DNA of 64,000 nt, from positions 62,001-126,000 of the forward strand of contig NZ_JAPCWE010000008.1 of the NCBI RefSeq assembly GCF_025943985.1, written 5' to 3'. Each line of letters opens with the position of its first letter. Position 1 is the stretch's first letter. Shown piece by piece: positions 1 through 64,000 of the stretch. The notes beneath the pieces are model-generated. The model was not told where the DNA came from, made no database searches, and saw only the letters and a program-made list of their open reading frames with translations. Both the position numbers and the translations under genes were made by a program. Source of the DNA: Anaerorudis cellulosivorans (GTDB lineage Bacteria; Bacteroidota; Bacteroidia; Bacteroidales; Dysgonomonadaceae).

Positions 1-587
1 AGATTCGTTTAGAACTCTCCATCAATAAAGGTCGTGGCTATGTGCCTGCCGATGAAAATCGCACCCTGCTACCTCCTGATGATGTGCATACAATTGCCAT
101 TGACTCTATTTTCACCCCGATCCGAAATGTAAAATACGATATCGAAAATTACCGTATCGAACAGAAAACGGATTATGAAAAATTGGTTATTGAGGTTTCT
201 ACCGATGCTTCTATTCGGCCAAAGGAGGCATTAAAAGAAGCAGCAAAAATACTTATTCAGCATTTTGTATTGTTTTCTGATGATAACAAAATCATGATCG
301 AAGCTACCGATGCCGATAATATCGAAGAATTCGATGAGGAGGTACTTCATATGCGCCAGCTTCTCAAGCGCAAGTTATCCGATCTTAATCTTTCGGTACG
401 GGCACTCAACTGCCTTAAGGCAGCCGATGTAGAAACACTTGGCCAATTGGTTTCCTATACCAGGAACGATCTTCTCAAATTCCGAAATTTCGGTAAAAAA
501 TCGCTCATCGAGTTGGAAGAACTGCTCGGTGGAATGAATCTGACTTTCGGTATGGATATTTCGAAATATAAATTAGATAAAGATTAA
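1..587 (+). CDS. rpoA: RNA polymerase alpha subunit, C-terminal part (5' end outside window)
   Basis: The reading frame is open from base 3 and continues left of the window, so only about the last 195 residues are present. RpoA dimerises to nucleate RNA polymerase assembly. The visible part covers the end of the N-terminal domain ([10 protein letters not shown] near the left edge is a conserved alpha-NTD stretch), the flexible linker, and the alpha-CTD, whose helix-hairpin-helix region (residues LRNFGKKSL to LEELL) contacts upstream promoter DNA and activators. rplQ follows after 5 bases, the standard bacterial order at the end of the alpha operon. Family assignment is secure. Confidence 0.97.
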
Positions 588-592
588 CAGTA

Positions 593-1324
593 ATGAGACA
601 TAATTATAAAAACAATCATTTAGGACGTAAAAAGGCGCATCGCGGTGCCATGCTTTCCAACATGGCCACATCGCTCATTATGCATAAACGTATTTTTACC
701 ACTGTTCCTAAAGCCAAGGCATTGCGACAATTTGTGGAACCTCTCATCACCAAATCGAAGGAAGATACAACCCATTCCCGACGAGTAGTTTTTAGTGTTT
801 TAAAAAACAAATATGCAGTAACCGAACTTTTTCAAACGGTGTCGCAAAAGGTGGGTGATCGTCCGGGAGGTTATACCCGAATCATCAAAACCGGATATCG
901 CTTGGGTGACAATGCCCCCATGTGCTTTATCGAGCTGGTCGATTTCGATGAAAACATGCTTAAAGAAGTCGGGCCTAAGAAAGCAAGAACGCGCCGTTCG
1001 CGTAGAAAATCTTCCGATAAGGCTGTCGGTGCCGAAAACCTCTCTGCTGCTTCTGATGTAAAAGGAGAAGTAAAGGCCGAAAAAACCGAAAAGGCAAAAG
1101 GCAAAACAGCCGGGAAAAGTACGAAGGAGGCTAAAAGCAAAAGCGAAGAATCGAAGGCCGAGACTATAGCTGAAGCCAAAAGCGAAGCTCCTGAAGGGAA
1201 TGCTGCCGCTGAAACTTTGGTTGAAGAAGCTTCCCGGAACGAACCTGTTTTGTCGGGAGAAGAACAGGTAGAAAAGGAAGAGAATAAATTGCAAGCTCAA
1301 GCTGACAAAGATACAGAAAGTTGA
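593..1324 (+). CDS. rplQ: 50S ribosomal protein L17 with long charged C-terminal extension
   Basis: Residues 1-115 are canonical L17 (start [21 protein letters not shown]-type core), a large-subunit protein near the exit tunnel. Most L17 proteins have about 115-130 residues; this one has 243. From about residue 128 it is a low-complexity tail dominated by Lys, Glu, Ala and Ser. L17 proteins of Bacteroidota often carry a shorter tail of this sort (established knowledge), so the extension is probably real but unusually long. It is the last gene of the operon: 5 bases after rpoA and 45 bases before a strong intrinsic terminator. Confidence 0.96.
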
Positions 1325-1369
1325 TGAAACTTCCAGGACAGGAAAAGGAGCTAAGCCTCATAGGCAGTG

Positions 1370-1398
1370 AGCGCTGCGAGTGATTCGTAGCGCTTTTT
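1370..1398 (+). terminator. Rho-independent terminator after rplQ
   Basis: A 10-bp stem (AGCGCTGCGA with TCGTAGCGCT, one G-U pair) closes a 5-base loop and is followed at once by TTTTT and a further T-rich stretch. It ends the alpha ribosomal-protein operon. Confidence 0.85.
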
Positions 1399-1419
1399 CA
1401 TTTTTTGAAAATTATCATG

Positions 1420-1427
1420 TACATTTG
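1420..1427 (+). promoter_or_regulatory. Bacteroidota-type -7 element (TACATTTG) for the NIF3-family gene
   Basis: TACATTTG matches the Bacteroidota -7 consensus TAnnTTTG. It lies 27 bases before the ATG of the next gene and downstream of the rplQ terminator, so that gene has its own promoter. The -33 element is only a T-rich stretch, not a clean TTTG. Confidence 0.5.
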
Positions 1428-1454
1428 CAATACCAACCCTAAAAAACGAAGGTT

Positions 1455-2549
1455 ATGCGCATAAAAGATATTCTTCAGGTAATCGAACAACTTGCGCCGC
1501 CGGCCTTACAGGAAGATTTCGATAATGCCGGTCTGCAAGCGGGCGATGTCAATCGCGAAGCAACAGGCGCACTTCTGTGTATCGATGTAACGGAAAACGT
1601 AATCGATGAAGCCCTTTCGCTGGGATGCAACCTCGTCATTTCGCACCATCCCCTGCTTTTTCGTCCGGTAAAGTCGCTCACCGGTCAAACCTACATCGAG
1701 CGATGCCTAATCAAAGCCATCAAAAACGATGTTGTCCTTTACGCAGCACACACCAATCTCGATAACGCACAAGGCGGCGTAAATTACAAACTGGCCGATA
1801 TGCTGGGGTTGCAACAAGTGCGCATCCTGAGTCCCAAGAAGAGCGCCTTGCTCAAGCTTGTTACCTTTGTTCCCGAATCCCACGCCGAGTCGCTTCGCTG
1901 CGCACTTTTCAACGCCGGTGCCGGTACCATTGGCAACTACGATTCGTGCAGCTACAACCTCACCGGCGAAGGTACGTTCAGGGCACGCGAAGGAGCTAAT
2001 CCGTTTGTAGGCAGGGTAGGGGAGCTGCATTTCGAAAAAGAGGTACGCATCGAAACCGTGCTGCCCCGCTATCGGCAAGACGACGTCCTTCGTGCTTTAA
2101 TTGCCGTACACCCCTACGAAGAGCCCGCCTACGATTTCTATCCGTTGGAAAACACCTGGGCTCAAGCCGGCAGCGGCGTGGCAGGCGTGCTCCCCGAACC
2201 GATGCCCGAACAAGAGTTTCTCTATCTGCTGAAAGATATTTTTAACCTTCCCACCATCCGTCACACCAAAATTCAAAACCGTGAAATTCGCGATGTGGCA
2301 CTTTGTGGCGGCAGCGGCGCCTTCCTCATCCCTCAGGCCGTAGCCTACGGAGCCGACGCCTTTGTTACCGGCGAAGCAAAGTATAACGATTTTTACGATG
2401 CTGAAGACCGTATATTGCTGGCTGTTGTAGGACATTACGAGTCGGAAATCTGCACAAAAGACCTCTTTTACGATGCTGTTTCAAAAAAATATCCTACCTT
2501 TGCATTACATAAATCGGCATTCGATTCGAATCCCGTAAAATATTTGTAA
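1455..2549 (+). CDS. NIF3/YbgI-family dinuclear metal-centre protein with central inserted domain
   Basis: Members of the NIF3 family (often labelled GTP cyclohydrolase 1 type 2) form toroidal hexamers with a two-metal site; the physiological reaction is unsettled. Metal-binding motifs are visible: SHHP at residues 63-66, HTNLD at 99-103 and GHYESE near 330. At 364 residues it belongs to the long YqfO-like class, in which a PII-like domain (here roughly residues 135-235, with HPYEEPAYDFY) is inserted between the halves of the core, against about 250 residues for YbgI. It has its own promoter and terminator. The next gene, a zinc-ribbon coiled-coil protein, is a frequent neighbour in Bacteroidota. 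Confidence 0.93.
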   Translation: MRIKDILQVIEQLAPPALQEDFDNAGLQAGDVNREATGALLCIDVTENVIDEALSLGCNLVISHHPLLFRPVKSLTGQTYIERCLIKAIKNDVVLYAAHTNLDNAQGGVNYKLADMLGLQQVRILSPKKSALLKLVTFVPESHAESLRCALFNAGAGTIGNYDSCSYNLTGEGTFRAREGANPFVGRVGELHFEKEVRIETVLPRYRQDDVLRALIAVHPYEEPAYDFYPLENTWAQAGSGVAGVLPEPMPEQEFLYLLKDIFNLPTIRHTKIQNREIRDVALCGGSGAFLIPQAVAYGADAFVTGEAKYNDFYDAEDRILLAVVGHYESEICTKDLFYDAVSKKYPTFALHKSAFDSNPVKYL

Positions 2550-2595
2550 CTCGTTGACGGTCTGACTTGTTCCCGCCGTTACAAATCAAATGTGG

Positions 2596-2637
2596 TAATG
2601 AAACGATGAGGCTATCGTTTAATTACTGCATTTTTTT
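2596..2637 (+). terminator. Rho-independent terminator after the NIF3-family gene
   Basis: AAACGAT at 2601-2607 pairs with ATCGTTT at 2614-2620. Beyond one G/A mismatch the stem continues with GTAAT/ATTAC, and T7 follows at 2631-2637. Confidence 0.8.
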
Positions 2638-2962
2638 GTCGGTCACACAAGATTGTCAGGCGCGGGTATTACAAACATTACAAATATTACAACTATGAGT
2701 CTGCTTTAAAAAGTCCAAATTGCTTAAAATAAATTTTGTAAAAACTTGATTATCTCGTTTATTTTTTACTCGTTTTCGATAAACAAGACTTATTCAAGTG
2801 GACTCAAATATTACAAATATTATCAGATGTAAATATTGTTAGTTTACAAGTATGGGTCAGCGATACTCATCCAAAAAATGTGTGAGTAGCAAAAAAAGAG
2901 CATAAGAATAAGTTGATACACGTATTATTAGTTCATATTCACAATAAAAAACAAGACCAACT
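2638..2962 (+). other. AT-rich intergenic region with ATTACAAA repeats; no gene seen
   Basis: No coding frame is supported here. The stretch is very AT-rich and carries several copies of ATTACAAA/ATTACAAAT (around 2667, 2676, 2685 and 2810). It must contain the promoter of the zinc-ribbon gene that starts at 2963, but no clear TAnnTTTG element could be fixed. Confidence 0.4.
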
Positions 2963-3736
2963 ATGGCAACCAAGAAAAAAAGTTCAACAGAAGAGGTATC
3001 GGTAGAAGAAAAGTTGAAGATACTGTATAAGCTCCAATCGTATCTCTCCGAAATCGATCGCATTAAAACCCTTCGTGGGGAGCTGCCTTTAGAAGTAGCC
3101 GACCTCGACGACGAAATCGCCGGGCTGAATACGCGAATTGCCAAATTCGAATCCGATCTCGTTGAGATCAACAAAGCCATTAAAGAAGAGAAGGAGAAGA
3201 TCGAAATCAGCAAGGCTAAAATTGAAAAGTACAACAAACAGCTCGACAATGTACGCAACAGCAAAGAATACGACCATCTGTCCAAAGAAATTGAGTTCGA
3301 AACACTGGAAATCGAGCTGGCCGAAAAGCATATTCGCGATTATCAGCAAGAAGCCAAAAACATTGAAGAACAAATCAATGCGGCTAAAGAGCTGCTCAAC
3401 GAAAAAATGCTCGATTTGGAACAAAAACGCAAAGAGCTGAACGATATTATTTCGGAAACCAAAGCCCAAGAAGAAAAACTTCGCGAAAAAGTCAAAAAAA
3501 CCGAAAGCAAAGTAGATCCCCGTTTGCTTGCCGCATTCCGTCGCATCCGCAAAAATGCGCGCAACGGACTAGCCATCGTTACGATTCAACGCGGTGCTTG
3601 TGGTGGCTGTTTCAACAAAATTCCGCCTCAGCGTCAGTTAGATATCAAGATGGGGAAAAAGATCATCGTGTGTGAATACTGCGGACGCATCCTGGTCGAT
3701 CCCGAACTCGTCGGCGCACCAATCATCGAATCATAG
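2963..3736 (+). CDS. Coiled-coil protein with C-terminal C4 zinc ribbon
   Basis: A Bacteroidota protein family usually annotated as C4-type zinc ribbon domain-containing protein. Residues about 30-190 form a long heptad-rich coiled coil dense in Glu, Lys and Leu. The zinc ribbon at the C-terminus has two CxxC knuckles, CGGC at 213-216 and CEYC at 237-240, separated by IPPQRQ, a conserved family motif. Related proteins in other phyla have been linked to nucleic-acid or ribosome-related roles, but the sequence fixes no function. The ATG start is preceded by an AT-rich leader, and the gene ends before a strong terminator. The family call is firm; the function is unknown. Confidence 0.9.
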   Translation: MATKKKSSTEEVSVEEKLKILYKLQSYLSEIDRIKTLRGELPLEVADLDDEIAGLNTRIAKFESDLVEINKAIKEEKEKIEISKAKIEKYNKQLDNVRNSKEYDHLSKEIEFETLEIELAEKHIRDYQQEAKNIEEQINAAKELLNEKMLDLEQKRKELNDIISETKAQEEKLREKVKKTESKVDPRLLAAFRRIRKNARNGLAIVTIQRGACGGCFNKIPPQRQLDIKMGKKIIVCEYCGRILVDPELVGAPIIES

Positions 3737-3803
3737 GCCTTTCACTTTACCGCTAACCATTCCGTGAACCGTATCGCATAACGAGAATTTGAATTCCTAT
3801 AAG

Positions 3804-3840
3804 GAGGGTGTATCATAATGTGATTTCACCCTCTTTGTAT
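3804..3840 (+). terminator. Rho-independent terminator after the zinc-ribbon gene
   Basis: GAGGGTG at 3804-3810 pairs with CACCCTC at 3827-3833, with an inner ATCA/TGAT extension. A T-rich tail (TTTGTATTTT) follows. It separates the plus-strand genes from the minus-strand operon that ends at 3961. Confidence 0.85.
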
Positions 3841-3960
3841 TTTCGTACCCTATCGGGGAACAATTTTTAATTATTCAATTCTCGGCGGCTTATTTTTTAT
3901 TTGGATACCGCTTCCAATTTGTTTCGGCGAATTGTGCAGGTTCGCTTCAACAATCAAAAA

Positions 3961-5706
3961 TTAAAATTGGAAGGTAAATCCGCCCAGTATGTTGAAGGTT
4001 TGAGCAGGATGTCCGTACCAAATATCGTACTTCTTCGATAAAATGTTGTGAGCCCGAACGTTGAGCGAGATAGCATCGGTAATGTTGTAAACCACACCTG
4101 CATTCAGATCGTTGATATTCTCCATTTTCACGTTCTCGCCATTGAAAAACGACCACCGTCCCGAGGCCAGGTAATAATCCACCGTAAATTTCACCTCATC
4201 CGAAGTTTGCATCACCACCCTCACATCCGCCTCTAAATCCGGCAGGTTCCACGCTTTTGCCTCATCGATCTCCAGTTCACCCACACGGGCATCTTTTACC
4301 GTATAGAAATTCTTCTTCAACCGAAACGAAACATCCAGCGGCGACCAAATATTCCACCGGATCACTCCCCCGATGTGTGAGTGAGAAAGGTTACCGTATG
4401 CCGGAACCAGTCGCTCGTTTGCAACCCACTCTGTGACGGGATCGGTATTTAGCACCTGGTCCATTACCGGGAAATGCGCATCGTCCGTCTTCCGGAAACC
4501 GCCGAAAATATCCAGCCTGAAACCCTCGAGTTCGCCCATCTTCACCCCCGCTTCCACATCCACAAGTGTGAACGACGGCTTCAGCACCATCCCCGGCTTA
4601 TAGTAACGCGACTCCTGCATCACGTTCAGGTACGTATTATCGTCAATCCCCCCCTTCACATTTGCATAAAGCGACGACTTTTCGGTAATCATCAGGGTAA
4701 CCCCCATGTTGGGTGCTACACGCACCATATCGTTTTCGCCAAACTGCAGCAACACATCCGCACCCAGTCGGGCATTCCAACCCATCCCGTCAAACAAAAC
4801 AAACGGTGCCGCGTTTACCAGCAGGTAATTTTTCACATCCGACGGTTCACCATAAAACACCCCCGTCACCTTGGCGTCCGCTCCCCATTGGCCGTCCGTT
4901 CCGTCCAACGGCTTCATCATTCCGGCCATCGCTTCAAGCTGATTGCCCGCCATCCCTTTCTCGGTAAGCATCGAGCCGAATTTCGAAGAAAAATGCTTAA
5001 AATCGACAATCCCCCTGTAGCGGTTTTCTTCCGATTCCGCCGATTTCAACCCCGCCTTGGCATGAAACACCTTCAGCCGCTGTTTCTCGTCGTCGAAGAT
5101 CCGGTTTTTCCCGAAAGTATTGCCATAGTAGTTAAACTGCGAAAGCAGATACGACGCCTCCACATCGAGACGCGACGCATCGAAACGATGGCTGTACTCC
5201 GCCTCGCCCTTGTTGTCCATAAAATAGGCCGTCACCGTTGCCGGGTCCGATTGCTGCACATACTTCACGTCGCCGTTGGTCGAGTTGTGCAACACCCTCA
5301 CGCTCAATCTGTCGTTGTCCGTTTCCACCAACCGGTAACTCAGTGCCCCGTCCACGTTGGCATAATTGCCTGCGTTCAAAAAGAAATACCCCCTTTCCGT
5401 GCTGTACGGAATCTCCGTCATGATACTTGCCGGGCGTGGAATGGCAATCTCCATCGGCGGATTCGTTCGTCCCGCCCACGAAGCATACTCCACATTCGGT
5501 TTTCTCACCGCCGGTTCGGGTAATGCCGGCAGCGAACTGATTTTCACTGCATCTTTCAGCGTCGGATTAAACTGTCGTTCCAGCTCCATCTGCCTTCTCA
5601 GCAACGAATCCTGTTGCTGCGCCGAAACACCTGCGGCAACCACCAACCCTGCCGCCAAAGGGAATACATATCTTTTCATCTTCAGCTTGATCTTCTTCAT
5701 TTTCAA
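3961..5706 (-). CDS. Outer-membrane beta-barrel protein (TonB-dependent-receptor-like), partner of the TPR protein
   Basis: A 581-residue protein with a Sec signal peptide (MKRYVFPLAAGLVVAAGVSA, then QQQ). Most of its length is alternating aromatic/polar strands typical of a large outer-membrane barrel, ending in Phe (FTFQF), the usual last-strand signal for BAM insertion. No plug or carboxypeptidase-like domain precedes the barrel, and at 581 residues it is short for a TonB-dependent transporter (usually 700-1100). Its start overlaps the stop of the upstream TPR gene by 4 bases, so the two are translationally coupled and probably act together at the outer membrane. The substrate cannot be told. 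An internal Met at residue 11 (MKRYV) is an alternative start. Confidence 0.8.
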   Translation of the reverse strand: MKMKKIKLKMKRYVFPLAAGLVVAAGVSAQQQDSLLRRQMELERQFNPTLKDAVKISSLPALPEPAVRKPNVEYASWAGRTNPPMEIAIPRPASIMTEIPYSTERGYFFLNAGNYANVDGALSYRLVETDNDRLSVRVLHNSTNGDVKYVQQSDPATVTAYFMDNKGEAEYSHRFDASRLDVEASYLLSQFNYYGNTFGKNRIFDDEKQRLKVFHAKAGLKSAESEENRYRGIVDFKHFSSKFGSMLTEKGMAGNQLEAMAGMMKPLDGTDGQWGADAKVTGVFYGEPSDVKNYLLVNAAPFVLFDGMGWNARLGADVLLQFGENDMVRVAPNMGVTLMITEKSSLYANVKGGIDDNTYLNVMQESRYYKPGMVLKPSFTLVDVEAGVKMGELEGFRLDIFGGFRKTDDAHFPVMDQVLNTDPVTEWVANERLVPAYGNLSHSHIGGVIRWNIWSPLDVSFRLKKNFYTVKDARVGELEIDEAKAWNLPDLEADVRVVMQTSDEVKFTVDYYLASGRWSFFNGENVKMENINDLNAGVVYNITDAISLNVRAHNILSKKYDIWYGHPAQTFNILGGFTFQF

Positions 5707-8699
5707 TTCAGTTTACTCAACCGTTCGTCAATCATCTGCCGGATATCGGCCTCGTTACCTTTGTAATTTGCCTTCAAGCTCTGCAAATACTGCTTCGCCT
5801 GAAAAGCATCACCCCGTGCCGCATACGTATCCGCCAGCACGATAATTGCCCGCGCCATCCAATACTGATGGGGCGTTCCTTTCTGCATGAAATCCTTCAC
5901 CTGCGCCTCCGCCCTGTCGTACGATTTCCATCGGAAATACGTATCCGCCAGGATAAACTGCGCCTCAGCCCCATACACGCTGCGCGTATCGCCGGCTATC
6001 GCCTGAAAATCGGCCATCGCCTTGTCCGGATCCTTCAGTTGCTGATACGCTTTGCCTCTCAAGTAACGCGCCTCCGTCGCCATCTCCGGCGACAGGGCGG
6101 CACTGCCCAGCAAGTCGGTTGCCGCCCGCACCACCTCGTTGTAGTTCTCCAACTTCATCTGCGTCCGCACCAACCCCATCAACCCCTCTTGACGGTTGAC
6201 CGCATTGCGGCTCATGTTGGCCAACTTCGCATAATCCGCCAGCGCCTGTCGGTAGTTCCCCTTCTCATACTCTGCCTGCGCCGCATACAGCAACGCATTC
6301 TCCATGAATTTGGTATTCCCCGCGTCAATCACCTTGCGAAAATATCCCAGCGCCTCGTTCTTATTCCCTTTCTCGTCAGCCATCACTCCCAGGTAATAGT
6401 TCGCATCGCTGCTGAACGCCCCGTCGGGATAACTTTGCAAGTAACGCACCAGTGCCTGTTGAGCCTCGCTTTTCGACCCCTTCATATACACCCTTTCCGC
6501 AGCCAAAAACGTCAGCGAATCTTGTTGCGACGGTGCAATCCGCAACCCACCCGGCAACGAGTTGGCATAGTTGATATACGACTCGATATCGTTCATGTCG
6601 CGATACACCGTCTCCATCGAAATCAGCGCATTGCGCGCATCCTCCGAACCCGGAAACTTCTCGATCACCCGCTTATACGCCGCCACACTCTGCGGATAGT
6701 TGCCCGCGTTGTAATACAACTGTCCAAGTTGAATACCCGCCTGACTCGCAACAGGACTGTCGGGAAACTTCGCAATCAGCTCCTGCAGCACCTTTATCGC
6801 CTCCGTCTCGCGACCGAGCATCGTCAGCGCGCGGCTCTTTTCATACAACGCATCGTCGTAATATATTGAATTGGGATAGCGGCGCATCAGCTCGTCCAGT
6901 TCCCTGATCTTGCCCTCGTAGTTGCGCTGCAACCCCATCACAAACGCCCGCTGAAAAGCTGCATAGTCCGCCGCCTGCGGATTCACCTCCGTCGCCTGTG
7001 CATACCGCCGCTCCGCCTCGGCGAAATTACGGTTGTAATAATGAATATCCCCAAGCCGGTTCAGCGCATCGGCATACTCGGGACGATTCTTGTTCGTTTC
7101 TGCCGCGAGATACTGTTGAAACGACCGCATCGCCTCGGCATACCGGTTTTGGTTAAACTGCGCATACCCCAGGCTGTACCAACCCAATGCATAATTCTTG
7201 TCCGTCGACCGCGCACTGTTCACAAACACCTTGAAATCCGCCTCAGCGTTCATGTAATTCCCCAGCCGGTAATACGACTCTCCCCGCCAGAAATACGCAC
7301 TGTTGCGTGCCTCGGCATCGTAATTTCCCATGCCGATACACGACGCAAACAGGCGAATCGCCTCGTTGAGGTTGCCGTTGATAAACTGCTGAGCCCCCAG
7401 CTGAAAAAGAATCATCTGTTTCGCCTCCAGAATACGCCGTCCTGGATTCGCAATCCGGTTAATCGCCTCCAACGCCGCCTGATAATCCTTGGCCGAGAGA
7501 AACGTTTCGGCCAAAATATCGTTCACCTTGTCGGCATACGGCGAGTCGGGATACTGTTGCAGAAACTTCTCGAAAAGCCCGATCGATTCGCCGAACACCG
7601 ACATGTTCGTCTCGTGCACCAGCAGCGCATAGTTATATAGCGCTGTCTCCGTCGCCTTCGCATCGAAACTCTCACGCGACGCCGCCTCAAAAGCAAATTG
7701 CGCCTGCTGCTTGTCGCCCTGCCGCAGGTAAAGCTGCCCCAACTGCAGCTGTGCATTTTGAGTCAGCGCGTCCTGCTGACCCACTGCCAGCTGCATCATC
7801 CGTATTGCATCGGCATATTTCCCCGCATCGCTATACGCCAACCCCATAAAATACGCGTCCCCCCGCAGCGGCTTGTCGGTTTTTTCCAAATACTTCTCAT
7901 AATACGTAATCGCCCGGTTGGTATATCCCAGCCGGTAGTTCGCATTCCCCAATATCCGGTACATCTCGCCCGTATGATCACTTTGCGGATACGCCTCCAC
8001 AAACGCCTCAGCCAGTCGCACGGCCTCATCCAACTTCCCGTCGAAAAAGACCGCCTGAGCCGCATAAAACGACGCCTCCTCGCCATACATCGGATGATTC
8101 TTCAGCCGGTCAAAACGCTCCAGTGCCGCCGCATACTCCCCCCGAGTGTAAGCAATATACCCCAGGTAATAATCCGCCGCGTCACCATATTTCTTGCTGT
8201 TTTGGTACAGCAACGCATACCACCGTTCCGCTTCACCTGTCACCCCCGTTTGTAACAACGTGTATGCCAGTCGGAAACCATAATCCTCCTGCTCGGTCGG
8301 CGTCAGGTAATCGATTTGGCAACGGTCAAACCATTCCTTAGCCGTTCGCCACTCTTCCCGGTCAAAATAATACGAAGCAATCAGAAACGCCCCCTCGTTG
8401 CGATGCACGCTTTCGGGATGCTCCTTGAGAAAAGCCATCAACTTTTCGCCGCCGTCTTCCTCACCCCGATAAAAACTGCAGGCTGCCATCATATACTCGG
8501 CCTCCTCCAGCAGCACCGCATCGTTACTCCGGGTAATAAATTCGGTCAACACCTCGTGCGCCGCCGCATAATCCCCCTCCAGAAACAACGTCTTTCCTTC
8601 GTTAAACCGGTTTTCGGGCGGAAGACGATACGCCGTTTGTTGCGCCACGCCGGCCTGCACCACGGCAACCAGCGTTATCATCAGCATATTTTTTTTCAT
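5703..8699 (-). CDS. Periplasmic TPR-repeat protein, about 1000 residues
   Basis: A 998-residue protein with a signal peptide (MKKNMLMITLVAVVQAGVA, then QQ) followed almost entirely by tetratricopeptide repeats from about residue 30 to the C-terminus. Each repeat has the A-x-Y / G-x-Y pattern (for example YYLGYIAYTRGEYAAALERF), and about twenty repeats can be counted loosely. Such solenoids act as protein-protein scaffolds; the signal peptide places this one in the periplasm. It is translationally coupled to the following barrel protein, so a role in assembling or gating that barrel is a reasonable inference. The Nudix gene lies just upstream (3 bases), so all three may share a transcript. 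Specific function unknown. Confidence 0.85.
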   Translation of the reverse strand: MKKNMLMITLVAVVQAGVAQQTAYRLPPENRFNEGKTLFLEGDYAAAHEVLTEFITRSNDAVLLEEAEYMMAACSFYRGEEDGGEKLMAFLKEHPESVHRNEGAFLIASYYFDREEWRTAKEWFDRCQIDYLTPTEQEDYGFRLAYTLLQTGVTGEAERWYALLYQNSKKYGDAADYYLGYIAYTRGEYAAALERFDRLKNHPMYGEEASFYAAQAVFFDGKLDEAVRLAEAFVEAYPQSDHTGEMYRILGNANYRLGYTNRAITYYEKYLEKTDKPLRGDAYFMGLAYSDAGKYADAIRMMQLAVGQQDALTQNAQLQLGQLYLRQGDKQQAQFAFEAASRESFDAKATETALYNYALLVHETNMSVFGESIGLFEKFLQQYPDSPYADKVNDILAETFLSAKDYQAALEAINRIANPGRRILEAKQMILFQLGAQQFINGNLNEAIRLFASCIGMGNYDAEARNSAYFWRGESYYRLGNYMNAEADFKVFVNSARSTDKNYALGWYSLGYAQFNQNRYAEAMRSFQQYLAAETNKNRPEYADALNRLGDIHYYNRNFAEAERRYAQATEVNPQAADYAAFQRAFVMGLQRNYEGKIRELDELMRRYPNSIYYDDALYEKSRALTMLGRETEAIKVLQELIAKFPDSPVASQAGIQLGQLYYNAGNYPQSVAAYKRVIEKFPGSEDARNALISMETVYRDMNDIESYINYANSLPGGLRIAPSQQDSLTFLAAERVYMKGSKSEAQQALVRYLQSYPDGAFSSDANYYLGVMADEKGNKNEALGYFRKVIDAGNTKFMENALLYAAQAEYEKGNYRQALADYAKLANMSRNAVNRQEGLMGLVRTQMKLENYNEVVRAATDLLGSAALSPEMATEARYLRGKAYQQLKDPDKAMADFQAIAGDTRSVYGAEAQFILADTYFRWKSYDRAEAQVKDFMQKGTPHQYWMARAIIVLADTYAARGDAFQAKQYLQSLKANYKGNEADIRQMIDERLSKLN

Positions 8700-8702
8700 A
8701 TT

Positions 8703-9227
8703 TCAGATAGCTATTTTTTGCAACTTTTCTATTCCTTTACGAATAGAGGTCAGTCCGAACTCGGCCGCATTCACCTTTTTCTTGTCGATAAAGAGCAATT
8801 CCTCCACATCGTCCTGAGCTTTCAATCCGCTGAAATCCTTTACTTTACACCTAAAAAACAAATCCAGTGTATGCTCTTCAAAACCCGAATATACATAAAT
8901 ATTCGGAATAGAAAAAAGGTAGTGCAGCTCGCTCACATTCAAGCCTGTTTCCTCAACCACCTCGCGACACACCGCCTCTTCGGCAGTTTCAAACATATCG
9001 GTAAACCCGCCCGGCAGATCCAGCGTATCTTTTGCCGGCTCTTTCCCCCGTCGTGCCACCAGTAACTCCCCCTTGTCATTTTCGATCACCGCCACCACGG
9101 CGGCAATCGGGTTAAAATAATACACAAAGCCGCACCGCATGCATTTTTTCGACTTTTCGTTGTTGATCACAAATTTGTTGCTGCCACATTTCGGACAGTA
9201 CACAAATTGATGTAGAGGATGCTGCAT
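8703..9227 (-). CDS. Nudix hydrolase with N-terminal zinc ribbon
   Basis: The Nudix box is complete: GGFTDMFETAEEAVCREVVEE fits GX5EX7REUXEEXGU. Nudix enzymes hydrolyse nucleoside diphosphates linked to another moiety; the substrate cannot be read from sequence. The N-terminus has a zinc ribbon (CPKCG and CMRCG about 18 residues apart), as in NudC-like and NADH pyrophosphatase-like relatives, although at 174 residues the protein is far shorter than NudC. I chose the ATG at 9227 (MQHPLHQF), not the upstream ATG at 9326, because a near-consensus promoter lies between the two and the ribbon begins just after the chosen start. Confidence 0.88.
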   Translation of the reverse strand: MQHPLHQFVYCPKCGSNKFVINNEKSKKCMRCGFVYYFNPIAAVVAVIENDKGELLVARRGKEPAKDTLDLPGGFTDMFETAEEAVCREVVEETGLNVSELHYLFSIPNIYVYSGFEEHTLDLFFRCKVKDFSGLKAQDDVEELLFIDKKKVNAAEFGLTSIRKGIEKLQKIAI

Positions 9228-9250
9228 AGTTCCTTTTATTTGTTTCACTG

Positions 9251-9282
9251 CAAACTTACAATTTTGATGTTCAACTGCAAAA
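9251..9282 (-). promoter_or_regulatory. Bacteroidota consensus promoter for the Nudix-TPR-barrel operon
   Basis: On the minus strand TTTTG (9278-9282) is followed after exactly 19 bases by TAAGTTTG (9251-9258), an excellent match to the -33/-7 consensus. The expected transcript start lies just upstream of the ATG at 9227, which supports that start. Confidence 0.8.
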
Positions 9283-9363
9283 CCTTGCCGCATAAATTTG
9301 GCCTCCATGGTGCAATTTTCCCCCAAATGCCTTACATTTGTAAGACATGACAGATTTTGCCCT

Positions 9364-9770
9364 ATGCATACCGTATATGTGCTGTTGGATATTTTCTTTG
9401 TGATTTTTCATACCTCGCTCACCCTTTTCAACGCCCTCGGTTGGGCATGGAAAAAACCCGCGTATGGAACCTCATCACCCTTCTTCTCACCGGTTCTTCA
9501 TGGCTTTTCCTTGGGATGATTGTCGGTGTTCCCGGCTATTGTCCGCTTACCGACTGGCATTTCAGCGTGTTAGAGAAACTGGGAGAAACCAACCTCCCCA
9601 ATTCCTACCTCAAGTATCTTTTCGACCGCATAACCGGTCTTGATATCGATTCGTCGCTCGTCGACCGCGTGACGCTCATCGTGTTTGTCGTGGCATTCGC
9701 CCTTTCCGTTTTCCTCAACCTCCGCGATAAAATCCTTTCAAAACGTACGAAGCGCAAAGACGGAGATTAA
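9364..9770 (+). pseudogene. DUF2784-family membrane protein, frameshifted at a run of six A
   Basis: Two frames together give one complete small membrane protein. The first frame (from the ATG at 9364, MHTVYVLLDIFFVIFHTSL) runs to LGWAWKK. The second continues as TRVWNLITLLL through CPLTDWHF to the stop at 9770. The break is at A6 (9451-9456); one more A would restore a protein of about 136 residues with three membrane segments and the CPLT motif typical of DUF2784. The second frame alone reaches back to 9357 and would encode 137 residues, but its first 30 do not look like the family. Function of the family is unknown. A TACATTTG element at 9333-9340 may be its promoter. A sequencing error in the homopolymer is possible. 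Confidence 0.7.
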
Positions 9771-9781
9771 CCGTAATTTTT

Positions 9782-10876
9782 CTAAGACAGATCGACTTTT
9801 TTGATGAAATTCCTTCCTTTAGAATAAGAAAGTAACTTATGATGTTGAAGTCGTCCGATAATAATTGCCGGATGAGTATTGAATTTTTTAGCGAAATTAA
9901 TAATGTCTTCGTTCGAAATTGGTTCTTTCTGCAAAATTTCCTTTTCTTCTTCTTCGGTAAGTGTCCATTTCACAGCAAAATCATCCGCTTCCTTTTCTTT
10001 AACTTCATCATAATCGGAATAATCTTTCACATTTTCCAAGAATATGTCTTTTTTGCCATGAAGAATGATATGACCCGCTTCGTGGAAAAATGTAAACCAG
10101 AAAATATCGTTTCTATTATATCTTCCCGTTAATTGAATAAGAGGGGATTCATTTATCCATCTTGTCGAACCGTTGATGGGAGCCTTGGGTAGACAAGGAG
10201 TGTAAATGATTTTTACTCCCGCTGATAAACACATTTGTTGGAGTTCTTCAAAGAAATTATCCGGATGTTCTGCCATTAACGATTTGATTTCAGGTAGCAA
10301 TTTTTTAAAAGCTGTTTTCGAATATTTGTTACTAGACAATTCTGTAGCTTGCAATTCCCCTTTACGGAGCCATGCCGATATAGCATAAGGTTCACTAGAA
10401 TGAGCAAGCGATATACGGAACTCTATTTTAAGTTGTTGATTTAAATAATAATTATTCCATGCCTCAGGTGAACTTACTCCGAAAAAAGAAAATAACGCTA
10501 AAGTTTTTTCTTCCATTGTTTTGCATGCAGGCAACCAGCCTTTTTTTATCATGTCTGCAACAGGAAATTTCTTTGTCCATTCAGCGGATGATTCAATAAG
10601 GGAATTTCTTTTCTTTCTTGCCATATATTCGTCGTAACTGCGTTGTCTGTTCAACCAAAAACGAGCCGGTATTTTTGTTACGCTTTCAAATTGAACTGCC
10701 ATTTCGGGAGTGATGGAACTTTTGCTGTTTAATATTTCCGAAATGGTTTTTTCGGGTTTCCCTGTACGTACGGCAAATTCTTTTGGTCCCATACCCATTT
10801 CCTTAAGTTTTTCGGCAAGTGTTTCGCCCGGATGAAATACTACTTGCGGTATATATTGATTTTTAGTGGTTTCCAT
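9782..10876 (-). CDS. HigA-type antitoxin fused to ImmA/IrrE metallopeptidase domain
   Basis: A 364-residue two-domain protein. Residues about 13-85 are an XRE-type helix-turn-helix of the HigA/VapI class (HPGETLAEKLKEMGM, then a recognition helix around TISEILNSKSSI). The C-terminal half is an ImmA/IrrE-family zinc peptidase domain with HEAGH near residue 265 followed by a downstream Glu-rich stretch (KEKEADDFA) that supplies the third metal ligand. The gene sits 12 bases downstream of a HigB-like toxin in the toxin-first order of hig loci. The likely role is repressor and antitoxin; whether the peptidase domain acts on the toxin or on its own repressor domain is not known from sequence. Confidence 0.9.
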   Translation of the reverse strand: METTKNQYIPQVVFHPGETLAEKLKEMGMGPKEFAVRTGKPEKTISEILNSKSSITPEMAVQFESVTKIPARFWLNRQRSYDEYMARKKRNSLIESSAEWTKKFPVADMIKKGWLPACKTMEEKTLALFSFFGVSSPEAWNNYYLNQQLKIEFRISLAHSSEPYAISAWLRKGELQATELSSNKYSKTAFKKLLPEIKSLMAEHPDNFFEELQQMCLSAGVKIIYTPCLPKAPINGSTRWINESPLIQLTGRYNRNDIFWFTFFHEAGHIILHGKKDIFLENVKDYSDYDEVKEKEADDFAVKWTLTEEEEKEILQKEPISNEDIINFAKKFNTHPAIIIGRLQHHKLLSYSKGRNFIKKVDLS

Positions 10877-10888
10877 AATAATTCTTTT

Positions 10889-11224
10889 TTAATGATGATA
10901 ATCAGTAATTTCGATAATTTCTATACATTTAATTTCACTCCATATAAATTTACCGTCCGATGTGACAGGAACGGGATTTTCATAAGGTTTAAAAATTAAT
11001 CGGTAAGGTTGATCAAGATCACAAGCCCATTCTCCTTTTCTATCTGCAGTGAGTTCGTGGTAGCGCCCCGGGAGATATCTTACGTCTTCAAGTGTTTCTG
11101 CATCTCTTAAATCATTCAAACGTTTGTGATATAGTTCTGCTCGTCTTTTCCCCATTTCTTTGCAACATTTACTATAATCGTTGGCAAATTTTTTGAGTTT
11201 ATTGATCTTAAAAATTATTTCCAC
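10889..11224 (-). CDS. higB: HigB-like type II toxin (RelE/ParE superfamily)
   Basis: A 111-residue protein with the HigB killer-protein pattern: RLNDLRDAETLEDVRYLPGRYHELTADRKGEWACDL then YRLIFKP. HigB toxins cleave mRNA on the ribosome. The start codon is GTG (GTG-GAA-ATA-ATT). The -7 element of the promoter ends only two bases before this GTG, so the transcript would be leaderless or nearly so. It is followed by the HigA-ImmA fusion, forming a two-gene operon. Confidence 0.87.
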   Translation of the reverse strand: MEIIFKINKLKKFANDYSKCCKEMGKRRAELYHKRLNDLRDAETLEDVRYLPGRYHELTADRKGEWACDLDQPYRLIFKPYENPVPVTSDGKFIWSEIKCIEIIEITDYHH

Positions 11225-11226
11225 TG

Positions 11227-11257
11227 CAAAGATAATTACTTTTTTAATTTACAGCAA
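11227..11257 (-). promoter_or_regulatory. Promoter of the higB-higA operon
   Basis: On the minus strand TTG (11255-11257), 20 bases, then TATCTTTG (11227-11234) fit the Bacteroidota consensus. The element abuts the GTG start of higB. Confidence 0.7.
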
Positions 11258-11352
11258 GTGTTATTTAATTTTTTAGTATGTTTTTAAGAGTAGAATAATG
11301 TATTTCATAAACATTTTTAAAATCGACAACCAGGTAATCGTCAAATTACTTT

Positions 11353-11523
11353 TCAATCTAAATCTTCGAGAAATATTTCCGGCTCAAATTCGGTTACGCC
11401 GGATATTTTTAGTTTCACTTGAAATGTTTTTACTACTTCCGGTTCAATAACCATATTGTAATCATAGTCATCGGGATAATCTTTCAATTCAAATTCATAA
11501 TCCTCATCAATTTTTGATATCAT
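11353..11523 (-). CDS. Small acidic hypothetical protein, 56 residues
   Basis: An open frame from ATG (11521-11523) to TGA (11353-11355) encodes a highly acidic 56-residue protein (start MISKIDEDYEFELKDYPDDY, end EIFLEDLD). The coding-like composition, the clean ATG and the position in an otherwise empty 390-base gap argue for a real gene. No family is recognised and no promoter is clear. It could also be a remnant of a longer gene. Confidence 0.4.
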   Translation of the reverse strand: MISKIDEDYEFELKDYPDDYDYNMVIEPEVVKTFQVKLKISGVTEFEPEIFLEDLD

Positions 11524-11618
11524 GGCAGTTTCATTTAGAAAAAATAATTTTTACCTGGACAAAAGGATACTCGTTGAAATTCATTTAAACGCATGTCGTT
11601 TTGTTATTACCTGCAAAT

Positions 11619-13343
11619 TTATTCATTTTCCACGGTAATATCGTCTATCCAAAGATTGTAAGCGGCACCTGATCCTACTTTAAAAGCTATTAAGTTATCT
11701 CCGGCAGTGGTTGCTATGTCTGGTGACCCCGTCATGTCTAACGTTACTTTTACCCAATTGCCACCGGTATTGATGAGCCCGTCATATTTATTCGATGCGC
11801 CGGATGACAATATTGTGTCTGAATCGCAATCTTTTAGATTATAGTAAGCGGTTGTCGTAGTATATAAAATGATGGATAATGATTTTTCTGAAGTTCCTTT
11901 AATATAGAATACGATTTTGCTCGGCATGGTAAAATTTTCGGGAACCTTTGCCGTGAAAACACATTCGTTAATATCCGGCGTTCTTCCGTTCAGATGCAGC
12001 GAACTTGTTCCTGTATATGCTTCAGCAGTACTTTGGGTTGCATACGAAGGCAAACCGGTGGCCAATCCTGCAGTAAAAGCGCCCCAGTCTTCAAAATCCG
12101 AGCCGGGAAACAATGTCGGTCCGACAACATGTTCAGCTTCACCGTATTCCTGAATAACCGTAACCCCCACCGGTGATAATACCGAAGAAGCCGCAGGTGT
12201 AAACGTAACGGCAGTCGTACGTCGGACATCGGTATTTTCTGTGGCAGTAAGCGTAATAACGGCCGTGCCCGATCCGCTTTCAGGAGACAAGCTCAACCAA
12301 GGTTGGTCACTGACAGCCGTCCACGCCTGACCGGCATCGGCAGTCAACGTTATCGTTGTTGTTGCGTTCGAGGCAGGCAGATTGACCGTCGTTTTGTCGA
12401 CGGTAAACGACAACGGCTCAAGTTCACCCGCGTCGCCACCTTTTCCGGGTTCAATCGGACGAATTGTCCCGCTGCCCTCCGAAGCAATACCTCCCGGCGT
12501 TAAGGTAAACGTATAAGTATGGCTGTACCCTCCGACCAACACATTGTCTTCAACAGGTTTCCATTCGTATTTTTTGCCGTCGGCCAACGCAATGGCAATC
12601 GTGATATCCGTCATCTGCTGTCCGGGAAGCAGAAATGCTGTTGCCGTTGCCGTATCGGCCGTGGCGTCCGTTTTCACAACCGGCATAATCTCTCCGATAT
12701 CGCTTCCCGGCCTTACTACGCCATCTGTAAGATTAAGCCAACCGTTGGTAGTAACATTATTCAATGTAACCTTCATACCCTCCAACACAACATCCGCAGC
12801 CGAAAACGAAAGAACCAACTGCGCCAGTTTATGATCAAATATCAGGGGAATTTTGGGCGTGGTTTTATCCTTTCCCTCGGCCTTTGCGTATAACACGTCT
12901 ATTCGTGAGGGAACCGTCTGATCGGTTATATCCACGGTAACGTTGAAATCCTTTCCGGCAGCAGCCGAATACGGATAATACGCCACAAAATCCAATTTCG
13001 ATCCGTTGCCCGGCAGCATAACGGCTTTTTCTGCGTCAGCAGCCTGAAATATCCCTTCAGCACCTCCCGTGGAATTCACATAATCCACGTTAATAAAAGA
13101 AGCCTCCTCCCATGTTTTTCCCGTAGGAACGGCATAAATTCCGATATGATCACCGGCATCCCAATCTGTCCCCGACGCACGGGTTAAAGAAGGATCATTA
13201 TGTGTAACTTCACTAATTGCACTGTAAAATGCCACGGCTACACTTTCGTCATTCCCGTGCGGAATATCCGTTTTGTTGCAAGCTCTTGTAAAAAGAAGCA
13301 GCATGCCCAACACAGGCAGATAAAAAATCATTCGATATTTCAT
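11619..13343 (-). CDS. Fimbrillin-family surface lipoprotein with BACON domain
   Basis: A 574-residue protein. The N-terminal signal ends in a lipobox-like TRAC (Cys about residue 22), so it is probably a lipoprotein, although Arg at -2 is unusual. Residues about 35-290 resemble fimbrillin-like proteins of Bacteroidales (TRASGTDWDAGDHIGIYA is the typical opening). Residues about 312-398 form a BACON domain (TVNLPASNATTTITLTADAG, then WLSLSPESGSG), and a C-terminal beta-sandwich of about 150 residues looks like a carbohydrate-binding module (NGRTPDINE, WVKVTLDM, NLWIDDITVENE). The likely role is a surface adhesin or glycan-binding protein. It stands alone, downstream of a putative attenuator. 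Confidence 0.83.
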   Translation of the reverse strand: MKYRMIFYLPVLGMLLLFTRACNKTDIPHGNDESVAVAFYSAISEVTHNDPSLTRASGTDWDAGDHIGIYAVPTGKTWEEASFINVDYVNSTGGAEGIFQAADAEKAVMLPGNGSKLDFVAYYPYSAAAGKDFNVTVDITDQTVPSRIDVLYAKAEGKDKTTPKIPLIFDHKLAQLVLSFSAADVVLEGMKVTLNNVTTNGWLNLTDGVVRPGSDIGEIMPVVKTDATADTATATAFLLPGQQMTDITIAIALADGKKYEWKPVEDNVLVGGYSHTYTFTLTPGGIASEGSGTIRPIEPGKGGDAGELEPLSFTVDKTTVNLPASNATTTITLTADAGQAWTAVSDQPWLSLSPESGSGTAVITLTATENTDVRRTTAVTFTPAASSVLSPVGVTVIQEYGEAEHVVGPTLFPGSDFEDWGAFTAGLATGLPSYATQSTAEAYTGTSSLHLNGRTPDINECVFTAKVPENFTMPSKIVFYIKGTSEKSLSIILYTTTTAYYNLKDCDSDTILSSGASNKYDGLINTGGNWVKVTLDMTGSPDIATTAGDNLIAFKVGSGAAYNLWIDDITVENE

Positions 13344-13353
13344 AAAAGCAAAT

Positions 13354-13389
13354 AAAAAAATCCCCTTAACGGTTTATATCGTCAAGGAG
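13354..13389 (-). promoter_or_regulatory. Terminator-like hairpin in the leader of the fimbrillin gene
   Basis: On the minus strand a 10-bp stem (13380-13389 with 13362-13371, two G-U pairs) closes an 8-base loop and is followed by A and T7 (13354-13360). It ends only 11 bases before the ATG at 13343, where an intrinsic terminator would cut off the gene unless read through. Confidence 0.55.
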
Positions 13390-13441
13390 AAAAAATTATG
13401 CGAATTCAGCTTCAAATCCTATCTTGAAAATGATCTCGCAG

Positions 13442-13449
13442 CAAAGATA
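13442..13449 (-). promoter_or_regulatory. -7 element (TATCTTTG) upstream of the fimbrillin gene
   Basis: TATCTTTG on the minus strand, about 100 bases before the ATG. With the hairpin between the two it gives a leader of about 90 bases. The -33 element is weak. Confidence 0.5.
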
Positions 13450-13471
13450 AGCAATCCGGCAAAAGAGAGAA

Positions 13472-13592
13472 AATATTTTTTTTAATTGACGAAAGAAAAA
13501 CGTTGGTTAAATCATCCTCTCAGGTGGTTTTGCTTTGAAATCGAATACCTTATCAAAATTAAAACAGAATCATTCAAAATTCATTTTTTCTT
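13472..13592. repeat. 121-bp duplicated segment, copy 1 (copy 2 at 19301-19421)
   Basis: These 121 bases are identical to 19301-19421. In copy 2 the segment is the last 19 bases plus the downstream flank of the AbiEii gene; here it abuts the end of an mntA copy. It therefore marks a recombination junction, not a gene. Confidence 0.85.
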
Positions 13593-13909
13593 CATAGAGC
13601 AATGCCTTCATTTAGGATATCGATTTGGAAAGGCGTTTTGAATGGCCTTTTTTCCCAATTCTTTTTTAAAACAATCATCGGACTGATGGGGACACCTGTT
13701 TCTATTTCTATCTCATAAAGTGGCATGGTGATTTGCTGTTCTTCTTTTACCGACAACCGCTCTTTATCTATAATGATCAGTAAGTCAATATCACTATCCG
13801 GTCGGAAATCACCTCGGGCCTGGCTCCCGTAAACAATACTTTGTGCTTCAGGAGCAACCCGCTGCAATGTTTCTTTTATTCGTTTCAATATTTCGCTTCT
13901 GTCTGACAT
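13592..13909 (-). CDS. MntA-type nucleotidyltransferase antitoxin, orphan copy
   Basis: A 105-residue minimal nucleotidyltransferase with GSQARGDF followed by DSDIDLLI, the GSx(n)DxD signature that binds Mg-ATP. In MntA/HepT systems such a protein AMPylates and silences a HEPN toxin. It is almost identical to the protein at 17699-18016 (two residues differ: Arg/Gln before PDSD and Pro/Ser in GVPISP), but here no HEPN gene follows: the downstream side is the duplicated AbiEii flank. It is probably a leftover antitoxin after rearrangement, though still intact. Confidence 0.8.
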   Translation of the reverse strand: MSDRSEILKRIKETLQRVAPEAQSIVYGSQARGDFRPDSDIDLLIIIDKERLSVKEEQQITMPLYEIEIETGVPISPMIVLKKNWEKRPFKTPFQIDILNEGIAL

Positions 13910-13924
13910 GGTCTATGGCTTTTA

Positions 13925-14204
13925 TTAAGGATACTCATGAGTAACCTTCTAAGTTGAACTTAAAGACTACACCGGCCATAACCCGCAAAATACTCGTGAT
14001 CATTTTCAACGTATTGCAAACAGGACGGCCCTTTGATACCCAAAGAAATTTACAGGCAGTAAAGCCTGATTGAGAAACCTCCTCACCGAACGGTTTCTTC
14101 CGACATTTTCTCGGTTCCTTATCTTTGTGGTGACATATTGAAAAATATGATCCCGTTTTCGCAAAATGATCAATAGACTTTGTCGGTATTGCAATATCTT
14201 TCAT
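13925..14204 (-). other. Remnant region: short HEPN-gene scrap and degenerate reading frames
   Basis: Bases 13925-13946 (AGGATACTCATGAGTAACC) match an internal piece of the HEPN toxin gene at 18150-18167. The rest holds overlapping open frames without clear family features; one (13935-14204, 89 codons) ends in a stretch resembling the end of a small HTH antitoxin (TLKMITSILRVMAGVVFKFN). I treat it as decayed sequence. Confidence 0.3.
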
Positions 14205-14430
14205 CTTTAATTACCTTTTCTGCAAAAACAATTCCACGCTCCGTTATCCTGAATTTCTGGCGAGGATGATTTGGCTTATTAAGGATTGTAAATTAAATTA
14301 ACCGATGCGCCTGCAATTTTGCAATTATTCGGTTTAAATGACCGGATGCCCTTTTTAACCCCAACGCCTTTACCGGTTCACTGCGAGAAAGAGATTCTTT
14401 TTGAAGGTGAGTTAATATGAAAGTAAACAT
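14205..14430 (-). pseudogene. Fragment of a winged-helix C-terminal domain (ATP-binding/RecG-like or Fic-like protein)
   Basis: On the minus strand one frame reads FILTHLQKESLSRSEPVKAL, then LGLKRASGHLNRIIAKLQ, an in-frame stop, then NKPNHPRQKFRITERGI. This is the usual winged-helix end of AlbA-type ATP-binding proteins or similar regulators (LSRSEIAKALGL, KPNHPRQKFRIT). The TAA sits where the family has a Tyr codon. The remainder of the gene is absent, so this is a pseudogene. Confidence 0.55.
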
Positions 14431-14564
14431 CGTTTTTTCTTTCTGCTCTTGCCCCTAACTCTTGCCCTAACTCCAGCCGCTTCGTCGAATACCTGTGATG
14501 ATTTTTACAAACGGCTTGTCTATAAAATTTTCCAATTGTGTGATGTAAAAATCTCTTTCTATCC

Positions 14565-14641
14565 TATTACAATGAGTTTATGGTTACAACCACAAATATA
14601 CATCATTTATTTATTATTTTTCGGGTTATAACCATAAAGTT
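14565..14641. repeat. 77-bp repeat with terminal inverted repeats, copy 1 (copy 2 at 16938-17013)
   Basis: TTTATGGTTACAACC at 14577-14591 is the inverted complement, with one mismatch, of GGTTATAACCATAAA at 14624-14638. The inner GGTTATAACC is itself a perfect palindrome. The same unit recurs next to a broken ATPase gene, which suggests it is an old operator/promoter region and not a transposon. Confidence 0.7.
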
Positions 14642-14998
14642 TATAATTTCTCTGGACTTGCAAACTTATTTGAGACAAAAAGTTAAGCGACATTTTTAAT
14701 TGATTCTTTTTTATTGCAGGGGATAGCAAAATCCCGGTCAATATCAGCTGTACCTATGCAATTTCATTTTGACCTTGTTCCGGATAAGAGAGAATATTTT
14801 CAGGAGCAAATAGCTTCCATTGCGAGTGATAGACCGAAGTGGCCGCTGGTTCATTGAGCAGATAACGCGTACTTTTTCCGATCTTTTTTGGCAAGCCTTT
14901 AAGAATTTGTCGCTCAATTTTAATTCCTTCACAGTCCGCTCTTCATCGGTTACACGCACCAGCGAATCCATTGGCGGCGTATAAACCCATTTTTCTGA
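14634..14998 (-). pseudogene. Deleted copy of the abiEi-abiEii gene pair
   Basis: The stretch consists of pieces of the intact region 20070-20746 in the same order: part of AbiEii (14705-14740), the AbiEii start overlapping the AbiEi end (14741-14930, matching 20332-20513) and an internal AbiEi piece (14931-14990, matching 20681-20739). The parts between are missing, and a foreign 54-bp segment is inserted at 14650-14703. No functional product can be made. Confidence 0.8.
14650..14703. repeat. 54-bp segment, present inverted at 23451-23504
   Basis: The bases from GGACTTGCAAACTTATTTG to TTTTTAATTG are the reverse complement of 23451-23504. Here the segment interrupts the AbiEii remnant; there it abuts an mntA fragment. 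It reads as the end of a gene (GLANLFETKS, stop) but the source is not identified. Confidence 0.75.
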
Positions 14999-15114
14999 TT
15001 GTAAATTTATTCCACTCTAGTTCACACCAAGTTGTATTTTCAGGAATAAGTGTGACGTACTAAAAAGTTGACAGATTATTAATCTTATTTTTTACATTTT
15101 TTGAATGATTCGAA

Positions 15115-15783
15115 TTATTGCAGCTTTTCCACCAACTCATCAAAATCCAATTTGATCAATTCCCATATTTTGCCTTTTAAGCAAATCGGATCCATATCTT
15201 CATCGGCAAAAGCGAAATTTTTGAATGAAGCAAGAATTTGGTCCCGATCATGTGTATATTCGTGTCTTTGTTTATGAAATTCAAGCATTTCAGATAAAGA
15301 ATACTTGTCTAAGAGTTCATGTAAATCCCAGAAATCTTTTTTGCGTCCACCATGTGAAACAACATCTACTTTCATGGAAATTATATCGGGAAGACTTGCC
15401 AAGCGAATACCGTCTATTACATCGCAGGGGTCAATTATCTCATCGTGATAAAACAAATCTACTTTTACGCTGTCTTCTTCCGAATCCCCTACATAATATG
15501 ACCGTCCAAAACCGATCAGTTCAGTTTTATCTAAGCAGTCATAATAGTCGTATTCATCATAGAAATATTTTTCGAAATTTTTAAAATCCAAACTCCGGTA
15601 GGGAGCATTAGTGAATAAATCGATATCAACTGATTTTCTATGCCCTAAGCGTAAACTTAGCGATGTCCCCCCAACCAAATAAAAAGGATCGAAAATTGGA
15701 TTCTCCATTATATCGTGAAGAATTTTTTTCAATAAAGGTGTAACCGTTTCATAATACAATGTAGGAAAATTTTTATTCTTCAT
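15115..15783 (-). CDS. AbiEii/AbiGii-family nucleotidyltransferase toxin
   Basis: A 222-residue protein of the nucleotidyltransferase AbiEii/AbiGii (DUF1814) family. The core motif is present: GGTSLSLRLGHRKSVDIDLF (G-G-T-S/A ... D-x-D) at residues 38-57, then SMKVDVVSHGGRKKDFWDL, the conserved second half. AbiEii toxins of the type IV abortive-infection systems transfer nucleotides to tRNA or related targets. It overlaps the upstream XRE gene by 4 bases, so the pair forms an antitoxin-toxin operon distinct from the AbiEi/AbiEii pair at 19.4-21.1 kb. Confidence 0.85.
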   Translation of the reverse strand: MKNKNFPTLYYETVTPLLKKILHDIMENPIFDPFYLVGGTSLSLRLGHRKSVDIDLFTNAPYRSLDFKNFEKYFYDEYDYYDCLDKTELIGFGRSYYVGDSEEDSVKVDLFYHDEIIDPCDVIDGIRLASLPDIISMKVDVVSHGGRKKDFWDLHELLDKYSLSEMLEFHKQRHEYTHDRDQILASFKNFAFADEDMDPICLKGKIWELIKLDFDELVEKLQ

Positions 15784-16280
15784 TCCTCTTTTTTTGTTAG
15801 ATCGGTTGGTCGAAGGAATCTTGGTTTAAACTTTCTTAAATCGCTTTCCGTTAGTTGATAATATCGCATGATTTCGTCGATTTCTTCTTTATTCCCTCTC
15901 TCCAACACCCTGTTGACAACAGCCGTTTTATTTCTTTCCCAATCGATTTTATCAACATCCGTATCCCAAAAAACTATTCTGCGGATGCGGGGAGGTTTTT
16001 GGGAGTTTAAACTCGAAAACTTTTTATTCTTGTATTGTTTTATATCGTAGTAAGTTTGGAGCAGCGAAAGAAAGCCTTCGTCATAACCCATGAAACTTTC
16101 AATTTTCATTGCCTGGTCAATGGTCAAATTGCGTTTTCCGGCGACAATTGCGTTTATGGTTTCATACTTAATGCCCGTATTCTTTGACAATGTCCGCTGC
16201 GTTATTCCCTTTTTCTTTAAGTCTCTTTCGATAAGTTTTCCGGGATGAATACCTTTTATGAGTTCAATGCGATTATTCAT
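15780..16280 (-). CDS. XRE-family antitoxin (HigA-like) of the AbiEii-type toxin
   Basis: About 166 residues. The N-terminus is a HigA/VapI-like helix-turn-helix (IHPGKLIERDLKKKGITQRT, then GIKYETINAIVAGKRNLT). The C-terminal part has IRRIVFWDTDVDKIDW and ERGNKEEIDEIMRYY, a region found in antitoxins paired with AbiEii-like toxins whose target is not obvious from sequence. I prefer the ATG at 16280 (MNNRIELIK) over 16289, as the leader then has a usual length after the promoter at 16298-16328. It overlaps the toxin gene by 4 bases. Confidence 0.85.
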   Translation of the reverse strand: MNNRIELIKGIHPGKLIERDLKKKGITQRTLSKNTGIKYETINAIVAGKRNLTIDQAMKIESFMGYDEGFLSLLQTYYDIKQYKNKKFSSLNSQKPPRIRRIVFWDTDVDKIDWERNKTAVVNRVLERGNKEEIDEIMRYYQLTESDLRKFKPRFLRPTDLTKKEE

Positions 16281-16297
16281 ATTTTTCACTCTTTAGG

Positions 16298-16328
16298 CAA
16301 AAGTACATGAAAATTGAGGTATTTCCAA
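16298..16328 (-). promoter_or_regulatory. Promoter of the XRE-AbiEii pair
   Basis: On the minus strand TTG (16326-16328), 20 bases, then TACTTTTG (16298-16305), a full consensus match, 18 bases before the chosen ATG. Confidence 0.75.
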
Positions 16329-16475
16329 GCGCATGAAAATAAAAAACAAGTCCACGTGGAAGTATCGCGATGGAGTGTACCGGCATCTTTAATTACCTTT
16401 AAATTCTTCCACTGTCACTACTGCTCCTGATGGGTAACGCATCACTCGTTACTTGTTACTTGTTATTCGTCAATA

Positions 16476-16935
16476 TTAAAATTCCATTAACAAAAAATCT
16501 GAAATGTGGACATGTTGAACGCCTCCTACATTTTCTTTCCAAAAATCGTCCATCGTAACTACATACTTGGGATATTGATCCTTTATATCCAGTAATGGGG
16601 AAAATTCCCGGTCAACGGTTTCCCGGCTTTCCAATTTATAGGCTACTTGCACATATAGTTTTTTTCCCTGTTTCTCAGCAATAAAATCGATTTCCCGCGA
16701 ATTGGACCTGCCCGTATAGACCGCATAATTCCTCCTTTTGAGTTCGAGGAAAACCGCCTAAACGCAAATAACGGACAAATGCCTCTTTATTTTTATTGGG
16801 TTCTTCTTTCCCAATCTTTCACTTCCTGAATTTCATCCAGTAGCAGATAATTTTTTTCATTAGAGACTGCTAACTTGGAAGCAATATAATTATACAGGTT
16901 TTCGGCCGTTCGGAGATCGGCATAAATAAAGCTTT
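16476..16935 (-). pseudogene. Broken AAA/DUF4143-family ATP-binding protein
   Basis: Two minus-strand fragments of one gene type. Bases about 16790-16935 encode SFIYADLRTAENLYNYIASK and the Walker B stretch NYLLLDEIQEVKDWE. Bases 16476 to about 16757 encode the C-terminal nuclease-like domain: GRSNSREIDFIAEKQGKKLY, VQVAYKLESRETVDREF, YPKYVVTMDDF, then the stop. The roughly 200 central residues and the P-loop are missing and the two parts are out of frame. Such ATPases (about 380-400 residues) are common in Bacteroidota genomes; function unknown. The repeat at 16938-17013 lies where its promoter would be. Confidence 0.8.
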
Positions 16936-16937
16936 TA

Positions 16938-17013
16938 TATTACAATGAGTTTATGGTTACAACCACAAATATACATCATTTATTTATTATTTTTCGGGTT
17001 ATAACCATAAAGT
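16938..17013. repeat. 77-bp repeat with terminal inverted repeats, copy 2
   Basis: Nearly identical to 14565-14641: inverted arms at 16950-16964 and 16997-17011 separated by 32 AT-rich bases. It directly precedes (minus strand) the N-terminal fragment of the broken ATPase gene. Confidence 0.7.
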
Positions 17014-17105
17014 TGATTTTTTTATTGTTGCTTTGTTTATTCGTTGATTGAGTCTCCTCTGATAACCCCATTTTTCAAAAATGCGAAAAATTGAGATATT
17101 TCAGA

Positions 17106-17285
17106 CGAATGTTGATGTTGGCCCAACAAGTTCAGCCCCTCAATTATTTCATCGGTAACAATAGGATACTCATGAGTAACCTGGTTGATTACAATGGTTC
17201 TCGAACCAAACAGGTAAACGGAGGTTTGTTCCCGAAATGTTTCTTCGCCAATTTATTTATGGTATCTATTTCAATGCAGAAATAA
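17106..17285 (-). pseudogene. Chimeric scrap of HEPN and nucleotidyltransferase genes
   Basis: Bases 17106-17178 match an internal part of the HEPN toxin gene (18095-18167). Bases about 17193-17275 match the 5' half of the 100-residue nucleotidyltransferase gene at 18539-18841 (GTTCTCGAACCAAACAGG onward). Both are truncated and the order is the same as in the degenerate second copy at 21190-21638, so this is a third, more decayed copy. Confidence 0.75.
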
Positions 17286-17300
17286 AGAGAGTTGTAAAAT

Positions 17301-17702
17301 CTATAAAACCAATTCTTTAATCGCTGAAGTAAATTCTTTTGTTAATGCGATTAGTTCTTGCGTTATTTCATGATCGAAATAAATAAAGTCATCGTAATCG
17401 CTGCTATGCCTTTTTTCAAAAAGAGTATAATAAGTTGCTGCTTGGTTAAGAGGAATCTTTTTTGTTTTAACGTAATGCATGCCGAACATGGTTTTCATGC
17501 CACTATGAGTATGCGCTTGAATACCATCTTTAAGAAAGAGTGCCGAGATAGCATAATAGCATGCATAATATAGCCTATTTACGGCGGCATTGTAAAAATC
17601 TTCCTGATATAGCAACTCTGCTTCTTGAATAGCTTCGTCCGATCGTTGATACCTATAATCGATTAACGCCTCAATGTTGTTTTTATTCATTTTTTCTTTC
17701 AT
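17301..17702 (-). CDS. HEPN-domain protein, probable toxin partner of the upstream nucleotidyltransferase
   Basis: A 133-residue all-helical HEPN protein of the COG1895 type (DFYNAAVNRLYYACYYAISA is the family signature; residues about 37-56). HEPN proteins next to minimal nucleotidyltransferases form toxin-antitoxin modules in which the HEPN member is usually an RNase. A classic Rx4-6H motif is not obvious, so catalytic activity is uncertain. Its start overlaps the end of the nucleotidyltransferase gene by 4 bases. An internal Met at residue 5 is an alternative start. Confidence 0.82.
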   Translation of the reverse strand: MKEKMNKNNIEALIDYRYQRSDEAIQEAELLYQEDFYNAAVNRLYYACYYAISALFLKDGIQAHTHSGMKTMFGMHYVKTKKIPLNQAATYYTLFEKRHSSDYDDFIYFDHEITQELIALTKEFTSAIKELVL

Positions 17703-18016
17703 AGAGCAATGCCTTCATTTAGGATATCGATTTGGAAAGGCGTTTTGAATGGCCTTTTTTCCCAATTCTTTTTTAAAACAATCATCGGACTGATGGAGAC
17801 ACCTGTTTCTATTTCTATCTCATAAAGTGGCATGGTGATTTGCTGTTCTTCTTTTACCGACAACCGCTCTTTATCTATAATGATCAGTAAGTCAATATCA
17901 CTATCCGGTTGGAAATCACCTCGGGCCTGGCTCCCGTAAACAATACTTTGTGCTTCAGGAGCAACCCGCTGCAATGTTTCTTTTATTCGTTTCAATATTT
18001 CGCTTCTGTCTGACAT
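17699..18016 (-). CDS. MntA-type nucleotidyltransferase antitoxin
   Basis: A 105-residue minimal nucleotidyltransferase with VYGSQARGDF and DSDIDLLI (the GS...DxD active site, residues about 27-45). It is the intact counterpart of 13592-13909 and is paired with the HEPN gene at 17301-17702 by a 4-base overlap. In known MNT-HEPN modules the nucleotidyltransferase adds AMP to the HEPN toxin. It lies directly downstream of a second HEPN/MNT module, giving two modules in tandem. Confidence 0.85.
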   Translation of the reverse strand: MSDRSEILKRIKETLQRVAPEAQSIVYGSQARGDFQPDSDIDLLIIIDKERLSVKEEQQITMPLYEIEIETGVSISPMIVLKKNWEKRPFKTPFQIDILNEGIAL

Positions 18017-18028
18017 GGTGTATGGCTT

Positions 18029-18517
18029 TTATTCCGGAAGTTCGAACCGGTTTTTGACGAAATCTTTCACCTGCTCCAGTATATCCAACATCAATTGTTG
18101 ATGTTGGCCCAACAAGTTCAGCCCCTCAATTATTTCATCGGTAACAATAGGATACTCATGAGTAACAATGTTTCTCGTTTCGCGGAGCGCCATCCATTCA
18201 TCGGTACTTCGAATGACATTCAACTTTTCGAGTTTTGCCAGTCGGTCAATAAAAGGTAATTCCCTGATATCCTCTCCCAGATTCTCAAGAATTGCAGGGA
18301 ATAATTTTCCACCCATACTATCCTGAAGTTTCGAAAAACGAAAAATCAACTGATCCATGAAACTCAATTCTTCAGGTTTCAACTGCTTATATTTTTCTTT
18401 ATCCAAGGGAAAATGGTTTTTCACTTTCTCCCAGGCAAAACGCATGCGCTCGCTATGAACGGCACAAAGCTGAACGGCCTCTGTCAGTTTATTCCTTTTT
18501 TCCGATTGATTTTGCAT
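18029..18517 (-). CDS. HepT-like HEPN toxin
   Basis: A 162-residue helical protein. The catalytic HEPN motif is clear: R115-N-I-V-T-H120-E-Y122, fitting Rx4HxY, in which the Tyr is the residue AMPylated by MntA in characterised HepT systems. It follows the nucleotidyltransferase at 18539-18841 by 21 bases, forming an MntA-HepT toxin-antitoxin operon. The last 46 codons or shorter inner pieces are duplicated at 21190-21328, 17106-17178 and 13925-13946. Confidence 0.85.
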   Translation of the reverse strand: MQNQSEKRNKLTEAVQLCAVHSERMRFAWEKVKNHFPLDKEKYKQLKPEELSFMDQLIFRFSKLQDSMGGKLFPAILENLGEDIRELPFIDRLAKLEKLNVIRSTDEWMALRETRNIVTHEYPIVTDEIIEGLNLLGQHQQLMLDILEQVKDFVKNRFELPE

Positions 18518-18538
18518 ATATATTGGTAGAATGGTTGA

Positions 18539-18841
18539 TTACAATTTAACCCGGTCGCGAATGATCGAACGGTAAAAGCTTTCTTTTTGTCTCGTATTGG
18601 CATTGTCAAAGACAACATCGATTTTCCGGTCGCCTATTTCAGCTTTGAGTTCCGCCAGAAACCATACTTTTGCCTCAAGAGTCAATACCTCCTCGTTTTC
18701 GTTGCATATAAACAGGTCAATATCCCCGCCTTTTTTCCTGTCGTCGGTTCTCGAACCAAACAGGTAAACGGAGGCTTCGTCCCCGAAATGTTTCTTCGCC
18801 AATTTATTTATGGTATCTCTTTCAAATTCGTTTAAACGCAT
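18539..18841 (-). CDS. MntA-like nucleotidyltransferase, partner of the HepT-like toxin
   Basis: A 100-residue minimal nucleotidyltransferase: VYLFGSRTDDRKKGGDIDLF (residues 25-44) holds the GSR...DID active site. It is the antitoxin partner of the HEPN protein encoded just downstream. A close copy (three residues differ: Arg/Ile8, Ala/Thr and Arg/His) lies at 21336-21638 without an intact HEPN gene. Confidence 0.85.
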   Translation of the reverse strand: MRLNEFERDTINKLAKKHFGDEASVYLFGSRTDDRKKGGDIDLFICNENEEVLTLEAKVWFLAELKAEIGDRKIDVVFDNANTRQKESFYRSIIRDRVKL

Positions 18842-19012
18842 ACCGCTTCGTTGTAGGAAAATTTTTATTCGTCATTGATAACAGCGAATCTCTTTTTTAT
18901 GAGTTCAATGCGATTATTCATATTTTTCACTCTTTGTGCAAAGATATGAAATATAAGCAGAAATGTTTATTTTTCGGCGTCTTTTTCATTGATAAGTTGC
19001 AACTTCTGAATG
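18842..19012. repeat. Duplicated flank of the nucleotidyltransferase gene, copy 1 (copy 2 at 21639-21811)
   Basis: The segment is nearly identical to 21639-21811. It is itself a patchwork: 18850-18875 resembles the junction around 15765-15785, 18898-18935 resembles the start and promoter of the XRE gene (16256-16300), and 18941-19012 is the 75-bp element also found at 25094-25170. It includes the last codons of the hypothetical gene at 18986-19297. Confidence 0.75.
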
Positions 19013-19297
19013 AGAATGATAGCTGGTAGTTAGTAGTGGGTAATCGACTTTATCGATGCCAACTAATGCATCATCCGATATAAAACAGATGATTTCCGAA
19101 GGAAATTGTTCAGTGAACTCGTCAAAAAACTTACTTTCCCATTGAATGTACTTATTGTCGAAATGATAGACTTCGTTAGGGACAACTTCGATAAAGTGCG
19201 TATTCGATTTTTCGTCATGTTCATAACGAACACGAGTTCCGGGAAATTCGGTTATAAACGATTTTAATTTTAATATAATGAATTCGCTTGATATCAT
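18986..19297 (-). CDS. Hypothetical protein, 3' end replaced by repeat sequence
   Basis: A 103-residue protein with a coding-like N-terminal part (FIILKLKSFITEFPGTRVRY, then THFIEVVPNEVYHFDNKYI and EIICFISDDALVGIDKVDYP). No family is recognised. The last 9-10 residues (SHSEVATYQ) come from the 75-bp repeat, so the gene was probably longer and was cut by recombination at about 19012. Confidence 0.5.
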   Translation of the reverse strand: MISSEFIILKLKSFITEFPGTRVRYEHDEKSNTHFIEVVPNEVYHFDNKYIQWESKFFDEFTEQFPSEIICFISDDALVGIDKVDYPLLTTSYHSHSEVATYQ

Positions 19298-19300
19298 ATT

Positions 19301-19421
19301 AATATTTTTTTTAATTGACGAAAGAAAAACGTTGGTTAAATCATCCTCTCAGGTGGTTTTGCTTTGAAATCGAATACCTTATCAAAATTAAAACAGAATC
19401 ATTCAAAATTCATTTTTTCTT
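19301..19421. repeat. 121-bp duplicated segment, copy 2 (copy 1 at 13472-13592)
   Basis: Identical to 13472-13592. This copy is probably the original, because it contains the true end of the AbiEii gene and its downstream flank. Confidence 0.85.
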
Positions 19422-20352
19422 GTTTTCCACAACGCCATCGGATGATGCTTTATCCTTTTTATAATGAGAGGATCATCGAATAACAAGTCAGGACGATAAT
19501 TACCTTTGTTGAATTCCATTATAAATACTTTTTCTTTACTTGTAAGAATCAACAACTCTTGAAGAAAGTTTATAATTTCTTCTTTTGCTTTCTCAAAATC
19601 AAAGCGTTCGCTTTTCCTTAAAACGGGCATAAGCGAAGAACGAATTTGGGAGAATTTTAGTTTTTGTATATTTTCGAACGAAAAATTTTCGGTCAATTGT
19701 TTTGAACTGCCCACTGCTAAATAAAACAAAATCGTTTTACGCAGCAAATCAAGTTCGTCGTCTTCAAAAATCTTTTTTGTGAGCATGTTGTGCACGTCAT
19801 ACAAATCTCGAGCAGCACATCGTTCAATTAAAGCTTTTATTTTACTTCCGAAAAGTTCCATAGGTGAAAGAATCTGAACTTGAACCTGTGGTAAAAAATT
19901 CACAGAGGTAGTACCTTCCATTAAAGGGAAAACGTGATTTCGCAATGAATAATTAATTTCAATTTTGATATTATCCTTATTGTTGACAACATTTTGATAG
20001 TAAAATACCCACGAATCCAAAGAATGGGGATTTTTTGTCCCCCGGTTTAATGCATATTTTTGTGAAGTCATAAAGTTTATAATTTCTCGATTGATTTCAC
20101 TACGCATGTCTAGCATTTCTTTTTTATTGCAGGGGATAGCAAAATCCCAGTCAATATCAACAGACAATCGAGGCAGGTCAAAAACTGTCAGATTAATAGC
20201 TGTACCTCCTTTCAAGGCAAGAGATTTCGATAGCAAAGGGTTTTCGCCAAAATATTGCACAGTCGAAATGCTTTTTCCAGATTATCCCGAATGAAATTCG
20301 TCTCCAAAGCTAATTTTTCCAAATCTTGTTTGCTGTACCTATGCAATTTCAT
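19403..20352 (-). pseudogene. abiEii: AbiEii-type nucleotidyltransferase toxin, frameshifted near the N-terminus
   Basis: From the Met at 20260 the frame encodes 285 residues of an AbiEii/AbiGii protein: LALKGGTAINLTVFDLPRLS, then VDIDWDF (G-G-T ... D-x-D). The true N-terminus is in another frame, from the ATG at 20350-20352 (MKLHRYSKQDLEKLALE, to FRLCNIL), which overlaps the AbiEi stop by 14 bases, as in known abiE operons. Reading across needs 10 extra bases: a second copy of GCAATATTTT would restore FRLCNIL-QYFGENPLL exactly. The gene looks recently inactivated unless translation restarts at 20260. Confidence 0.75.
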
Positions 20353-21109
20353 TTTGACCTTGTTCCAGATAAGAGAGAATATTTTCAGGAGCAAATAGCT
20401 TCCATTGCGAGTGATAGACCGAAGTGGCCGCTGGTTCATCGAGCAGATAACGCGTACTTTTTCCGATCTTTTTTCGGCAAGCCTTTAAGAATTTGTCGCT
20501 CAATTTTAATTCCTTTTGAAAATAAGAAAGCAAAAACCCCGTCTTCTGATAGAGAAATTGTTTGTCGTATATTTCAAGGTAAGTCTGCAATTTGTTTTCG
20601 TTTAAATAAGTCATGGCAGCTATTGCATGCAGCAACTCTTCCAATCCACCGGCACGATCGATGCGGTCAATGCAATCGATCACAGTCCGCTCTTCATCGG
20701 TTACACGCACCAGCGAATCCATTGGCGGCGTATAAACCCCTTTTTCGCTTATTGATTTGCAATAAAAATACTGAATACCTTCGAAATCGAATGGAGTAAA
20801 TTTTTGTGCAGAAGAAATGTAAAGGACATAAAATTGCTGGTGAGCCAATCCATGATATTCCAGTGCTGAATGATACGATATGTAGGCCGAGGGTGTAATA
20901 TTGCTACCAATTTCGAATTTTGTTGCTATGGCTTGTTTCGTTGCCAAATCGGTAATTGTATACAAATCGCGGCGAACGCGGCAGATCAATTGTTGTTTCT
21001 TATAGTTTTGCAGCAAGTCTTTTGCCGATTTTTCGTTACCGACAATTTGGACAACATCTTTCAGACGAAACAATTTCATTCGATGAAAATCTTCCAGATA
21101 TTTCTTCAT
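20339..21109 (-). CDS. abiEi: AbiEi-type antitoxin of a type IV abortive-infection system
   Basis: A 256-residue protein. An N-terminal winged helix (FRLKDVVQIVGNEKSAKDLL, residues about 14-60) is followed by the AbiEi antitoxin domain (SAYISYHSALEYHGL, SLVRVTDEERTVIDCIDR). AbiEi represses its own operon and counteracts AbiEii without direct binding in studied systems. It overlaps the AbiEii start by 14 bases. With the toxin gene frameshifted this may now be an orphan. Internal pieces are duplicated at 14741-14990. Confidence 0.87.
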   Translation of the reverse strand: MKKYLEDFHRMKLFRLKDVVQIVGNEKSAKDLLQNYKKQQLICRVRRDLYTITDLATKQAIATKFEIGSNITPSAYISYHSALEYHGLAHQQFYVLYISSAQKFTPFDFEGIQYFYCKSISEKGVYTPPMDSLVRVTDEERTVIDCIDRIDRAGGLEELLHAIAAMTYLNENKLQTYLEIYDKQFLYQKTGFLLSYFQKELKLSDKFLKACRKKIGKSTRYLLDEPAATSVYHSQWKLFAPENILSYLEQGQNEIA

Positions 21110-21127
21110 TTTATTTTAAATTTTTCT

Positions 21128-21135
21128 CAAAGGTA
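21128..21135 (-). promoter_or_regulatory. -7 element (TACCTTTG) upstream of abiEi
   Basis: On the minus strand TACCTTTG lies 18 bases before the abiEi ATG and fits TAnnTTTG; the -33 element is poor. Confidence 0.5.
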
Positions 21136-21189
21136 CGGGAAAATCCGGACTTTCGGTAAATATTTAAAATTTTTCTCTATGAACAACGT

Positions 21190-21328
21190 TTATTCCGGAA
21201 GTTCAAACCGGTTTTTGACGAAATCTTTCACCTGCTCCGGTATATCCAACATCAATTGTTGATGTTGGCCCAACAAGTTCAGCCCCTCAATTATTTCATC
21301 GGTAACAAAAGGATACTCATGAGTAACC
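21190..21328 (-). pseudogene. C-terminal fragment of the HepT-like HEPN gene
   Basis: It encodes VTHEYPFVTDEIIEGLNLLG to the end (KNRFELPE, stop) of the protein at 18029-18517, with the first 117 residues and the catalytic Arg deleted. It directly follows the second nucleotidyltransferase copy, joined at CTGGTTGATTAC. Confidence 0.85.
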
Positions 21329-21335
21329 TGGTTGA

Positions 21336-21638
21336 TTACAATTTAACCCGGTCGTGAATGATCGAACGGTAAAAGCTTTCTTTTTGTCTCGTATTGGCAT
21401 TGTCAAAGACAACATCGATTTTCCGGTCGCCTATTTCAGCTTTGAGTTCCGCCAGAAACCACACTTTTGCCTCAAGAGTCAATACCTCCTCGTTTTCGTT
21501 GCATATAAACAGGTCAATATCCCCGCCTTTTTTCCTGTCGTCGGTTCTCGAACCAAACAGGTAAACGGAGGTTTCGTCCCCGAAATGTTTCTTCGCCAAT
21601 TTATTTATGGTATCTATTTCAAATTCGTTTAAACGCAT
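21336..21638 (-). CDS. MntA-like nucleotidyltransferase, second copy without toxin
   Basis: A 100-residue copy of the protein at 18539-18841 with three substitutions; the active-site GSR and DID residues are kept. Its HEPN partner is reduced to the fragment at 21190-21328. It is an intact antitoxin-type gene whose toxin has been lost. Confidence 0.8.
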   Translation of the reverse strand: MRLNEFEIDTINKLAKKHFGDETSVYLFGSRTDDRKKGGDIDLFICNENEEVLTLEAKVWFLAELKAEIGDRKIDVVFDNANTRQKESFYRSIIHDRVKL

Positions 21639-21811
21639 ACCGCTTCGTTGTAGGAAAATTTTTATTCGTCATCGATAACAGCGAATCTCTTTTTTATGAG
21701 TTCAATGCGATTATTCATATTTTCACTTTTTAGACAAAGATATGAAATATAAACAGAAATGTTTATTTTTCGGCGTCTTTTTCATTGATAAGTTGCAACT
21801 TCTGAATGAAG
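21639..21811. repeat. Duplicated flank of the nucleotidyltransferase gene, copy 2
   Basis: Nearly identical to 18842-19012. Past 21811 the sequence continues with a copy of the region downstream of the wbpM-like gene (25170 onward). Confidence 0.75.
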
Positions 21812-21887
21812 ATGAGGGATAATGATTTGCCGCTTGGATGTAGGAGTTTGGGGAAGATTAGGATGAAATGAGATGGGAGAGGGTTGA

Positions 21888-22080
21888 GATTTAAGGGTTT
21901 TAGGAGGGGGTTGCGTCGTGTGCAGCTTCGTTGGTACCGGCAACAGGTGTAACGTATGTTGCGGCATCTCCCCGAGTTGTTTTCGGGGAAGCGTTTGAGG
22001 GATGAGTAGCCGCACTTCATATTCGTACTCCCGCACCTCGGCAATCATAATTTTCTCGTGGTGCGTAGGTTTGGTATACT
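21888..22080 (-). pseudogene. Deleted copy of the 3' end of the wbpM-like dehydratase gene
   Basis: Bases 21888-21992 match 25463-25584 and bases 21993-22080 match 25741-25815, with the 156 bases between them removed. It encodes scraps of the dehydratase C-terminus (KIMIAEVREYEYEV and the tail). It sits 3.4 kb from the parent gene. Confidence 0.8.
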
Positions 22081-22184
22081 CCTTGGCACATTATTCACAT
22101 TAGCACATTGAGAATCCATCTTACATTTCCGTAACTTACAAATTTGTAACTTACGGAAAAAGTATATACTTTTACAAAAAAAAT

Positions 22185-23232
22185 ATGGAAAAAGTTCCCT
22201 TTACTTATGGCAGAATTGCTGCCAACGAAGATTTCACCGATCGACAGGCAGAGCTGAAAAGGCTCATCGACAATTTCGACGGCTTAGTCAATACCATACT
22301 CATCTCACCTCGCCGGTGGGGAAAGACTTCAAAGAATTTTATCCGGCTCTCAGTAACCGCATTTTGAAGGCCACTTCCAACGGTTGGGAAGACTTTGCGG
22401 CAAACGCCAAACTATTTCTTTCACGCTTTATACCGACAGTTACCTTTTCACCCGACAAGCAACCGATCTTTCCTTCGGCATCAGTTGGAAGGAATTGGAA
22501 AAACAGCCGGACGATATTCTCGACTTGGCCGAAAACATTGCCCGAAAAAAAGATTTGCAACTCGTGATTTGCATCGACGAATTTCAAAACATCATGCAAT
22601 TCGGCAATTCCGATGCTTTTCAGCAAAAGTTGCGTTCGCACTGGCAGAATCATCAGCAAGTGGCTTACTGTCTTTATGGCAGCAAACGCCACATCTTGCG
22701 GGATATTTTTAGCGATCCTTCAAAGCCGTTTTACAAGTTCGGCGATTTGATGCTGCTCGATAAAATTCCCGAAAGTGAATGGATCGTTTTTCTTTGCAGG
22801 CGATTCCAAGATACAGGCAAAACGCTTTTGCCGGACGATGCCCGATTAATTGCCCGGCTTGCCGACAATCATCCCTATTATGTGCAGCAATTGGCTCAGC
22901 AAGCATGGTTTAGAACAAATGACGAATGCAATCAAGATATCGTATTATCGGCGCATGAAGATATTGTCAATCAACTCAGCCTTCTGTTTGCCAACAGCAC
23001 GGAGAAACTCTCTTCTTTTCAGATTAATTTACTCAAAGCTGTTTTATCGGGAGAAAAACAATTGACGGCGAAAGACACACTCGAAAAATATCAATTAGGC
23101 ACTTCGGCCAATGTTGTCCGAATTAAACGCGGATTGATTGAAAATGAAATACTTGATGATACGGGTGAAGAATTATCGTTTTTAGATCCGATGTATAAAT
23201 ATTGGCTTCAAAAGAATTTTTTCAAGAAATAA
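22185..23232 (+). pseudogene. P-loop ATP-binding protein, deleted and frameshifted
   Basis: Three plus-strand frames add up to one Bacteroidota AAA-type ATPase. Frame 1 (22185) gives VPFTYGRIAANEDFTDRQ to the P-loop ISPRRWGKTS. Frame 2 gives KEFYPALSNRILKATSNGW to FIPTVTFSPDKQ. Frame 3 (to 23232) gives LSFGISWKELEK, the Walker B line LQLVICIDEFQNI, AYCLYGSKRHI and the C-terminal region. About 35 residues after the P-loop are missing, and a second frameshift lies near 22460. The family is common; function unknown. It cannot make a working ATPase. Confidence 0.8.
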
Positions 23233-23282
23233 TATTTTGTTGATAACAGCTATTTTATTTATGTTCCGCTTTCATTTTCTTC

Positions 23283-23450
23283 TCTGCTTCTTGAATAGCT
23301 TCGTCCGAACGTTGATACCTATAATCGATTAACGCCTCAATGTTGTTTTTATTCATTTTTTCTTTCATAGAGCAATGCCTTCATTTAGGATATCGATTTG
23401 GAAAGGCGTTTTGAATGGCCTTTTTTCCCAATTCTTTTTTAAAACAATCA
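23283..23450 (-). pseudogene. Scrap of the HEPN/mntA junction
   Basis: A near-exact copy of 17616-17785: the first codons of the HEPN gene and the last 28 codons of the mntA gene. It ends abruptly at the inverted 54-bp segment. The rest of the gap up to 23658 shows no recognisable gene. Confidence 0.8.
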
Positions 23451-23504
23451 ATTAAAAATGTCGCTTAACTTTTTGTCTCAAATAAGTTTGCAAGTCCAAA
23501 CAGC
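23451..23504. repeat. 54-bp segment, inverted copy of 14650-14703
   Basis: Reverse complement of 14650-14703. The two inverted copies lie 8.8 kb apart and flank most of the mosaic island, so recombination between them could invert it. Confidence 0.75.
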
Positions 23505-23658
23505 GCTTGTTCGAATAGCTGTATGCCGTTATGGTCATGGCTGATTTCAGCTGAGAACAGGTTAATTTGTTGCACTACTATAGGGTAAAGCAAAGTATGA
23601 GCGGGAAAGGCAACTGTTGGGATAACAGCGAAAATATCAATTATTCGGCAAGGTTGAA

Positions 23659-24222
23659 TTAAAGAAGGGCATGCAGGTAGTCGGCAGTATCTTTCAGTCC
23701 ATTTCTTCTTAAACACTTCAAAACTTCGTATTCATCTAATTCAGGATTTTTTTTGTTAAGAACCATCTCTTTGAAAGCCTCAATCGCAATTTCAGTGTTC
23801 AAGTCAATGATATCCGTCAGGAAATCATCCGGTGTTTTAATTTTCAGCCCATATTTATCCAGAACATCTTCCGGGAAATCCTTTATATTGTTCGAAACAA
23901 TTACATGTGCATTCGTTTTAATGGCTGGGGCCAATACATGCCTATCTTTTTCATCCGGCAATTCAAGATGCTCAATAAGAGTTTCGTAATGTGTCACCAA
24001 AGCATCGGGAAAGGCATTGTTCAGGTTAAGTGTACGTTTTTCTGATTCATCCGGCAAAACACCTTTTCTATGCATCACATCCTTCCATTCATCAAAAATA
24101 TGATGACTCCATTTTGGTGTATACAAATCATAGTAGGCAAACCAGAGAAGAAGATCTCTGATAATTACCGGATAAATCACATTGGTATCTAGGACTGCCG
24201 TAAATCGAACACTATGAATCAT
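23659..24222 (-). CDS. PIN-domain toxin
   Basis: A 187-residue PIN-domain protein of the COG1569-like type. The acidic metal ligands are visible: D13 in AVLDTNVIYP, E46 in FDEWKD, D92 in LPDEKDRHVL, and the conserved N/D near VIVSNNIKDFP. PIN toxins are Mg-dependent RNases. The start overlaps the end of the upstream helix-turn-helix gene by 11 bases, forming an antitoxin-toxin pair. Confidence 0.87.
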   Translation of the reverse strand: MIHSVRFTAVLDTNVIYPVIIRDLLLWFAYYDLYTPKWSHHIFDEWKDVMHRKGVLPDESEKRTLNLNNAFPDALVTHYETLIEHLELPDEKDRHVLAPAIKTNAHVIVSNNIKDFPEDVLDKYGLKIKTPDDFLTDIIDLNTEIAIEAFKEMVLNKKNPELDEYEVLKCLRRNGLKDTADYLHALL

Positions 24223-24667
24223 AAAGCCCTAAATCTTCATCTGCATGCATCATTTCAATGAGCCGTTTCTTTTGTTCCTCTTTCATTTTCTTTTTGTAGT
24301 CAATCAAATCCTCATATTTAATACGACGATGTTTTCCTACTTTTGTATATTCAATTTTTCCCTCCTCCAATAATTTCACGAGATAGGGTCTTGAACATCC
24401 CAAAATTTCCGAAGCTTTTTGCGTTGTCACTTCTGTTGCAAGAGGTACTATCGAAATAGGCTTACCCTGACTCATTGCCTTTAGTATTTCACCTAATAAA
24501 TTCAATGCTTTTACAGGAAGAATAATTCTCTCTCCGGTTTCTTCAATTTCAATTTCCGCCTGATCCGATTTTAACTGCTCAATCGAGGAAATGAGAGAAG
24601 TGTAAGACTCCAGTGCTAATTTTCGCTCATGTTTATTAGGCTTTTTTATATCATTTGTCATTTCCAT
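24212..24667 (-). CDS. Excisionase-type helix-turn-helix antitoxin of the PIN toxin
   Basis: About 151 residues from the ATG at 24667 (MEMTNDIKKPNKHERK). The C-terminal half has a MerR/excisionase-type helix-turn-helix (TTQKASEILGCSRPYLVKLL, then GKIEYTKVGKHRRIKYEDL), which would bind the operon's own promoter. The N-terminal part is Glu/Lys-rich and may be the toxin-binding segment. The frame extends to an ATG at 24799, but the extra 44 codons run through non-coding-looking sequence with an AT-rich, promoter-like stretch (TATATTTA) just before the chosen start. Confidence 0.82.
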   Translation of the reverse strand: MEMTNDIKKPNKHERKLALESYTSLISSIEQLKSDQAEIEIEETGERIILPVKALNLLGEILKAMSQGKPISIVPLATEVTTQKASEILGCSRPYLVKLLEEGKIEYTKVGKHRRIKYEDLIDYKKKMKEEQKKRLIEMMHADEDLGLYDS

Positions 24668-24799
24668 AACTGTAGTTTTTAATGTTGGAACTGTAAATAT
24701 AAACGAAATATTCGAATCATATGAAATATTCAGAATATTTAACTCGCTAATCTTGATATTCCGATGATGCCCACCCAGTGATTCACATATGTTGTTCAT

Positions 24800-25093
24800 A
24801 CCGCAGAGCCTTGCCCCTTAACCGCCTGATGTTGGCAGTAGTTGTATCCCCTCACGGTTCGCTCTTCTGTTATCCACAGGGACTTTGTCAAGAAAGCTTC
24901 ACACCACCGGATTACTCCTGTCGCATGTTCCTTTAGGCTACTATTAACGGAACTATTGCGTCAAGCCAAATGGGCAGAGCCAAGCTTGCTTGAGCTCTGC
25001 CATGGCGAGCAATAGTAGAATAAAATTCAATAATAGGTTTAGTCACGCTCGCTGAACAGTTATTTAATCGACTTCTTGTCGCACTTTCTTTGG
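24800..25093. other. Unassigned, GC-richer segment with nested inverted repeats
   Basis: No coding frame is convincing. Two nested stems are visible: CTATTGC (24953-24959) with GCAATAG (25009-25015), and inside it GGCAGAGC (24973-24980) with GCTCTGCC (24994-25001). The part at 24800-24940 has the look of a structured RNA in its minus-strand reading, and a remnant of a group II intron is one guess that I cannot support by a diagnostic domain V. Confidence 0.35.
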
Positions 25094-25170
25094 CCAAAGA
25101 TATGAAATATAAACAGAAATGTTTATTTTTCGGCGTCTTTTTCATTGATAAGTTGCAACTTCCGAATGAA
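25094..25170. repeat. 75-bp element, third copy (also at 18941-19012 and 21737-21811)
   Basis: The segment from AAAGATATGAAATATAAACAG to AAGTTGCAACTT occurs three times in the mosaic region with few mismatches. It contains TATCTTTG on the minus strand, so it may be an old promoter region. Confidence 0.7.
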
Positions 25171-25229
25171 GATGAGGGGGAATGATATGCCGCTTGGATG
25201 TAAGTGGTTGGGGAAGATTTAAGTGCTAC

Positions 25230-25470
25230 TCGTTGGTAGTTGGGAAGGTTGGGGTTGGGGTTAGGTTGAGGTGAGATTTAAGGATTGGCAGAGTGGAAAT
25301 CACCGGAGTATCCGGGGTGGAAGGGAAGGCCGGGTTTAGATCGAGATGAGATTTAAGGATTGGTGGAGTGGGGAATGGTTGGGTAGATTAGGGATTGGCG
25401 GAGTGACGATGGTTGGGGAAGATTTAAGGGTTGGCAGAGTGAGGATGGTTGGGGTGGAGATTTAAGGGTT
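25230..25470. repeat. Degenerate minisatellite, G/T-rich on the plus strand
   Basis: Four to five imperfect units, each opening with GATTTAAGG(A/G)TTGG and followed by CAGAGTG or GGAGTG and GGTTGGGG-type filler, lie just downstream of the wbpM-like stop codon. Unit length varies from about 35 to 60 bases. No gene is supported here. Confidence 0.6.
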
Positions 25471-27506
25471 TTAGGAGTGAGTTGCGTCGTGTGCAGCTTC
25501 GTTGGTACCGGCAACAGGTATAACGTATGTTGCGGCATCTCCCCGAGTTGTTTTCGGGGAAGCGTTTGAGGGATGAGTAGCCGCTGCGTCAGCGGTAGCG
25601 GCAAAAGGCACGTCGTCAAGCGAAGCGTAAGGCGAGTTCAGGCTGTGAAACTCCGGAACAATCTCCTTCATCTTGCGTACCGTCTTCATGTCGTCATATT
25701 CATACGACAGTTGGATCAGCTCCTCAATCTCCCTTTTCGCCACTTCATATTCGTACTCCCGCACCTCGGCAATCATAATTTTCTCGTGGTGCGTCGGCTT
25801 GGTATACTCCTCTATGTTCAGCAACTCCTCATACAGCTTCTCGCCCGGCCGCAGCCCCGTGAACCGTATTTGTACCTCCTTGCGCCCCGAAAGCCCGATC
25901 ATCTTCTTGGCCAGATCCACAATTTTACCGGCTTTCCCATGTCAAACACGTAAATCTCGCCGCCTTTGCCCATCGAGCCCGCTTCCAGCACCAGCTGGCA
26001 CGCCTCGGAAATCGTCATGAAATATCGGATGATTTCCGGATGTGTCACCGTCACCGGTCCCCCGTTGCGTATTTGCTCTTTAAACAGCGGAATCACCGAA
26101 CCGTTCGACCCCAGCACATTGCCGAAGCGCGTGGTAATGAATTGCACCGAGTGTCCTCCCTGCCGCTGCAGGTACTTGGCCAGCGACTGAATATAAATCT
26201 CGCAAATCCGCTTCGAACACCCCATCACGTTCGACGGGTTCACCGCCTTGTCCGTCGAAATCATCACAAACTTTTCCACACCATATTCCACAGCCAGGTC
26301 GGCCACGATCTTCGTCCCCAGCACGTTCGTCTGAATCGATTCCGACACGTTCTCCTCCATCATCGGCACATGCTTGTAAGCCGCCGCATGAAAAATATAC
26401 TGCGGGCGTGTCTCCTCAAAAATCCGTTTCATTCGCGAACCGTTCGCCACATCCGCCACAAAAATCTGCGTATCCACCTCACACCATTTCTCCTTCATCT
26501 CCAGCCGCATATTGTTCAACGGCGTCTCCGCCTGATCCACCAAGACAATCGTGTACGGATTAAAAGCCGCCACCTGTCGCACAATCTCACTGCCGATGGA
26601 ACCCGCCGCACCCGTCACCATCACCCGCTTCCCCTCAATGTGCGAAGCAATGTGCTGCATGTTTATCTGTATCGGTTTGCGCGGCAGCAAATCTTCAATC
26701 TCGATCTCCCGCAACTGCGACTTCCTCGTCAGTCCCCCCGTCAAATCGCTCAGCGGCGGCGTGGTCAGCAACGCAATGTTCCTTTCGAAAAACCGGTCGA
26801 GCAGCGGTGTGTTCATCACCCCCTCAATCTTTTGAGGTGACACTATCACCATATCCACCCCCTTTTTCTCCATCACGTCAAACAGCCTTTCGTCGTTGGC
26901 ATACACATTCACCCCCATCAGCGTTTTCCCTATCATCGGCACTTCGTCAGAGATAAACCCCGCAACGCGGTAATTAAATTCGGGATTGCCGTTCAGTGAG
27001 CGCGCGATGCTTATACCCCCCTCTTTCGTGCCGTAAACAAACACATTGTGTAATGCTTTAGACTGATGTGTCACGTATTCGTAAAACTCCTTGATACAAA
27101 TCCGCGAAAACACCATCAACATCATGTTGAGTACATAAGTAGAGAAAAACAGCATTTCCGAAATGCCGTATGAAGGATGACGAAACGAGAACGTTTTCAG
27201 CAGAATATACGACAGACCGTAACCCAACGTAAGCGAATAAACGATCTTCAGCAAATCGGTAAAAGCCGAGAAACGCAAAATTCCGCTGAAGGTGCGAAAT
27301 ACCATAAAGAAGATCACGTTGAATACCACCAGCATCAGGGTAATCCAAAACCCCTCCATGCGCATGTTCGTACTGAATCCGTCGAAGCCGTAACGCAAAA
27401 AATACGTCAGCAGGCACGAGAAAACAATCATGACTACGTCGAGAATCAGTATCGAAAAACGCGACAATACCCTGTTCGACAGGTACTCTTCAATTAACTT
27501 TCTCAT
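25471..27506 (-). pseudogene. WbpM/PglF-type nucleotide-sugar 4,6-dehydratase, frameshifted near the C-terminus
   Basis: From the ATG at 27506 (MRKLIEEYLSNRVL) the protein has four N-terminal membrane segments, a CoA-binding-like domain, and a C-terminal Rossmann dehydratase with VTGAAGSIGSEI and STDKAVNPSNVMGCSKR (Met-Lys pair in place of the usual Tyr-Lys of SDRs, as in PglF/WbpM). The expected VKIVDLAKKMIGLSG is split: a run of four A (25923-25926), where five would keep frame, diverts the frame to a premature stop at 25899. The remaining 140 codons follow in the second frame to 25471. Its likely role is UDP-GlcNAc C4-oxidation/C6-dehydration for the first sugar. Even truncated, the active-site part is complete. 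Confidence 0.85.
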
Positions 27507-27528
27507 TTGTGCTTCTCTAATTTTTTTA

Positions 27529-27536
27529 CAAATATA
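27529..27536 (-). promoter_or_regulatory. -7 element (TATATTTG) for the wbpM-like gene
   Basis: TATATTTG on the minus strand fits TAnnTTTG. It lies inside the first codons of the longest possible frame (27542), which supports the ATG at 27506 as start. Confidence 0.6.
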
Positions 27537-27575
27537 AAACAAAAATTAATATTGTACACTAAACGCAGGATGAAT

Positions 27576-29435
27576 TTAGTGGTTAGATAATGACTCATTC
27601 GAGAAATAACGCTCCAGTCTGTCATACCATTCCTGGAGCCAGTCGGCAAAATTCAAAAGATTGATCCCCCTTTCTTTGAATTTCAGAAAATGTTTATAAC
27701 CTTCTTGACTGTTGCTCAGGCAACAGTAATAGTGAGCCAAACGCAAATGATACTCAGCAATCATAAGTGCATTTTCAGCTTTATTCATGATAGGTAGAAT
27801 TTTTGCAATCAAACGATACCCTTCTTCGTAAAGCCGGATGAAGCTTTCCGACTGTGTATCGATCCTATATGTATTAATAATAACATCCATAGCACATGTG
27901 ACCTCATCCAATTTTAAAAACAATGAATCCAATAAATTCATTGCAAGGGAATGCTTTTCATCAAAAAGGATCAGTTGATCAAGTATCTTGAGTTTTTCAG
28001 ATAGCTGTTTTATGTATTGTTCAAAACTCGGTATAGTCAGGTTTAACGTTGCTATCTTGGCTTTAAACTTAATGTACGATCTTTTCTTAACCACATTTTC
28101 ATTTCGCAATTTTGCTATCTCATGATCAATATCTACAGTATCAAGTTTTTTGATGCATTTATCCATCAAGGCAATAATTCTTTTCTCATCCTGAGATCCG
28201 TAACGCGAACTTGCAATTCCCAAAATTTCATTCGTGACCCACTGTATCAGAGAAAAATCGGTTTCCAATATGTCATCCAATTTCCTTTCAACTTCCGATA
28301 AAACCTCTTCAAATAAAATATCATGATTGAAGCAAATACGTAATAAGCTGATCAAAAAGGGATATCTTTTTGACTTTGAAGCCCTATGGTATTCATCAAA
28401 AAGTGTTCCAATCACTTTTTCCAGACTCTCGGTATCGCCTTTTTGCCTATAATATATTAGCTGAACATTTGCTATGTGAATACGTTGATCTGTTGTAAAT
28501 GTCGGCAACGATTTAACATAATTTTGGTACAATTCTTCCGCTTTTTCAGTGTTGCCCGAATGCAAAAAATTAAATATCAAATTAATCGATGCCGTATCTA
28601 TATTAGATTTAATTTGTTGACTTGTAGCGAAAGATTTTTGGGAATAATCGGACCAATCAATATTTTCAGATCTGTTTTCTGCAATTACTGCCAGATTATT
28701 TTCCGCTATCTGTTTATACAATGCATTCGAGGTGGTTGCAAGTAGTTTTTGATTCAACTCTTCCGATAAATCTAAATTCAGTTTTTGGTATGCCACTATC
28801 GATTCAACATAAAGTTTATCCTCCTCTTTCAGTAAATGTTTAATGGAATCATATTTATTTTCCCAAGATCTAATGGCTTGCGTGTCGCAATAGATATTAA
28901 ACTGCTGAATCAGAAAGACGCGTTTTTCTTCATCGGTAAGTTGCAACTTCTGAATATCATCCATTATATCGAAACATAGGGGATAGATACCCTGATTATG
29001 CATAAAATGAAGGCACATCAATCCATATCTGTATTTGCCTAATTGAGAAATAAATAACTTTCTATTATTAACATAAAAGTCGGTATAATCATCTATATCC
29101 TGAGTTAGCAATTTCTTTTCCAGTGACTTTATTAAATAATATTCGTAAGAAACCTTCAAGGTAGAATTAACCAGATAAATGTAAGCAAAAACAAGAGTTG
29201 AAGCAGAAATCGACAACCAGGTATATTTTATGGAAAATAGTTTTATGCTATTAAATATCAAAATGATAAGTATAATACCTGCATACCAAAAAGGTAAAGA
29301 CTTCTGTCGTGGATTCTTGTTGTAATCTTTTTTAATGTAAGAATAAATTATTGGAACAAATAATAGGAGGTATGCAATCCATAGTTTCCCATTTCGTAGA
29401 TTTTCAATAAAATCGTTTACATTTATTTCAAACAT
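27576..29435 (-). CDS. Hypothetical membrane-anchored helical (TPR-like) protein
   Basis: About 619 residues from the ATG at 29435 (MFEINVNDF); the frame also allows 29453. Three hydrophobic segments occupy the first 110 residues (IAYLLLFVPIIYSYI, AGIILIILIFNSI, SISASTLVFAYIYLV). The rest is a long alpha-helical region with paired-helix spacing reminiscent of TPR-like repeats, presumably cytosolic. No family was recognised. It lies between the wbpM-like gene and an aminotransferase fragment, at the distal end of the polysaccharide locus, so a regulatory or assembly role is possible but unproven. Confidence 0.6.
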   Translation of the reverse strand: MFEINVNDFIENLRNGKLWIAYLLLFVPIIYSYIKKDYNKNPRQKSLPFWYAGIILIILIFNSIKLFSIKYTWLSISASTLVFAYIYLVNSTLKVSYEYYLIKSLEKKLLTQDIDDYTDFYVNNRKLFISQLGKYRYGLMCLHFMHNQGIYPLCFDIMDDIQKLQLTDEEKRVFLIQQFNIYCDTQAIRSWENKYDSIKHLLKEEDKLYVESIVAYQKLNLDLSEELNQKLLATTSNALYKQIAENNLAVIAENRSENIDWSDYSQKSFATSQQIKSNIDTASINLIFNFLHSGNTEKAEELYQNYVKSLPTFTTDQRIHIANVQLIYYRQKGDTESLEKVIGTLFDEYHRASKSKRYPFLISLLRICFNHDILFEEVLSEVERKLDDILETDFSLIQWVTNEILGIASSRYGSQDEKRIIALMDKCIKKLDTVDIDHEIAKLRNENVVKKRSYIKFKAKIATLNLTIPSFEQYIKQLSEKLKILDQLILFDEKHSLAMNLLDSLFLKLDEVTCAMDVIINTYRIDTQSESFIRLYEEGYRLIAKILPIMNKAENALMIAEYHLRLAHYYCCLSNSQEGYKHFLKFKERGINLLNFADWLQEWYDRLERYFSNESLSNH

Positions 29436-29508
29436 GGTTAAATTACCGGACAAAGATTACGATTAGCAGGTGATTGTTGAATGATGAATGGAGGTTGGCG
29501 AATGGTAA

Positions 29509-29650
29509 TTAGTACATCTCTTTAATGACGCTGGCAACGCGTCCGATGCCCGCGCAAATGTTGCTCATGTGGTAATTATACCCGATGTGCGAATGCTGAT
29601 AATGCGGCGCGTTGTCTCGTGCCTGCGTGGCGAAGAATTTCGTCTGCTTT
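29509..29650 (-). pseudogene. Fragment of a PglE-like DegT aminotransferase
   Basis: The minus strand reads KFFATQARDNAPHYQHSHIG, then YNYHMSNICAGIGR, unmistakably the region after the PLP lysine in DegT/DnrJ aminotransferases such as PglE (family motif HSxIGYNYRMSN). It then runs out of the family pattern into a stop at 29509. Everything else of the gene is missing. Bases 29651-29875 hold no recognisable gene. Confidence 0.75.
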
Positions 29651-29875
29651 CATTAGCAATTGTCATTAGTGTAGCATAAAGCTTGAACAATTCTCCCCAT
29701 TAGGGCTACTTGCAATACTACTTTAATGAATTTTGTAATCATAGCTGTGAAGTTTTTAATTAAAATCATTGTTATCAATGAAGAAAATGTTAAAACTCCA
29801 ACTTATGGACATTGTCATCTCAATAATAAAAATAACCTTTATAATCAGATTCTTTAGTTTTTAAAATGAAGACAA

Positions 29876-30367
29876 TTATTTTTCTGGAAACAAATCCAAT
29901 TGTTGCTCTGGGAGTTTAGGTAAATTGTTTGCAGGAATTAATCCTTTCGAATAACTAATTACTTCTTTATCATTACTATAAATCACGTTTGCATTATATG
30001 CAAGTGCAGTTGCTACAACCATAAAGTCAGCCTTCATTTTTTCTCTCCTAATCCCATTATCATGTGCAAACTGCTTCAGATTATTGAATTTATCATGTAA
30101 TAAATTGGCATATATTACTGCACATAAGGTATTAAATTCACCAATCATAAAATTCTCTGAGATAACCTTCATATATACAGGGTACGTTTCATTTGGTTCA
30201 GGGGCAAGTATTTCAGCAATAACAACTGTAGGTATCAGAATATGATGCCCATCCTCATCTGCCTTTTTAAAAAAATGCAGAGCCCTTTCAATCATGTTTT
30301 CTTGGCCGTCCGTACATTGTTTTTTAATACCCCAGATAAATATCTGAGAATCTATACAATAAATCAT
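29876..30367 (-). CDS. PIN-domain protein, probable toxin
   Basis: A 163-residue PIN-domain protein with D5 (MIYCIDSQIFIW), E50 (VVIAEIL), D114 (MKADFMVVATAL) and D131 (YSNDKEV) as the likely metal ligands. PIN proteins of this length are usually toxin RNases. It lies 7 bases downstream of a 260-residue protein of unknown family, which would then be its antitoxin or partner. Both are embedded in the polysaccharide locus. Confidence 0.8.
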   Translation of the reverse strand: MIYCIDSQIFIWGIKKQCTDGQENMIERALHFFKKADEDGHHILIPTVVIAEILAPEPNETYPVYMKVISENFMIGEFNTLCAVIYANLLHDKFNNLKQFAHDNGIRREKMKADFMVVATALAYNANVIYSNDKEVISYSKGLIPANNLPKLPEQQLDLFPEK

Positions 30368-30374
30368 TACATAA

Positions 30375-31157
30375 TTATTTTCTAAAAAGTGCTTCGTTTA
30401 TTTCATTTTCGGAATTATAGTTATCCCAAATGCCACTGGTAATATTATTTTTTATTTCGTTTATTGCATTAAAAGTATTACACCCGTTATACGGAACAAC
30501 ACTATTAAATTTAAATTTTATTACTTGATATGTTTTAGCGTCCCACATAGCAGATCCTTTTAATCCTATATATTGATACAGATTAACTGCCAGTTTTTGA
30601 GCATCTTCCTCAGAAATATCAATTATTATCTTATTCTCTTCATTTATTTTTAAGTGTAGATTTGGTTTCTCACCTCCAATATCGGTTAACTTTCCATATA
30701 AAATTGTTTCACCTTCAAACACACCATAATCAATTTTATTTATTATTGTCTCTTTGGTAATTGAAGCCAGACTTCGATCATCCAATTTAAAAGTTGCTAT
30801 ACAATTATATTTTCTTGCGAATTTTGCAATTTTATTTAATGATTCCACAGACTTTGCAGGTAAATTAGAATAATCGTTACTGTTTATACCGTCTGAGATT
30901 AGCTGGTAACTTGCGAGTATTAATGGAATGGATAACAATGGTTTGAAAAAAATATCCAGGCTTTTATCCCCGATATTAATGAAGGAAAAAAGTATCTGAT
31001 CTGTGTCTATTTCCGGATTATTTTCTTTAATAACATTCAATAAAATCTCCTCAAAGTTAACAACCTGGGTTGCTATCTCTGATGGCTTCACAGTGTATGG
31101 GTTAATACCATTACCACTGAAATTCAATTCTAATATGTTATCATTATATTCTGCCAT
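30375..31157 (-). CDS. Unknown protein paired with the PIN-domain protein
   Basis: About 260 residues from the ATG at 31157 (MAEYNDNILELNFSGNGINP). No helix-turn-helix or known antitoxin motif is visible. Notable parts are FINIGDKSLDIFFKPLLSIP (moderately hydrophobic), a central LDDRSLASITKETI and YGKLTDIGGEKPNLHLKI, a beta-rich stretch. The longer frame start (31166) falls next to the -7 element and is rejected. I do not recognise the family; the tight spacing to the PIN gene suggests a two-gene module. Confidence 0.65.
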   Translation of the reverse strand: MAEYNDNILELNFSGNGINPYTVKPSEIATQVVNFEEILLNVIKENNPEIDTDQILFSFINIGDKSLDIFFKPLLSIPLILASYQLISDGINSNDYSNLPAKSVESLNKIAKFARKYNCIATFKLDDRSLASITKETIINKIDYGVFEGETILYGKLTDIGGEKPNLHLKINEENKIIIDISEEDAQKLAVNLYQYIGLKGSAMWDAKTYQVIKFKFNSVVPYNGCNTFNAINEIKNNITSGIWDNYNSENEINEALFRK

Positions 31158-31163
31158 AAAACG

Positions 31164-31171
31164 CAAATATA
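31164..31171 (-). promoter_or_regulatory. -7 element (TATATTTG) for the PIN-associated gene pair
   Basis: TATATTTG on the minus strand lies 6 bases before the ATG at 31157. The pair thus has its own promoter inside the polysaccharide locus. Confidence 0.6.
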
Positions 31172-31285
31172 TTTGTTTTCTCGCGATTTAATCATGAATA
31201 TTGCAAAAAAAATAATTTACTCCTATTTTTTAAATAATATTTTAAACCATCCATAAGGTATTACCATTGTAGAACTAAATCAATA

Positions 31286-31873
31286 TTATTTTACAATCTT
31301 TCCCAAAGTCATAAAAATGATTTTGAAATATTCCTTTACTGAGCGATTTTCGATATATTTCATGTTGTACCTGATTTTTTCGGGTATGATGACCTCTACG
31401 TACGTCTTTTCGGGATCGTCAGATTTAGCCAACACTTCATTTTCATCAATATAATGAATCGATGCATAATCTGTGAGTCCCGGTTTTACAGACAACACTT
31501 TTCGTTGTTCCGGTGTGTACATTTCCACATATTTACGAACCTCGGGGCGAGGTCCCACCAAACTCATGTTCCCACGCAGTACATTCACCAGCTGAGGCAA
31601 CTCATCCAGTTTGTATTTTCTAAGAAAACACCCTGCACGGGTAACTCTTGGGTCGCATTCCCCGACAGTAATCAATCCTTTTTTATCGGCATTCACAACC
31701 ATTGTTCTGAATTTATACAACCGAAAATCTTCATCATTCTTTCCTACACGTAATTGCTTATAAAATACGGGCCCTTTTGAATCGACTTTAATCCATACGG
31801 CTAATACAAGAAATAAAGGGGAAAGAACAACCACACCAAGAGAAGAAAAAAGAATATCAAAAAAACGAATCAT
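31286..31873 (-). CDS. PglC/WcfS-type initiating phosphoglycosyl transferase
   Basis: A 195-residue member of the bacterial sugar transferase family without the extra membrane domains of WbaP. One re-entrant hydrophobic segment (ILFSSLGVVVLSPLFLVLAV) is followed by KFRTM, KYKLDELPQLVNVL with the catalytic Asp-Glu, and GPRPE. It transfers a phospho-amino sugar from UDP to undecaprenyl phosphate at the inner membrane and so starts the repeat unit. The neighbouring aminotransferase and acetyltransferase point to an N-acetylated 4-amino-6-deoxy sugar (bacillosamine- or AATGal-like) as its donor. Confidence 0.9.
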   Translation of the reverse strand: MIRFFDILFSSLGVVVLSPLFLVLAVWIKVDSKGPVFYKQLRVGKNDEDFRLYKFRTMVVNADKKGLITVGECDPRVTRAGCFLRKYKLDELPQLVNVLRGNMSLVGPRPEVRKYVEMYTPEQRKVLSVKPGLTDYASIHYIDENEVLAKSDDPEKTYVEVIIPEKIRYNMKYIENRSVKEYFKIIFMTLGKIVK

Positions 31874-31875
31874 TC

Positions 31876-33093
31876 TTATTTTACTTTATCATAAGCAGTA
31901 ATTACTGCATCAATCACACACCGAACTTGCTCATCAGTAAGTTGAGGGTAAATGGGTAAAGAAATTTCCCTTTTATAATTATTGTATGCTACCGGATAAT
32001 CGGCTATGTCGTAGCCCTGTTGGTTAAAAAACGACAACATAGGCATCGGTATAAAATGCACATTCACAGCCACTCCTTTTCTGGCAATCTCATCGATCAT
32101 CGCATCCCGTTTTTCCTCTGTAATATCTTGTATCCGCAGGGCATAAATATGGTATGAAGTTTCTCGTCCCTCTTTTTTTGCTGGAGGAAGGATAGCCCAG
32201 TCGCATTTACTAAAAGCATCATCATACATTTGGAATACCCTTTTTCGTTCTTTTAGAAGTTCATCGTATTTCCGTATTTGTGCCAGTCCGATGGCCGCAT
32301 TTACATCTGCCATATTGATTTTCATTCCAAACCCTACAATATCATAACGCCAGCCCCCGGCTTTGCTTTTAGAAAAAGCATCTTTTGTCTGGCAATTCAA
32401 ACTCATCTGACGTAACTCTTTATACAATTCCTCATTATCAAATGGAGCAGGAAGATTCAAACATATGGCCCCGCCTTCGGCTGTTGTTACGTTTTTGACG
32501 GCATGTAATGAGAATATGGCAATATCGGTTTCGCTTCCGGTACGTATTTCTTTTTCGTACCAAGCCCCCAGTGAATGAGCTGCATCATTCAGCACCAAAA
32601 TTCGTCCCAATTTTCGTTGGTTTTCAGTTTCAGGCAAAAACAAAGCTTTTATTTCAGGTTCGTTGACCAATTTCATGATAGCATTGTAATCACAAGGGAA
32701 ACCGGCAATATCCACAGGAATAATTGCTTTTGTTTTTGAAGTGATAGCTTTCCATATGGCTTCAACAGAAATATTAAAATCGTCTCCCGAATCTACCATC
32801 ACCGGTTTGGCACCCGCATGCATCACAGCCAATGCCGTTGCACAATACGTATATGCCGGAACAATTACTTCGTCGCCTTCTTTGACGCCCCACCATTTGA
32901 GCATCATGATGGCTCCCGAAGTCCACGAATTGACGCATAATACTTCTTTTGTCCCGGTAAACCGTTTGATTTCGTTTTCCAATGCTTTCACTTTCGGACC
33001 GGTTGTTATCCAGCCCGATTGCAACGCATCTACTACTTCGTTTACTACATCTTGATCAATATATGGAGGAGAAAATGGAATTTTCATATTCAT
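31876..33093 (-). CDS. DegT/DnrJ-type nucleotide-sugar aminotransferase (WcfR/PglE-like)
   Basis: A 405-residue PLP aminotransferase. SLHAVKNVTTAEGGAI holds the Schiff-base Lys; VLNDAAHSLGAW holds the pyridine-binding Asp; the C-terminus is typical (ISLPIYPQLTDEQV). It would aminate C4 of the 4-keto-6-deoxy sugar made by the WbpM-like enzyme. It is 2 bases upstream of the PglC-like gene and overlaps the GNAT gene by 4 bases, as in pgl and PSA-type loci. The likely start is the ATG at 33087 (MKIPFSPP) or 33093. Confidence 0.9.
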   Translation of the reverse strand: MNMKIPFSPPYIDQDVVNEVVDALQSGWITTGPKVKALENEIKRFTGTKEVLCVNSWTSGAIMMLKWWGVKEGDEVIVPAYTYCATALAVMHAGAKPVMVDSGDDFNISVEAIWKAITSKTKAIIPVDIAGFPCDYNAIMKLVNEPEIKALFLPETENQRKLGRILVLNDAAHSLGAWYEKEIRTGSETDIAIFSLHAVKNVTTAEGGAICLNLPAPFDNEELYKELRQMSLNCQTKDAFSKSKAGGWRYDIVGFGMKINMADVNAAIGLAQIRKYDELLKERKRVFQMYDDAFSKCDWAILPPAKKEGRETSYHIYALRIQDITEEKRDAMIDEIARKGVAVNVHFIPMPMLSFFNQQGYDIADYPVAYNNYKREISLPIYPQLTDEQVRCVIDAVITAYDKVK

Positions 33094-33686
33094 AAGTTTT
33101 TAATCAATCGATACATTTTCCTATTAGGATATGCAATAAAGTCATACATTATTTCATAGTTCATTGCCTGATAAAACTTCAGCGTCTTATCATTGTCGTA
33201 AAAGTCTGTTGTAAGCGACAATTGTTTTATTCCTTTTTCACGCAATATCTTTTCCAAATCAGAAAGGAGAAGTTTACCAACACCTTTTCCTTGTGCTGCG
33301 GGAGATACACCAATGGATAACAATTCAGCATAGTTCCCTTCGTCAGGCACAGACGGATTTGATTTGGAGAAATTTTTCAGCAAACGTAACAAAGCTTTGG
33401 GATTTCTAAAAATGATCGATAACCCGATTTTTGCAAATTGGTAAAAATTCTTTTTTACCAGATATGTATTGAACCCAGCTGAGAAAGTTGTAGCTGCACA
33501 GAAGCCCAATAAAATTCCATCCTCAAAACAACCGAGTAAAATACCCCGATCGTTTTCCCTTATAGCATTATAGTAAGTAAAAAGAAAGTTTTTTCCTAAT
33601 CCGGAAAGAAAGAATCCCTTAAAGGCTTCTAAATGAATATCTGTAAGTGTCAATATTTCCTCCCTGTCAGGTATTCTGTTATCCAT
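33090..33686 (-). CDS. GNAT-family N-acetyltransferase
   Basis: A 198-residue GNAT protein. The acetyl-CoA pyrophosphate loop is QGKGVG in VSPAAQGKGVGKLLLSDL (residues about 125-142). In this position, between the WbuB-like transferase and the aminotransferase, it probably N-acetylates the 4-amino group of the first sugar, the role that PglD (an unrelated fold) plays in Campylobacter. It overlaps the aminotransferase start by 4 bases. Confidence 0.85.
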   Translation of the reverse strand: MDNRIPDREEILTLTDIHLEAFKGFFLSGLGKNFLFTYYNAIRENDRGILLGCFEDGILLGFCAATTFSAGFNTYLVKKNFYQFAKIGLSIIFRNPKALLRLLKNFSKSNPSVPDEGNYAELLSIGVSPAAQGKGVGKLLLSDLEKILREKGIKQLSLTTDFYDNDKTLKFYQAMNYEIMYDFIAYPNRKMYRLIKNL

Positions 33687-33687
33687 A

Positions 33688-34881
33688 TTATTTGGGAATT
33701 AGCTTTTCAATCAAACCCGTAAGTTTCGTCAAATTTGCCTCTTTCGAAAGCTCCTTCAATGCATAATCTCTGCTATTTTGTCCCATTTGGTTCAATTTTT
33801 CTTTCGACAAATTGCATGCATTATGCATAGCGTCTGTAAGTAGTTCTATTTCTTCAGGGGGCACAATGATGCCGCATTCACCTTCTTTTATGATCTCAGC
33901 CACATCTGTGTTATCTTCGACACAGGCTATCACAGGTTTGGCCGAGAGTAAGTAAGCTGTAAGTTTAGATGGCGTTGCTGTTTGGGCAATCCCTTTCTTT
34001 AAGGGTAGAATTAGCACATCAGCTTTCGATTGCAATTCAGGCACCTCATCGGGTGATACTTCCAAAAATTCGATGGATTCATTATTTAAATCATTTGCCA
34101 GTTGTACACATTTTGCTTTATCTGGTCCGTTACCTGCAATAATCAATTTGGTTTTTCTTTGCAGTAACTTATTATACGCTTTTATCACATTTTCGACACC
34201 TGCACTCGGTGCAATTGAGCCCACATACATGAAAATAAAATCTTCAGACTCTTTTTCTTTAGGAATATAGTTCACAAAAGCATCGTCATCTTGCCAATTC
34301 CTGATCAGTTCAAATTTCGATCTATGCACTCGTCGTGTTGAAGACAAATAATCAATCATAGAATTGGATATTCCCAATATCAGAGTAGCTTTCAACAAAA
34401 TCGACTGATCCATCGGTAGAAAAATCTTAGTTATCGTTTTATTTAAGACAATGGGTAATTTTTTAGCAATTGATTCTGGATAGATGTCTTGCACATGTAA
34501 GACGGAAGGAATGTGATATTTTTTTGCTGCTTTCACCGCCTCTTTCTGGGCAAATAGCGGCCATGTGTTTACATAAATAACATCTATATCACTTTTATGT
34601 TCCAGAATATATTTCGCACAATACTTCCCAAAACTTATACTCTCTCTCAAACGGCCAATAATCTTTGATTCAGGTGATGTAAATGAGGGTAAATGTACTA
34701 CCTCATACGGTAGTTTATCCTTCTTTTTAGAGAAATGATATCCTTGCGGTCGTGTCGGTTCCGGACAAAGTACGGTTACCTGATGAGTAACCGACAATCT
34801 TTCGGCAATATCTCTGGATAACATCGCAGTAACCAATGGTTCAGGAGGGAATACAGCAGAAATAATTACAACTCTACTCAT
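33688..34881 (-). CDS. GT4 glycosyltransferase, WbuB-like
   Basis: A 397-residue GT-B fold transferase. The N-terminal PPEPLVTAMLSRDIAERL and the C-terminal nucleotide-binding region with PLKKGIAQTATPSKLTAYLL and the E(x7)E-like part are typical of GT4. The opening and VLHVQDIYPESIAKKLPI resemble WbuB/WbjE proteins that add L-FucNAc. It sits 2 bases from the FnlC-like epimerase, whose product would be the donor precursor. Specificity is inferred from context. Confidence 0.85.
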   Translation of the reverse strand: MSRVVIISAVFPPEPLVTAMLSRDIAERLSVTHQVTVLCPEPTRPQGYHFSKKKDKLPYEVVHLPSFTSPESKIIGRLRESISFGKYCAKYILEHKSDIDVIYVNTWPLFAQKEAVKAAKKYHIPSVLHVQDIYPESIAKKLPIVLNKTITKIFLPMDQSILLKATLILGISNSMIDYLSSTRRVHRSKFELIRNWQDDDAFVNYIPKEKESEDFIFMYVGSIAPSAGVENVIKAYNKLLQRKTKLIIAGNGPDKAKCVQLANDLNNESIEFLEVSPDEVPELQSKADVLILPLKKGIAQTATPSKLTAYLLSAKPVIACVEDNTDVAEIIKEGECGIIVPPEEIELLTDAMHNACNLSKEKLNQMGQNSRDYALKELSKEANLTKLTGLIEKLIPK

Positions 34882-34883
34882 AC

Positions 34884-36017
34884 TTACTCACCCCACACAA
34901 CCCGTTTAATGTAATCCGTATAAGAGATGATAATGCGAACTACCTTATCGCTCACGTTTGGCATGCTGTAATCGGCTACCGGACGGAAATTGCGATCCGA
35001 ACCAATCTCCTGGAACTGCAACTGTACCAATCCCTGCATCACCCGTTCGGGATTCAGCCCCACCATCATCACCGATGCCTCTTCCATCGCTTCTGGACGT
35101 TCATGTGCTTCTCGGATATTCAGTGCCCGGAAATTCAAAATGGACGATTCCTCCGATATGGTTCCGCTATCGGACAACACGGCATACGCATTTATCTGCA
35201 ACCAATTGTAATCACTAAACCCCATCGGTTTCATCAGCTGTACCAACGGATGAAAACGCACCTGCTTTTCTTCAATCATTTTTCGCGTTCGCGGATGAGT
35301 AGAAACAATCACGGGAAAACCATAGTGTTCCGCAATCAAATTGAGAATTTCCACCAGATGAAAGAAATTCTTTTCCGAATTGATGTTTTCTTCCCGGTGT
35401 GCCGAAACCACAAAATATTTTTCCTCTTCAAGCCCCAATTGCTCCAAAACCGGGGATTGTTGAATTTTCGGCAGATATTGCATCAGCACCTCATACATCG
35501 GACTACCCGTTTTGATGATCCGGTCGGCCGGCAACCCTTCCCGTAGCAGGTATTCCCGTGCAATGGAGCTGTAAGTAAGATTGATATCCGCAATATGATC
35601 CACGATTTTGCGGTTGCTTTCTTCGGGAACGCGCTGGTCGAAGCAGCGATTGCCCGCTTCCATGTGGAAGATGGGAATGTGACGCTTCTTGGCTGCAATA
35701 GCGCAAAGGCAGGAGTTGGTGTCACCCAGTACCAGAAAAGCATCCGGCTGCTCTTTTCCCAGTACCGGATCGATGTTGATAAGAATTTGCCCTGCCGTTT
35801 CGGTCGCATTCTTTCCGGCTGCATTCAAGAAGTAGTCCGGCTTGCGAATCTCCAAATCGTTGTAAAATATTTCGTTGAGTTCGTAATCGTAGTTTTGCCC
35901 CGTATGCACCGTCACGTGCTCAATGGCTTCCGATTCGTCCAGCTTGGCCATGACGCGCGAAAGACGAATGATTTCCGGACGTGTACCGACTACCGTCAAT
36001 ACTTTCAGTTTCTTCAC
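34884..36017 (-). CDS. fnlC: UDP-N-acetylglucosamine 2-epimerase family, FnlC/WbjD-like
   Basis: A 377-residue WecB-fold epimerase (VVGTRPEIIRLSRVMAKL start; HREENIN; SDSGTISEESSIL). In the L-FucNAc pathway FnlC/WbjD epimerises C2 of UDP-2-acetamido-2,6-dideoxy-L-talose to UDP-L-FucNAc. The partner genes fnlA and fnlB lie 2.3 kb upstream, split off by the RloA/RloB-like pair, so the three pathway genes appear to have once been adjacent. Confidence 0.88.
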   Translation of the reverse strand: MKKLKVLTVVGTRPEIIRLSRVMAKLDESEAIEHVTVHTGQNYDYELNEIFYNDLEIRKPDYFLNAAGKNATETAGQILINIDPVLGKEQPDAFLVLGDTNSCLCAIAAKKRHIPIFHMEAGNRCFDQRVPEESNRKIVDHIADINLTYSSIAREYLLREGLPADRIIKTGSPMYEVLMQYLPKIQQSPVLEQLGLEEEKYFVVSAHREENINSEKNFFHLVEILNLIAEHYGFPVIVSTHPRTRKMIEEKQVRFHPLVQLMKPMGFSDYNWLQINAYAVLSDSGTISEESSILNFRALNIREAHERPEAMEEASVMMVGLNPERVMQGLVQLQFQEIGSDRNFRPVADYSMPNVSDKVVRIIISYTDYIKRVVWGE

Positions 36018-36149
36018 TATTTTATTGTTTTGTCGTTGTTTTTAAAGCTGCTTTACGTATTTTATTTGGATTTTTTTGTACCCCATAGCGGTTTAGCAAA
36101 AAGAAATCCAACTAATTTGCTTATATGGTTATCCTGAACTTACTTTTGT

Positions 36150-36815
36150 TTACTCCTGGAAATATTGCTTTAATTCATCGCAAAGGAACAATGCATCCAT
36201 CTCACACATTCCTTTTTCAGGATTTTCTTTATCAAAACCACCTAACGCTTTCGCGTTATTGATAGCATTGTTTAAATAAGGTTTGAGGCGGATATAAATA
36301 TCATTGTCTTTTTTTTTAAAATAACGTTCCGATTTTTCATAGTCTTGCAGATATCGCTTCAATTTTACTGTAACCTCATCACAATTTCTGTATGTTTTCC
36401 CTGAAGCATCAAAATGCAACAAAAACCAGTACTCCAAACATGGATTATTGACTATAACGTTCACATTCATAAAATCTTCATCCTTTTTCTTCTTAAAATC
36501 CAGGTCTCTTATCAATGCGATGAAGCTCTTTAGAGCTGTATCTGTTGATTTAGCTTCTCTTGTCTCTTTTAATATCACATCCAGGTCAACTATCCAAAAA
36601 ACTCTATCATACTCACTCTTTGCCTGTTTACAAACGAGATCAAACTGATCCTTCAGTGTTTTCTTTTGTGGAATTTCGGGTTGAATATTAATCCGTATAT
36701 TTCTATCTTTTTGCTCGTTTTTCTTAAACATTTGAAGATACCAAATCTCGGTTTCACCATCCACAACAAAAGCAAATGTTGGAATTTCTTTTTTTGCCTT
36801 TCCTGTTTTCCTCAT
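36150..36815 (-). CDS. RloB/AbiLii-type protein, partner of the AAA ATPase
   Basis: A 221-residue RloB-family protein: FVVDGETEIWYLQMF near the N-terminus corresponds to the family's conserved V-x-G-E-T-E motif, followed by VFWIVDLDVIL and NPCLEYWFLLHF (N-P-x-F/L-E-x-W-x-L-x-H-F), all diagnostic. RloB domains are related to TOPRIM-like nucleases and are paired with RloA ATPases in AbiL-type abortive infection and in some restriction loci. It lies 8 bases downstream of the ATPase gene. Confidence 0.9.
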   Translation of the reverse strand: MRKTGKAKKEIPTFAFVVDGETEIWYLQMFKKNEQKDRNIRINIQPEIPQKKTLKDQFDLVCKQAKSEYDRVFWIVDLDVILKETREAKSTDTALKSFIALIRDLDFKKKKDEDFMNVNVIVNNPCLEYWFLLHFDASGKTYRNCDEVTVKLKRYLQDYEKSERYFKKKDNDIYIRLKPYLNNAINNAKALGGFDKENPEKGMCEMDALFLCDELKQYFQE

Positions 36816-36823
36816 AAATTATT

Positions 36824-38122
36824 TTATTCATTTAATTCTATATATGTATCATCAGGGTTTGGAGTAGCACCTAACTTCCCACTTTTATATGCATTAAGTA
36901 CATTGGTTGTATCCCGTACTACCGAGCTGTCAAAATCAGCAAGCGAATAGAGCTCCGTTGCGCAATTCTCATCCATGTCTGTAAACCAAATGGCATCATT
37001 TCTGAAAATATCCTTGTTATTTAATATCTCCCTATTATGTGTGGTTGCAATTATTTGTGATTCTTTTGTATTTAACAAAAAAGTAAGCAGGAAATGTTCG
37101 TACAGATCAGGATGTAACGATGACTCCAATTCATCGATTGGGAGAATTACCGAACTTCTTAACCCCTCCGATAAGAGCCCTGCATATCCATAGTATCTTT
37201 TAGTCCCTTCTGACTCTAACCTGAATTGTAGTGGGTATTTTTCCTGATTCACTGTATGTTCTAATCTTAGTTCAACAGTTTTGAACTTTTCATCTACATT
37301 AGGCAGATCTTTAGTTTTATTTGAATTAGCAAATTCTTTCTTCAAAAATTCTAAATAGTGGGGTGGAAGTTTTTCTTCTTTCTCCTGAATTATTATATCA
37401 GATATATGAAAATCAGCCTTTTTTAGTATCTCTATTATATCATTTCTATTAATCTTCCCTTCTGAAATTTTTTCAGTAACATATATTTCTAAACTCGTTC
37501 TAGGCATAACCATAGGCCTCAAGTGAAATCTAAACCATTCAACCACCTGCTTCAATTCTTTAAAATCGATATTAGTTTTCAAATAGCCACCCAAAACAGT
37601 GTTATTCCATAAGGTATTCGCCTCAAGAGCTTTTTCAAAGGTCTTATCAATCTTTATTTTACTGCCAAATGTAATTTCCGTTAATTGATTTGATAAGTCT
37701 GTGGTTCTCTTATAAAGATTAGCCTTATATGGATTATAAAAATAGAGTTCCTCACTTACGATTGCTGTTTTAATAAACTCAACTTCATAAAGATATTTTA
37801 TGTCTTCGTGAATAAATTCGAGAGCTAATAGCGAAGTCTTATTGGGCGTTTCGGGATCAAAAAGAAATGGTTCAAAATGCAATTCATCTGTTTTCTTATC
37901 GTTTGGCTGTAAGACGATATCCCGTAGAAAATCAAGTGCCTTAAGTATTGTTGTCTTACCCGATGCATTTGGCCCGTATATCAAGGCAAGCTTCAAAAGT
38001 CTCATTTCGCCGACGCGCATCACGTATGCATCTTCAAGATGATTGGTTTTTGTGGCCTCGAAAGACAGAGTCTGCCTGTCTCTTATAGAGCCAAAATTCT
38101 GTATGGAAAAATTGATAATCAT
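36824..38122 (-). CDS. RloA/AbiLi-type AAA ATPase
   Basis: A 432-residue ABC/SMC-like ATPase (AAA_15/AAA_21 type). Walker A is GPNASGKT (residues 50-57). The signature region precedes Walker B LPIDELESSLHP (about 335-346), and the switch His is in IIATTHNREIL. With the RloB protein it forms an AbiL-like phage-defence pair. It stands between fnlB and fnlC in the polysaccharide operon, with its own likely promoter, so it looks inserted there. Confidence 0.9.
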   Translation of the reverse strand: MIINFSIQNFGSIRDRQTLSFEATKTNHLEDAYVMRVGEMRLLKLALIYGPNASGKTTILKALDFLRDIVLQPNDKKTDELHFEPFLFDPETPNKTSLLALEFIHEDIKYLYEVEFIKTAIVSEELYFYNPYKANLYKRTTDLSNQLTEITFGSKIKIDKTFEKALEANTLWNNTVLGGYLKTNIDFKELKQVVEWFRFHLRPMVMPRTSLEIYVTEKISEGKINRNDIIEILKKADFHISDIIIQEKEEKLPPHYLEFLKKEFANSNKTKDLPNVDEKFKTVELRLEHTVNQEKYPLQFRLESEGTKRYYGYAGLLSEGLRSSVILPIDELESSLHPDLYEHFLLTFLLNTKESQIIATTHNREILNNKDIFRNDAIWFTDMDENCATELYSLADFDSSVVRDTTNVLNAYKSGKLGATPNPDDTYIELNE

Positions 38123-38152
38123 ATTTTGTAGGTTTAAATTGTAAATCTCTTA

Positions 38153-38160
38153 CAAAATTA
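38153..38160 (-). promoter_or_regulatory. -7 element (TAATTTTG) for the RloA/RloB-like pair
   Basis: TAATTTTG on the minus strand lies 31 bases before the ATG at 38122, within a 162-base AT-rich gap after fnlB. A TTG lies 22 bases upstream of it. The defence pair therefore probably has independent expression. Confidence 0.5.
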
Positions 38161-38284
38161 GATATATTAATCCATATATTATCAATTTAATATGTTAAAT
38201 TTGCAGAACGGCTACACGTTTTCTTCAATCGTCACCCATTTACTGTGAAAAAGCTCATTTCAAATTTGTAATCTCCCGGTGATG

Positions 38285-39427
38285 TTATACAGGTAAAAAG
38301 TATGTATCCGGATTCTCGGGATCGAAAGGCTCATTTGCCCACATGATGGTTACCATGTCGCTATCACCTAAATTTTCAATATTGTGCGTATATCCTACCG
38401 GAATATCCACCACCTCCAATTTATCGCCCGAGACAAAATATTCTTGCACCTTTTCCTCATCAATCTTCCGGAAACGAATCACTCCTTTGCCACTCACCAC
38501 CAGAAACTTCTCGTTCTTGGTATGATGCCAGTGGTTTCCTTTGGTAATGCCCGGTTTGGAAATATTCACCGACACTTGTCCTCGATCGGACGATTTCAGA
38601 AACTCGGTAAAGGAGCCCCTTTCATCTACATTCATTTTAAGGGGATAGGAGAATTGATCCTCCGGCAGATAGCTCAGGTAGGTTGAATAGAGCTTCTTCG
38701 TGAAAGCATCCGACAGATCAGGCACCTGCAGGTTTTGCCTACTCTCTTTAAAGGAATAGATCAGATCGACAATCTCACCCAGTGTGATTCGATACTCGGT
38801 GGGCACCTTGCAAAAATCACCCTCTTTATTCGGATGACCTTCTAAGGCGGCGATCAGCTCTTTCACCACATCATCGATATAGACCAGCGTCATCTGCACC
38901 TTTGGGTCGTTCACTTGGATCGGCAAGTCTCGGGCAATATTATAGCAAAACGTGGCCACTGCACTGTTGTAATTGGGGCGGCACCATTTTCCGAAAACGT
39001 TTGGGAAACGATACACATACACCTTTGCTCCTGTTCCTTCGCTATATCGAAACAGCAGTTCTTCTCCCGCTTTTTTTGAAATCCCGTAAGGATTATCCAA
39101 CTCGGCCTGAATGGACGATGCAAGCATGACGGGGCACGTATTGCCGTATTTTCGCAACGTATCCAGCAGAACCGAAGTAAATCCGAAGTTCCCTTCCATG
39201 AATTCCGACTGTTCTTTCGGTCGATTCACCCCCGCCAGGTGAAAAACGAAATCGGCTTCCCGACAATATTCGTCCAATAAACCGGAATCGGTATCTATAT
39301 CGTATGCAAAAACAGTCAAATCAGAAGGAATTCGCTCCTCTTTGGCTTTTCCTTCTTTAATGTTGTTGAGCTGCGCTATCAAGTTTTTGCCGATAAACCC
39401 TTTGGCGCCGGTAATCAAGATATTCAT
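38285..39427 (-). CDS. fnlB: UDP-2-acetamido-2,6-dideoxy-hexulose reductase, FnlB/WbjC-like
   Basis: A 380-residue two-domain protein. An N-terminal NAD(P)-binding SDR domain (ILITGAKGFIGKNLI; NPYGISKKAGEELLFRY with the YxxxK pair) is followed by a C-terminal cupin of about 110 residues (NHWHHTKNEKFLVVSGKG). This architecture is that of WbjC/FnlB (CapF in Staphylococcus), which acts on the FnlA product by C3-epimerisation and C4-reduction on the way to UDP-L-FucNAc. It overlaps fnlA by 4 bases. Confidence 0.92.
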   Translation of the reverse strand: MNILITGAKGFIGKNLIAQLNNIKEGKAKEERIPSDLTVFAYDIDTDSGLLDEYCREADFVFHLAGVNRPKEQSEFMEGNFGFTSVLLDTLRKYGNTCPVMLASSIQAELDNPYGISKKAGEELLFRYSEGTGAKVYVYRFPNVFGKWCRPNYNSAVATFCYNIARDLPIQVNDPKVQMTLVYIDDVVKELIAALEGHPNKEGDFCKVPTEYRITLGEIVDLIYSFKESRQNLQVPDLSDAFTKKLYSTYLSYLPEDQFSYPLKMNVDERGSFTEFLKSSDRGQVSVNISKPGITKGNHWHHTKNEKFLVVSGKGVIRFRKIDEEKVQEYFVSGDKLEVVDIPVGYTHNIENLGDSDMVTIMWANEPFDPENPDTYFLPV

Positions 39428-40464
39428 AGGCTGTGAATTTGTTGTTCCAATGCCTCGATGTCGCTTTTGACTTCAGGCAATTTCAGCAACAGTTGCTTCA
39501 TCTCTTCCACATCCAGCCGATGGGTATTGTGCGAATGATATTCTTCCACTTTTGTCATATCCTCCATACCTTCCACAAAATATTTGTCGTAATTCAAATC
39601 GCGGTCATCTATGGGGATACGGTAATAATTTCCTTTGTCTTGCGCACGAAACATTTCCTCACGGGTAACCAGCGTTTCATACAACTTTTCACCGTGACGG
39701 GTGCCGATGATTTTGATTTCGTTATCGGCGCGATACAGTTCTTTCAATGCCTTAGCCAGTACCATCAACGTAGCAGCCGGTGCTTTTTGCACAAACAAAT
39801 CGCCATTCACCCCGTGTTCGAAAGCATACAATACCAAATCCACCGCATCGTCGAGCGTCATCATAAAGCGCGTCATGTTGGGATCGGTGATGGTGATCGG
39901 TTTCCCGTTTTTGATCTGGTCGATCCACAGCGGAATCACCGAACCGCGACTCGCCATCACGTTTCCGTAGCGCGTACAGCAGATCACCGGTTCCTTGTCG
40001 CCCAACGCACGTGCTTTGGCCACCGCCGTTTTTTCCATCAGCGCTTTGCTCATACCCATCGCATTGATCGGATACGCCGCTTTGTCGGTACTCAGCACCA
40101 CCACCCGTTTAACACCGTGTTCGGCTGCCGAATCCAGCACATTTTGCGTACCCATGATGTTGGTTCTCACCGCCTGAATGGGGAAAAATTCGCACGAAGG
40201 CACCTGCTTCAATGCTGCGGCATGAAAGATATAATCCACCCCGATCATCACATCGTCCACCGACCGCTTGTCCCGCACATCGCCGATATAGAATTTGATT
40301 TTAGGATTCTGATATTGATGCCGCATATCATCCTGCTTCTTCTCATCGCGACTGAAGATACGAATCTCTTTGATATCAGTATCCAAGAAGCGTTTCAATA
40401 CGGCATTACCGAATGAACCGGTACCGCCAGTGATCAGTAGAATTTTGTTGGTAAATTGTGACAT
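39424..40464 (-). CDS. fnlA: UDP-GlcNAc 5-inverting 4,6-dehydratase, FnlA/WbjB-like
   Basis: A 346-residue SDR-type dehydratase with LLITGGTGSFGNAVL, FHAAALKQVPSCE, and STDKAAYPINAMGMSKALME (the Met/Lys replacement of the Tyr/Lys pair typical for FnlA/WbjB/CapE). It converts UDP-GlcNAc to the 4-keto-6-deoxy sugar with inversion at C5, the first step to UDP-L-FucNAc. A 4-base overlap with fnlB shows translational coupling. Confidence 0.92.
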   Translation of the reverse strand: MSQFTNKILLITGGTGSFGNAVLKRFLDTDIKEIRIFSRDEKKQDDMRHQYQNPKIKFYIGDVRDKRSVDDVMIGVDYIFHAAALKQVPSCEFFPIQAVRTNIMGTQNVLDSAAEHGVKRVVVLSTDKAAYPINAMGMSKALMEKTAVAKARALGDKEPVICCTRYGNVMASRGSVIPLWIDQIKNGKPITITDPNMTRFMMTLDDAVDLVLYAFEHGVNGDLFVQKAPAATLMVLAKALKELYRADNEIKIIGTRHGEKLYETLVTREEMFRAQDKGNYYRIPIDDRDLNYDKYFVEGMEDMTKVEEYHSHNTHRLDVEEMKQLLLKLPEVKSDIEALEQQIHSL

Positions 40465-40523
40465 ATAATTTTAATTATCTCTTTATTTTGATATTCAAAA
40501 GACAATGAAAAACTCTCAGAACT

Positions 40524-41738
40524 CTATTTGTTCAGTAGTTCCTTATACAACTCAATATACTCCCGGTAGCGATCCTCTTTCCTGTAAAGACGATGTGCTC
40601 GTTTCACACAAGCTTCTGAGTAAGATTGTTTCCCTTTTTCTTTGATTTGTGTTATAGCTTTTACAAGACCCTTTATATCACCGGGATCAACTATTAAACC
40701 GGTCGAGTCATCAACTAATTCCGGACTTGCAGTAGTATTATAAACTATTCCGGGTGTACCACAGGCAAAACCCTCAACTGTTGTCAAACCAAAAGTTTCC
40801 TCATAAGAGATGTTCATCACAACATCCGCAGACGAATAAAACTCTGCCAATTCTTGTGTACTCTCGGTGCGAGTAATCCCAATGATATTCTCCGGAAGTA
40901 TCTTAATTTGATCTTCTTTTAGGCCGACAAGTACTATTATTTCATCATCCTTCAGTGTTTTACTTAGTTCGATGAAATCATGCAATCCTTTTCTTCTCCC
41001 CCATTCTGTTGCCACTCCAAGCAGAATAAATTTGTCGGCCAATCCATACTTTATCCTAACATTATTTCTACTTTGAGGTGAAAAGACATTCACATCGATA
41101 CCGTTATTTATAACCCGAATAGGATAATCTTTTAAGTATGATTGTTTTACAATATCGGCTAACCAATTAGAAACAGGAACTATTGTCATATCATGTACTG
41201 ATGTGAACAATTTTCTCTTTTTCGTATAGTTTTGTTTTGATCTGTCTAAAAAATAGCTGCTGGGGTAATCTTTTTTTTGCGGACAACTGAAACACTGCGT
41301 TTTCCATTTTTCACATTCAACAAATGTAAAATAAGCACAATGTCCTGTTATTGGCCAGCAGTCATGAAAAGTCCATACAACAGGAATATTTGCGTCCTTT
41401 AAATATCGAAAAAGTATTTCGATGTTGATGTAGTAACCATGTATGTTATGCAGATGGATGATATCCGGCTTTATCTTTTTTATTTGCTCCACAAACTCCC
41501 TGGTTGCAGCTGTTGAAGCGAGCCCATGTCTGTCAAACAACCGCGTTTGCAAGCCATGCATCCTGATATCCCAATCACTCCCAATCTTTATCAATTCCGA
41601 TTGACTTGTCCGGGCGTGTCTGCCGTAGGCAATATAACTCTCCCAACCAGCCGCAATAGCTGTTTGTCCTATCTCCTCAGCAATGCGACCTGTGGAGCCG
41701 GAATTTACTACGGAGTTTATTTGGAGAAGTTTATTCAT
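40524..41738 (-). CDS. GT4 glycosyltransferase
   Basis: A 404-residue GT-B transferase. NSGSTGRIAEEIGQTAIAAG is the acceptor-side loop; HLHNIHGYYINIEIL and the C-terminal ESTQELAEFYSSADVVMNIS plus EETFGLTTVEGFACGTP (E-x7-E) are the GT4 nucleotide-sugar-binding motifs. A Cys-rich stretch (CEKWKTQCFSCPQKKDYPSS) is common in Bacteroidota members. It probably adds an inner sugar of the repeat unit; donor unknown. Confidence 0.88.
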   Translation of the reverse strand: MNKLLQINSVVNSGSTGRIAEEIGQTAIAAGWESYIAYGRHARTSQSELIKIGSDWDIRMHGLQTRLFDRHGLASTAATREFVEQIKKIKPDIIHLHNIHGYYINIEILFRYLKDANIPVVWTFHDCWPITGHCAYFTFVECEKWKTQCFSCPQKKDYPSSYFLDRSKQNYTKKRKLFTSVHDMTIVPVSNWLADIVKQSYLKDYPIRVINNGIDVNVFSPQSRNNVRIKYGLADKFILLGVATEWGRRKGLHDFIELSKTLKDDEIIVLVGLKEDQIKILPENIIGITRTESTQELAEFYSSADVVMNISYEETFGLTTVEGFACGTPGIVYNTTASPELVDDSTGLIVDPGDIKGLVKAITQIKEKGKQSYSEACVKRAHRLYRKEDRYREYIELYKELLNK

Positions 41739-41812
41739 TTCGTTGGTTTATGTTATATTATAAATGAAATTAAAACAACAAAATATAAGTCAACGACTTT
41801 TTTAGAGTTGAC

Positions 41813-43000
41813 TTATATATTTTTACTATTGCCGTTTTTTTTGTTAATAAATATATAGTTGTTTGAAAAACCCAATATCAACCAAAAAAATATGCTCAGT
41901 ATACTTCCTGCAGCTAATATATAACCTTCAAATATCATATGTACACCAAAAAAAATCAATAATGACAAAAGAAAATATTTTGTACTATCGTTTGTTTTAA
42001 TTTTCCATAGATTTAAGAATATAGAAAAAAACAACATAAAAAAACTAATAAAACCGACTACACCCATTTGGGATAATAATCCAAGCCAAGAAGATCCTAG
42101 CTCAATTGAGTCAATTTCAGATCTATATCCAGCAGATTCTTTTAAAACATTTGAAAAACCTATCCCAATAATTGGACTATATTTAAATTCAGTTATTCTT
42201 GAGTTCCACATCGCCGTTCTAGAATTATTTCCACCCATATTATCTTGAATCTCAAATTTCAACAATATACCATCCATTTGATTACGCCATATTGGATATG
42301 AAAGTCCTATAATAATGATAAAAACAACGAAAGATTTTATTAATTTCGATAAATTCTTACTTGTCACAAGAAAATAAAATAGAATACTAATTAAACATCC
42401 TATAATTGCAGATCTGGATGCAGTTGCGATTATAATTACTAAACTTGCGAATACTAAAAGCAGGTATATTATTTTTTTTATAATCTTACTGTTTTTCCAA
42501 AATTGTTGTTTATTTGATACTAAATAAATAATACAAATAGCAGAAATTGGGGCTAAGACCATTGACTGTTCTGTAATACCTGCAAAATATACTTGACTAC
42601 CTAATAATGGAATTGACAATAAAACTATTAAGAAAAATAAAAATATAAAAATATAAATTATCCTCTTATTAAAATCATATAAGGGTTTGCTTTTAAATAA
42701 AGGTCCAAAAGTTATTATCATCATCAGAAATGCCAGATAACGAGCATAAGGTGAAAATTTAGAAGGTATAACATTCAATAGTATAGAAATAAAAGCTATA
42801 ATTAAAAATAATAAAGTGTTTTTATCAACTCTGGTGCCATATATCAACACATACGAAATAACTATAAAAAATAAGATAGAAAGAGCTACATAATATAATG
42901 TTGCAGAAATATCGATGAATGTTATAACCCTTAAAGTTAGTATAGATACACAAATAAATAAAATAACATTTAAAATATTATTGTTTGTTTTATTAGACAT
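41813..43000 (-). CDS. wzy: Wzy-type polysaccharide polymerase (O-antigen ligase/polymerase family)
   Basis: A 395-residue integral membrane protein with about ten to eleven membrane segments and one large external loop containing SPIIGIGFSNVLKES, the P-x2-G-x-G pattern of the O-antigen polymerase/ligase family. Base composition is very AT-rich compared with the dehydratase genes around it, as usual for horizontally exchanged wzy genes. It lies between the putative nonulosonate transferase and a GT4 gene. I read it as the polymerase because no other candidate is present in the window. Confidence 0.8.
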   Translation of the reverse strand: MSNKTNNNILNVILFICVSILTLRVITFIDISATLYYVALSILFFIVISYVLIYGTRVDKNTLLFLIIAFISILLNVIPSKFSPYARYLAFLMMIITFGPLFKSKPLYDFNKRIIYIFIFLFFLIVLLSIPLLGSQVYFAGITEQSMVLAPISAICIIYLVSNKQQFWKNSKIIKKIIYLLLVFASLVIIIATASRSAIIGCLISILFYFLVTSKNLSKLIKSFVVFIIIIGLSYPIWRNQMDGILLKFEIQDNMGGNNSRTAMWNSRITEFKYSPIIGIGFSNVLKESAGYRSEIDSIELGSSWLGLLSQMGVVGFISFFMLFFSIFLNLWKIKTNDSTKYFLLSLLIFFGVHMIFEGYILAAGSILSIFFWLILGFSNNYIFINKKNGNSKNI

Positions 43001-43059
43001 AGGAAATTGGAGGTTTTAATATAAAATTTAGTCGTTTTTATTTTTAAAATTAATTAAAG

Positions 43060-44004
43060 TCAAATTTCCCGTTGAAATTCCTTCTTAATATTCATATACA
43101 GTTCTTTATAATTAGTACTTGCAATATTATATTCAATTATCTTTTTATCAGAGACAAAGTTAAGCATTGCAGCCGAACCTTCATGTATTATTACTAATGT
43201 ATCTGCTATTTCAATAAAAAGAGATATTAATATTTCCGCAGGCATGGTGCTATCTGGATAATAATCAAATTGATGCAGATTAGTAGAAATTGAGTTCTTA
43301 TCTATATGAGGATGAAGTTTAATTACCTTTATATAATCCGGATATAAATTGTAAATATCCTCATATTCTGGATTTATTGTCCAAGAAGTTAAATATAATA
43401 ATATATTCTTACCTCTCCAATTGTCAATTTTTTCCATAGAATAATATATTTTAATATCGTCCAAGGAATTAACATGATTTATAAGAGGTTGTTTGAATGA
43501 AAGTATTTGTTTTTTTTTATTTGTATTAACAATTGATTTGAAGACTTCTGGATGATAAAGATATATACCTTTAGTTCTGAATGAACCTCCAGACCAATTT
43601 TTCCCAAAAAAGAAATCAATGAAGAATTTAAAGAAATTTATTCCTTTTCCCTCTGGTTGTCTTAACGCTGAAGCGTATGAAGCTAATCCTTCTTCATAAA
43701 CATAAATATCTACAGGATACAATAAAACTAATAAAAATCTCAGAAGTATCCCCATATCGGAATCTAAATATATTCTAGAATACTCTGATTTATGTCTTAA
43801 TATATTAAACAAAGCTTTATGCTTTGATTCTGCAAAAAAAATCTTATCCCAATATTTTGATCGATTCTCCATGTCTAAAGCAAATTTACCCGCATTAGAA
43901 AATGTATTTGTAATGTAGCAAACTTTGTCGTTGTTATCTTCAATATTGGTTGCATTTACATATTGAATGGGTTTAGTTACAATGTAACAACTCTTCTTTT
44001 TCAT
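43060..44004 (-). CDS. Putative sialyl/legionaminyl-type glycosyltransferase
   Basis: A 314-residue protein without membrane segments. It has VYEEGLASY (EEG at 104-106) and KLHPH (HP at 231-232), spaced as the D/E-D/E-G and HP motifs shared by bacterial sialyltransferase families (GT38, GT52, GT80), and a later HEGSAAM at 274-280. In those families the first acid is the general base and the His binds CMP. Because the locus makes CMP-legionaminic acid, this is the best candidate for the enzyme that uses it. The overall fold match was not tested. Confidence 0.6.
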   Translation of the reverse strand: MKKKSCYIVTKPIQYVNATNIEDNNDKVCYITNTFSNAGKFALDMENRSKYWDKIFFAESKHKALFNILRHKSEYSRIYLDSDMGILLRFLLVLLYPVDIYVYEEGLASYASALRQPEGKGINFFKFFIDFFFGKNWSGGSFRTKGIYLYHPEVFKSIVNTNKKKQILSFKQPLINHVNSLDDIKIYYSMEKIDNWRGKNILLYLTSWTINPEYEDIYNLYPDYIKVIKLHPHIDKNSISTNLHQFDYYPDSTMPAEILISLFIEIADTLVIIHEGSAAMLNFVSDKKIIEYNIASTNYKELYMNIKKEFQREI

Positions 44005-44012
44005 AGGTGAAA

Positions 44013-45482
44013 TTAAATGTTTATAAAGTTAGGATTCTTAATTAATTTAATTCCTAAATCTTTAATTCCTTTTAAATCATTTAAATTAAGAAGCATATAA
44101 ACAACAAATGGAATAGTAAAATAAATATCAGGTGCAGCAAGCATGATAAGCAGTATACTAAAAATAAATGGTACAGCCATCCTCCAAGGAAAAATGTCCT
44201 TTATTATTTCTATTAATGTAATAGGAAGTCGTAACACCTTTCTTCCGTAAAAAGCTAATAAGAATGCAAATATAAAATAAGCTATCATTGTTGGAAACAT
44301 TACATAATCAAATTGAACTTTTAAACCTGAAATAAATCCAAACGCCAGTAATATGTTCAATATCAAAATGGAGAATGCAAGATGAGACAGAATCTTTTCC
44401 TTTCCTCTAGCCGCAAGTAAATTATTATAACCAAATAAATTTGTAGTAAGTACTACTGTCAAAGCAGTAACTTTGAACAAGTAATTCACATGATTGTATT
44501 GAGGAAATAAAATAAGAAACAAAGGGAATATCATTATTACAAAATGAATGAGCAGATGAGAAAGAGATATGTATGAAGATCTAACTTCTTTTAGTATATT
44601 TTTTATATGATTCAAATCTGAATTTGCAAAACGATGGGTTATTTTGGGTGTTACCAGATATGATATCGAATTCAATAAAAGTAATATCGCATTTGCCAAT
44701 GAAAATGAAAAAGTAAAATACCCATATTCCTCTACACTATAGCTTTCACTAATGAATGATTTTGTTGTAATCAAAATAAATGCAAAAGAAGAATTGTATA
44801 TAAACAAATGCCAGCCTTTTTGTTGAATGTATTTAATAAACTTGATATCAAATGAAAATTTTAATTTTATGGGAGTCCGATAAAGAAATAAAATTAATGA
44901 TATTAGGACTGACACAATATTTACAAAAATAATTGCCCACAGTAAATCTTTGCCTTTGAAAAAAAAAACCACAAGGAAAGTTAATATTGTGAATAAAGAC
45001 TGATTTACGGTAATAGCAAATATCTCGCCGAATACTCTGAATACATTAGATAATAGACTATTAAAATGAGTAGCTACTGCAATAATGAAAACAGGTATTA
45101 CAAACGTAGTGAATTCGAATTTTTCTCCAATATTGATACCAAATATAAAACTCAAGACAATTAATAACAGGATAAAGATACACAGACCTGCCATCATTGT
45201 TAGACTATTATTTATCACTTTTTTTACATATTCTTCTTTATCCTTATTCACAGAAATAATTACATTTAATGAATAAGGAATACCTAAATTGAATTGATTA
45301 ATATAACCTAATACTAAATTGATAAAACCCCAAATACCTAAGTAATAAGGGCCTAAGTAAACAGCAATGAAAAGAGAATTAACAAATTGGATGATATAAG
45401 TTCCATATCGACTTAATACATATAAAATTGCTGGATTTTTAAATACTTGTTTTAAAGTTGAAGTAATTCTTTTCATTATCAA
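44013..45482 (-). CDS. wzx: Wzx-type flippase (polysaccharide biosynthesis protein)
   Basis: A 489-residue membrane protein with about 12-14 hydrophobic segments in the MATE/PST arrangement (AVYLGPYYLGIWGFINL and SYSVEEYGYFTFSFSLANAI are typical of the family). It would flip the undecaprenyl-linked repeat unit to the periplasm. It is strongly AT-rich, like its neighbours at 41.8-47.8 kb. Met at residue 3 is an alternative start. Confidence 0.87.
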   Translation of the reverse strand: MIMKRITSTLKQVFKNPAILYVLSRYGTYIIQFVNSLFIAVYLGPYYLGIWGFINLVLGYINQFNLGIPYSLNVIISVNKDKEEYVKKVINNSLTMMAGLCIFILLLIVLSFIFGINIGEKFEFTTFVIPVFIIAVATHFNSLLSNVFRVFGEIFAITVNQSLFTILTFLVVFFFKGKDLLWAIIFVNIVSVLISLILFLYRTPIKLKFSFDIKFIKYIQQKGWHLFIYNSSFAFILITTKSFISESYSVEEYGYFTFSFSLANAILLLLNSISYLVTPKITHRFANSDLNHIKNILKEVRSSYISLSHLLIHFVIMIFPLFLILFPQYNHVNYLFKVTALTVVLTTNLFGYNNLLAARGKEKILSHLAFSILILNILLAFGFISGLKVQFDYVMFPTMIAYFIFAFLLAFYGRKVLRLPITLIEIIKDIFPWRMAVPFIFSILLIMLAAPDIYFTIPFVVYMLLNLNDLKGIKDLGIKLIKNPNFINI

Positions 45483-45536
45483 ATTTGTTCCAATTGTAGT
45501 CTGTGTACTTACAAAAAGTAAACTTCAGATCAATAA

Positions 45537-46481
45537 CTAAAAATGATTTAATAGAATATGACTAATTTTCTCAAGTTGGGATCTATTTTTATTGCCAATT
45601 GGGTTTATAATTTCATTTTTTTTGTAAAGATTTTTCTTAATAATTTTTTTAATTGAATTAGGAAAAATATTTTTTAATTTTCTTATAATCGAACTAGAAT
45701 GTTTCAATTGATTCTTTAAATAGGTATCCAATACAATATCAGAATAACCATCAAAGGCAATTGCATCCATAGATTTCTTGAAATGAGAAGAATCTTCTAT
45801 AAGCATTTTCTTTGGAGCTATACTTAAAGGTAAATGAAGAACAGCCCAATGGTCATCATCGTTTACTTCTCTTACGCCCCAAAGATCATTGAATATTTTT
45901 ATTCCACCTTTTAAACAAGCACATGCCCCAATAGTAAGTTCAATAAAATTTTCATTTTTAAACTCTGATTTTACAATTACTTCAAAAGCAGATTTAATTA
46001 CCTCTTTCCTGTACATTGACCATAAAATCTGATGGTAATCTGAAAAAAAAGTTTTAGCGTTGTTTATAGCATCTCCATTAATATTCTTATCCGAATCATA
46101 CCATTTATACATTTCAAAAAAAATACCGTCAAAATCTTTTTTGAAACCAGCATATTGACCTACAACAGTAGAATATTCGAAGTGATTTTTTAAGAATTCA
46201 TCTCCCTTAGATAAGGATTCGAGTAGAATGAAGTCATCATCCGCACATAGTGCTATTTTACTCGTATTAACAACCGATATTGCGTTTAAAATCTTCTCTG
46301 CAAAATTTAAATTGGGTGTGTGTAGATATTCAATATTTGAAGGTAGAACTCCTGAATACTTTACTTGAGATGAATCACAGTAAATAACCCTTGCATTCAA
46401 TTCCTTAAAATATTCAATCGATCTTTTTAGATAATGATGACGATTATGGGTAGGTACTATTAGTGTAAAATCATTCATATT
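45537..46481 (-). CDS. Glycosyltransferase, GT2-like (TIGR00180 type)
   Basis: About 314 residues from the ATG at 46481 (MNDFTLIVPTHNRHHYLKR); a longer frame starts at 46514. The GT-A fold is supported by the PTHNR opening and the metal-binding ALCADDDFILLESL near residue 90. A later NDDDHWAVLHLPLSI region is typical of this small family. The chosen start overlaps the upstream FAD protein's end by 11 bases instead of 44. Donor and acceptor unknown. Confidence 0.8.
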   Translation of the reverse strand, partial: NMNDFTLIVPTHNRHHYLKRSIEYFKELNARVIYCDSSQVKYSGVLPSNIEYLHTPNLNFAEKILNAISVVNTSKIALCADDDFILLESLSKGDEFLKNHFEYSTVVGQYAGFKKDFDGIFFEMYKWYDSDKNINGDAINNAKTFFSDYHQILWSMYRKEVIKSAFEVIVKSEFKNENFIELTIGACACLKGGIKIFNDLWGVREVNDDDHWAVLHLPLSIAPKKMLIEDSSHFKKSMDAIAFDGYSDIVLDTYLKNQLKHSSSIIRKLKNIFPNSIKKIIKKNLYKKNEIINPIGNKNRSQLEKISHILLNHF

Positions 46482-47754
46482 TATTCGATAATTTATCTGC
46501 AACTTCTTTCCCACTCATTAAACTCTGATCACTCCAAAAATATTCCCATTCGCCAAATCGCCCACATGTATAAATTTCTTTTTCCTTAAGGAATGAATTT
46601 ACTATAGCCAAATTTTTGCTCCGTTCAAAATCAAAAATGACATTTGCATATTCTACTTCCCTATAATCGCTAACTTCGATATCATTTTTTGACCAGAGTT
46701 TCATTATTTCTCCTTTTTGAATAATATGTTCAATTAAATTATCTCCACTCATTCGTTTTGGTCTTAACTTAGAGTAATATGTCTCAAATTGTAATGAACT
46801 TTTGTTTTGATGTACATTATTAGGAGACTTTATTGAAGGAGAAAATGCACGTGCTGGTTCAATTTCTTCATCATAAATATAAAACCATATTTTAGGAGAT
46901 ACGTCAGGACGATTAAATCCTAACGAAACTAATTGTCCGGAAGTAGCGTGTAGTTTTGATGCTGCAACTTTTATTTTTTCCGGAACATCTTTGATAATAT
47001 TGATCAGTTCTGGTAAAGGTATTGAAGATATTAATTTCTCATAATAAGATGATGAGCCATCAGAAAATTCAATCTTCTTACTTTTTAAATCTATTAGAGT
47101 AGCTTTCTTATTAAGTTGAATATTTACATCTTTTGCCATGTAATTAAGAAAGGATTTATATCCACCCTTTTCAGGATACCTCATTTCTTTGGCATAATAG
47201 AAGTTCTCCTTTTGTTCTTCAAATGCACCTTTTAATAAATCTTCTATTGGTGGCAAACTGAAACGATTTTCGACCCAATTTGTAGTTAAATGATTAGCTT
47301 CAGTCGTCCAATATTTTAAGGTGTACTTAATCGGGAAATTTCTTGCAAAATATTCACCGAATTGTGCTAAAAGCCATTCCTCATAATTTATAGGATTATG
47401 AATATCAGGCCTTTTAAGAAAATCCAAAATAATTTTTACTTTTTCGTCAGAAGAAAGGGGTGCTAAATTATTTTGTGCTGGATGTTTTAGCCATAATCCT
47501 TTGTAATAATTCACGGATTCAGGATAATGTTTAATATAAGGAGTTAATTGTGAAAAAAGTTCTTTTACATATTCATTTTGAGTAAATGAAAGATGAACGA
47601 AATAGTCAAATAAAAAACCATTTCTTATAGTAAAATTATTGCAAAGCCCTCCCCATTCATTATTTTGTTCATATAATATATTAGAGATACTGCGTAAATT
47701 TAAATGATATGCTGCAGATATACCAGCAATTCCTCCTCCTAATATTGCTATCAT
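46471..47754 (-). CDS. FAD-dependent protein related to UDP-galactopyranose mutase/protoporphyrinogen oxidase
   Basis: A 427-residue flavoprotein. The FAD-binding fold opens at residue 1 with IAILGGGIAGISAAYHL and EQNNEWGGLCNNF; the C-terminal TCGRFGEWEYFWSDQSLMSG completes FAD binding. The combination of GGLC and FDYFVHLSF with a long mixed-fold substrate domain resembles UGM-like mutases. In a polysaccharide locus it may convert a pyranose nucleotide sugar to the furanose form or oxidise a sugar; I cannot decide which. Confidence 0.7.
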   Translation of the reverse strand: MIAILGGGIAGISAAYHLNLRSISNILYEQNNEWGGLCNNFTIRNGFLFDYFVHLSFTQNEYVKELFSQLTPYIKHYPESVNYYKGLWLKHPAQNNLAPLSSDEKVKIILDFLKRPDIHNPINYEEWLLAQFGEYFARNFPIKYTLKYWTTEANHLTTNWVENRFSLPPIEDLLKGAFEEQKENFYYAKEMRYPEKGGYKSFLNYMAKDVNIQLNKKATLIDLKSKKIEFSDGSSSYYEKLISSIPLPELINIIKDVPEKIKVAASKLHATSGQLVSLGFNRPDVSPKIWFYIYDEEIEPARAFSPSIKSPNNVHQNKSSLQFETYYSKLRPKRMSGDNLIEHIIQKGEIMKLWSKNDIEVSDYREVEYANVIFDFERSKNLAIVNSFLKEKEIYTCGRFGEWEYFWSDQSLMSGKEVADKLSNKYE

Positions 47755-47842
47755 TTTGAAAAAATATAATTCTAGTCTATCCTAATTTCATTATTATTGA
47801 ATAGAATTATAGATATATTGATATTACTTATTGTACATGTAT

Positions 47843-48748
47843 TTACAGAATACTTTCGATAGTCATTTTAAGTCCTATATCCAATGGTACTTGATGATGC
47901 CACCCCATCCTACGGATTTTGGCTGTATTTGCTTTTATTTCGGATGGTTCACCTTCCCGCATCGGTAAGGCCCCAAAATTTAAATGGGTTTCAATATGTC
48001 GATCAAATTCCTGTTCTATTATACCTTTGATCTTTAAAACAAAATCTTTTATGGATATGGTTTGACTTGTTCCGATTTCGAATTCGTCAAAATTTGTTTG
48101 GAAATTGCTTTTTAATAGCGTTACATATGTTTCCGCGACATCATCAACGTAGATAAAATCTCTTTTTTGATTACCATCGGTTAGTTTTATTTCCGGAACA
48201 TTATTCACCAATTGTTTTATTATCCATGTTACGAATTTACTTTCATCGTCTTTCGGTCCGTACATGTGTTCAAGCATGAGATTGATAAATTTAATTTTTC
48301 CTGCATTTGCAAAACTTTTACCCCATTCGGCAAATTGTTTTTTGGAAAGGGTATAATCGGTCAAATATTTGTATTGCAAGGTATCTGTATTAAAAAAGGT
48401 ATCTGTATTAAAAAAGGTATCTGTATTAAAAAAGGAAGCAATCTCTAAAAGTTTTAATGGGAAAATTAAATTATCAATTACTATGTCACTCGTTTTATTA
48501 TTGCTTCTGCCATAATTTGTTGCCGTATGGATAATGCAATCGATATGATTTTCCCGGAATGGTAATTCCAGGTCGCATTTATCAATATCGTAAAATTGGC
48601 ATTTATTTATATTCTCTTTAATTCTTCGTAAATCGGAAAACGATCGTTTGAGAATTATAATCTGATAATTTTCTTTTAAAAGTCGATCTAATATATGACT
48701 ACCCAAAAAACCGGTAGCGCCTGTGAGTAAAATAGTTTTCATTCCCAA
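47843..48748 (-). CDS. NAD-dependent epimerase/reductase, RfbJ-like (CDP-3,6-dideoxyhexose synthesis)
   Basis: A 301-residue extended SDR: TGATGFLGS near residue 9, IIHTATNYGR, and YTLSKKQFAEW (YxxxK). In context, after RfbF/G/H and the flavin reductase, it would reduce the C4 ketone of CDP-3,6-dideoxy-4-keto-glucose (abequose, paratose or related). The segment FFNTDT is repeated three times in tandem at about residues 107-124, encoded by three perfect 18-bp units; relatives have it once, so this copy number is unusual. It overlaps the upstream reductase gene by 10 bases. Confidence 0.82.
   Translation of the reverse strand: MGMKTILLTGATGFLGSHILDRLLKENYQIIILKRSFSDLRRIKENINKCQFYDIDKCDLELPFRENHIDCIIHTATNYGRSNNKTSDIVIDNLIFPLKLLEIASFFNTDTFFNTDTFFNTDTLQYKYLTDYTLSKKQFAEWGKSFANAGKIKFINLMLEHMYGPKDDESKFVTWIIKQLVNNVPEIKLTDGNQKRDFIYVDDVAETYVTLLKSNFQTNFDEFEIGTSQTISIKDFVLKIKGIIEQEFDRHIETHLNFGALPMREGEPSEIKANTAKIRRMGWHHQVPLDIGLKMTIESIL
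48381..48434. repeat. Three perfect 18-bp tandem repeats inside the RfbJ-like gene
   Basis: GTATCTGTATTAAAAAAG occurs three times head to tail (48381-48398, 48399-48416, 48417-48434). The unit length is a multiple of three, so copy-number change keeps the reading frame. Confidence 0.95.
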
Positions 48749-49428
48749 TCATCGGTTAATATATTATCAGCTTGTACTCCGTTTCCTAAAAGAAAATTTT
48801 TGAATGTTTTTATCATAACAGGTGGACCCGAAATAAAATAGCTATGCGCATTCCCATTTTCTTTGTAGATCTTTTCAATGTTCAGCATTCCCGCTTCGTC
48901 TTCATATACATTGTTTATTTTAAACATAGAATTGATAATAGATGCTTTTGCCAATTCTTTTTCGTAAATATTGAAATTTTTATTCCGGTATCCTGCATAT
49001 AATACAGGATTTTGATAATCAACAAAAGAAGAATCAGTAAAAAGAGACAAGAATGGAGTTATACCTGTACCACCGGAAATGAAAACCGTATGATTTTTAT
49101 CATGAGGTCGCGTAAACAGATCGCCATAAGGTAACTTTAACCACACTTTCACACCTTGTTTAAGAACCTCTTTCATTCGTTTGGTAAAATCACCTTTTAT
49201 GGCATACGTGATTTTTATATTATCTTCGCCGGGTGAAGTTTGCATACTAAAACAACGGGAATCAGGCCATTGCCCAATCCCATCATATTCACTATCAATA
49301 GCTATATGCAAAAATTGTCCGGGAGAATATTGAAATTTTCTGCCATTACTTGAGAAAGTAACGGTATATACTCCTTCAATTACATTTTCAATTTTTTCAA
49401 CTGTAGCTTTGTATTTTTTTACGATCAT
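48739..49428 (-). CDS. FNR-type flavin reductase, likely electron donor for the RfbH-like dehydrase (E3 role)
   Basis: A 229-residue ferredoxin-NADP reductase-like protein. SRCFSMQTSPG is the FAD-binding RxxS/T motif; FISGGTGITPFLSL is the NAD(P)-binding loop; SYFISGPPVMIKTF completes the nicotinamide site. E3 enzymes of 3,6-dideoxyhexose synthesis (AscD/DdhD) carry in addition a plant-type [2Fe-2S] domain of about 90 residues; no Cys cluster is present here. It lies 12 bases after the E1-like gene. Confidence 0.85.
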   Translation of the reverse strand: MIVKKYKATVEKIENVIEGVYTVTFSSNGRKFQYSPGQFLHIAIDSEYDGIGQWPDSRCFSMQTSPGEDNIKITYAIKGDFTKRMKEVLKQGVKVWLKLPYGDLFTRPHDKNHTVFISGGTGITPFLSLFTDSSFVDYQNPVLYAGYRNKNFNIYEKELAKASIINSMFKINNVYEDEAGMLNIEKIYKENGNAHSYFISGPPVMIKTFKNFLLGNGVQADNILTDDWE

Positions 49429-49440
49429 TGTCGGGCTCGC

Positions 49441-50754
49441 TTAAAATGAAGTAACAAATTCATCAACCGTTTTTTCGATATACGAAAACATCTCATCGGT
49501 CAATCCGGGATAAGTTCCAAGAAAGAATGTGTTGTTCATAATACGATCTGTCACATCCAGATTATCGGCAATACGCCATTTCTTATCGACAAATGCCGGC
49601 TGTTTGGTCATATTACCGGCAAACAAGTTCCTTGTTTCTATGAGTTTACTATTTAAATAGTTTGTTATTTCGTCACGTTTAAAAGGTGCACTTTCTTTTA
49701 CAGTTACAATAAAGGCAAACCAGGAGGGATCAGCTCCTTCGGTTGCCTTTGGTAAACTGAAAAACTGTGGATATTTTGAAAATATACGGTAATGTTTTCT
49801 GAAATTTTCTTTGCGTTTCTCTCCAAAAATTTCAAGTTTATCCATTTGGGCTGATCCAATGGCAGCCTGAATATCGGTCATTTTCAGATTGTACCCGATT
49901 TCTGAATATACATATTTATGATCATAACCAAAAGGCAGATTACCAAACTGCTGCGAAAACCGTTTTCCACAAGTGTTATTTTCACCTCCCATGCAGTAGC
50001 AGTCGCGTCCCCAATCCCTGAAAGATCTGACAATACGGGCCAATTGTGCATCATTGGTGATTACCGCACCTCCTTCGCCGGTGGTGATGTGATGTGCCGG
50101 GTAAAAGGAAATAGTTGAAAGATGCCCGAAAGTACCGGTATATTTACCTTTATATTTACTGCCAAAAGCATCACAATTATCTTCGATCACCCAAAGATTA
50201 TGTTCTTTCGCTATCTCCATAATTGCATCCAGGTCGAAAGGATTTCCCAATGTATGCGCGATAAAGATACATCTGGTTTTGTCTGTAATAGCCTTTTTGG
50301 CTTGCTGAATATTGATATTATAGGTCTCCTGATCCACATCCACAAACACGGGAACCAAACCATACTGTATAATTGGTGTTACGGTTGCGGGAAATCCTGC
50401 AGCTACTGAAATCACTTCATCGCCCGGCTTGAGTCGTTTATCTCCCAGTTTCTCAGAAGTAAGTGACGCAAATGCCAATAAGTTGGCAGATGATCCCGAT
50501 ACGGTCAGTAAAACATTGTCAACACCCAGGTAATCTGCAATTTTTTCGGAAAACTGTTCTGAATATCGTCCTTCTGTTAACCAGAAATCGAGAGATGCAT
50601 CAACTGCATTCATCAGCTCCTGTTCATCAAACACTCGTCCTGCATAGTTTACCTTGGATTTTCCCGGCGAATAATTATTCTCTCCAAATCGAGCATGATA
50701 AAATTCTTTGGTTTTCTCTAAGATTTCTTTCCGTAGTTGTTTGTGATCTGCCAT
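49441..50754 (-). CDS. rfbH: CDP-4-keto-6-deoxyglucose-3-dehydrase (E1)
   Basis: A 437-residue PMP-dependent, [2Fe-2S]-containing dehydrase. The hallmark His in place of the PLP Lys is in FYPAHHITTGEGGA (His221), and the cluster ligands C194, C252, C254 and C262 are present (EDNCDAF and DCYCMGGENNTCGKRF). It removes the C3 hydroxyl of CDP-4-keto-6-deoxyglucose together with an E3 reductase. It is part of the contiguous rfbF-rfbG-rfbH block read right to left. Confidence 0.95.
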   Translation of the reverse strand: MADHKQLRKEILEKTKEFYHARFGENNYSPGKSKVNYAGRVFDEQELMNAVDASLDFWLTEGRYSEQFSEKIADYLGVDNVLLTVSGSSANLLAFASLTSEKLGDKRLKPGDEVISVAAGFPATVTPIIQYGLVPVFVDVDQETYNINIQQAKKAITDKTRCIFIAHTLGNPFDLDAIMEIAKEHNLWVIEDNCDAFGSKYKGKYTGTFGHLSTISFYPAHHITTGEGGAVITNDAQLARIVRSFRDWGRDCYCMGGENNTCGKRFSQQFGNLPFGYDHKYVYSEIGYNLKMTDIQAAIGSAQMDKLEIFGEKRKENFRKHYRIFSKYPQFFSLPKATEGADPSWFAFIVTVKESAPFKRDEITNYLNSKLIETRNLFAGNMTKQPAFVDKKWRIADNLDVTDRIMNNTFFLGTYPGLTDEMFSYIEKTVDEFVTSF

Positions 50755-50781
50755 AATTATATAGTAAATGTAGTTTCTGAT

Positions 50782-51867
50782 TTATGAATAATATTCTTCT
50801 ATTTGATTTTCGGTGATTTTTCTGACATTCTCTCCTCTCAGATATACCTTATTCCATTCTACGATACTTTCAAGTGTTTTATGAATATTCCATCTCGGTT
50901 CCCAACCTAACTCTGCTTTTGCTTTTGAACAGTCGAGTTTTAAATAGTTGGCTTCATGAGGTTGAGGATTTGTATCCACAGCATACGAAGCACCATTGCC
51001 CCATAAATTGCATAAGGTACGGGTAATCCATTCAACGTTTTTTGCATCTTTATCATCCGGCCCAAAATTCCATCCTCCATCGTATTTAGGACCCTCTGAA
51101 AATAATTTTGCAGCAAGAGTCAGATATCCGTTTAACGGCTCAAGAACATGTTGCCAGGGACGGATGGCGTAAGGACTGCGGATAACAACTTTCCGGTTTT
51201 GTGAAATTGCGCGGATAAAATCCGGGATTAAGCGATCTCCTGCCCAATCACCTCCACCTATTACATTTCCGGCTCTGGCGGACGCTATTGCTACTCCGTG
51301 TTTAGCGTAATCTTTCGGATTGAAAAATGAGTTTCTGTAGGATGAGGTTACCAACTCAGAACAACCTTTGCTATTGGAGTAAGGGTCATATCCACCCATA
51401 GGTTCATTTTCCCGATAACCCCAGTGCCATTCTTTGTTTTCGTAACACTTGTCTGTGGTTACGTTTACAATCACTTTTACACTGCTGGTCCGCCGACAGG
51501 CTTCCAACACGTTAACGGTACCCATCACGTTGATAGCATACGTTTCTACAGGGATTTTATAGGAATCTCTTACCAATGGCTGTGCTGCCATATGGATCAC
51601 AATTTCCGGTTTTACCTGGTCAAATACATGGGATAACTGGTCCAAATCACGCACATCACCAATATATGATGTAATCAATTCTCCAATTTTCGCTTCTTCA
51701 AACAAGGAAGGAGTAGTAGGTGGCTCTAAAGCATATCCATATACATTGGCCCCTAATTTATGCAATAGGAGACTCAACCAGGATCCTTTAAATCCGGTAT
51801 GTCCTGTAATTAGTACTTTTTTACCGCTATAGATTCCATCAAACAAATTCTTGTTCATCTCTGCCAT
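50782..51867 (-). CDS. rfbG: CDP-glucose 4,6-dehydratase
   Basis: A 361-residue SDR-type dehydratase with LITGHTGFKGSWLSLLL, VTTDKCYENKEWHWGYREN and YDPYSNSKGCSELV (YxxxK). It makes CDP-4-keto-6-deoxyglucose for the RfbH-type enzyme. It is directly preceded by rfbF (1-base gap) and followed by rfbH after 27 bases. Confidence 0.95.
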   Translation of the reverse strand: MAEMNKNLFDGIYSGKKVLITGHTGFKGSWLSLLLHKLGANVYGYALEPPTTPSLFEEAKIGELITSYIGDVRDLDQLSHVFDQVKPEIVIHMAAQPLVRDSYKIPVETYAINVMGTVNVLEACRRTSSVKVIVNVTTDKCYENKEWHWGYRENEPMGGYDPYSNSKGCSELVTSSYRNSFFNPKDYAKHGVAIASARAGNVIGGGDWAGDRLIPDFIRAISQNRKVVIRSPYAIRPWQHVLEPLNGYLTLAAKLFSEGPKYDGGWNFGPDDKDAKNVEWITRTLCNLWGNGASYAVDTNPQPHEANYLKLDCSKAKAELGWEPRWNIHKTLESIVEWNKVYLRGENVRKITENQIEEYYS

Positions 51868-51868
51868 G

Positions 51869-52642
51869 TTACCATTTTATCCAAGGTGCTGTTCCTTTCT
51901 TAATCATATCCTCTAGTTGATTTTTATCTCGTAAGGTATCCATGGGTTTCCAAAATCCCTGATGTTTGTAAGTGTATAATTCTCCGTCTTCTGCCAGATT
52001 TTCCAGCGGTTCTTTTTCGAATATGGTATCGTCTCCCTCGATGTAATCCAGCACGTTTGGTTCACATACAAAAAAACCGCCGTTTATCCAGGCACCGTCT
52101 CCTTTTGGTTTTTCGCGAAATTCGAGCACTTGCTGATTGTCCGCATCAATATTCAGGGCTCCGAACCTGCCTTCGGGCTGCACCGATGTCATCGTGATGC
52201 TTTTTTTATGGCTTTTGTGGAATGCCAATAATTTTATAATATCGATATCGGCTACTCCGTCACCATAGGTCAGCATAAAAGTTTCATTTCCGATATAAGG
52301 GCCGGCTCGTTTTATTCTGCCTCCTGTCATGGTGTTTTCACCGGTATCCAGCAACGTAACCTTCCACGGCTCAGCATGGTTGGAATGATACTGCGTTACG
52401 TTGTTAGCCAAATCGATGGTCATATCTGCCATGTGTCGATAATAATTGGCGAAATATTCCTTTATCATGTAACCTTTATATCCGCATAAAATAATAAATT
52501 CGTTGAATCCGTAATGCGAATATATCTTCATAATATGCCAAATGATGGGTTTTCCTCCGATTTCCACCATCGGTTTCGGTTTGGTGGTGGTCTCTTCGGA
52601 TAAGCGTGATCCCAATCCTCCGGCAAGTATTAAGACTTTCAT
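51869..52642 (-). CDS. rfbF: Glucose-1-phosphate cytidylyltransferase
   Basis: A 257-residue nucleotidyltransferase with LAGGLGSRLSEETTTKPKPM at residues 6-25 and the family's GDGVADIDI and NGGFFVCEPNVLDYI. It forms CDP-glucose, the first step of CDP-3,6-dideoxyhexose synthesis. It starts the rfbFGH block. Confidence 0.95.
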   Translation of the reverse strand: MKVLILAGGLGSRLSEETTTKPKPMVEIGGKPIIWHIMKIYSHYGFNEFIILCGYKGYMIKEYFANYYRHMADMTIDLANNVTQYHSNHAEPWKVTLLDTGENTMTGGRIKRAGPYIGNETFMLTYGDGVADIDIIKLLAFHKSHKKSITMTSVQPEGRFGALNIDADNQQVLEFREKPKGDGAWINGGFFVCEPNVLDYIEGDDTIFEKEPLENLAEDGELYTYKHQGFWKPMDTLRDKNQLEDMIKKGTAPWIKW

Positions 52643-52734
52643 TTATTTATGGTTTAAAGTTTAAAGAATTACAAATTAACAAAAGAGTAAGCCGAAAAAA
52701 TGTACTATTTTAAAACAGATAAATGCAAATAAAT

Positions 52735-53685
52735 TCAACGGCTATAATTCCCAATCTTAAGATAGTAGTTATCTATCATGTGTTGTTGCTCATCAAGAGT
52801 ACAGAAACGACTCAATTCATTATCCAAAAAACATTTGACTTGAAGATAGAGTCCAGGCTTGAACAACCTGTCTAAATCATCATTTAATACAACAGGATTT
52901 AATTCTAAACGACCAATTTCCTGTATCTGTAATGCTTCCATGGGCTTAAAATACAAACGATGTTTACTTGTGCATATCTCAACAAACCATCGTCCCGGTG
53001 CTTTCCAATTTGCATGGTAACTAAATAAAGCGCCCTTGTCCGTTTTTCCTGCACCAGAAAAGACTGACGCATTCGGATGCCACTCAATGCTACCTGAAGT
53101 AAAGCTGGACATTTCAACGGGGTTTCCTCCCAAATAAAATGCTAAATCAACAACATGCGAAGAATTACCTAAAAACCAATATTTAAAGCGTTCACTTCCG
53201 TCAAACATTGGAGCGATTTTATGTGCCCATTCGGTAAACTCAAAAACAAATGAAGTTACTCCTCCATCTTCTTTAATAATTTCCTGTGCTTTCAATGTGG
53301 AAGCATAGAAACGACGATTGTATGCAAGCAATACGTTTGCGTTTTTTTCTCGTGTTAATTGAACCAAATCGTAAATTTCAGAAGGATTACAGACTCCTGG
53401 TTTCTCTAATAGAATAGTTTTAATTCCATATTTTAACAGCATAGTCGCCGTTAATGATAGAGACTCAACATTTACTGTTACTATTGCATGAGACGGGATT
53501 TCCGGACTAAGCTTGAGAAAATTTTCTAATCCACCTTCAATTGCATCATGCTGTGTAGCCGCAATAAACTTATCAACATTCGTTTTACCTCTGCCTATTG
53601 CAATGTATTCAACATTCAGATTTTTAAGAACTTTTGCATATTCTATGGCAATATTTCCTGTACCGACCAACCATATTTTATTCAT
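52735..53685 (-). CDS. Gfo/Idh/MocA-family oxidoreductase
   Basis: About 316 residues from the ATG at 53685 (MNKIWLVGTGNIAIEYAKVL), preceded by GGGGA; the longer frame start at 53748 would overlap the upstream gene. Rossmann motif VGTGNIA, then LLEKPGVCN (the EKP motif of the family) and NSSHVVDLAFYLGG (catalytic His). It is likely an NAD-dependent nucleotide-sugar or sugar dehydrogenase. A second, divergent member lies immediately upstream; the pair follows the legionaminic acid genes, but substrate is unknown. Confidence 0.83.
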   Translation of the reverse strand: MNKIWLVGTGNIAIEYAKVLKNLNVEYIAIGRGKTNVDKFIAATQHDAIEGGLENFLKLSPEIPSHAIVTVNVESLSLTATMLLKYGIKTILLEKPGVCNPSEIYDLVQLTREKNANVLLAYNRRFYASTLKAQEIIKEDGGVTSFVFEFTEWAHKIAPMFDGSERFKYWFLGNSSHVVDLAFYLGGNPVEMSSFTSGSIEWHPNASVFSGAGKTDKGALFSYHANWKAPGRWFVEICTSKHRLYFKPMEALQIQEIGRLELNPVVLNDDLDRLFKPGLYLQVKCFLDNELSRFCTLDEQQHMIDNYYLKIGNYSR

Positions 53686-53704
53686 ATTATCCCCGATTGT
53701 ATTT

Positions 53705-54673
53705 TTAAGTAATAGGGCAATTGATTGAATCATTTCTCGTAATTGCATTATAGAAATCTAACAATGATGATATCAATGGCAAATGTAATTTCATTGAATC
53801 TTCATATTTAGTCAATTTGATATCTTTATTTAACAAAATAGCCTCGACTACATTACCTGTTAGTTGACTTTGATATGGAACTTGTATTATTTGTGATTTC
53901 CAACTGTTATCACTAAATGAAGCCATATAGCCTTTTACTTCATCAATGATAAATTTTTGATTCTGAGTAACGATTGATACTATTGGTGTTGTAGAAGAAT
54001 TCTCTTGTGAAATAAAATTAAATATATCGCCTCTTTTGGTGAAACCGGTTAGAATACCACAAAATTCAACATACCCTGATCTTTTGCTTGCATATATTTT
54101 TTTATTCAAGCCATTTGTCAATAAGGAATATTCTGTTTGTCCTGTTAAGTAGGAAATAATATCAATAAAATGTATTGAATTGCACCCGAGCCCCCAATCG
54201 CCTCCTGATACATTCAATATTATTTTGTCCTCTTTGCGGAATGCCTCTCTTATTGTATTATAATAATCATACATTCTCCTTGGACAATTAACCCATGCTC
54301 TTATATTATTACTCTTGAGCAAATTATTAACATTGTGGTAATATTTTTCATTTTGAAAAAGTACCTTTTCAAATACAATATTTCTTACATTCTTTTTTTT
54401 GATTAGCTCGTTAGTAATTGCGAATCGTGGTGCTGAACCTGTCGCAATGATAACTAAATCCAATTCGTTACTTAAATCATCAAGTGATGATAAAAAACTT
54501 ACGTCTTTTTTATATTGATTATCTCCAACTTCATTATAACGATTCTCTGCGTTCTTTAAAGATTCTAAGTTAGAATCTACTACCTCAATTGATAACTCTA
54601 AACTTGCCGTCTTGATACCCTGTAAATGGCGGCTACCAAGTTGACCTGAACCAACGATTGCTATATTATACAT
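53705..54673 (-). CDS. Gfo/Idh/MocA-like oxidoreductase, divergent
   Basis: A 322-residue protein with IAIVGSGQLGSRHLQGI at the N-terminus, IATGSAPRFAI, and VFEKVLF where the family has EKP. CNSIHFIDIISYLTG provides the family His-Asp. The EKP proline is replaced by Val, so the active site differs from the usual. It overlaps the cytidylyltransferase gene by 8 bases, tying it to the nonulosonate operon. Possibly it modifies the CMP-sugar or a precursor. Confidence 0.78.
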   Translation of the reverse strand: MYNIAIVGSGQLGSRHLQGIKTASLELSIEVVDSNLESLKNAENRYNEVGDNQYKKDVSFLSSLDDLSNELDLVIIATGSAPRFAITNELIKKKNVRNIVFEKVLFQNEKYYHNVNNLLKSNNIRAWVNCPRRMYDYYNTIREAFRKEDKIILNVSGGDWGLGCNSIHFIDIISYLTGQTEYSLLTNGLNKKIYASKRSGYVEFCGILTGFTKRGDIFNFISQENSSTTPIVSIVTQNQKFIIDEVKGYMASFSDNSWKSQIIQVPYQSQLTGNVVEAILLNKDIKLTKYEDSMKLHLPLISSLLDFYNAITRNDSINCPIT

Positions 54674-55358
54674 TTAAATTACTGTTTTTCATTTTCAAAA
54701 TTGATTCAACGATAATCAAATCTAATGGAATATCTATGTCAAATGACGTTAGTTCATCCATAACATACTTCTTTTTTTTAGTAAAGCTACTCAACCCTTT
54801 TTCTTTTAACCGTTCAACATTAATTATATAAATTGCCCCATTATACTCGTAATATGACGAAAAGTCTTGTCTTCTTGAACCAGATTTATTAAAACAAAAT
54901 TCAAGATAACCGTTATCATTTTCAAAACATAGTACTGAAGCAGCATGAGATTTTTTTACCGAAACCACCATATCTAGTTTATTATCATATAAATCCATCG
55001 CTTCTCTTACATGCTGAACAGTCCTCAGGGGTGATGTCGGTTGCAGCAAAATAATGACTTCATAATTTATACCTTTAGATTGATAGAAATTTAATGCATG
55101 AAGTAAAACATCATTGGTTGTGGCTGTATCTGTAGATAAATGATCCGGGCGTTTGAATGGAACCTTTAAACCATAATCTTCTACAGCTTGAATAATTTCT
55201 GCATCATCCGAAGAAACACAAATATTTTCGTCAGAAGTCAGTTGTCGAGCCACATCAATAGTATAATATATTAAAGGTTTACCATTTAAAGGTTTTATAT
55301 TTTTATGTGGAATTCCCTTGCTTCCTCCCCTGGCAGGAATAATGTATAATATCTTCAT
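54666..55358 (-). CDS. legF: CMP-legionaminic (acylneuraminic) acid synthetase
   Basis: A 230-residue cytidylyltransferase of the NeuA/LegF/PseF family: IIPARGGSKGIPHKNIKPLN at residues 5-24 (signature), ILLQPTSPLRTVQHV, and the C-terminal IDIPLDL metal-binding Asp pair. It activates the nonulosonic acid with CTP. Context (LegB, LegC, LegG, LegI, PtmE-like) favours legionaminic acid over sialic or pseudaminic acid. Confidence 0.88.
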   Translation of the reverse strand: MKILYIIPARGGSKGIPHKNIKPLNGKPLIYYTIDVARQLTSDENICVSSDDAEIIQAVEDYGLKVPFKRPDHLSTDTATTNDVLLHALNFYQSKGINYEVIILLQPTSPLRTVQHVREAMDLYDNKLDMVVSVKKSHAASVLCFENDNGYLEFCFNKSGSRRQDFSSYYEYNGAIYIINVERLKEKGLSSFTKKKKYVMDELTSFDIDIPLDLIIVESILKMKNSNLNV

Positions 55359-55364
55359 ATTTAT

Positions 55365-56408
55365 TTATAAATGTTTGACCAATTCCTGTGCTTTCTGATA
55401 ATCTTCCGGTTTACCAATATCAATCCAATAACCGGTTAAAGGATATCTGATAACTTTATGATTTTTTGCGATAAGCATTTCCATAAAGTCAGTTGCATTA
55501 TAAAAAACATTATCAGGAACAAGATCCAATAATTTTTTCTTAATTAAATATATCCCGGCATTCGCATAGTAATTGTAAATAGGTTTCTCCTTAACACCCT
55601 GAATATCTCTTCCTGCCAATTCAAAAATGCCGTAAGGTACATTCACGGAATATGGGACCGCGGCGACTGACATATCGGCATCGTTTTCCAGAAAATGCAA
55701 ATAAAAATCTTCGTAATCAATATTGGTGAACAGGTCGGAATTCATCACCAAAACGGTGTCGTTAACAAATGAATCCACAAATTTCACGGAACCCATAGTA
55801 CCCAGGAATTTTGGTTCCCGAACGCATTTTACCTGAACATGTTGCCTTCTTTCCTTATAATGCTCTTCTAATTGTTCACCTAAATAATTAACCGTAACAT
55901 TGATATTTTCCAATCCATAACTGATCAGTGCATCTACGTTATAGTCAATAATGCATTTATCTCCTACCTTCAATAACGGTTTAGGTGTGGTTAATGTCAA
56001 AGGTCGCAATCGCTCACCTTTGCCACCCGCCATGATCACCGCATCAATAGGAAGTATAGATGAAATCTTATTCAATGCATATACTTTCTCAATTTTACCC
56101 TCTTTACTAAGATACGGAAGCAGTTTGATACCCCTCTCCTTGTATTCTTTGATGAGTGATACCTCCTTTTTTTCATCCGAAATAAATCTAAAGGAAGTAT
56201 GCATAATATCTTTCACGCTATCTGTCAATTGTTTTCCTTGGATCAGTCCGCGACGCACATCTCCGTCTGTAAGAGAGCCCACCATTTTCCCTTCCTGACT
56301 GACGATAATTAATGTAAGAATATCGTCTGAGTTTTTGTCTAATGCAATCAATGCATCTTTGATTGTGGCCGAGTCAGGCAAAATATATCGTTGAAAATCT
56401 ATTATCAT
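55365..56408 (-). CDS. ptmE: PtmE-like sugar-1-phosphate nucleotidyltransferase with CBS domains
   Basis: A 347-residue protein. Two CBS motifs (residues about 10-115; GSLTDGDVRRGLI is a typical CBS turn) precede a nucleotidyltransferase domain with VIMAGGKGERLRPLTLTTPK. In Campylobacter PtmE activates glucosamine-1-phosphate with GTP to open a GDP-based legionaminic acid pathway; the same order next to legG and legF here argues for the same role. It overlaps legG by 4 bases. Confidence 0.87.
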   Translation of the reverse strand: MIIDFQRYILPDSATIKDALIALDKNSDDILTLIIVSQEGKMVGSLTDGDVRRGLIQGKQLTDSVKDIMHTSFRFISDEKKEVSLIKEYKERGIKLLPYLSKEGKIEKVYALNKISSILPIDAVIMAGGKGERLRPLTLTTPKPLLKVGDKCIIDYNVDALISYGLENINVTVNYLGEQLEEHYKERRQHVQVKCVREPKFLGTMGSVKFVDSFVNDTVLVMNSDLFTNIDYEDFYLHFLENDADMSVAAVPYSVNVPYGIFELAGRDIQGVKEKPIYNYYANAGIYLIKKKLLDLVPDNVFYNATDFMEMLIAKNHKVIRYPLTGYWIDIGKPEDYQKAQELVKHL

Positions 56409-57562
56409 TGTATATCGTAAAATGTTTTGCGGCTTAGTCTTTCAGGTGAAAGGGTCTTGAATATTTTCATGATTTGGTGTGAAGCTGTGCCATTTCCATA
56501 AGGATTAATAACATTCTCGATTTTCTTCCTGAACTCTTCACTCTTTACTTTTTGGAAAGCTCCGACAATTTCTTCTTTATTAGCATTGCAATTGATGATA
56601 CTTTCTGCTTGAATCCTTCCTTTTTGTCTGTCTCCGATATTTATCGTGGCTGTTGGAATTGATGGAGCTTCAACAATACCACTAGAACTGTTACCTAAAA
56701 CAGCCGTGACCTGAGTCATCACAGAAAGGTAACGTAACGTTCCTAAAGAAGTAAATAATACGGATTTCTCCGGGTGTTTATTCACATAGGTTTCCATCAT
56801 TTGGTTGATGATGCGGCCGTTAGTATCGGCATTGGCTTTTGTAAAAATAAAAAAACTATCGGTTTGCATATCAATAGCTTGAAGCAATTCATTGAATTGT
56901 ACTTCAACTGATTGATGGGATAATGTCTCCGGATGGAATCCCACCAAATAATTAAACCGGTTAAAAGTGATATGTAATTCTTTCTCTAATTCATCTCTGG
57001 AAAGAAGTTGTAAAGATCGGATGTTATCCAAACCAATGGCACCTACGTTATAAACTCTTTCAGGCTGTTCTCCAAGCTGGATTACTCGCTGACGATATAC
57101 TTCAGTAGATGTAAAATGCAAAGCACTCATTTTGGTGATGGCGTGACGGATAGCATCGTCGTATGCGCCTTCCGTCAATTCACCTCCATGAATGTGCGCA
57201 ATGGGTATACGAAAAATAAGAGCTGTGGATGCTACAGCCAGCATCTCATACCGGTCACCCAAAATAACCAGTAAATCGGGAGATAATTGTTTGAATGCAT
57301 CGGCATAACCAATCATTCCCAATCCCATGGATTTGGTAATTCCCTCCTCGGTATCAGATGAAAGCAACATTTCCACTTTTGCATCGATCCTATACCCATC
57401 AAACTCTATCTGCCGATAAGTAAGTCCGAATTCAGGCGATAAATGAGCGCCCGTAACGAGGAGTTGTAATGTGAATTCATCATCGGCACTAATCTTTTCA
57501 ATCAGGGGTTTTAGTAATCCATATTCAGCTCTTGTACCTGTTATGATGCAGATCTTTTTCAT
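56405..57562 (-). CDS. legG: Hydrolysing nucleotide-sugar 2-epimerase, LegG/NeuC-like
   Basis: A 385-residue NeuC-family epimerase: CIITGTRAEYGLLKPLIEKI start, HIHGGELTEGAYDDAIRHAI, GNSSSGIVEAPSI. It would release 2,4-diacylamino-2,4,6-trideoxymannose from the NDP-bacillosamine-type precursor for LegI. It follows legI directly (58573 to 57563) with no gap. Confidence 0.88.
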   Translation of the reverse strand: MKKICIITGTRAEYGLLKPLIEKISADDEFTLQLLVTGAHLSPEFGLTYRQIEFDGYRIDAKVEMLLSSDTEEGITKSMGLGMIGYADAFKQLSPDLLVILGDRYEMLAVASTALIFRIPIAHIHGGELTEGAYDDAIRHAITKMSALHFTSTEVYRQRVIQLGEQPERVYNVGAIGLDNIRSLQLLSRDELEKELHITFNRFNYLVGFHPETLSHQSVEVQFNELLQAIDMQTDSFFIFTKANADTNGRIINQMMETYVNKHPEKSVLFTSLGTLRYLSVMTQVTAVLGNSSSGIVEAPSIPTATINIGDRQKGRIQAESIINCNANKEEIVGAFQKVKSEEFRKKIENVINPYGNGTASHQIMKIFKTLSPERLSRKTFYDIQ

Positions 57563-58573
57563 TTATAATTCGATGAGTTCGTCTTCCTCAAAATCACGCA
57601 CCGCTGTCTTTCCAATCACTTCATCCCATTGCATGGGTGATATCCCTGTTCCGGGCCGTTTCACACCAATATTTTCCTCGGAGAAAATTTCGCCTTGATG
57701 TATTTTCTTTATTGCGACAATGCTTTTGCGGGCAATTGCAATATTCTTTTGTTCTGATGGCGAAACTTCCTTAAGTCCGCTTCCCGCTAATGCCTTTTCA
57801 ATATTCCGGATTGCGGAAACCATTGCCTTCAATTCACCGGGTTCCAACGATGCTTTATGATCGGGTCCTTTCATACTTTTATCCAAAGTAAAATGTTTTT
57901 CGATCATAGTAGCACCCAAAGCAACAGCAGCAATGGGGACTTCAATCCCCAATGTGTGATCGGAATAACCAATTTTTGTGCCAAATACATGCTGAAGATG
58001 AAGCATCGCCTTCAAATTCACATCTTCCATTGGAGTGGGATACTCGGTGTTGCAGTGAAGTATGGTTATATTTTCTTTATTGATCCCCGCATGGGTAAAT
58101 ACTTCCATTGCATCCTTGATTTCCGCTATCGTTGCCATTCCGGTGGAAAGTATCACTTTTGAAAAAAGAGATGCTGCCTTGCGCAAATAGGGAAGATTGG
58201 TGATTTCCCCCGAAGGGATTTTAACAATATCTAATCCAATGCTCGCAAGATATTCCAATGAATCGAGATCAAAAGCGGTAGAGAAGAAATTAATATTCCT
58301 TTTTTTACAATAATCTATTATTTGTTCGTGTTGTTCTTGGGTCAACTCGAGTTTTTTCAGCATTTCCAATTGACTTTCTCCTGAATTCTGTGAATTTTGA
58401 ATTTGATAATCGGCTTTTTTTGCTGAAATAGAAACAGCCTTTTCAGCTTTGAATGTTTGAAATTTTATATAGTCTGCACCTGCATCTGCGGCAGCATCAA
58501 CAAGTCTGAAAGCATTTTCAGTGCTTCCATTGTGATTAACGCCTGCTTCTGCTATGATTATCACGTGTTCCAT
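57563..58573 (-). CDS. legI: N-acyl legionaminic acid synthase, LegI/NeuB-like
   Basis: A 336-residue NeuB-family protein. The TIM-barrel domain opens with IIAEAGVNHNGSTENAFRLV and contains YIKFQTFK, IPSGEITN and GYSDHTLG. The C-terminal antifreeze/SAF-like domain starts near IARKSIVAIKKIHQGE with RPGTGISP. It condenses the 6-deoxy-mannosamine derivative with phosphoenolpyruvate to form the nonulosonic acid. Its substrate N-acyl groups may be set by the ACP/KAS III cassette just upstream. Confidence 0.9.
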   Translation of the reverse strand: MEHVIIIAEAGVNHNGSTENAFRLVDAAADAGADYIKFQTFKAEKAVSISAKKADYQIQNSQNSGESQLEMLKKLELTQEQHEQIIDYCKKRNINFFSTAFDLDSLEYLASIGLDIVKIPSGEITNLPYLRKAASLFSKVILSTGMATIAEIKDAMEVFTHAGINKENITILHCNTEYPTPMEDVNLKAMLHLQHVFGTKIGYSDHTLGIEVPIAAVALGATMIEKHFTLDKSMKGPDHKASLEPGELKAMVSAIRNIEKALAGSGLKEVSPSEQKNIAIARKSIVAIKKIHQGEIFSEENIGVKRPGTGISPMQWDEVIGKTAVRDFEEDELIEL

Positions 58574-58576
58574 TCA

Positions 58577-58780
58577 TTATAATTTTATTTTTAATAAGGC
58601 AGGATTTCCCGAATATATCCCTTTTTGCTTAAGATCTTTTCTAACCGTAGATCCGGCACCTATGACACACTCTTCTACAATTTCCAAGCCATTAATTATT
58701 ACGGATTGACTTCCAAAAAAAGTACCGCGCCCTATCTTGCAATTACCATTTATCATTGCCCCTGTGGATATATGACAATA
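58577..58780 (-). pseudogene. C-terminal fragment of a hexapeptide-repeat acyltransferase
   Basis: The minus strand reads YCHISTGAMINGNCKIGRGT, then FFGSQSVIINGLEIVEECVI and GAGSTVRKDL, ending GNPALLKIKL and a stop. This is a left-handed beta-helix acyltransferase end closely similar in pattern to the intact gene at 58859-59491 (ends GNPAVKLKY). An in-frame TGA lies just before the fragment, and the N-terminal half is missing. A tandem duplicate has probably decayed. Confidence 0.75.
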
Positions 58781-58858
58781 TCATATTCGATGAATATTAT
58801 TTTGCTTCTGTTGTATTATAAGTAGTTCAATTATTGACTTGTAAGTTTTATTATTATT

Positions 58859-59491
58859 TCAATATTTTAATTTTACTGCGGGATTTCCAATATATGTGCC
58901 ACTTTTCTTAATGTTTTTTATCACTAAACTAGATGCGCCAATAAGATTGTCATCGCATATTTGGATGTTTTGTAAAATGACAGAGTTGACACCAAATAAA
59001 TTGTTATTTTCAATTTTTACATTTCCTGAAATATTGCACGAAGTATTAAATTGATTATTATTTCCAATTGTAACATCGTGACCAACAAGAACACCAATAT
59101 TAAATCTATTAAAAGAGCCTATTTTTATGTTATCAGTAAATATACAATTGTAAGATATAATATTCCCTTTTCCTAAAATACTTTTCCCGGAAAAAATTGT
59201 ATTTGGATGTATTATATTGGGGAATGAACAAATGTTATTAAATTTATTGATTATATTTATTGTAATCATTGGATCCCCAATAGCTATTGCAGCGTTCGGT
59301 TTATTATTTTTACAAATATTTACAAATTGATTTTCTGAAATTATTGAATAAGATTTATTATTTAAGATTACGACAGCATTTGAATTTTCTTTATCTACAA
59401 ATCCTTTTATAGAGAATTCATTTAATTCGTTAATTAGTAGAGCAACTTCTCTTGCGTAGCCGCTAGCGCCAAATATATATATATCTTTCAT
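58859..59491 (-). CDS. NeuD/PglD/LegH-type hexapeptide N-acyltransferase
   Basis: About 210 residues from the ATG at 59491 (MKDIYIFGASGYAREVALLI), which overlaps the ketosynthase stop (TAATG). An N-terminal Rossmann-like sugar-binding part (FGASGYAREV) and a left-handed beta-helix (VGHDVTIGNNNQFNTSCNIS; VLVGH holds the catalytic His) are typical of PglD/NeuD. In legionaminic acid pathways LegH N-acylates the C4 amine of the precursor. Coupling to an ACP/KAS III cassette suggests that its donor may be an acyl-ACP or hydroxyacyl group. Confidence 0.85.
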   Translation of the reverse strand: MKDIYIFGASGYAREVALLINELNEFSIKGFVDKENSNAVVILNNKSYSIISENQFVNICKNNKPNAAIAIGDPMITINIINKFNNICSFPNIIHPNTIFSGKSILGKGNIISYNCIFTDNIKIGSFNRFNIGVLVGHDVTIGNNNQFNTSCNISGNVKIENNNLFGVNSVILQNIQICDDNLIGASSLVIKNIKKSGTYIGNPAVKLKY

Positions 59492-60489
59492 TATTGAATT
59501 TTTATGATTGTAGCACCCCACGAATATCCCACTCCAAACCCTGCCAATAGAATGTTTCCTTTCAGATTGTTTGTTTTCATTTCTTCATACATCACGATAG
59601 GAAGGGTTGAAGAAACCGTATTACCCACTTCACGCATAAAATAGGGGAATTTCGATTCTTCTATTTTCAATTTTTTTCGTAGATAGTTCAACATGAATTT
59701 ATTGGCCTGATGGAATATAAACGAGTCCACTTCTTCAAAGGGAATATCGTTTTTCTTTAATGTATCTTCTATTAAAGGCGGTACGGCTTTTATGGTGAAA
59801 TTGAATATTTCGGCGCCGTTCATGTATAAATGATTTGAAGATATGGGATTGCCGTTTTCATCAAATTTTACATCATCGGCTTTTTCGCGATTTCGCATTC
59901 CACCCGTTTTTACGATAAGATTTTTTGCTCCTTTACCGTCCGTACCCAAACTAAAGTTTCCGATTTCGGCAAATCCGTCAGTTGAGATCAACGTTGCCGA
60001 ACCTGCATCGCCAAATAGTGTTCTGTTTCCTTTATCTTTAGGGTGCAAAAATTTGGAATACGTTTCCCCTGTGAGAAGCAAAATGTTGTTGGCAATACCT
60101 CCCAACAATAACCCTTTCGCCAACGAAAGGCCATAAACATATCCCGAGCAGCCCAAATTAAAATCCAATGCACCGCATGAAGTGGGTATTTTTAATTTTT
60201 TTTGAATTAGGCATGCCGATGTGGGTAAAAAATAATCGGGACTTTGTGTACAAAACAGGATAAAGTCGATCGAACTTTTATCGATATCGTATTCTGCGAA
60301 TAATTTTTCAGCCGCTTTTGTTGCCAAATCAGCCGATGTTTCGTCGGGTTTGGCAATATGGCGTTGATCGATTCCCACTTTATTGACAATTTTATCCACG
60401 CTCCATTCCGGGAACTCTTTTATCAACTCTTCATTGGTTACTACTGTTTCCGGCAAATAATAGCTGATGGCTTTGATATATGCTTTCAT
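59491..60489 (-). CDS. KAS III (FabH)-like 3-oxoacyl-ACP synthase, second copy
   Basis: About 332 residues from the ATG at 60489 (MKAYIKAISYYLPE). The full Cys-His-Asn triad is present: C114 in LGCSGYVYG, H260 in FIFHQANKFM, N290 in REVGNTVSSTLP. These enzymes start chains by condensing an acyl-CoA with malonyl-ACP. It sits 4 bases after the SDR reductase gene and overlaps the acyltransferase start. Since housekeeping fabH is normally elsewhere, a specialised role in the polysaccharide pathway is likely. Its sequence differs clearly from the other KAS III copy at 61252-62308. Confidence 0.9.
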   Translation of the reverse strand: MKAYIKAISYYLPETVVTNEELIKEFPEWSVDKIVNKVGIDQRHIAKPDETSADLATKAAEKLFAEYDIDKSSIDFILFCTQSPDYFLPTSACLIQKKLKIPTSCGALDFNLGCSGYVYGLSLAKGLLLGGIANNILLLTGETYSKFLHPKDKGNRTLFGDAGSATLISTDGFAEIGNFSLGTDGKGAKNLIVKTGGMRNREKADDVKFDENGNPISSNHLYMNGAEIFNFTIKAVPPLIEDTLKKNDIPFEEVDSFIFHQANKFMLNYLRKKLKIEESKFPYFMREVGNTVSSTLPIVMYEEMKTNNLKGNILLAGFGVGYSWGATIIKIQ

Positions 60490-60493
60490 AGTT

Positions 60494-61240
60494 TTATAAT
60501 AATGTATATCCCCCATCAATTAGCAGATTCGAACCCGTTATCCATTCGGCGGCATCCGACAACAAATAGATAACGGCATAAGCCACTTCCTCCGGTTTGC
60601 CGTATCTTTTGAGGGGATAACGTTTCATATCTTCCTTTAATTGCTCTTGTGTTATTTTTCCTTCCGAAAATATATGGGTATCGATCATTCCCGGATTCAC
60701 GCAATTAACGCGTATTCCTTTGGGAGCCAAATCCAAAGCCATTGCTTTTGCAAGTCCGTTGATTGCACCTTTTGAGGATGAATAAATAGAACCCGCAACC
60801 GCCGAACAATATACTCCCGACACAGAAGAAATGAAAACGATAGAAGCGCCTTTTTGCAGTTTCTTCGATTTAACCAATAATCGCGAAAGCTCGGTCGGAG
60901 CAAAAAAGTTGACTTCCATCACTTCTTCAAAATCTTTTCGTTCGGCAAAAGGGAAAGGCAATACTTTTGTTAAACCGGCACAATTTACCAATCCGTTTAG
61001 TGATGTTATGTTTTCACTTAAATTTTGCACGTCATCTGAATTGGAAAGATCGGCAACTATATAATCCGGCTTATTCCCTTCCATTTGGGCATGTGTCTCT
61101 TTTAAGCGTTCTTCATTGCGTCCGGTAATAATGACCGATGCTCCCATTTTGGAACTCTCTATTGCAATAGCTCTCCCGATACCCGACGAAGCACCGGTTA
61201 CCAATATGGTTTTATTTTCAAGAGAAAAAGGATTGTACAT
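60494..61240 (-). CDS. FabG-like short-chain dehydrogenase (3-oxoacyl-ACP reductase)
   Basis: A 248-residue classical SDR: VTGASSGIGRAIAIE at residue 14, NCAGL in place of the NAG motif, FISSVSG with catalytic Ser, YSSSKGAI (YxxxK), and the C-terminal GSNLLIDGGYTLL. Between two KAS III genes and an ACP, reduction of a 3-ketoacyl-ACP to 3-hydroxyacyl-ACP is the likely reaction. It overlaps nothing and lies 11 bases after the upstream KAS III. Confidence 0.88.
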   Translation of the reverse strand: MYNPFSLENKTILVTGASSGIGRAIAIESSKMGASVIITGRNEERLKETHAQMEGNKPDYIVADLSNSDDVQNLSENITSLNGLVNCAGLTKVLPFPFAERKDFEEVMEVNFFAPTELSRLLVKSKKLQKGASIVFISSVSGVYCSAVAGSIYSSSKGAINGLAKAMALDLAPKGIRVNCVNPGMIDTHIFSEGKITQEQLKEDMKRYPLKRYGKPEEVAYAVIYLLSDAAEWITGSNLLIDGGYTLL

Positions 61241-61251
61241 TTTTTTTGATT

Positions 61252-62308
61252 TTAAATTTCCACTAAATCGGATACGACTATTTCATCTGTTTCAAAATAA
61301 ACGCTTCCCCACGATAAACCTACACCAAAGCCACAAGCGATATGGGATAATCGATTGTTTTCCAATTTATCTCTCATTTCGGTTACCATTGTCAAAGGAA
61401 TGGTTGCACAACTTGTATTTCCAAAGCGTTCGATTGAATAAGGAACTTTTTCTGCAGGAAGATTTAATTTTTTCCTGATCTTTTCGTTCATAAATTTGTT
61501 AGCCTGATGAAAAATAAAGTAATCGACGCTTTCTAAATTCAATTCAAAGTGCTCGGTTAATTCTTTAATACTTGCAGGTGCTTTAGAAATGCCGAAAGTA
61601 AAAACATCCATCCCTTCCAAAATGAGTTGCAGTTTATTTTTTGAAATACCTTCGTCTATTTTTATTTCTTTAAGGGAATCAAAATTAGTCGGATTACGAA
61701 ATCCACCATCTTCAATTTTAATTACATTGGAACCACTACCATCCGTTTTCAAATTGAACAAGAAATCCCTCCCCCCCCCCTTGAAATTCAAGAGCAGTAG
61801 CACTACCCGCATCGCCGAACAAGGGATAAGTGGTCTTGTCGTTTTTTGAACATGTTTTTGATATGGTATCTCCCGCAAGGAGTAAACCTTTCTTTATATT
61901 GCCATGACTTAACAAGGAAGTGATTACACTAAGTCCGTATACATAGCCGGAGCACCCCAACAAAATATCCAAAGCAAGACAATTTTCAGAAAGACCCAAT
62001 CGTTTTTGCAACAAGGGTGAAGTGGCAGGCAAATGATAATCCGGCGTTTGAGTCACGAATACAAGACAATCTATTTCTTCACGATTCCATTGTAAATCAG
62101 ACAGCAGTTTGTTCGCAGCATGATAACAAAGGTCCGAAGAGCAAATTTCAGGGGAAGCAATCCTTCGGGATATTACACCGGTTGTTTTGCTGAAATTTAA
62201 ACTCTCTTCCTTTGAAAATAAAGGAAAATCGGAACAAAACTCCTCTTGTTTTGGCACACAAGCACTGATGCCTGCTATTTTTACATTCCGGATTGATAAA
62301 AATGCCAT
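61252..62308 (-). pseudogene. KAS III (FabH)-like synthase, out of frame at a run of ten G
   Basis: Two overlapping frames make one 350-residue KAS III. The first (from the ATG at 62308) runs to ALEFQGGG and contains the catalytic Cys (LLGCSGYVYG). The second continues RDFLFNLKTDGSGSN with the catalytic His (FIFHQANKFM) and Asn (ERFGNTSCATIP) to the stop at 61252. They are separated by G10 on the coding strand (61771-61780); nine would restore the frame. The gene is either phase-off, inactivated, or affected by a homopolymer sequencing error. It follows the ACP gene by 5 bases. Confidence 0.85.
61771..61780 (-). repeat. G10 homopolymer tract inside the KAS III gene
   Basis: Ten consecutive C on the plus strand, G on the coding strand, preceded by CCT. 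It is the longest G/C homopolymer in the window. Copy number 9 or 12 gives an open frame; 10 gives a truncated protein of 190 codons. Confidence 0.9.
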
Positions 62309-62313
62309 CGAGA

Positions 62314-62544
62314 TTATTTTTTACTTTTTACGATCCCGAATAAATCTTCGATAGTATTGGCAGAACGGATATCGTCTCCTTTTAATGCCACCCCATATTG
62401 TTCATCCACCATTGCAATAATCGACAATGCCAGTAAAGAGCTCCATTCGTCGAGGTTTTTAAAAACCGTATCTTTTGTAAATACAGAAGAATCGGTTTCT
62501 TCAAATTGATTGGCAAAATTTGTAATGAATTCTTGTAGTTCCAT
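62314..62544 (-). CDS. Acyl carrier protein
   Basis: A 76-residue ACP. The phosphopantetheine Ser is probably S36 in DEWSSLLALSII, in the position of the DSL motif (Asp replaced by Ser). The last helix EDLFGIVKSK is typical. It would carry the growing acyl chain for the two KAS III enzymes and the SDR in this cassette. It lies 22 bases after legC and 5 bases before the frameshifted KAS III. Confidence 0.88.
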   Translation of the reverse strand: MELQEFITNFANQFEETDSSVFTKDTVFKNLDEWSSLLALSIIAMVDEQYGVALKGDDIRSANTIEDLFGIVKSKK

Positions 62545-62566
62545 ATTCTTATATTTTATAAATATA

Positions 62567-63712
62567 TTATTTATTTCTTACACTGCTCGGAATATTTATC
62601 ACTCTATCGGCAAACCATTGAGTATTGGCTAAGCCGTCATTTTCACAATCTTTGAACATGGGGAGGCGGTTCATCAATTCCCATATCGGACGCGTCATGA
62701 CACCGTTATCGTTGCTGTATTGTAGAAATTCCTGTTGACTCTCTTTATCCTTCATGATAATTGCATTTAGCCAATAGTTGGATCGACAATTTTCGGGTTC
62801 GGTGAAAAAAGTTATGTCGGGATAACTTTCGAAAAAGGTTTTATATTTTTCTGCTGTTTTCCGTTTGTTGGTTATAAAATCATCCAATTGCTCCATTTGA
62901 GCACAACCCAAGGCAGCATTGATATTCGGCATGCGGTAATTATATCCAATATGATCATGCACAAATTCCCAACGATGGGGAACCTTGGCTTGGGTTGTCA
63001 AATGTTTTGCCAGTTTTCCAAGTTTTTCGTCTTGGAAAAGCAACATTCCTCCTCCTCCGGTAGTAATGGTTTTATTGCCGTTAAAGCTGAGAATTCCAAT
63101 TTTCCCGAAAGTACCCGTATGTTGACCTTTATATAAACTGCCTATACTCTCTGCGGCATCTTCCACCATTTCCAAATGGTATTTATTGCAAACTTCTACC
63201 AATTCATCCAAGTGGACGGGGTGACCGAAAGTATGCATCGGAACACATGCTTTAATTCTTCGCTGTGTCTTTTTATTGTAGCACGTCTTATTTTTTATTT
63301 CTGCATTTTCTTTTAACCAAGCCTCAAGAGCAACCGGCGAAAGTCCCATCGTATCTTTATCTACATCGATAAATACAGGAATTGCTCCTATATAACTAAT
63401 AGCATTGCATGTTGCAATGAAAGTAAGGGCTTGGGTTATTATTTCGTCATTCCTTTCCACCCCTACCAACATTAGAGCCAAATGAAGAGCATTGGTACCA
63501 TTCACACATACAACGGCTTTTTTGGTTCCGGTATATTCTTCTATCATTTTTTCAAAACGATCTACGAACTTCCCTACGCTGGAAACGAAAGTGGTATCGA
63601 TGCATTTGTTCAGGTATTTTTTTTCGTTTCCTTTAAATGTCGGTACATGTAAAGGAACGGTTTCCTGTGTGCCATATAAATCATGTATAAAAGCTATAAT
63701 ATTTTCATACAT
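62567..63712 (-). CDS. legC: LegC-type aminotransferase
   Basis: A 381-residue DegT-family aminotransferase of the LegC subgroup: VPLHVPTFKGNEKKYLNKCI with TTFVSSVGKFVDRFE near the N-terminus, NGTNALHLAL, and the PLP Lys in LSFNGNKTITTGGGGML. It aminates C4 of the LegB product. It overlaps legB by 8 bases, so both are co-translated; the ACP gene follows. Confidence 0.92.
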   Translation of the reverse strand: MYENIIAFIHDLYGTQETVPLHVPTFKGNEKKYLNKCIDTTFVSSVGKFVDRFEKMIEEYTGTKKAVVCVNGTNALHLALMLVGVERNDEIITQALTFIATCNAISYIGAIPVFIDVDKDTMGLSPVALEAWLKENAEIKNKTCYNKKTQRRIKACVPMHTFGHPVHLDELVEVCNKYHLEMVEDAAESIGSLYKGQHTGTFGKIGILSFNGNKTITTGGGGMLLFQDEKLGKLAKHLTTQAKVPHRWEFVHDHIGYNYRMPNINAALGCAQMEQLDDFITNKRKTAEKYKTFFESYPDITFFTEPENCRSNYWLNAIIMKDKESQQEFLQYSNDNGVMTRPIWELMNRLPMFKDCENDGLANTQWFADRVINIPSSVRNK

Positions 63713-64000
63713 TGTATATATCGTATTTATATTTTTTCAAATTGTTTTTATCGAGAAACCACTTCACCGTTTCCCGCAAGCCGCCTTCCAATGAGTAGGA
63801 AGGGGTATAACCGGTTAATTGTTTTATTTTGGTGTTGTCGCCCCGTAAACGGAATACTTCGGAGTTTTTGGGACGAAGCCGTTGTTTGTCTTCCACAAAG
63901 GCAATATCGGCGTTCATAATTTTAGCAATCAATTGCAACGTGTTGCGCATGGAAATTTCCTGATTGCCGGCAATATTTATTTCCTGACCGATGGCTTCAT
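63705..64000 (-). CDS. legB: LegB-type nucleotide-sugar 4,6-dehydratase, C-terminal part (continues beyond window)
   Basis: The reading frame is open to the right edge (EAIGQEINIAGNQEISM at the visible start, then RNTLQLIAKIMN). The end LRPKNSEVFRLRGDNTKI, then GYTPSYSLEGGLRETV, is typical of LegB/NAD-dependent dehydratases (family pattern VDKxRxRPxxSEV). It would produce the 4-keto-6-deoxy intermediate used by LegC. Only about 98 residues are inside the window. Confidence 0.87.
   Translation of the reverse strand, partial: EAIGQEINIAGNQEISMRNTLQLIAKIMNADIAFVEDKQRLRPKNSEVFRLRGDNTKIKQLTGYTPSYSLEGGLRETVKWFLDKNNLKKYKYDIYNV

Follow-up and report, generated by a model that had tools for sequence, protein, structure and literature searches.

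The window, i.e., the whole stretch of 64,000 nucleotides of Anaerorudis cellulosivorans DNA analyzed herein, contained an operon on the minus strand whose order, as read from the ORF list, motifs, and profiles, was legC, ACP, KAS1, SDR, KAS2, AT, and legI. The gaps were 22 bases for legC-ACP, 5 for ACP-KAS1, 11 for KAS1-SDR, and 4 for SDR-KAS2, while KAS2 and AT overlapped by a single base (TAATG). The ORFs and the recount of the gaps thus bore out the cassette as described in an earlier reading made from the letters and ORFs alone (the sequence-only reading), with respect to the order and strand of its genes, their coordinates, and how closely they are packed. Protein calls were made by matching Pfam and NCBIfam profiles against the family cut-offs.

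The genes on either side of the cassette, all on the minus strand, comprised the canonical CMP-legionaminic acid set of LegB, LegC, LegG, LegI, and LegF within one cluster. The 3' part of legB (63705–64000), named as an NDP-GlcNAc 4,6-dehydratase gene by reading only, was found to be an open frame of 327 aa once the contig was followed beyond the window edge (L228, 5206–6189). The C4 aminotransferase gene legC (62567–63712) scored 575.7 bits with TIGR04181 (cut-off 420) and was 78.6% identical to legC of the canonical locus L157. The product of legI (57563–58573), a legionaminate synthase of the NeuB family, exceeded the cut-off of TIGR03569 with 500 bits, scored below the cut-off of the PseI model, and showed 66% identity to LegI of L157; no match to LegI was obtained in three other genomes of the genus. 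These were followed by legG (56405–57562), encoding an NDP-hydrolysing 2-epimerase of the NeuC family (TIGR03568, 493 bits, over cut-off), and legF (54666–55358), encoding the CMP-legionaminate synthetase (PF02348). Between the latter two, a CBS and nucleotidyltransferase gene (55365–56408; PF00483 over cut-off, with a CBS match below its own cut-off), which we take to be PtmE-like, hints at a GDP-linked route. An open LegH acetyltransferase gene was absent from this cluster, in which only a C-terminal remnant was present. The surface polysaccharide locus around the cassette also contained other sugar genes, and a search of 56–64 kb gave zero Rfam matches at gathering scores.

Within the cassette, the dedicated acyl carrier protein of 76 aa (62314–62544, minus strand) was without any Pfam or NCBIfam match, and its assignment rests on a W-S-S-L motif with S36, on the gene position, and on its kin, which shared 59–67% identity in seven of the eight loci matched (12 compared) and 40% in L251. 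The SDR gene (60494–61240, minus strand) encodes a 3-oxoacyl-ACP reductase-like, FabG-like protein (PF13561/PF00106), for which none of the 25 NCBIfam families among the matches listed was over its cut-off. KAS2 (59491–60489, minus strand) is an open KAS III gene, the product of which exceeded the cut-off for beta-ketoacyl-ACP synthase 3. Triads and motifs, which the sequence-only reading had also relied on, were confirmed, with C114/H260/N290 in KAS2, TGASSGIG and Y153xxxK157 in SDR, and GHD in AT. Among the 12 loci compared, the nearest relative of both SDR (75%) and KAS2 (74%) was the cassette of L123, which lies outside any leg operon. With KAS1 out of frame, the ACP, KAS III, SDR, and PglD/VioB-type acyltransferase genes were contiguous as in cassettes of the wfp/vio kind. 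The idea that KAS1 and KAS2 form an active/inactive pair was set aside, both having the Cys-His-Asn motifs.

KAS1 (61252–62308, minus strand), a KAS III gene of the "first KAS" group, had previously been taken as one open gene. It was revealed instead to consist of two open halves (61781–62308 and 61252–61770) lying in different frames (ORFs 61736–62308 and 61252–61878), and the break fell at a run of ten G at 61771–61780 on the minus strand. The first half retained the GCSG motif and the second half HQAN and GNT, and KAS1 was 61% identical to that of L006. In a KAS tree built without ORFs shorter than 850 nt and without L005, the joined halves took their place among open first-KAS genes. As homopolymers are prone to sequencing error and the assembly is a draft of 38 contigs, and as both halves are conserved and together fall among open first-KAS genes, it is a realistic possibility that the break is a homopolymer error of sequencing or assembly and that KAS1 is ordinary and intact; the sole counterpoint is the assembled sequence itself. 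Somewhat unlikely, in our estimation, is a fresh pseudogene, with which the product would be limited to the output of ACP, SDR, KAS2, and AT, most simply the 3-hydroxybutyryl proposed in the sequence-only reading. KAS1 is indeed broken as assembled, KAS2-type single-KAS cassettes are common, and the one-KAS vio genes pair with 3-hydroxybutyryl in the available text of PMC3927599, but no further damage was found in KAS1.

It is also conceivable, albeit unlikely, that KAS1 is a contingency gene, in which slippage at the G10 tract alternates a longer acyl group from two rounds with a shorter one from a single round, or an acylated with a non-acylated product. The tract is a homopolymer of frame-shifting length within KAS1 and the sole G/C run of at least 8 in the window, the frame breaks exactly there, and apart from this break, each half is an open frame that keeps its conserved motifs. 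Moreover, the genome of 2.8 Mb has three sites with G/C runs of at least 9, of which only this one lies inside a recognisable gene, the other two being apparently intergenic. However, a G10 run somewhere in such a genome is unsurprising, since about 0.3 are expected from base composition by our own estimate, and the argument that the tract is improbable in itself was therefore dropped. In related cassettes, G8–G9 tracts were found at the 3' end of 13 of the 79 SDR genes, versus 0.18% of 15,157 background windows, and L064 and L065, which are 95.3% identical across 13 kb, differ there by G8 versus G9. Nevertheless, these SDR-end tracts fall within codons of a Gly-Gly motif and alter just the final SDR residues, and among 18 KAS1-type relatives, the spot corresponding to the G10 tract was located in 16 without any run of at least 9 (L082 had eight, in frame).

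The AT gene (58859–59491, minus strand; 26.7% GC) encodes a PglD-type hexapeptide N-acyltransferase with PglD_N and Hexapep matches and the motifs GASGYARE and GHD; its score against NeuD_NnaD (152.6) was under the cut-off (160.8). Its earlier classification as a LegH-type enzyme was not sustained, as both a tree and the motifs placed it with cassette-linked acyltransferases. In the quick tree, for whose model the letter composition of the window AT was odd, it grouped with the AT of L036, a second leg locus with a cassette (Parabacteroides sp.), with an SH-aLRT support of 99. The enclosing clade (97, then 95) held 12 of the 17 cassette-linked ATs, with the remaining five in the neighbouring group, and 32 of the 33 LegH-labelled rows stood apart from it. 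Left out of this tree were four rows exceeding 260 aa, including one that was LegH-labelled, L005 as a duplicate of L123, ORFs shorter than 150 aa, and 11 rows judged by eye to be unrelated or partial. The cassette-linked ATs mostly carry GAGG..E and GHD, and the LegH proteins mostly GGGGHC and EHD/EHE. As judged from its sequence, the window AT is a cassette-type acyltransferase, not a LegH-type one.

Between AT and legI, at about 58577–58780 on the minus strand, lay the LegH remnant, consisting of the C-terminal about 65 codons with no N-terminal part. It was detected as the second NeuD match (model positions 141–201 of 202, genome position C8:120598–120780), and was 75% and 71% identical to LegH of L157 and L161, respectively, in which canonical loci legC, LegH, and legI stand side by side. 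This remnant was absent from the sequence-only reading. That AT is simply LegH renamed was rejected by the tree, the motifs, and the remnant. In the profile search of the genome, AT was the only full-length NeuD/PglD match. Considering this sole match together with the AT clade and the LegH remnant, the cassette probably landed in the legC-legH junction and has since carried out the step of LegH. We thus moderately favor the view that the five genes constitute a portable "hydroxyacyl arm" module, which entered an ordinary leg operon and replaced LegH.

It would be rather improbable that AT is a plain acetyltransferase replacing LegH, with ACP, KAS, and SDR supplying another sugar or lipid of the locus. 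The best solved relatives of AT include VioB (7txp) and 3bss, titled UDP-N-acetylbacillosamine N-acetyltransferase, so that one PglD-family relative of known structure is an acetyltransferase; the sequence does not separate acyl-ACP from acetyl-CoA donors, and other sugar genes are at hand in the polysaccharide locus. On the other hand, AT sits with the cassette-linked ATs, its gene overlaps KAS2 by one base, and the genome holds no other full-length match within the NeuD/PglD family to take the cassette product.

For the replaced-LegH module, we infer the substrates, product, acyl position, and assignment of the KAS enzymes to rounds as follows. The KAS III enzymes would condense malonyl and acetyl units, and SDR would reduce the products on the dedicated ACP, one round giving 3-hydroxybutyryl-ACP and two rounds 3,5-dihydroxyhexanoyl-ACP. 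AT would then transfer the acyl group to the C4 amine of the NDP-4-amino-4,6-dideoxy-GlcNAc formed by LegB and LegC. Subsequently, LegG would remove the nucleotide with C2 epimerisation, LegI would add pyruvate, and LegF would activate the sugar, yielding CMP-Leg5Ac7(hydroxyacyl), in which the C4 acyl group becomes that at C7 of legionaminic acid. The earlier proposal of a cassette resembling type II fatty acid synthesis within the legionaminic acid pathway was supported, and the C4 amine is the most likely acylation site because AT is the sole full-length NeuD/PglD match and the native LegH is cut off. Acylation of the C2/C5 nitrogen rather than C4/C7 is very improbable; it is suggested by L127, in which the cassette occurs together with an open LegH and a gene of the polysaccharide deacetylase family, whereas the window cassette has no deacetylase, and with LegH destroyed, C4 would be left without an obvious acyltransferase.

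As to the acyl group, the hydroxyacyl kind predicted earlier was retained, but 3-hydroxybutyryl specifically is not required, since in the available texts the two-KAS set is assigned to 3,5-dihydroxyhexanoyl (PMC6519341) and 3-hydroxybutyryl occurs with one KAS (PMC3927599). The former, expected if both KAS enzymes function and corresponding to a computed mass gain of +130 Da, is our tentative first choice, and the latter, expected if one functions and corresponding to +86 Da, is quite possible as well, an acetyl group adding 42 Da by the same computation; some other group is less likely. Given the broken frame of KAS1 in the assembly, the product of two rounds may fail to form. The full scenario, in which the imported cassette destroyed and replaced LegH and the KAS1 G10 tract phase-switches the N7 chain between C6 dihydroxyhexanoyl and C4 hydroxybutyryl or none, appears doubtful.

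Several known systems resemble parts of this locus. Canonical leg loci (L157, L161, L163, and others) share in several cases the order legB-legC-(LegH)-legI-legG-nucleotidyltransferase-legF, but there LegH is open and the cassette absent. In the flagellar glycosylation locus of Campylobacter jejuni, acpP2 presumably neighbours fabH2 and pse/leg genes, giving an ACP and a KAS III in a nonulosonic acid region, and we know of no cassette of the window composition there. The acpP2 gene (Cj1299) is named in the available part of PMC6109747. As far as PMC6519341 was available, wfpC-G of Flavobacterium psychrophilum, likened here by description, form the same gene set (two KAS, KR, ACP, and a PglD-like AT predicted for a GlcNAc-derived 4-amino sugar), predicted to place 3,5-dihydroxyhexanoyl on Qui2NAc4N, the group itself being chemically proved; the target there, however, is an O-polysaccharide Qui2NAc4N, and leg genes are not mentioned in that portion of the paper, which gives MK214915–MK214917 as the accessions of the O-polysaccharide loci. 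According to the available text of PMC3927599, vioS/vioR/acp/vioB of Pseudomonas syringae likewise combine an ACP, a KAS III, a reductase, and an N-acyltransferase, and mass spectra of a vioR mutant bear on the N-(3-hydroxybutyryl) product on viosamine, but this island has a single KAS III and serves dTDP-viosamine on flagellin, with no nonulosonic acid. From the product side, the accessible text of PMC9676051 gives lgaABCHIFG of Acinetobacter baumannii for 7-N-(R)-3-hydroxybutanoyl-legionaminic acid, i.e., Leg5Ac7(R)Hb with the acyl group at N7 (also PMC3628348), and distinguishes the acyl/acetyltransferase LgaI plus LgaH from LgaE plus LgaD (both papers); the module as named there, in contrast to the window, is without ACP, KAS, or KR genes, and the donor comes from elsewhere. 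The earlier statement that no legionaminic acid pathway with such a full cassette had been described held among the matches listed, although Leg5Ac7Hb was already known from the available part of PMC9676051. The locus is a new combination of known modules, both halves of which have precedents. Surface sugars may diversify through a whole acyl-making module moved onto a shared 4-amino-sugar intermediate, and a cassette-type AT replacing LegH may serve as a testable genome signature of unusual N7 groups on legionaminic acids. Should the length of the G tract vary, phase variation would extend to the acyl chain length in a mimic of sialic acid, which would bear on immune and phage recognition.

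Finally, KAS2 retrieved 297 relatives, from which 80 loci were kept; in 69 of these, an ACP-like and an SDR-like gene lay no farther than 3.5 kb from a KAS III, a recurrence that goes beyond chance. The sequence-only reading had called for the cassette to be sought beside leg genes in relatives; it was found there, but rarely, in one of 49 other leg loci of an order-wide sample, with two more found otherwise. In the leg loci L127 and L164, an open LegH is present alongside genes of the cassette, so a cassette near leg genes need not replace it. Among single-KAS cassettes, 45 of the 46 "single" rows had the KAS2-type enzyme; a rule that KAS2 starts and KAS1 extends is not claimed, as stretches with a KAS1-like enzyme alone also exist (L249, L250, and L120). 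The cassette of L032 adjoins PglC-like, PglE-like, and PglF-like genes by our own ORF reading, and that of L251 PglE- and PglF-like genes; the acceptor in such bacillosamine-type clusters being of the same kind as in the window would explain the transplantability of the cassette.

On the minus strand, the genes were arranged in the order legB, legC, ACP, KAS1, SDR, KAS2, AT, legI, legG, a CBS-nucleotidyltransferase gene and legF, in which KAS1 and KAS2 denote the two KAS III genes, SDR the FabG-like reductase and AT the PglD-type hexapeptide N-acyltransferase; legB, truncated at the window end, was open over 327 aa when the contig was read onward (genome, 2.82 Mb in 38 contigs). Because the leg genes are, by ORF reading, flanked by NusG/UpxY-like and Wza/Wzc-like genes at the locus head, by two Gfo/Idh/MocA oxidoreductase and rfbF/G/H-like genes with which the locus continues, and by genes with Polysacc_synt (Wzx-like), Wzy_C and glycosyltransferase domains, the leg genes and cassette are, judged by gene content, a surface polysaccharide locus. 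The two Gfo/Idh/MocA-type genes (52735-54673, after legF) overlap and have G+C contents of 36% and 31%. An AAA_21 ATPase gene (Pfam: putative AbiEii toxin family) lies beside the locus at 36824-38122, and two similar tandem Wzc-like genes were read from ORFs upstream of it, outside the window (8767-13592 of L228, an own-genome stretch).

The sequence-only reading had taken AT as NeuD/LegH-type, LegH being the usual acetyltransferase of legionaminic acid loci. The LegH assignment was contradicted by a tree of 55 ATs, by motifs and by the profile score. In the tree, a quick one with SH-aLRT support only in which the program flagged the window AT for odd residue composition, this AT paired (support 99) with that of L036, a second leg locus with the cassette, from Parabacteroides sp. 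The clade around the pair (support 97, then 95) contained 12 of the 17 cassette-adjoining ATs and a neighboring group the other five, with one LegH-labelled row nearby, and 32 of the 33 LegH-labelled rows fell on the opposite side. The N-terminal and active-site motifs mostly agreed with this split, and the AT score fell short of the curated NeuD cut-off. By these sequence criteria, AT is the cassette's own acyltransferase and not LegH. Its G+C content (26.7%, versus 34.6-40.8% in the other cassette genes) suggests that it may have an origin separate from the rest of the cassette.

Between AT and legI, at about 58577-58780, we found a 65-residue LegH tail, which was 75% identical to the L157 LegH (residues 148-212) and 71% identical to that of L161, versus 42% to the window AT. 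In both of these loci legC, LegH and legI are neighbors, and the window legC and legI were 78.6% and 66% identical to their L157 counterparts. The closest relatives of the window SDR (75%) and KAS2 (74%) among 12 loci compared belonged to the cassette of L123, which sits among other, non-leg genes. When the whole genome was scanned with the NeuD model, AT (152 bits) and the remnant (70 bits) were recovered, along with seven partial matches of lower score (25-53 bits). The simplest history consistent with these comparisons is that the cassette entered between legC and legH and the legH front was lost, so that AT would have taken over the LegH step; the remnant would be a clear scar of this replacement.

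Of the 393 genomes in the order, 49, counting the one that holds the window, had LegI relatives (E 1e-100), and all 49 other LegI places (48 genomes) were fetched. KAS III was found in one of them, L164, although some cassettes could be hidden beyond the ends of the stretches, nine of which (L164 included) are under 10 kb long and others of which stop close to LegI. Other searches gave two further leg loci with cassette genes, namely L036, whose contig starts inside SDR and in whose genome the best match to KAS1 was its KAS2 (34%), and L127, with ACP, SDR and KAS2. The window and, judged by position, L036 thus show replacement of LegH, whereas L127 and L164 retain it, and acylation in L127 is perhaps at another nitrogen. 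Besides ACP, SDR and KAS2, L127 (10907-12935) has genes for a 345-aa protein without a Pfam match and a polysaccharide deacetylase. L164 (1-2097) is a leg locus fragment in which LegH is open; it also has a KAS III end and an LpxD-like hexapeptide gene (ORF reading) that is apparently split between two frames.

The cassette itself is widespread. Among 80 named loci kept from 297 KAS2 relatives, mainly Bacteroidota by title, 69 had a KAS III with ACP-like and SDR-like neighbors within 3.5 kb, 25 contained a pair of KAS ORFs within 4.5 kb, and in 17 the ACP had an AT-like neighbor at most 1.5 kb away. PglE/PglF-like genes adjoined the cassette in L032 and L249-L251, the loci examined with such queries. 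NeuB-family genes (125-210 bits to the window LegI) lay in the stretches around the cassette KAS in L030, L039, L063, L067, L077 and L083; nonulosonic acids of other kinds may thus be acylated with cassette products.

The literature matches listed contained no legionaminic acid locus carrying a cassette of this kind. The gene table for Yersinia ruckeri O1 gives an 18-gene leg cluster without ACP or KAS, and O1-specific genes elsewhere encode a phosphopantetheine protein, a 3-oxoacyl-ACP reductase, an AMP-dependent synthetase and a polysaccharide deacetylase (PMC5552943). ACP and 3-oxoacyl-ACP reductase are described, with no KAS named in that description, for Aeromonas group II pseudaminic islands (PMC7874193), and ACP and FabG also for enterobacterial flagellin islands (PMC4875605). 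The Acinetobacter baumannii lgaABCHIFG module, as described without an ACP or KAS gene, yields Leg5Ac7-(R)-3-hydroxybutanoyl (PMC9676051, PMC3628348). Like the window, Flavobacterium psychrophilum has two KAS, which with ACP, KR and a PglD-like AT are the predicted source of 3,5-dihydroxyhexanoyl in Qui2NAc4NR (PMC6519341); Pseudomonas syringae, in contrast, has one KAS with KR, ACP and VioB, and its viosamine carries 3-hydroxybutyryl, with mass spectra of a vioR mutant (PMC3927599). KAS number thus equals condensation number in these two precedents, a weak but suggestive match from which, by analogy, we predict the product Leg5Ac7R, in which R depends on how many KAS work: dihydroxyhexanoyl with both, hydroxybutyryl with one. 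The window locus is a new combination of known modules, with predicted hydroxyacyl chemistry. Judged by the CBS-nucleotidyltransferase, its acceptor may be linked to GDP, as in Campylobacter.

In a quick tree of 115 KAS III, the KAS1 group (support 93) comprised 10 of the 11 KAS between ACP and SDR plus some after an SDR, and the KAS2 group (support 99) 45 of the 46 single KAS. Since the only KAS in the fetched stretches of L249 and L250 is closer to L032 KAS1, clade membership by itself is not enough to assign roles. The KAS III pair of the sequence-only reading was recovered with one amendment, a frame break it had missed: KAS1 as assembled consists of two open halves in differing frames, switching at ten G (61771-61780). 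The genome has three sites with runs of at least nine G or C, the KAS1 tract included, the other two being apparently intergenic and overlapped only by short mechanical ORFs. One of these, a G9 run at 1501 of the own-genome stretch L085 (C1:97809), apparently lies between two genes and precedes short tandem repeats (AGGAAGTGT-like). No KAS1-type relative in which the tract spot was located (16 of 18) had a run of at least nine there; the L082 gene had eight, in frame. Phase variation of KAS1 is possible.

Of 79 cassette SDR genes, 13 likewise carried a G8-G9 tract at their 3' end, immediately ahead of KAS2, versus 0.18% of background windows (the 13 tracts are at L018 7974, L023 7925, L027 7976, L030 7973, L034 1166, L044 8003, L050 5668, L051 3451, L055 7976, L059 5632, L063 7967, L064 7972 and L067 7969). 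The tracts fall in a Gly-Gly motif, and their length shifts the point at which SDR stops with respect to the beginning of KAS2. L064 (7972) and L065 (7971), two loci from rabbit ('Lapin') MAGs with 95.3% identity over 13 kb, carried G8 and G9, respectively, and their SDR ends therefore differ.
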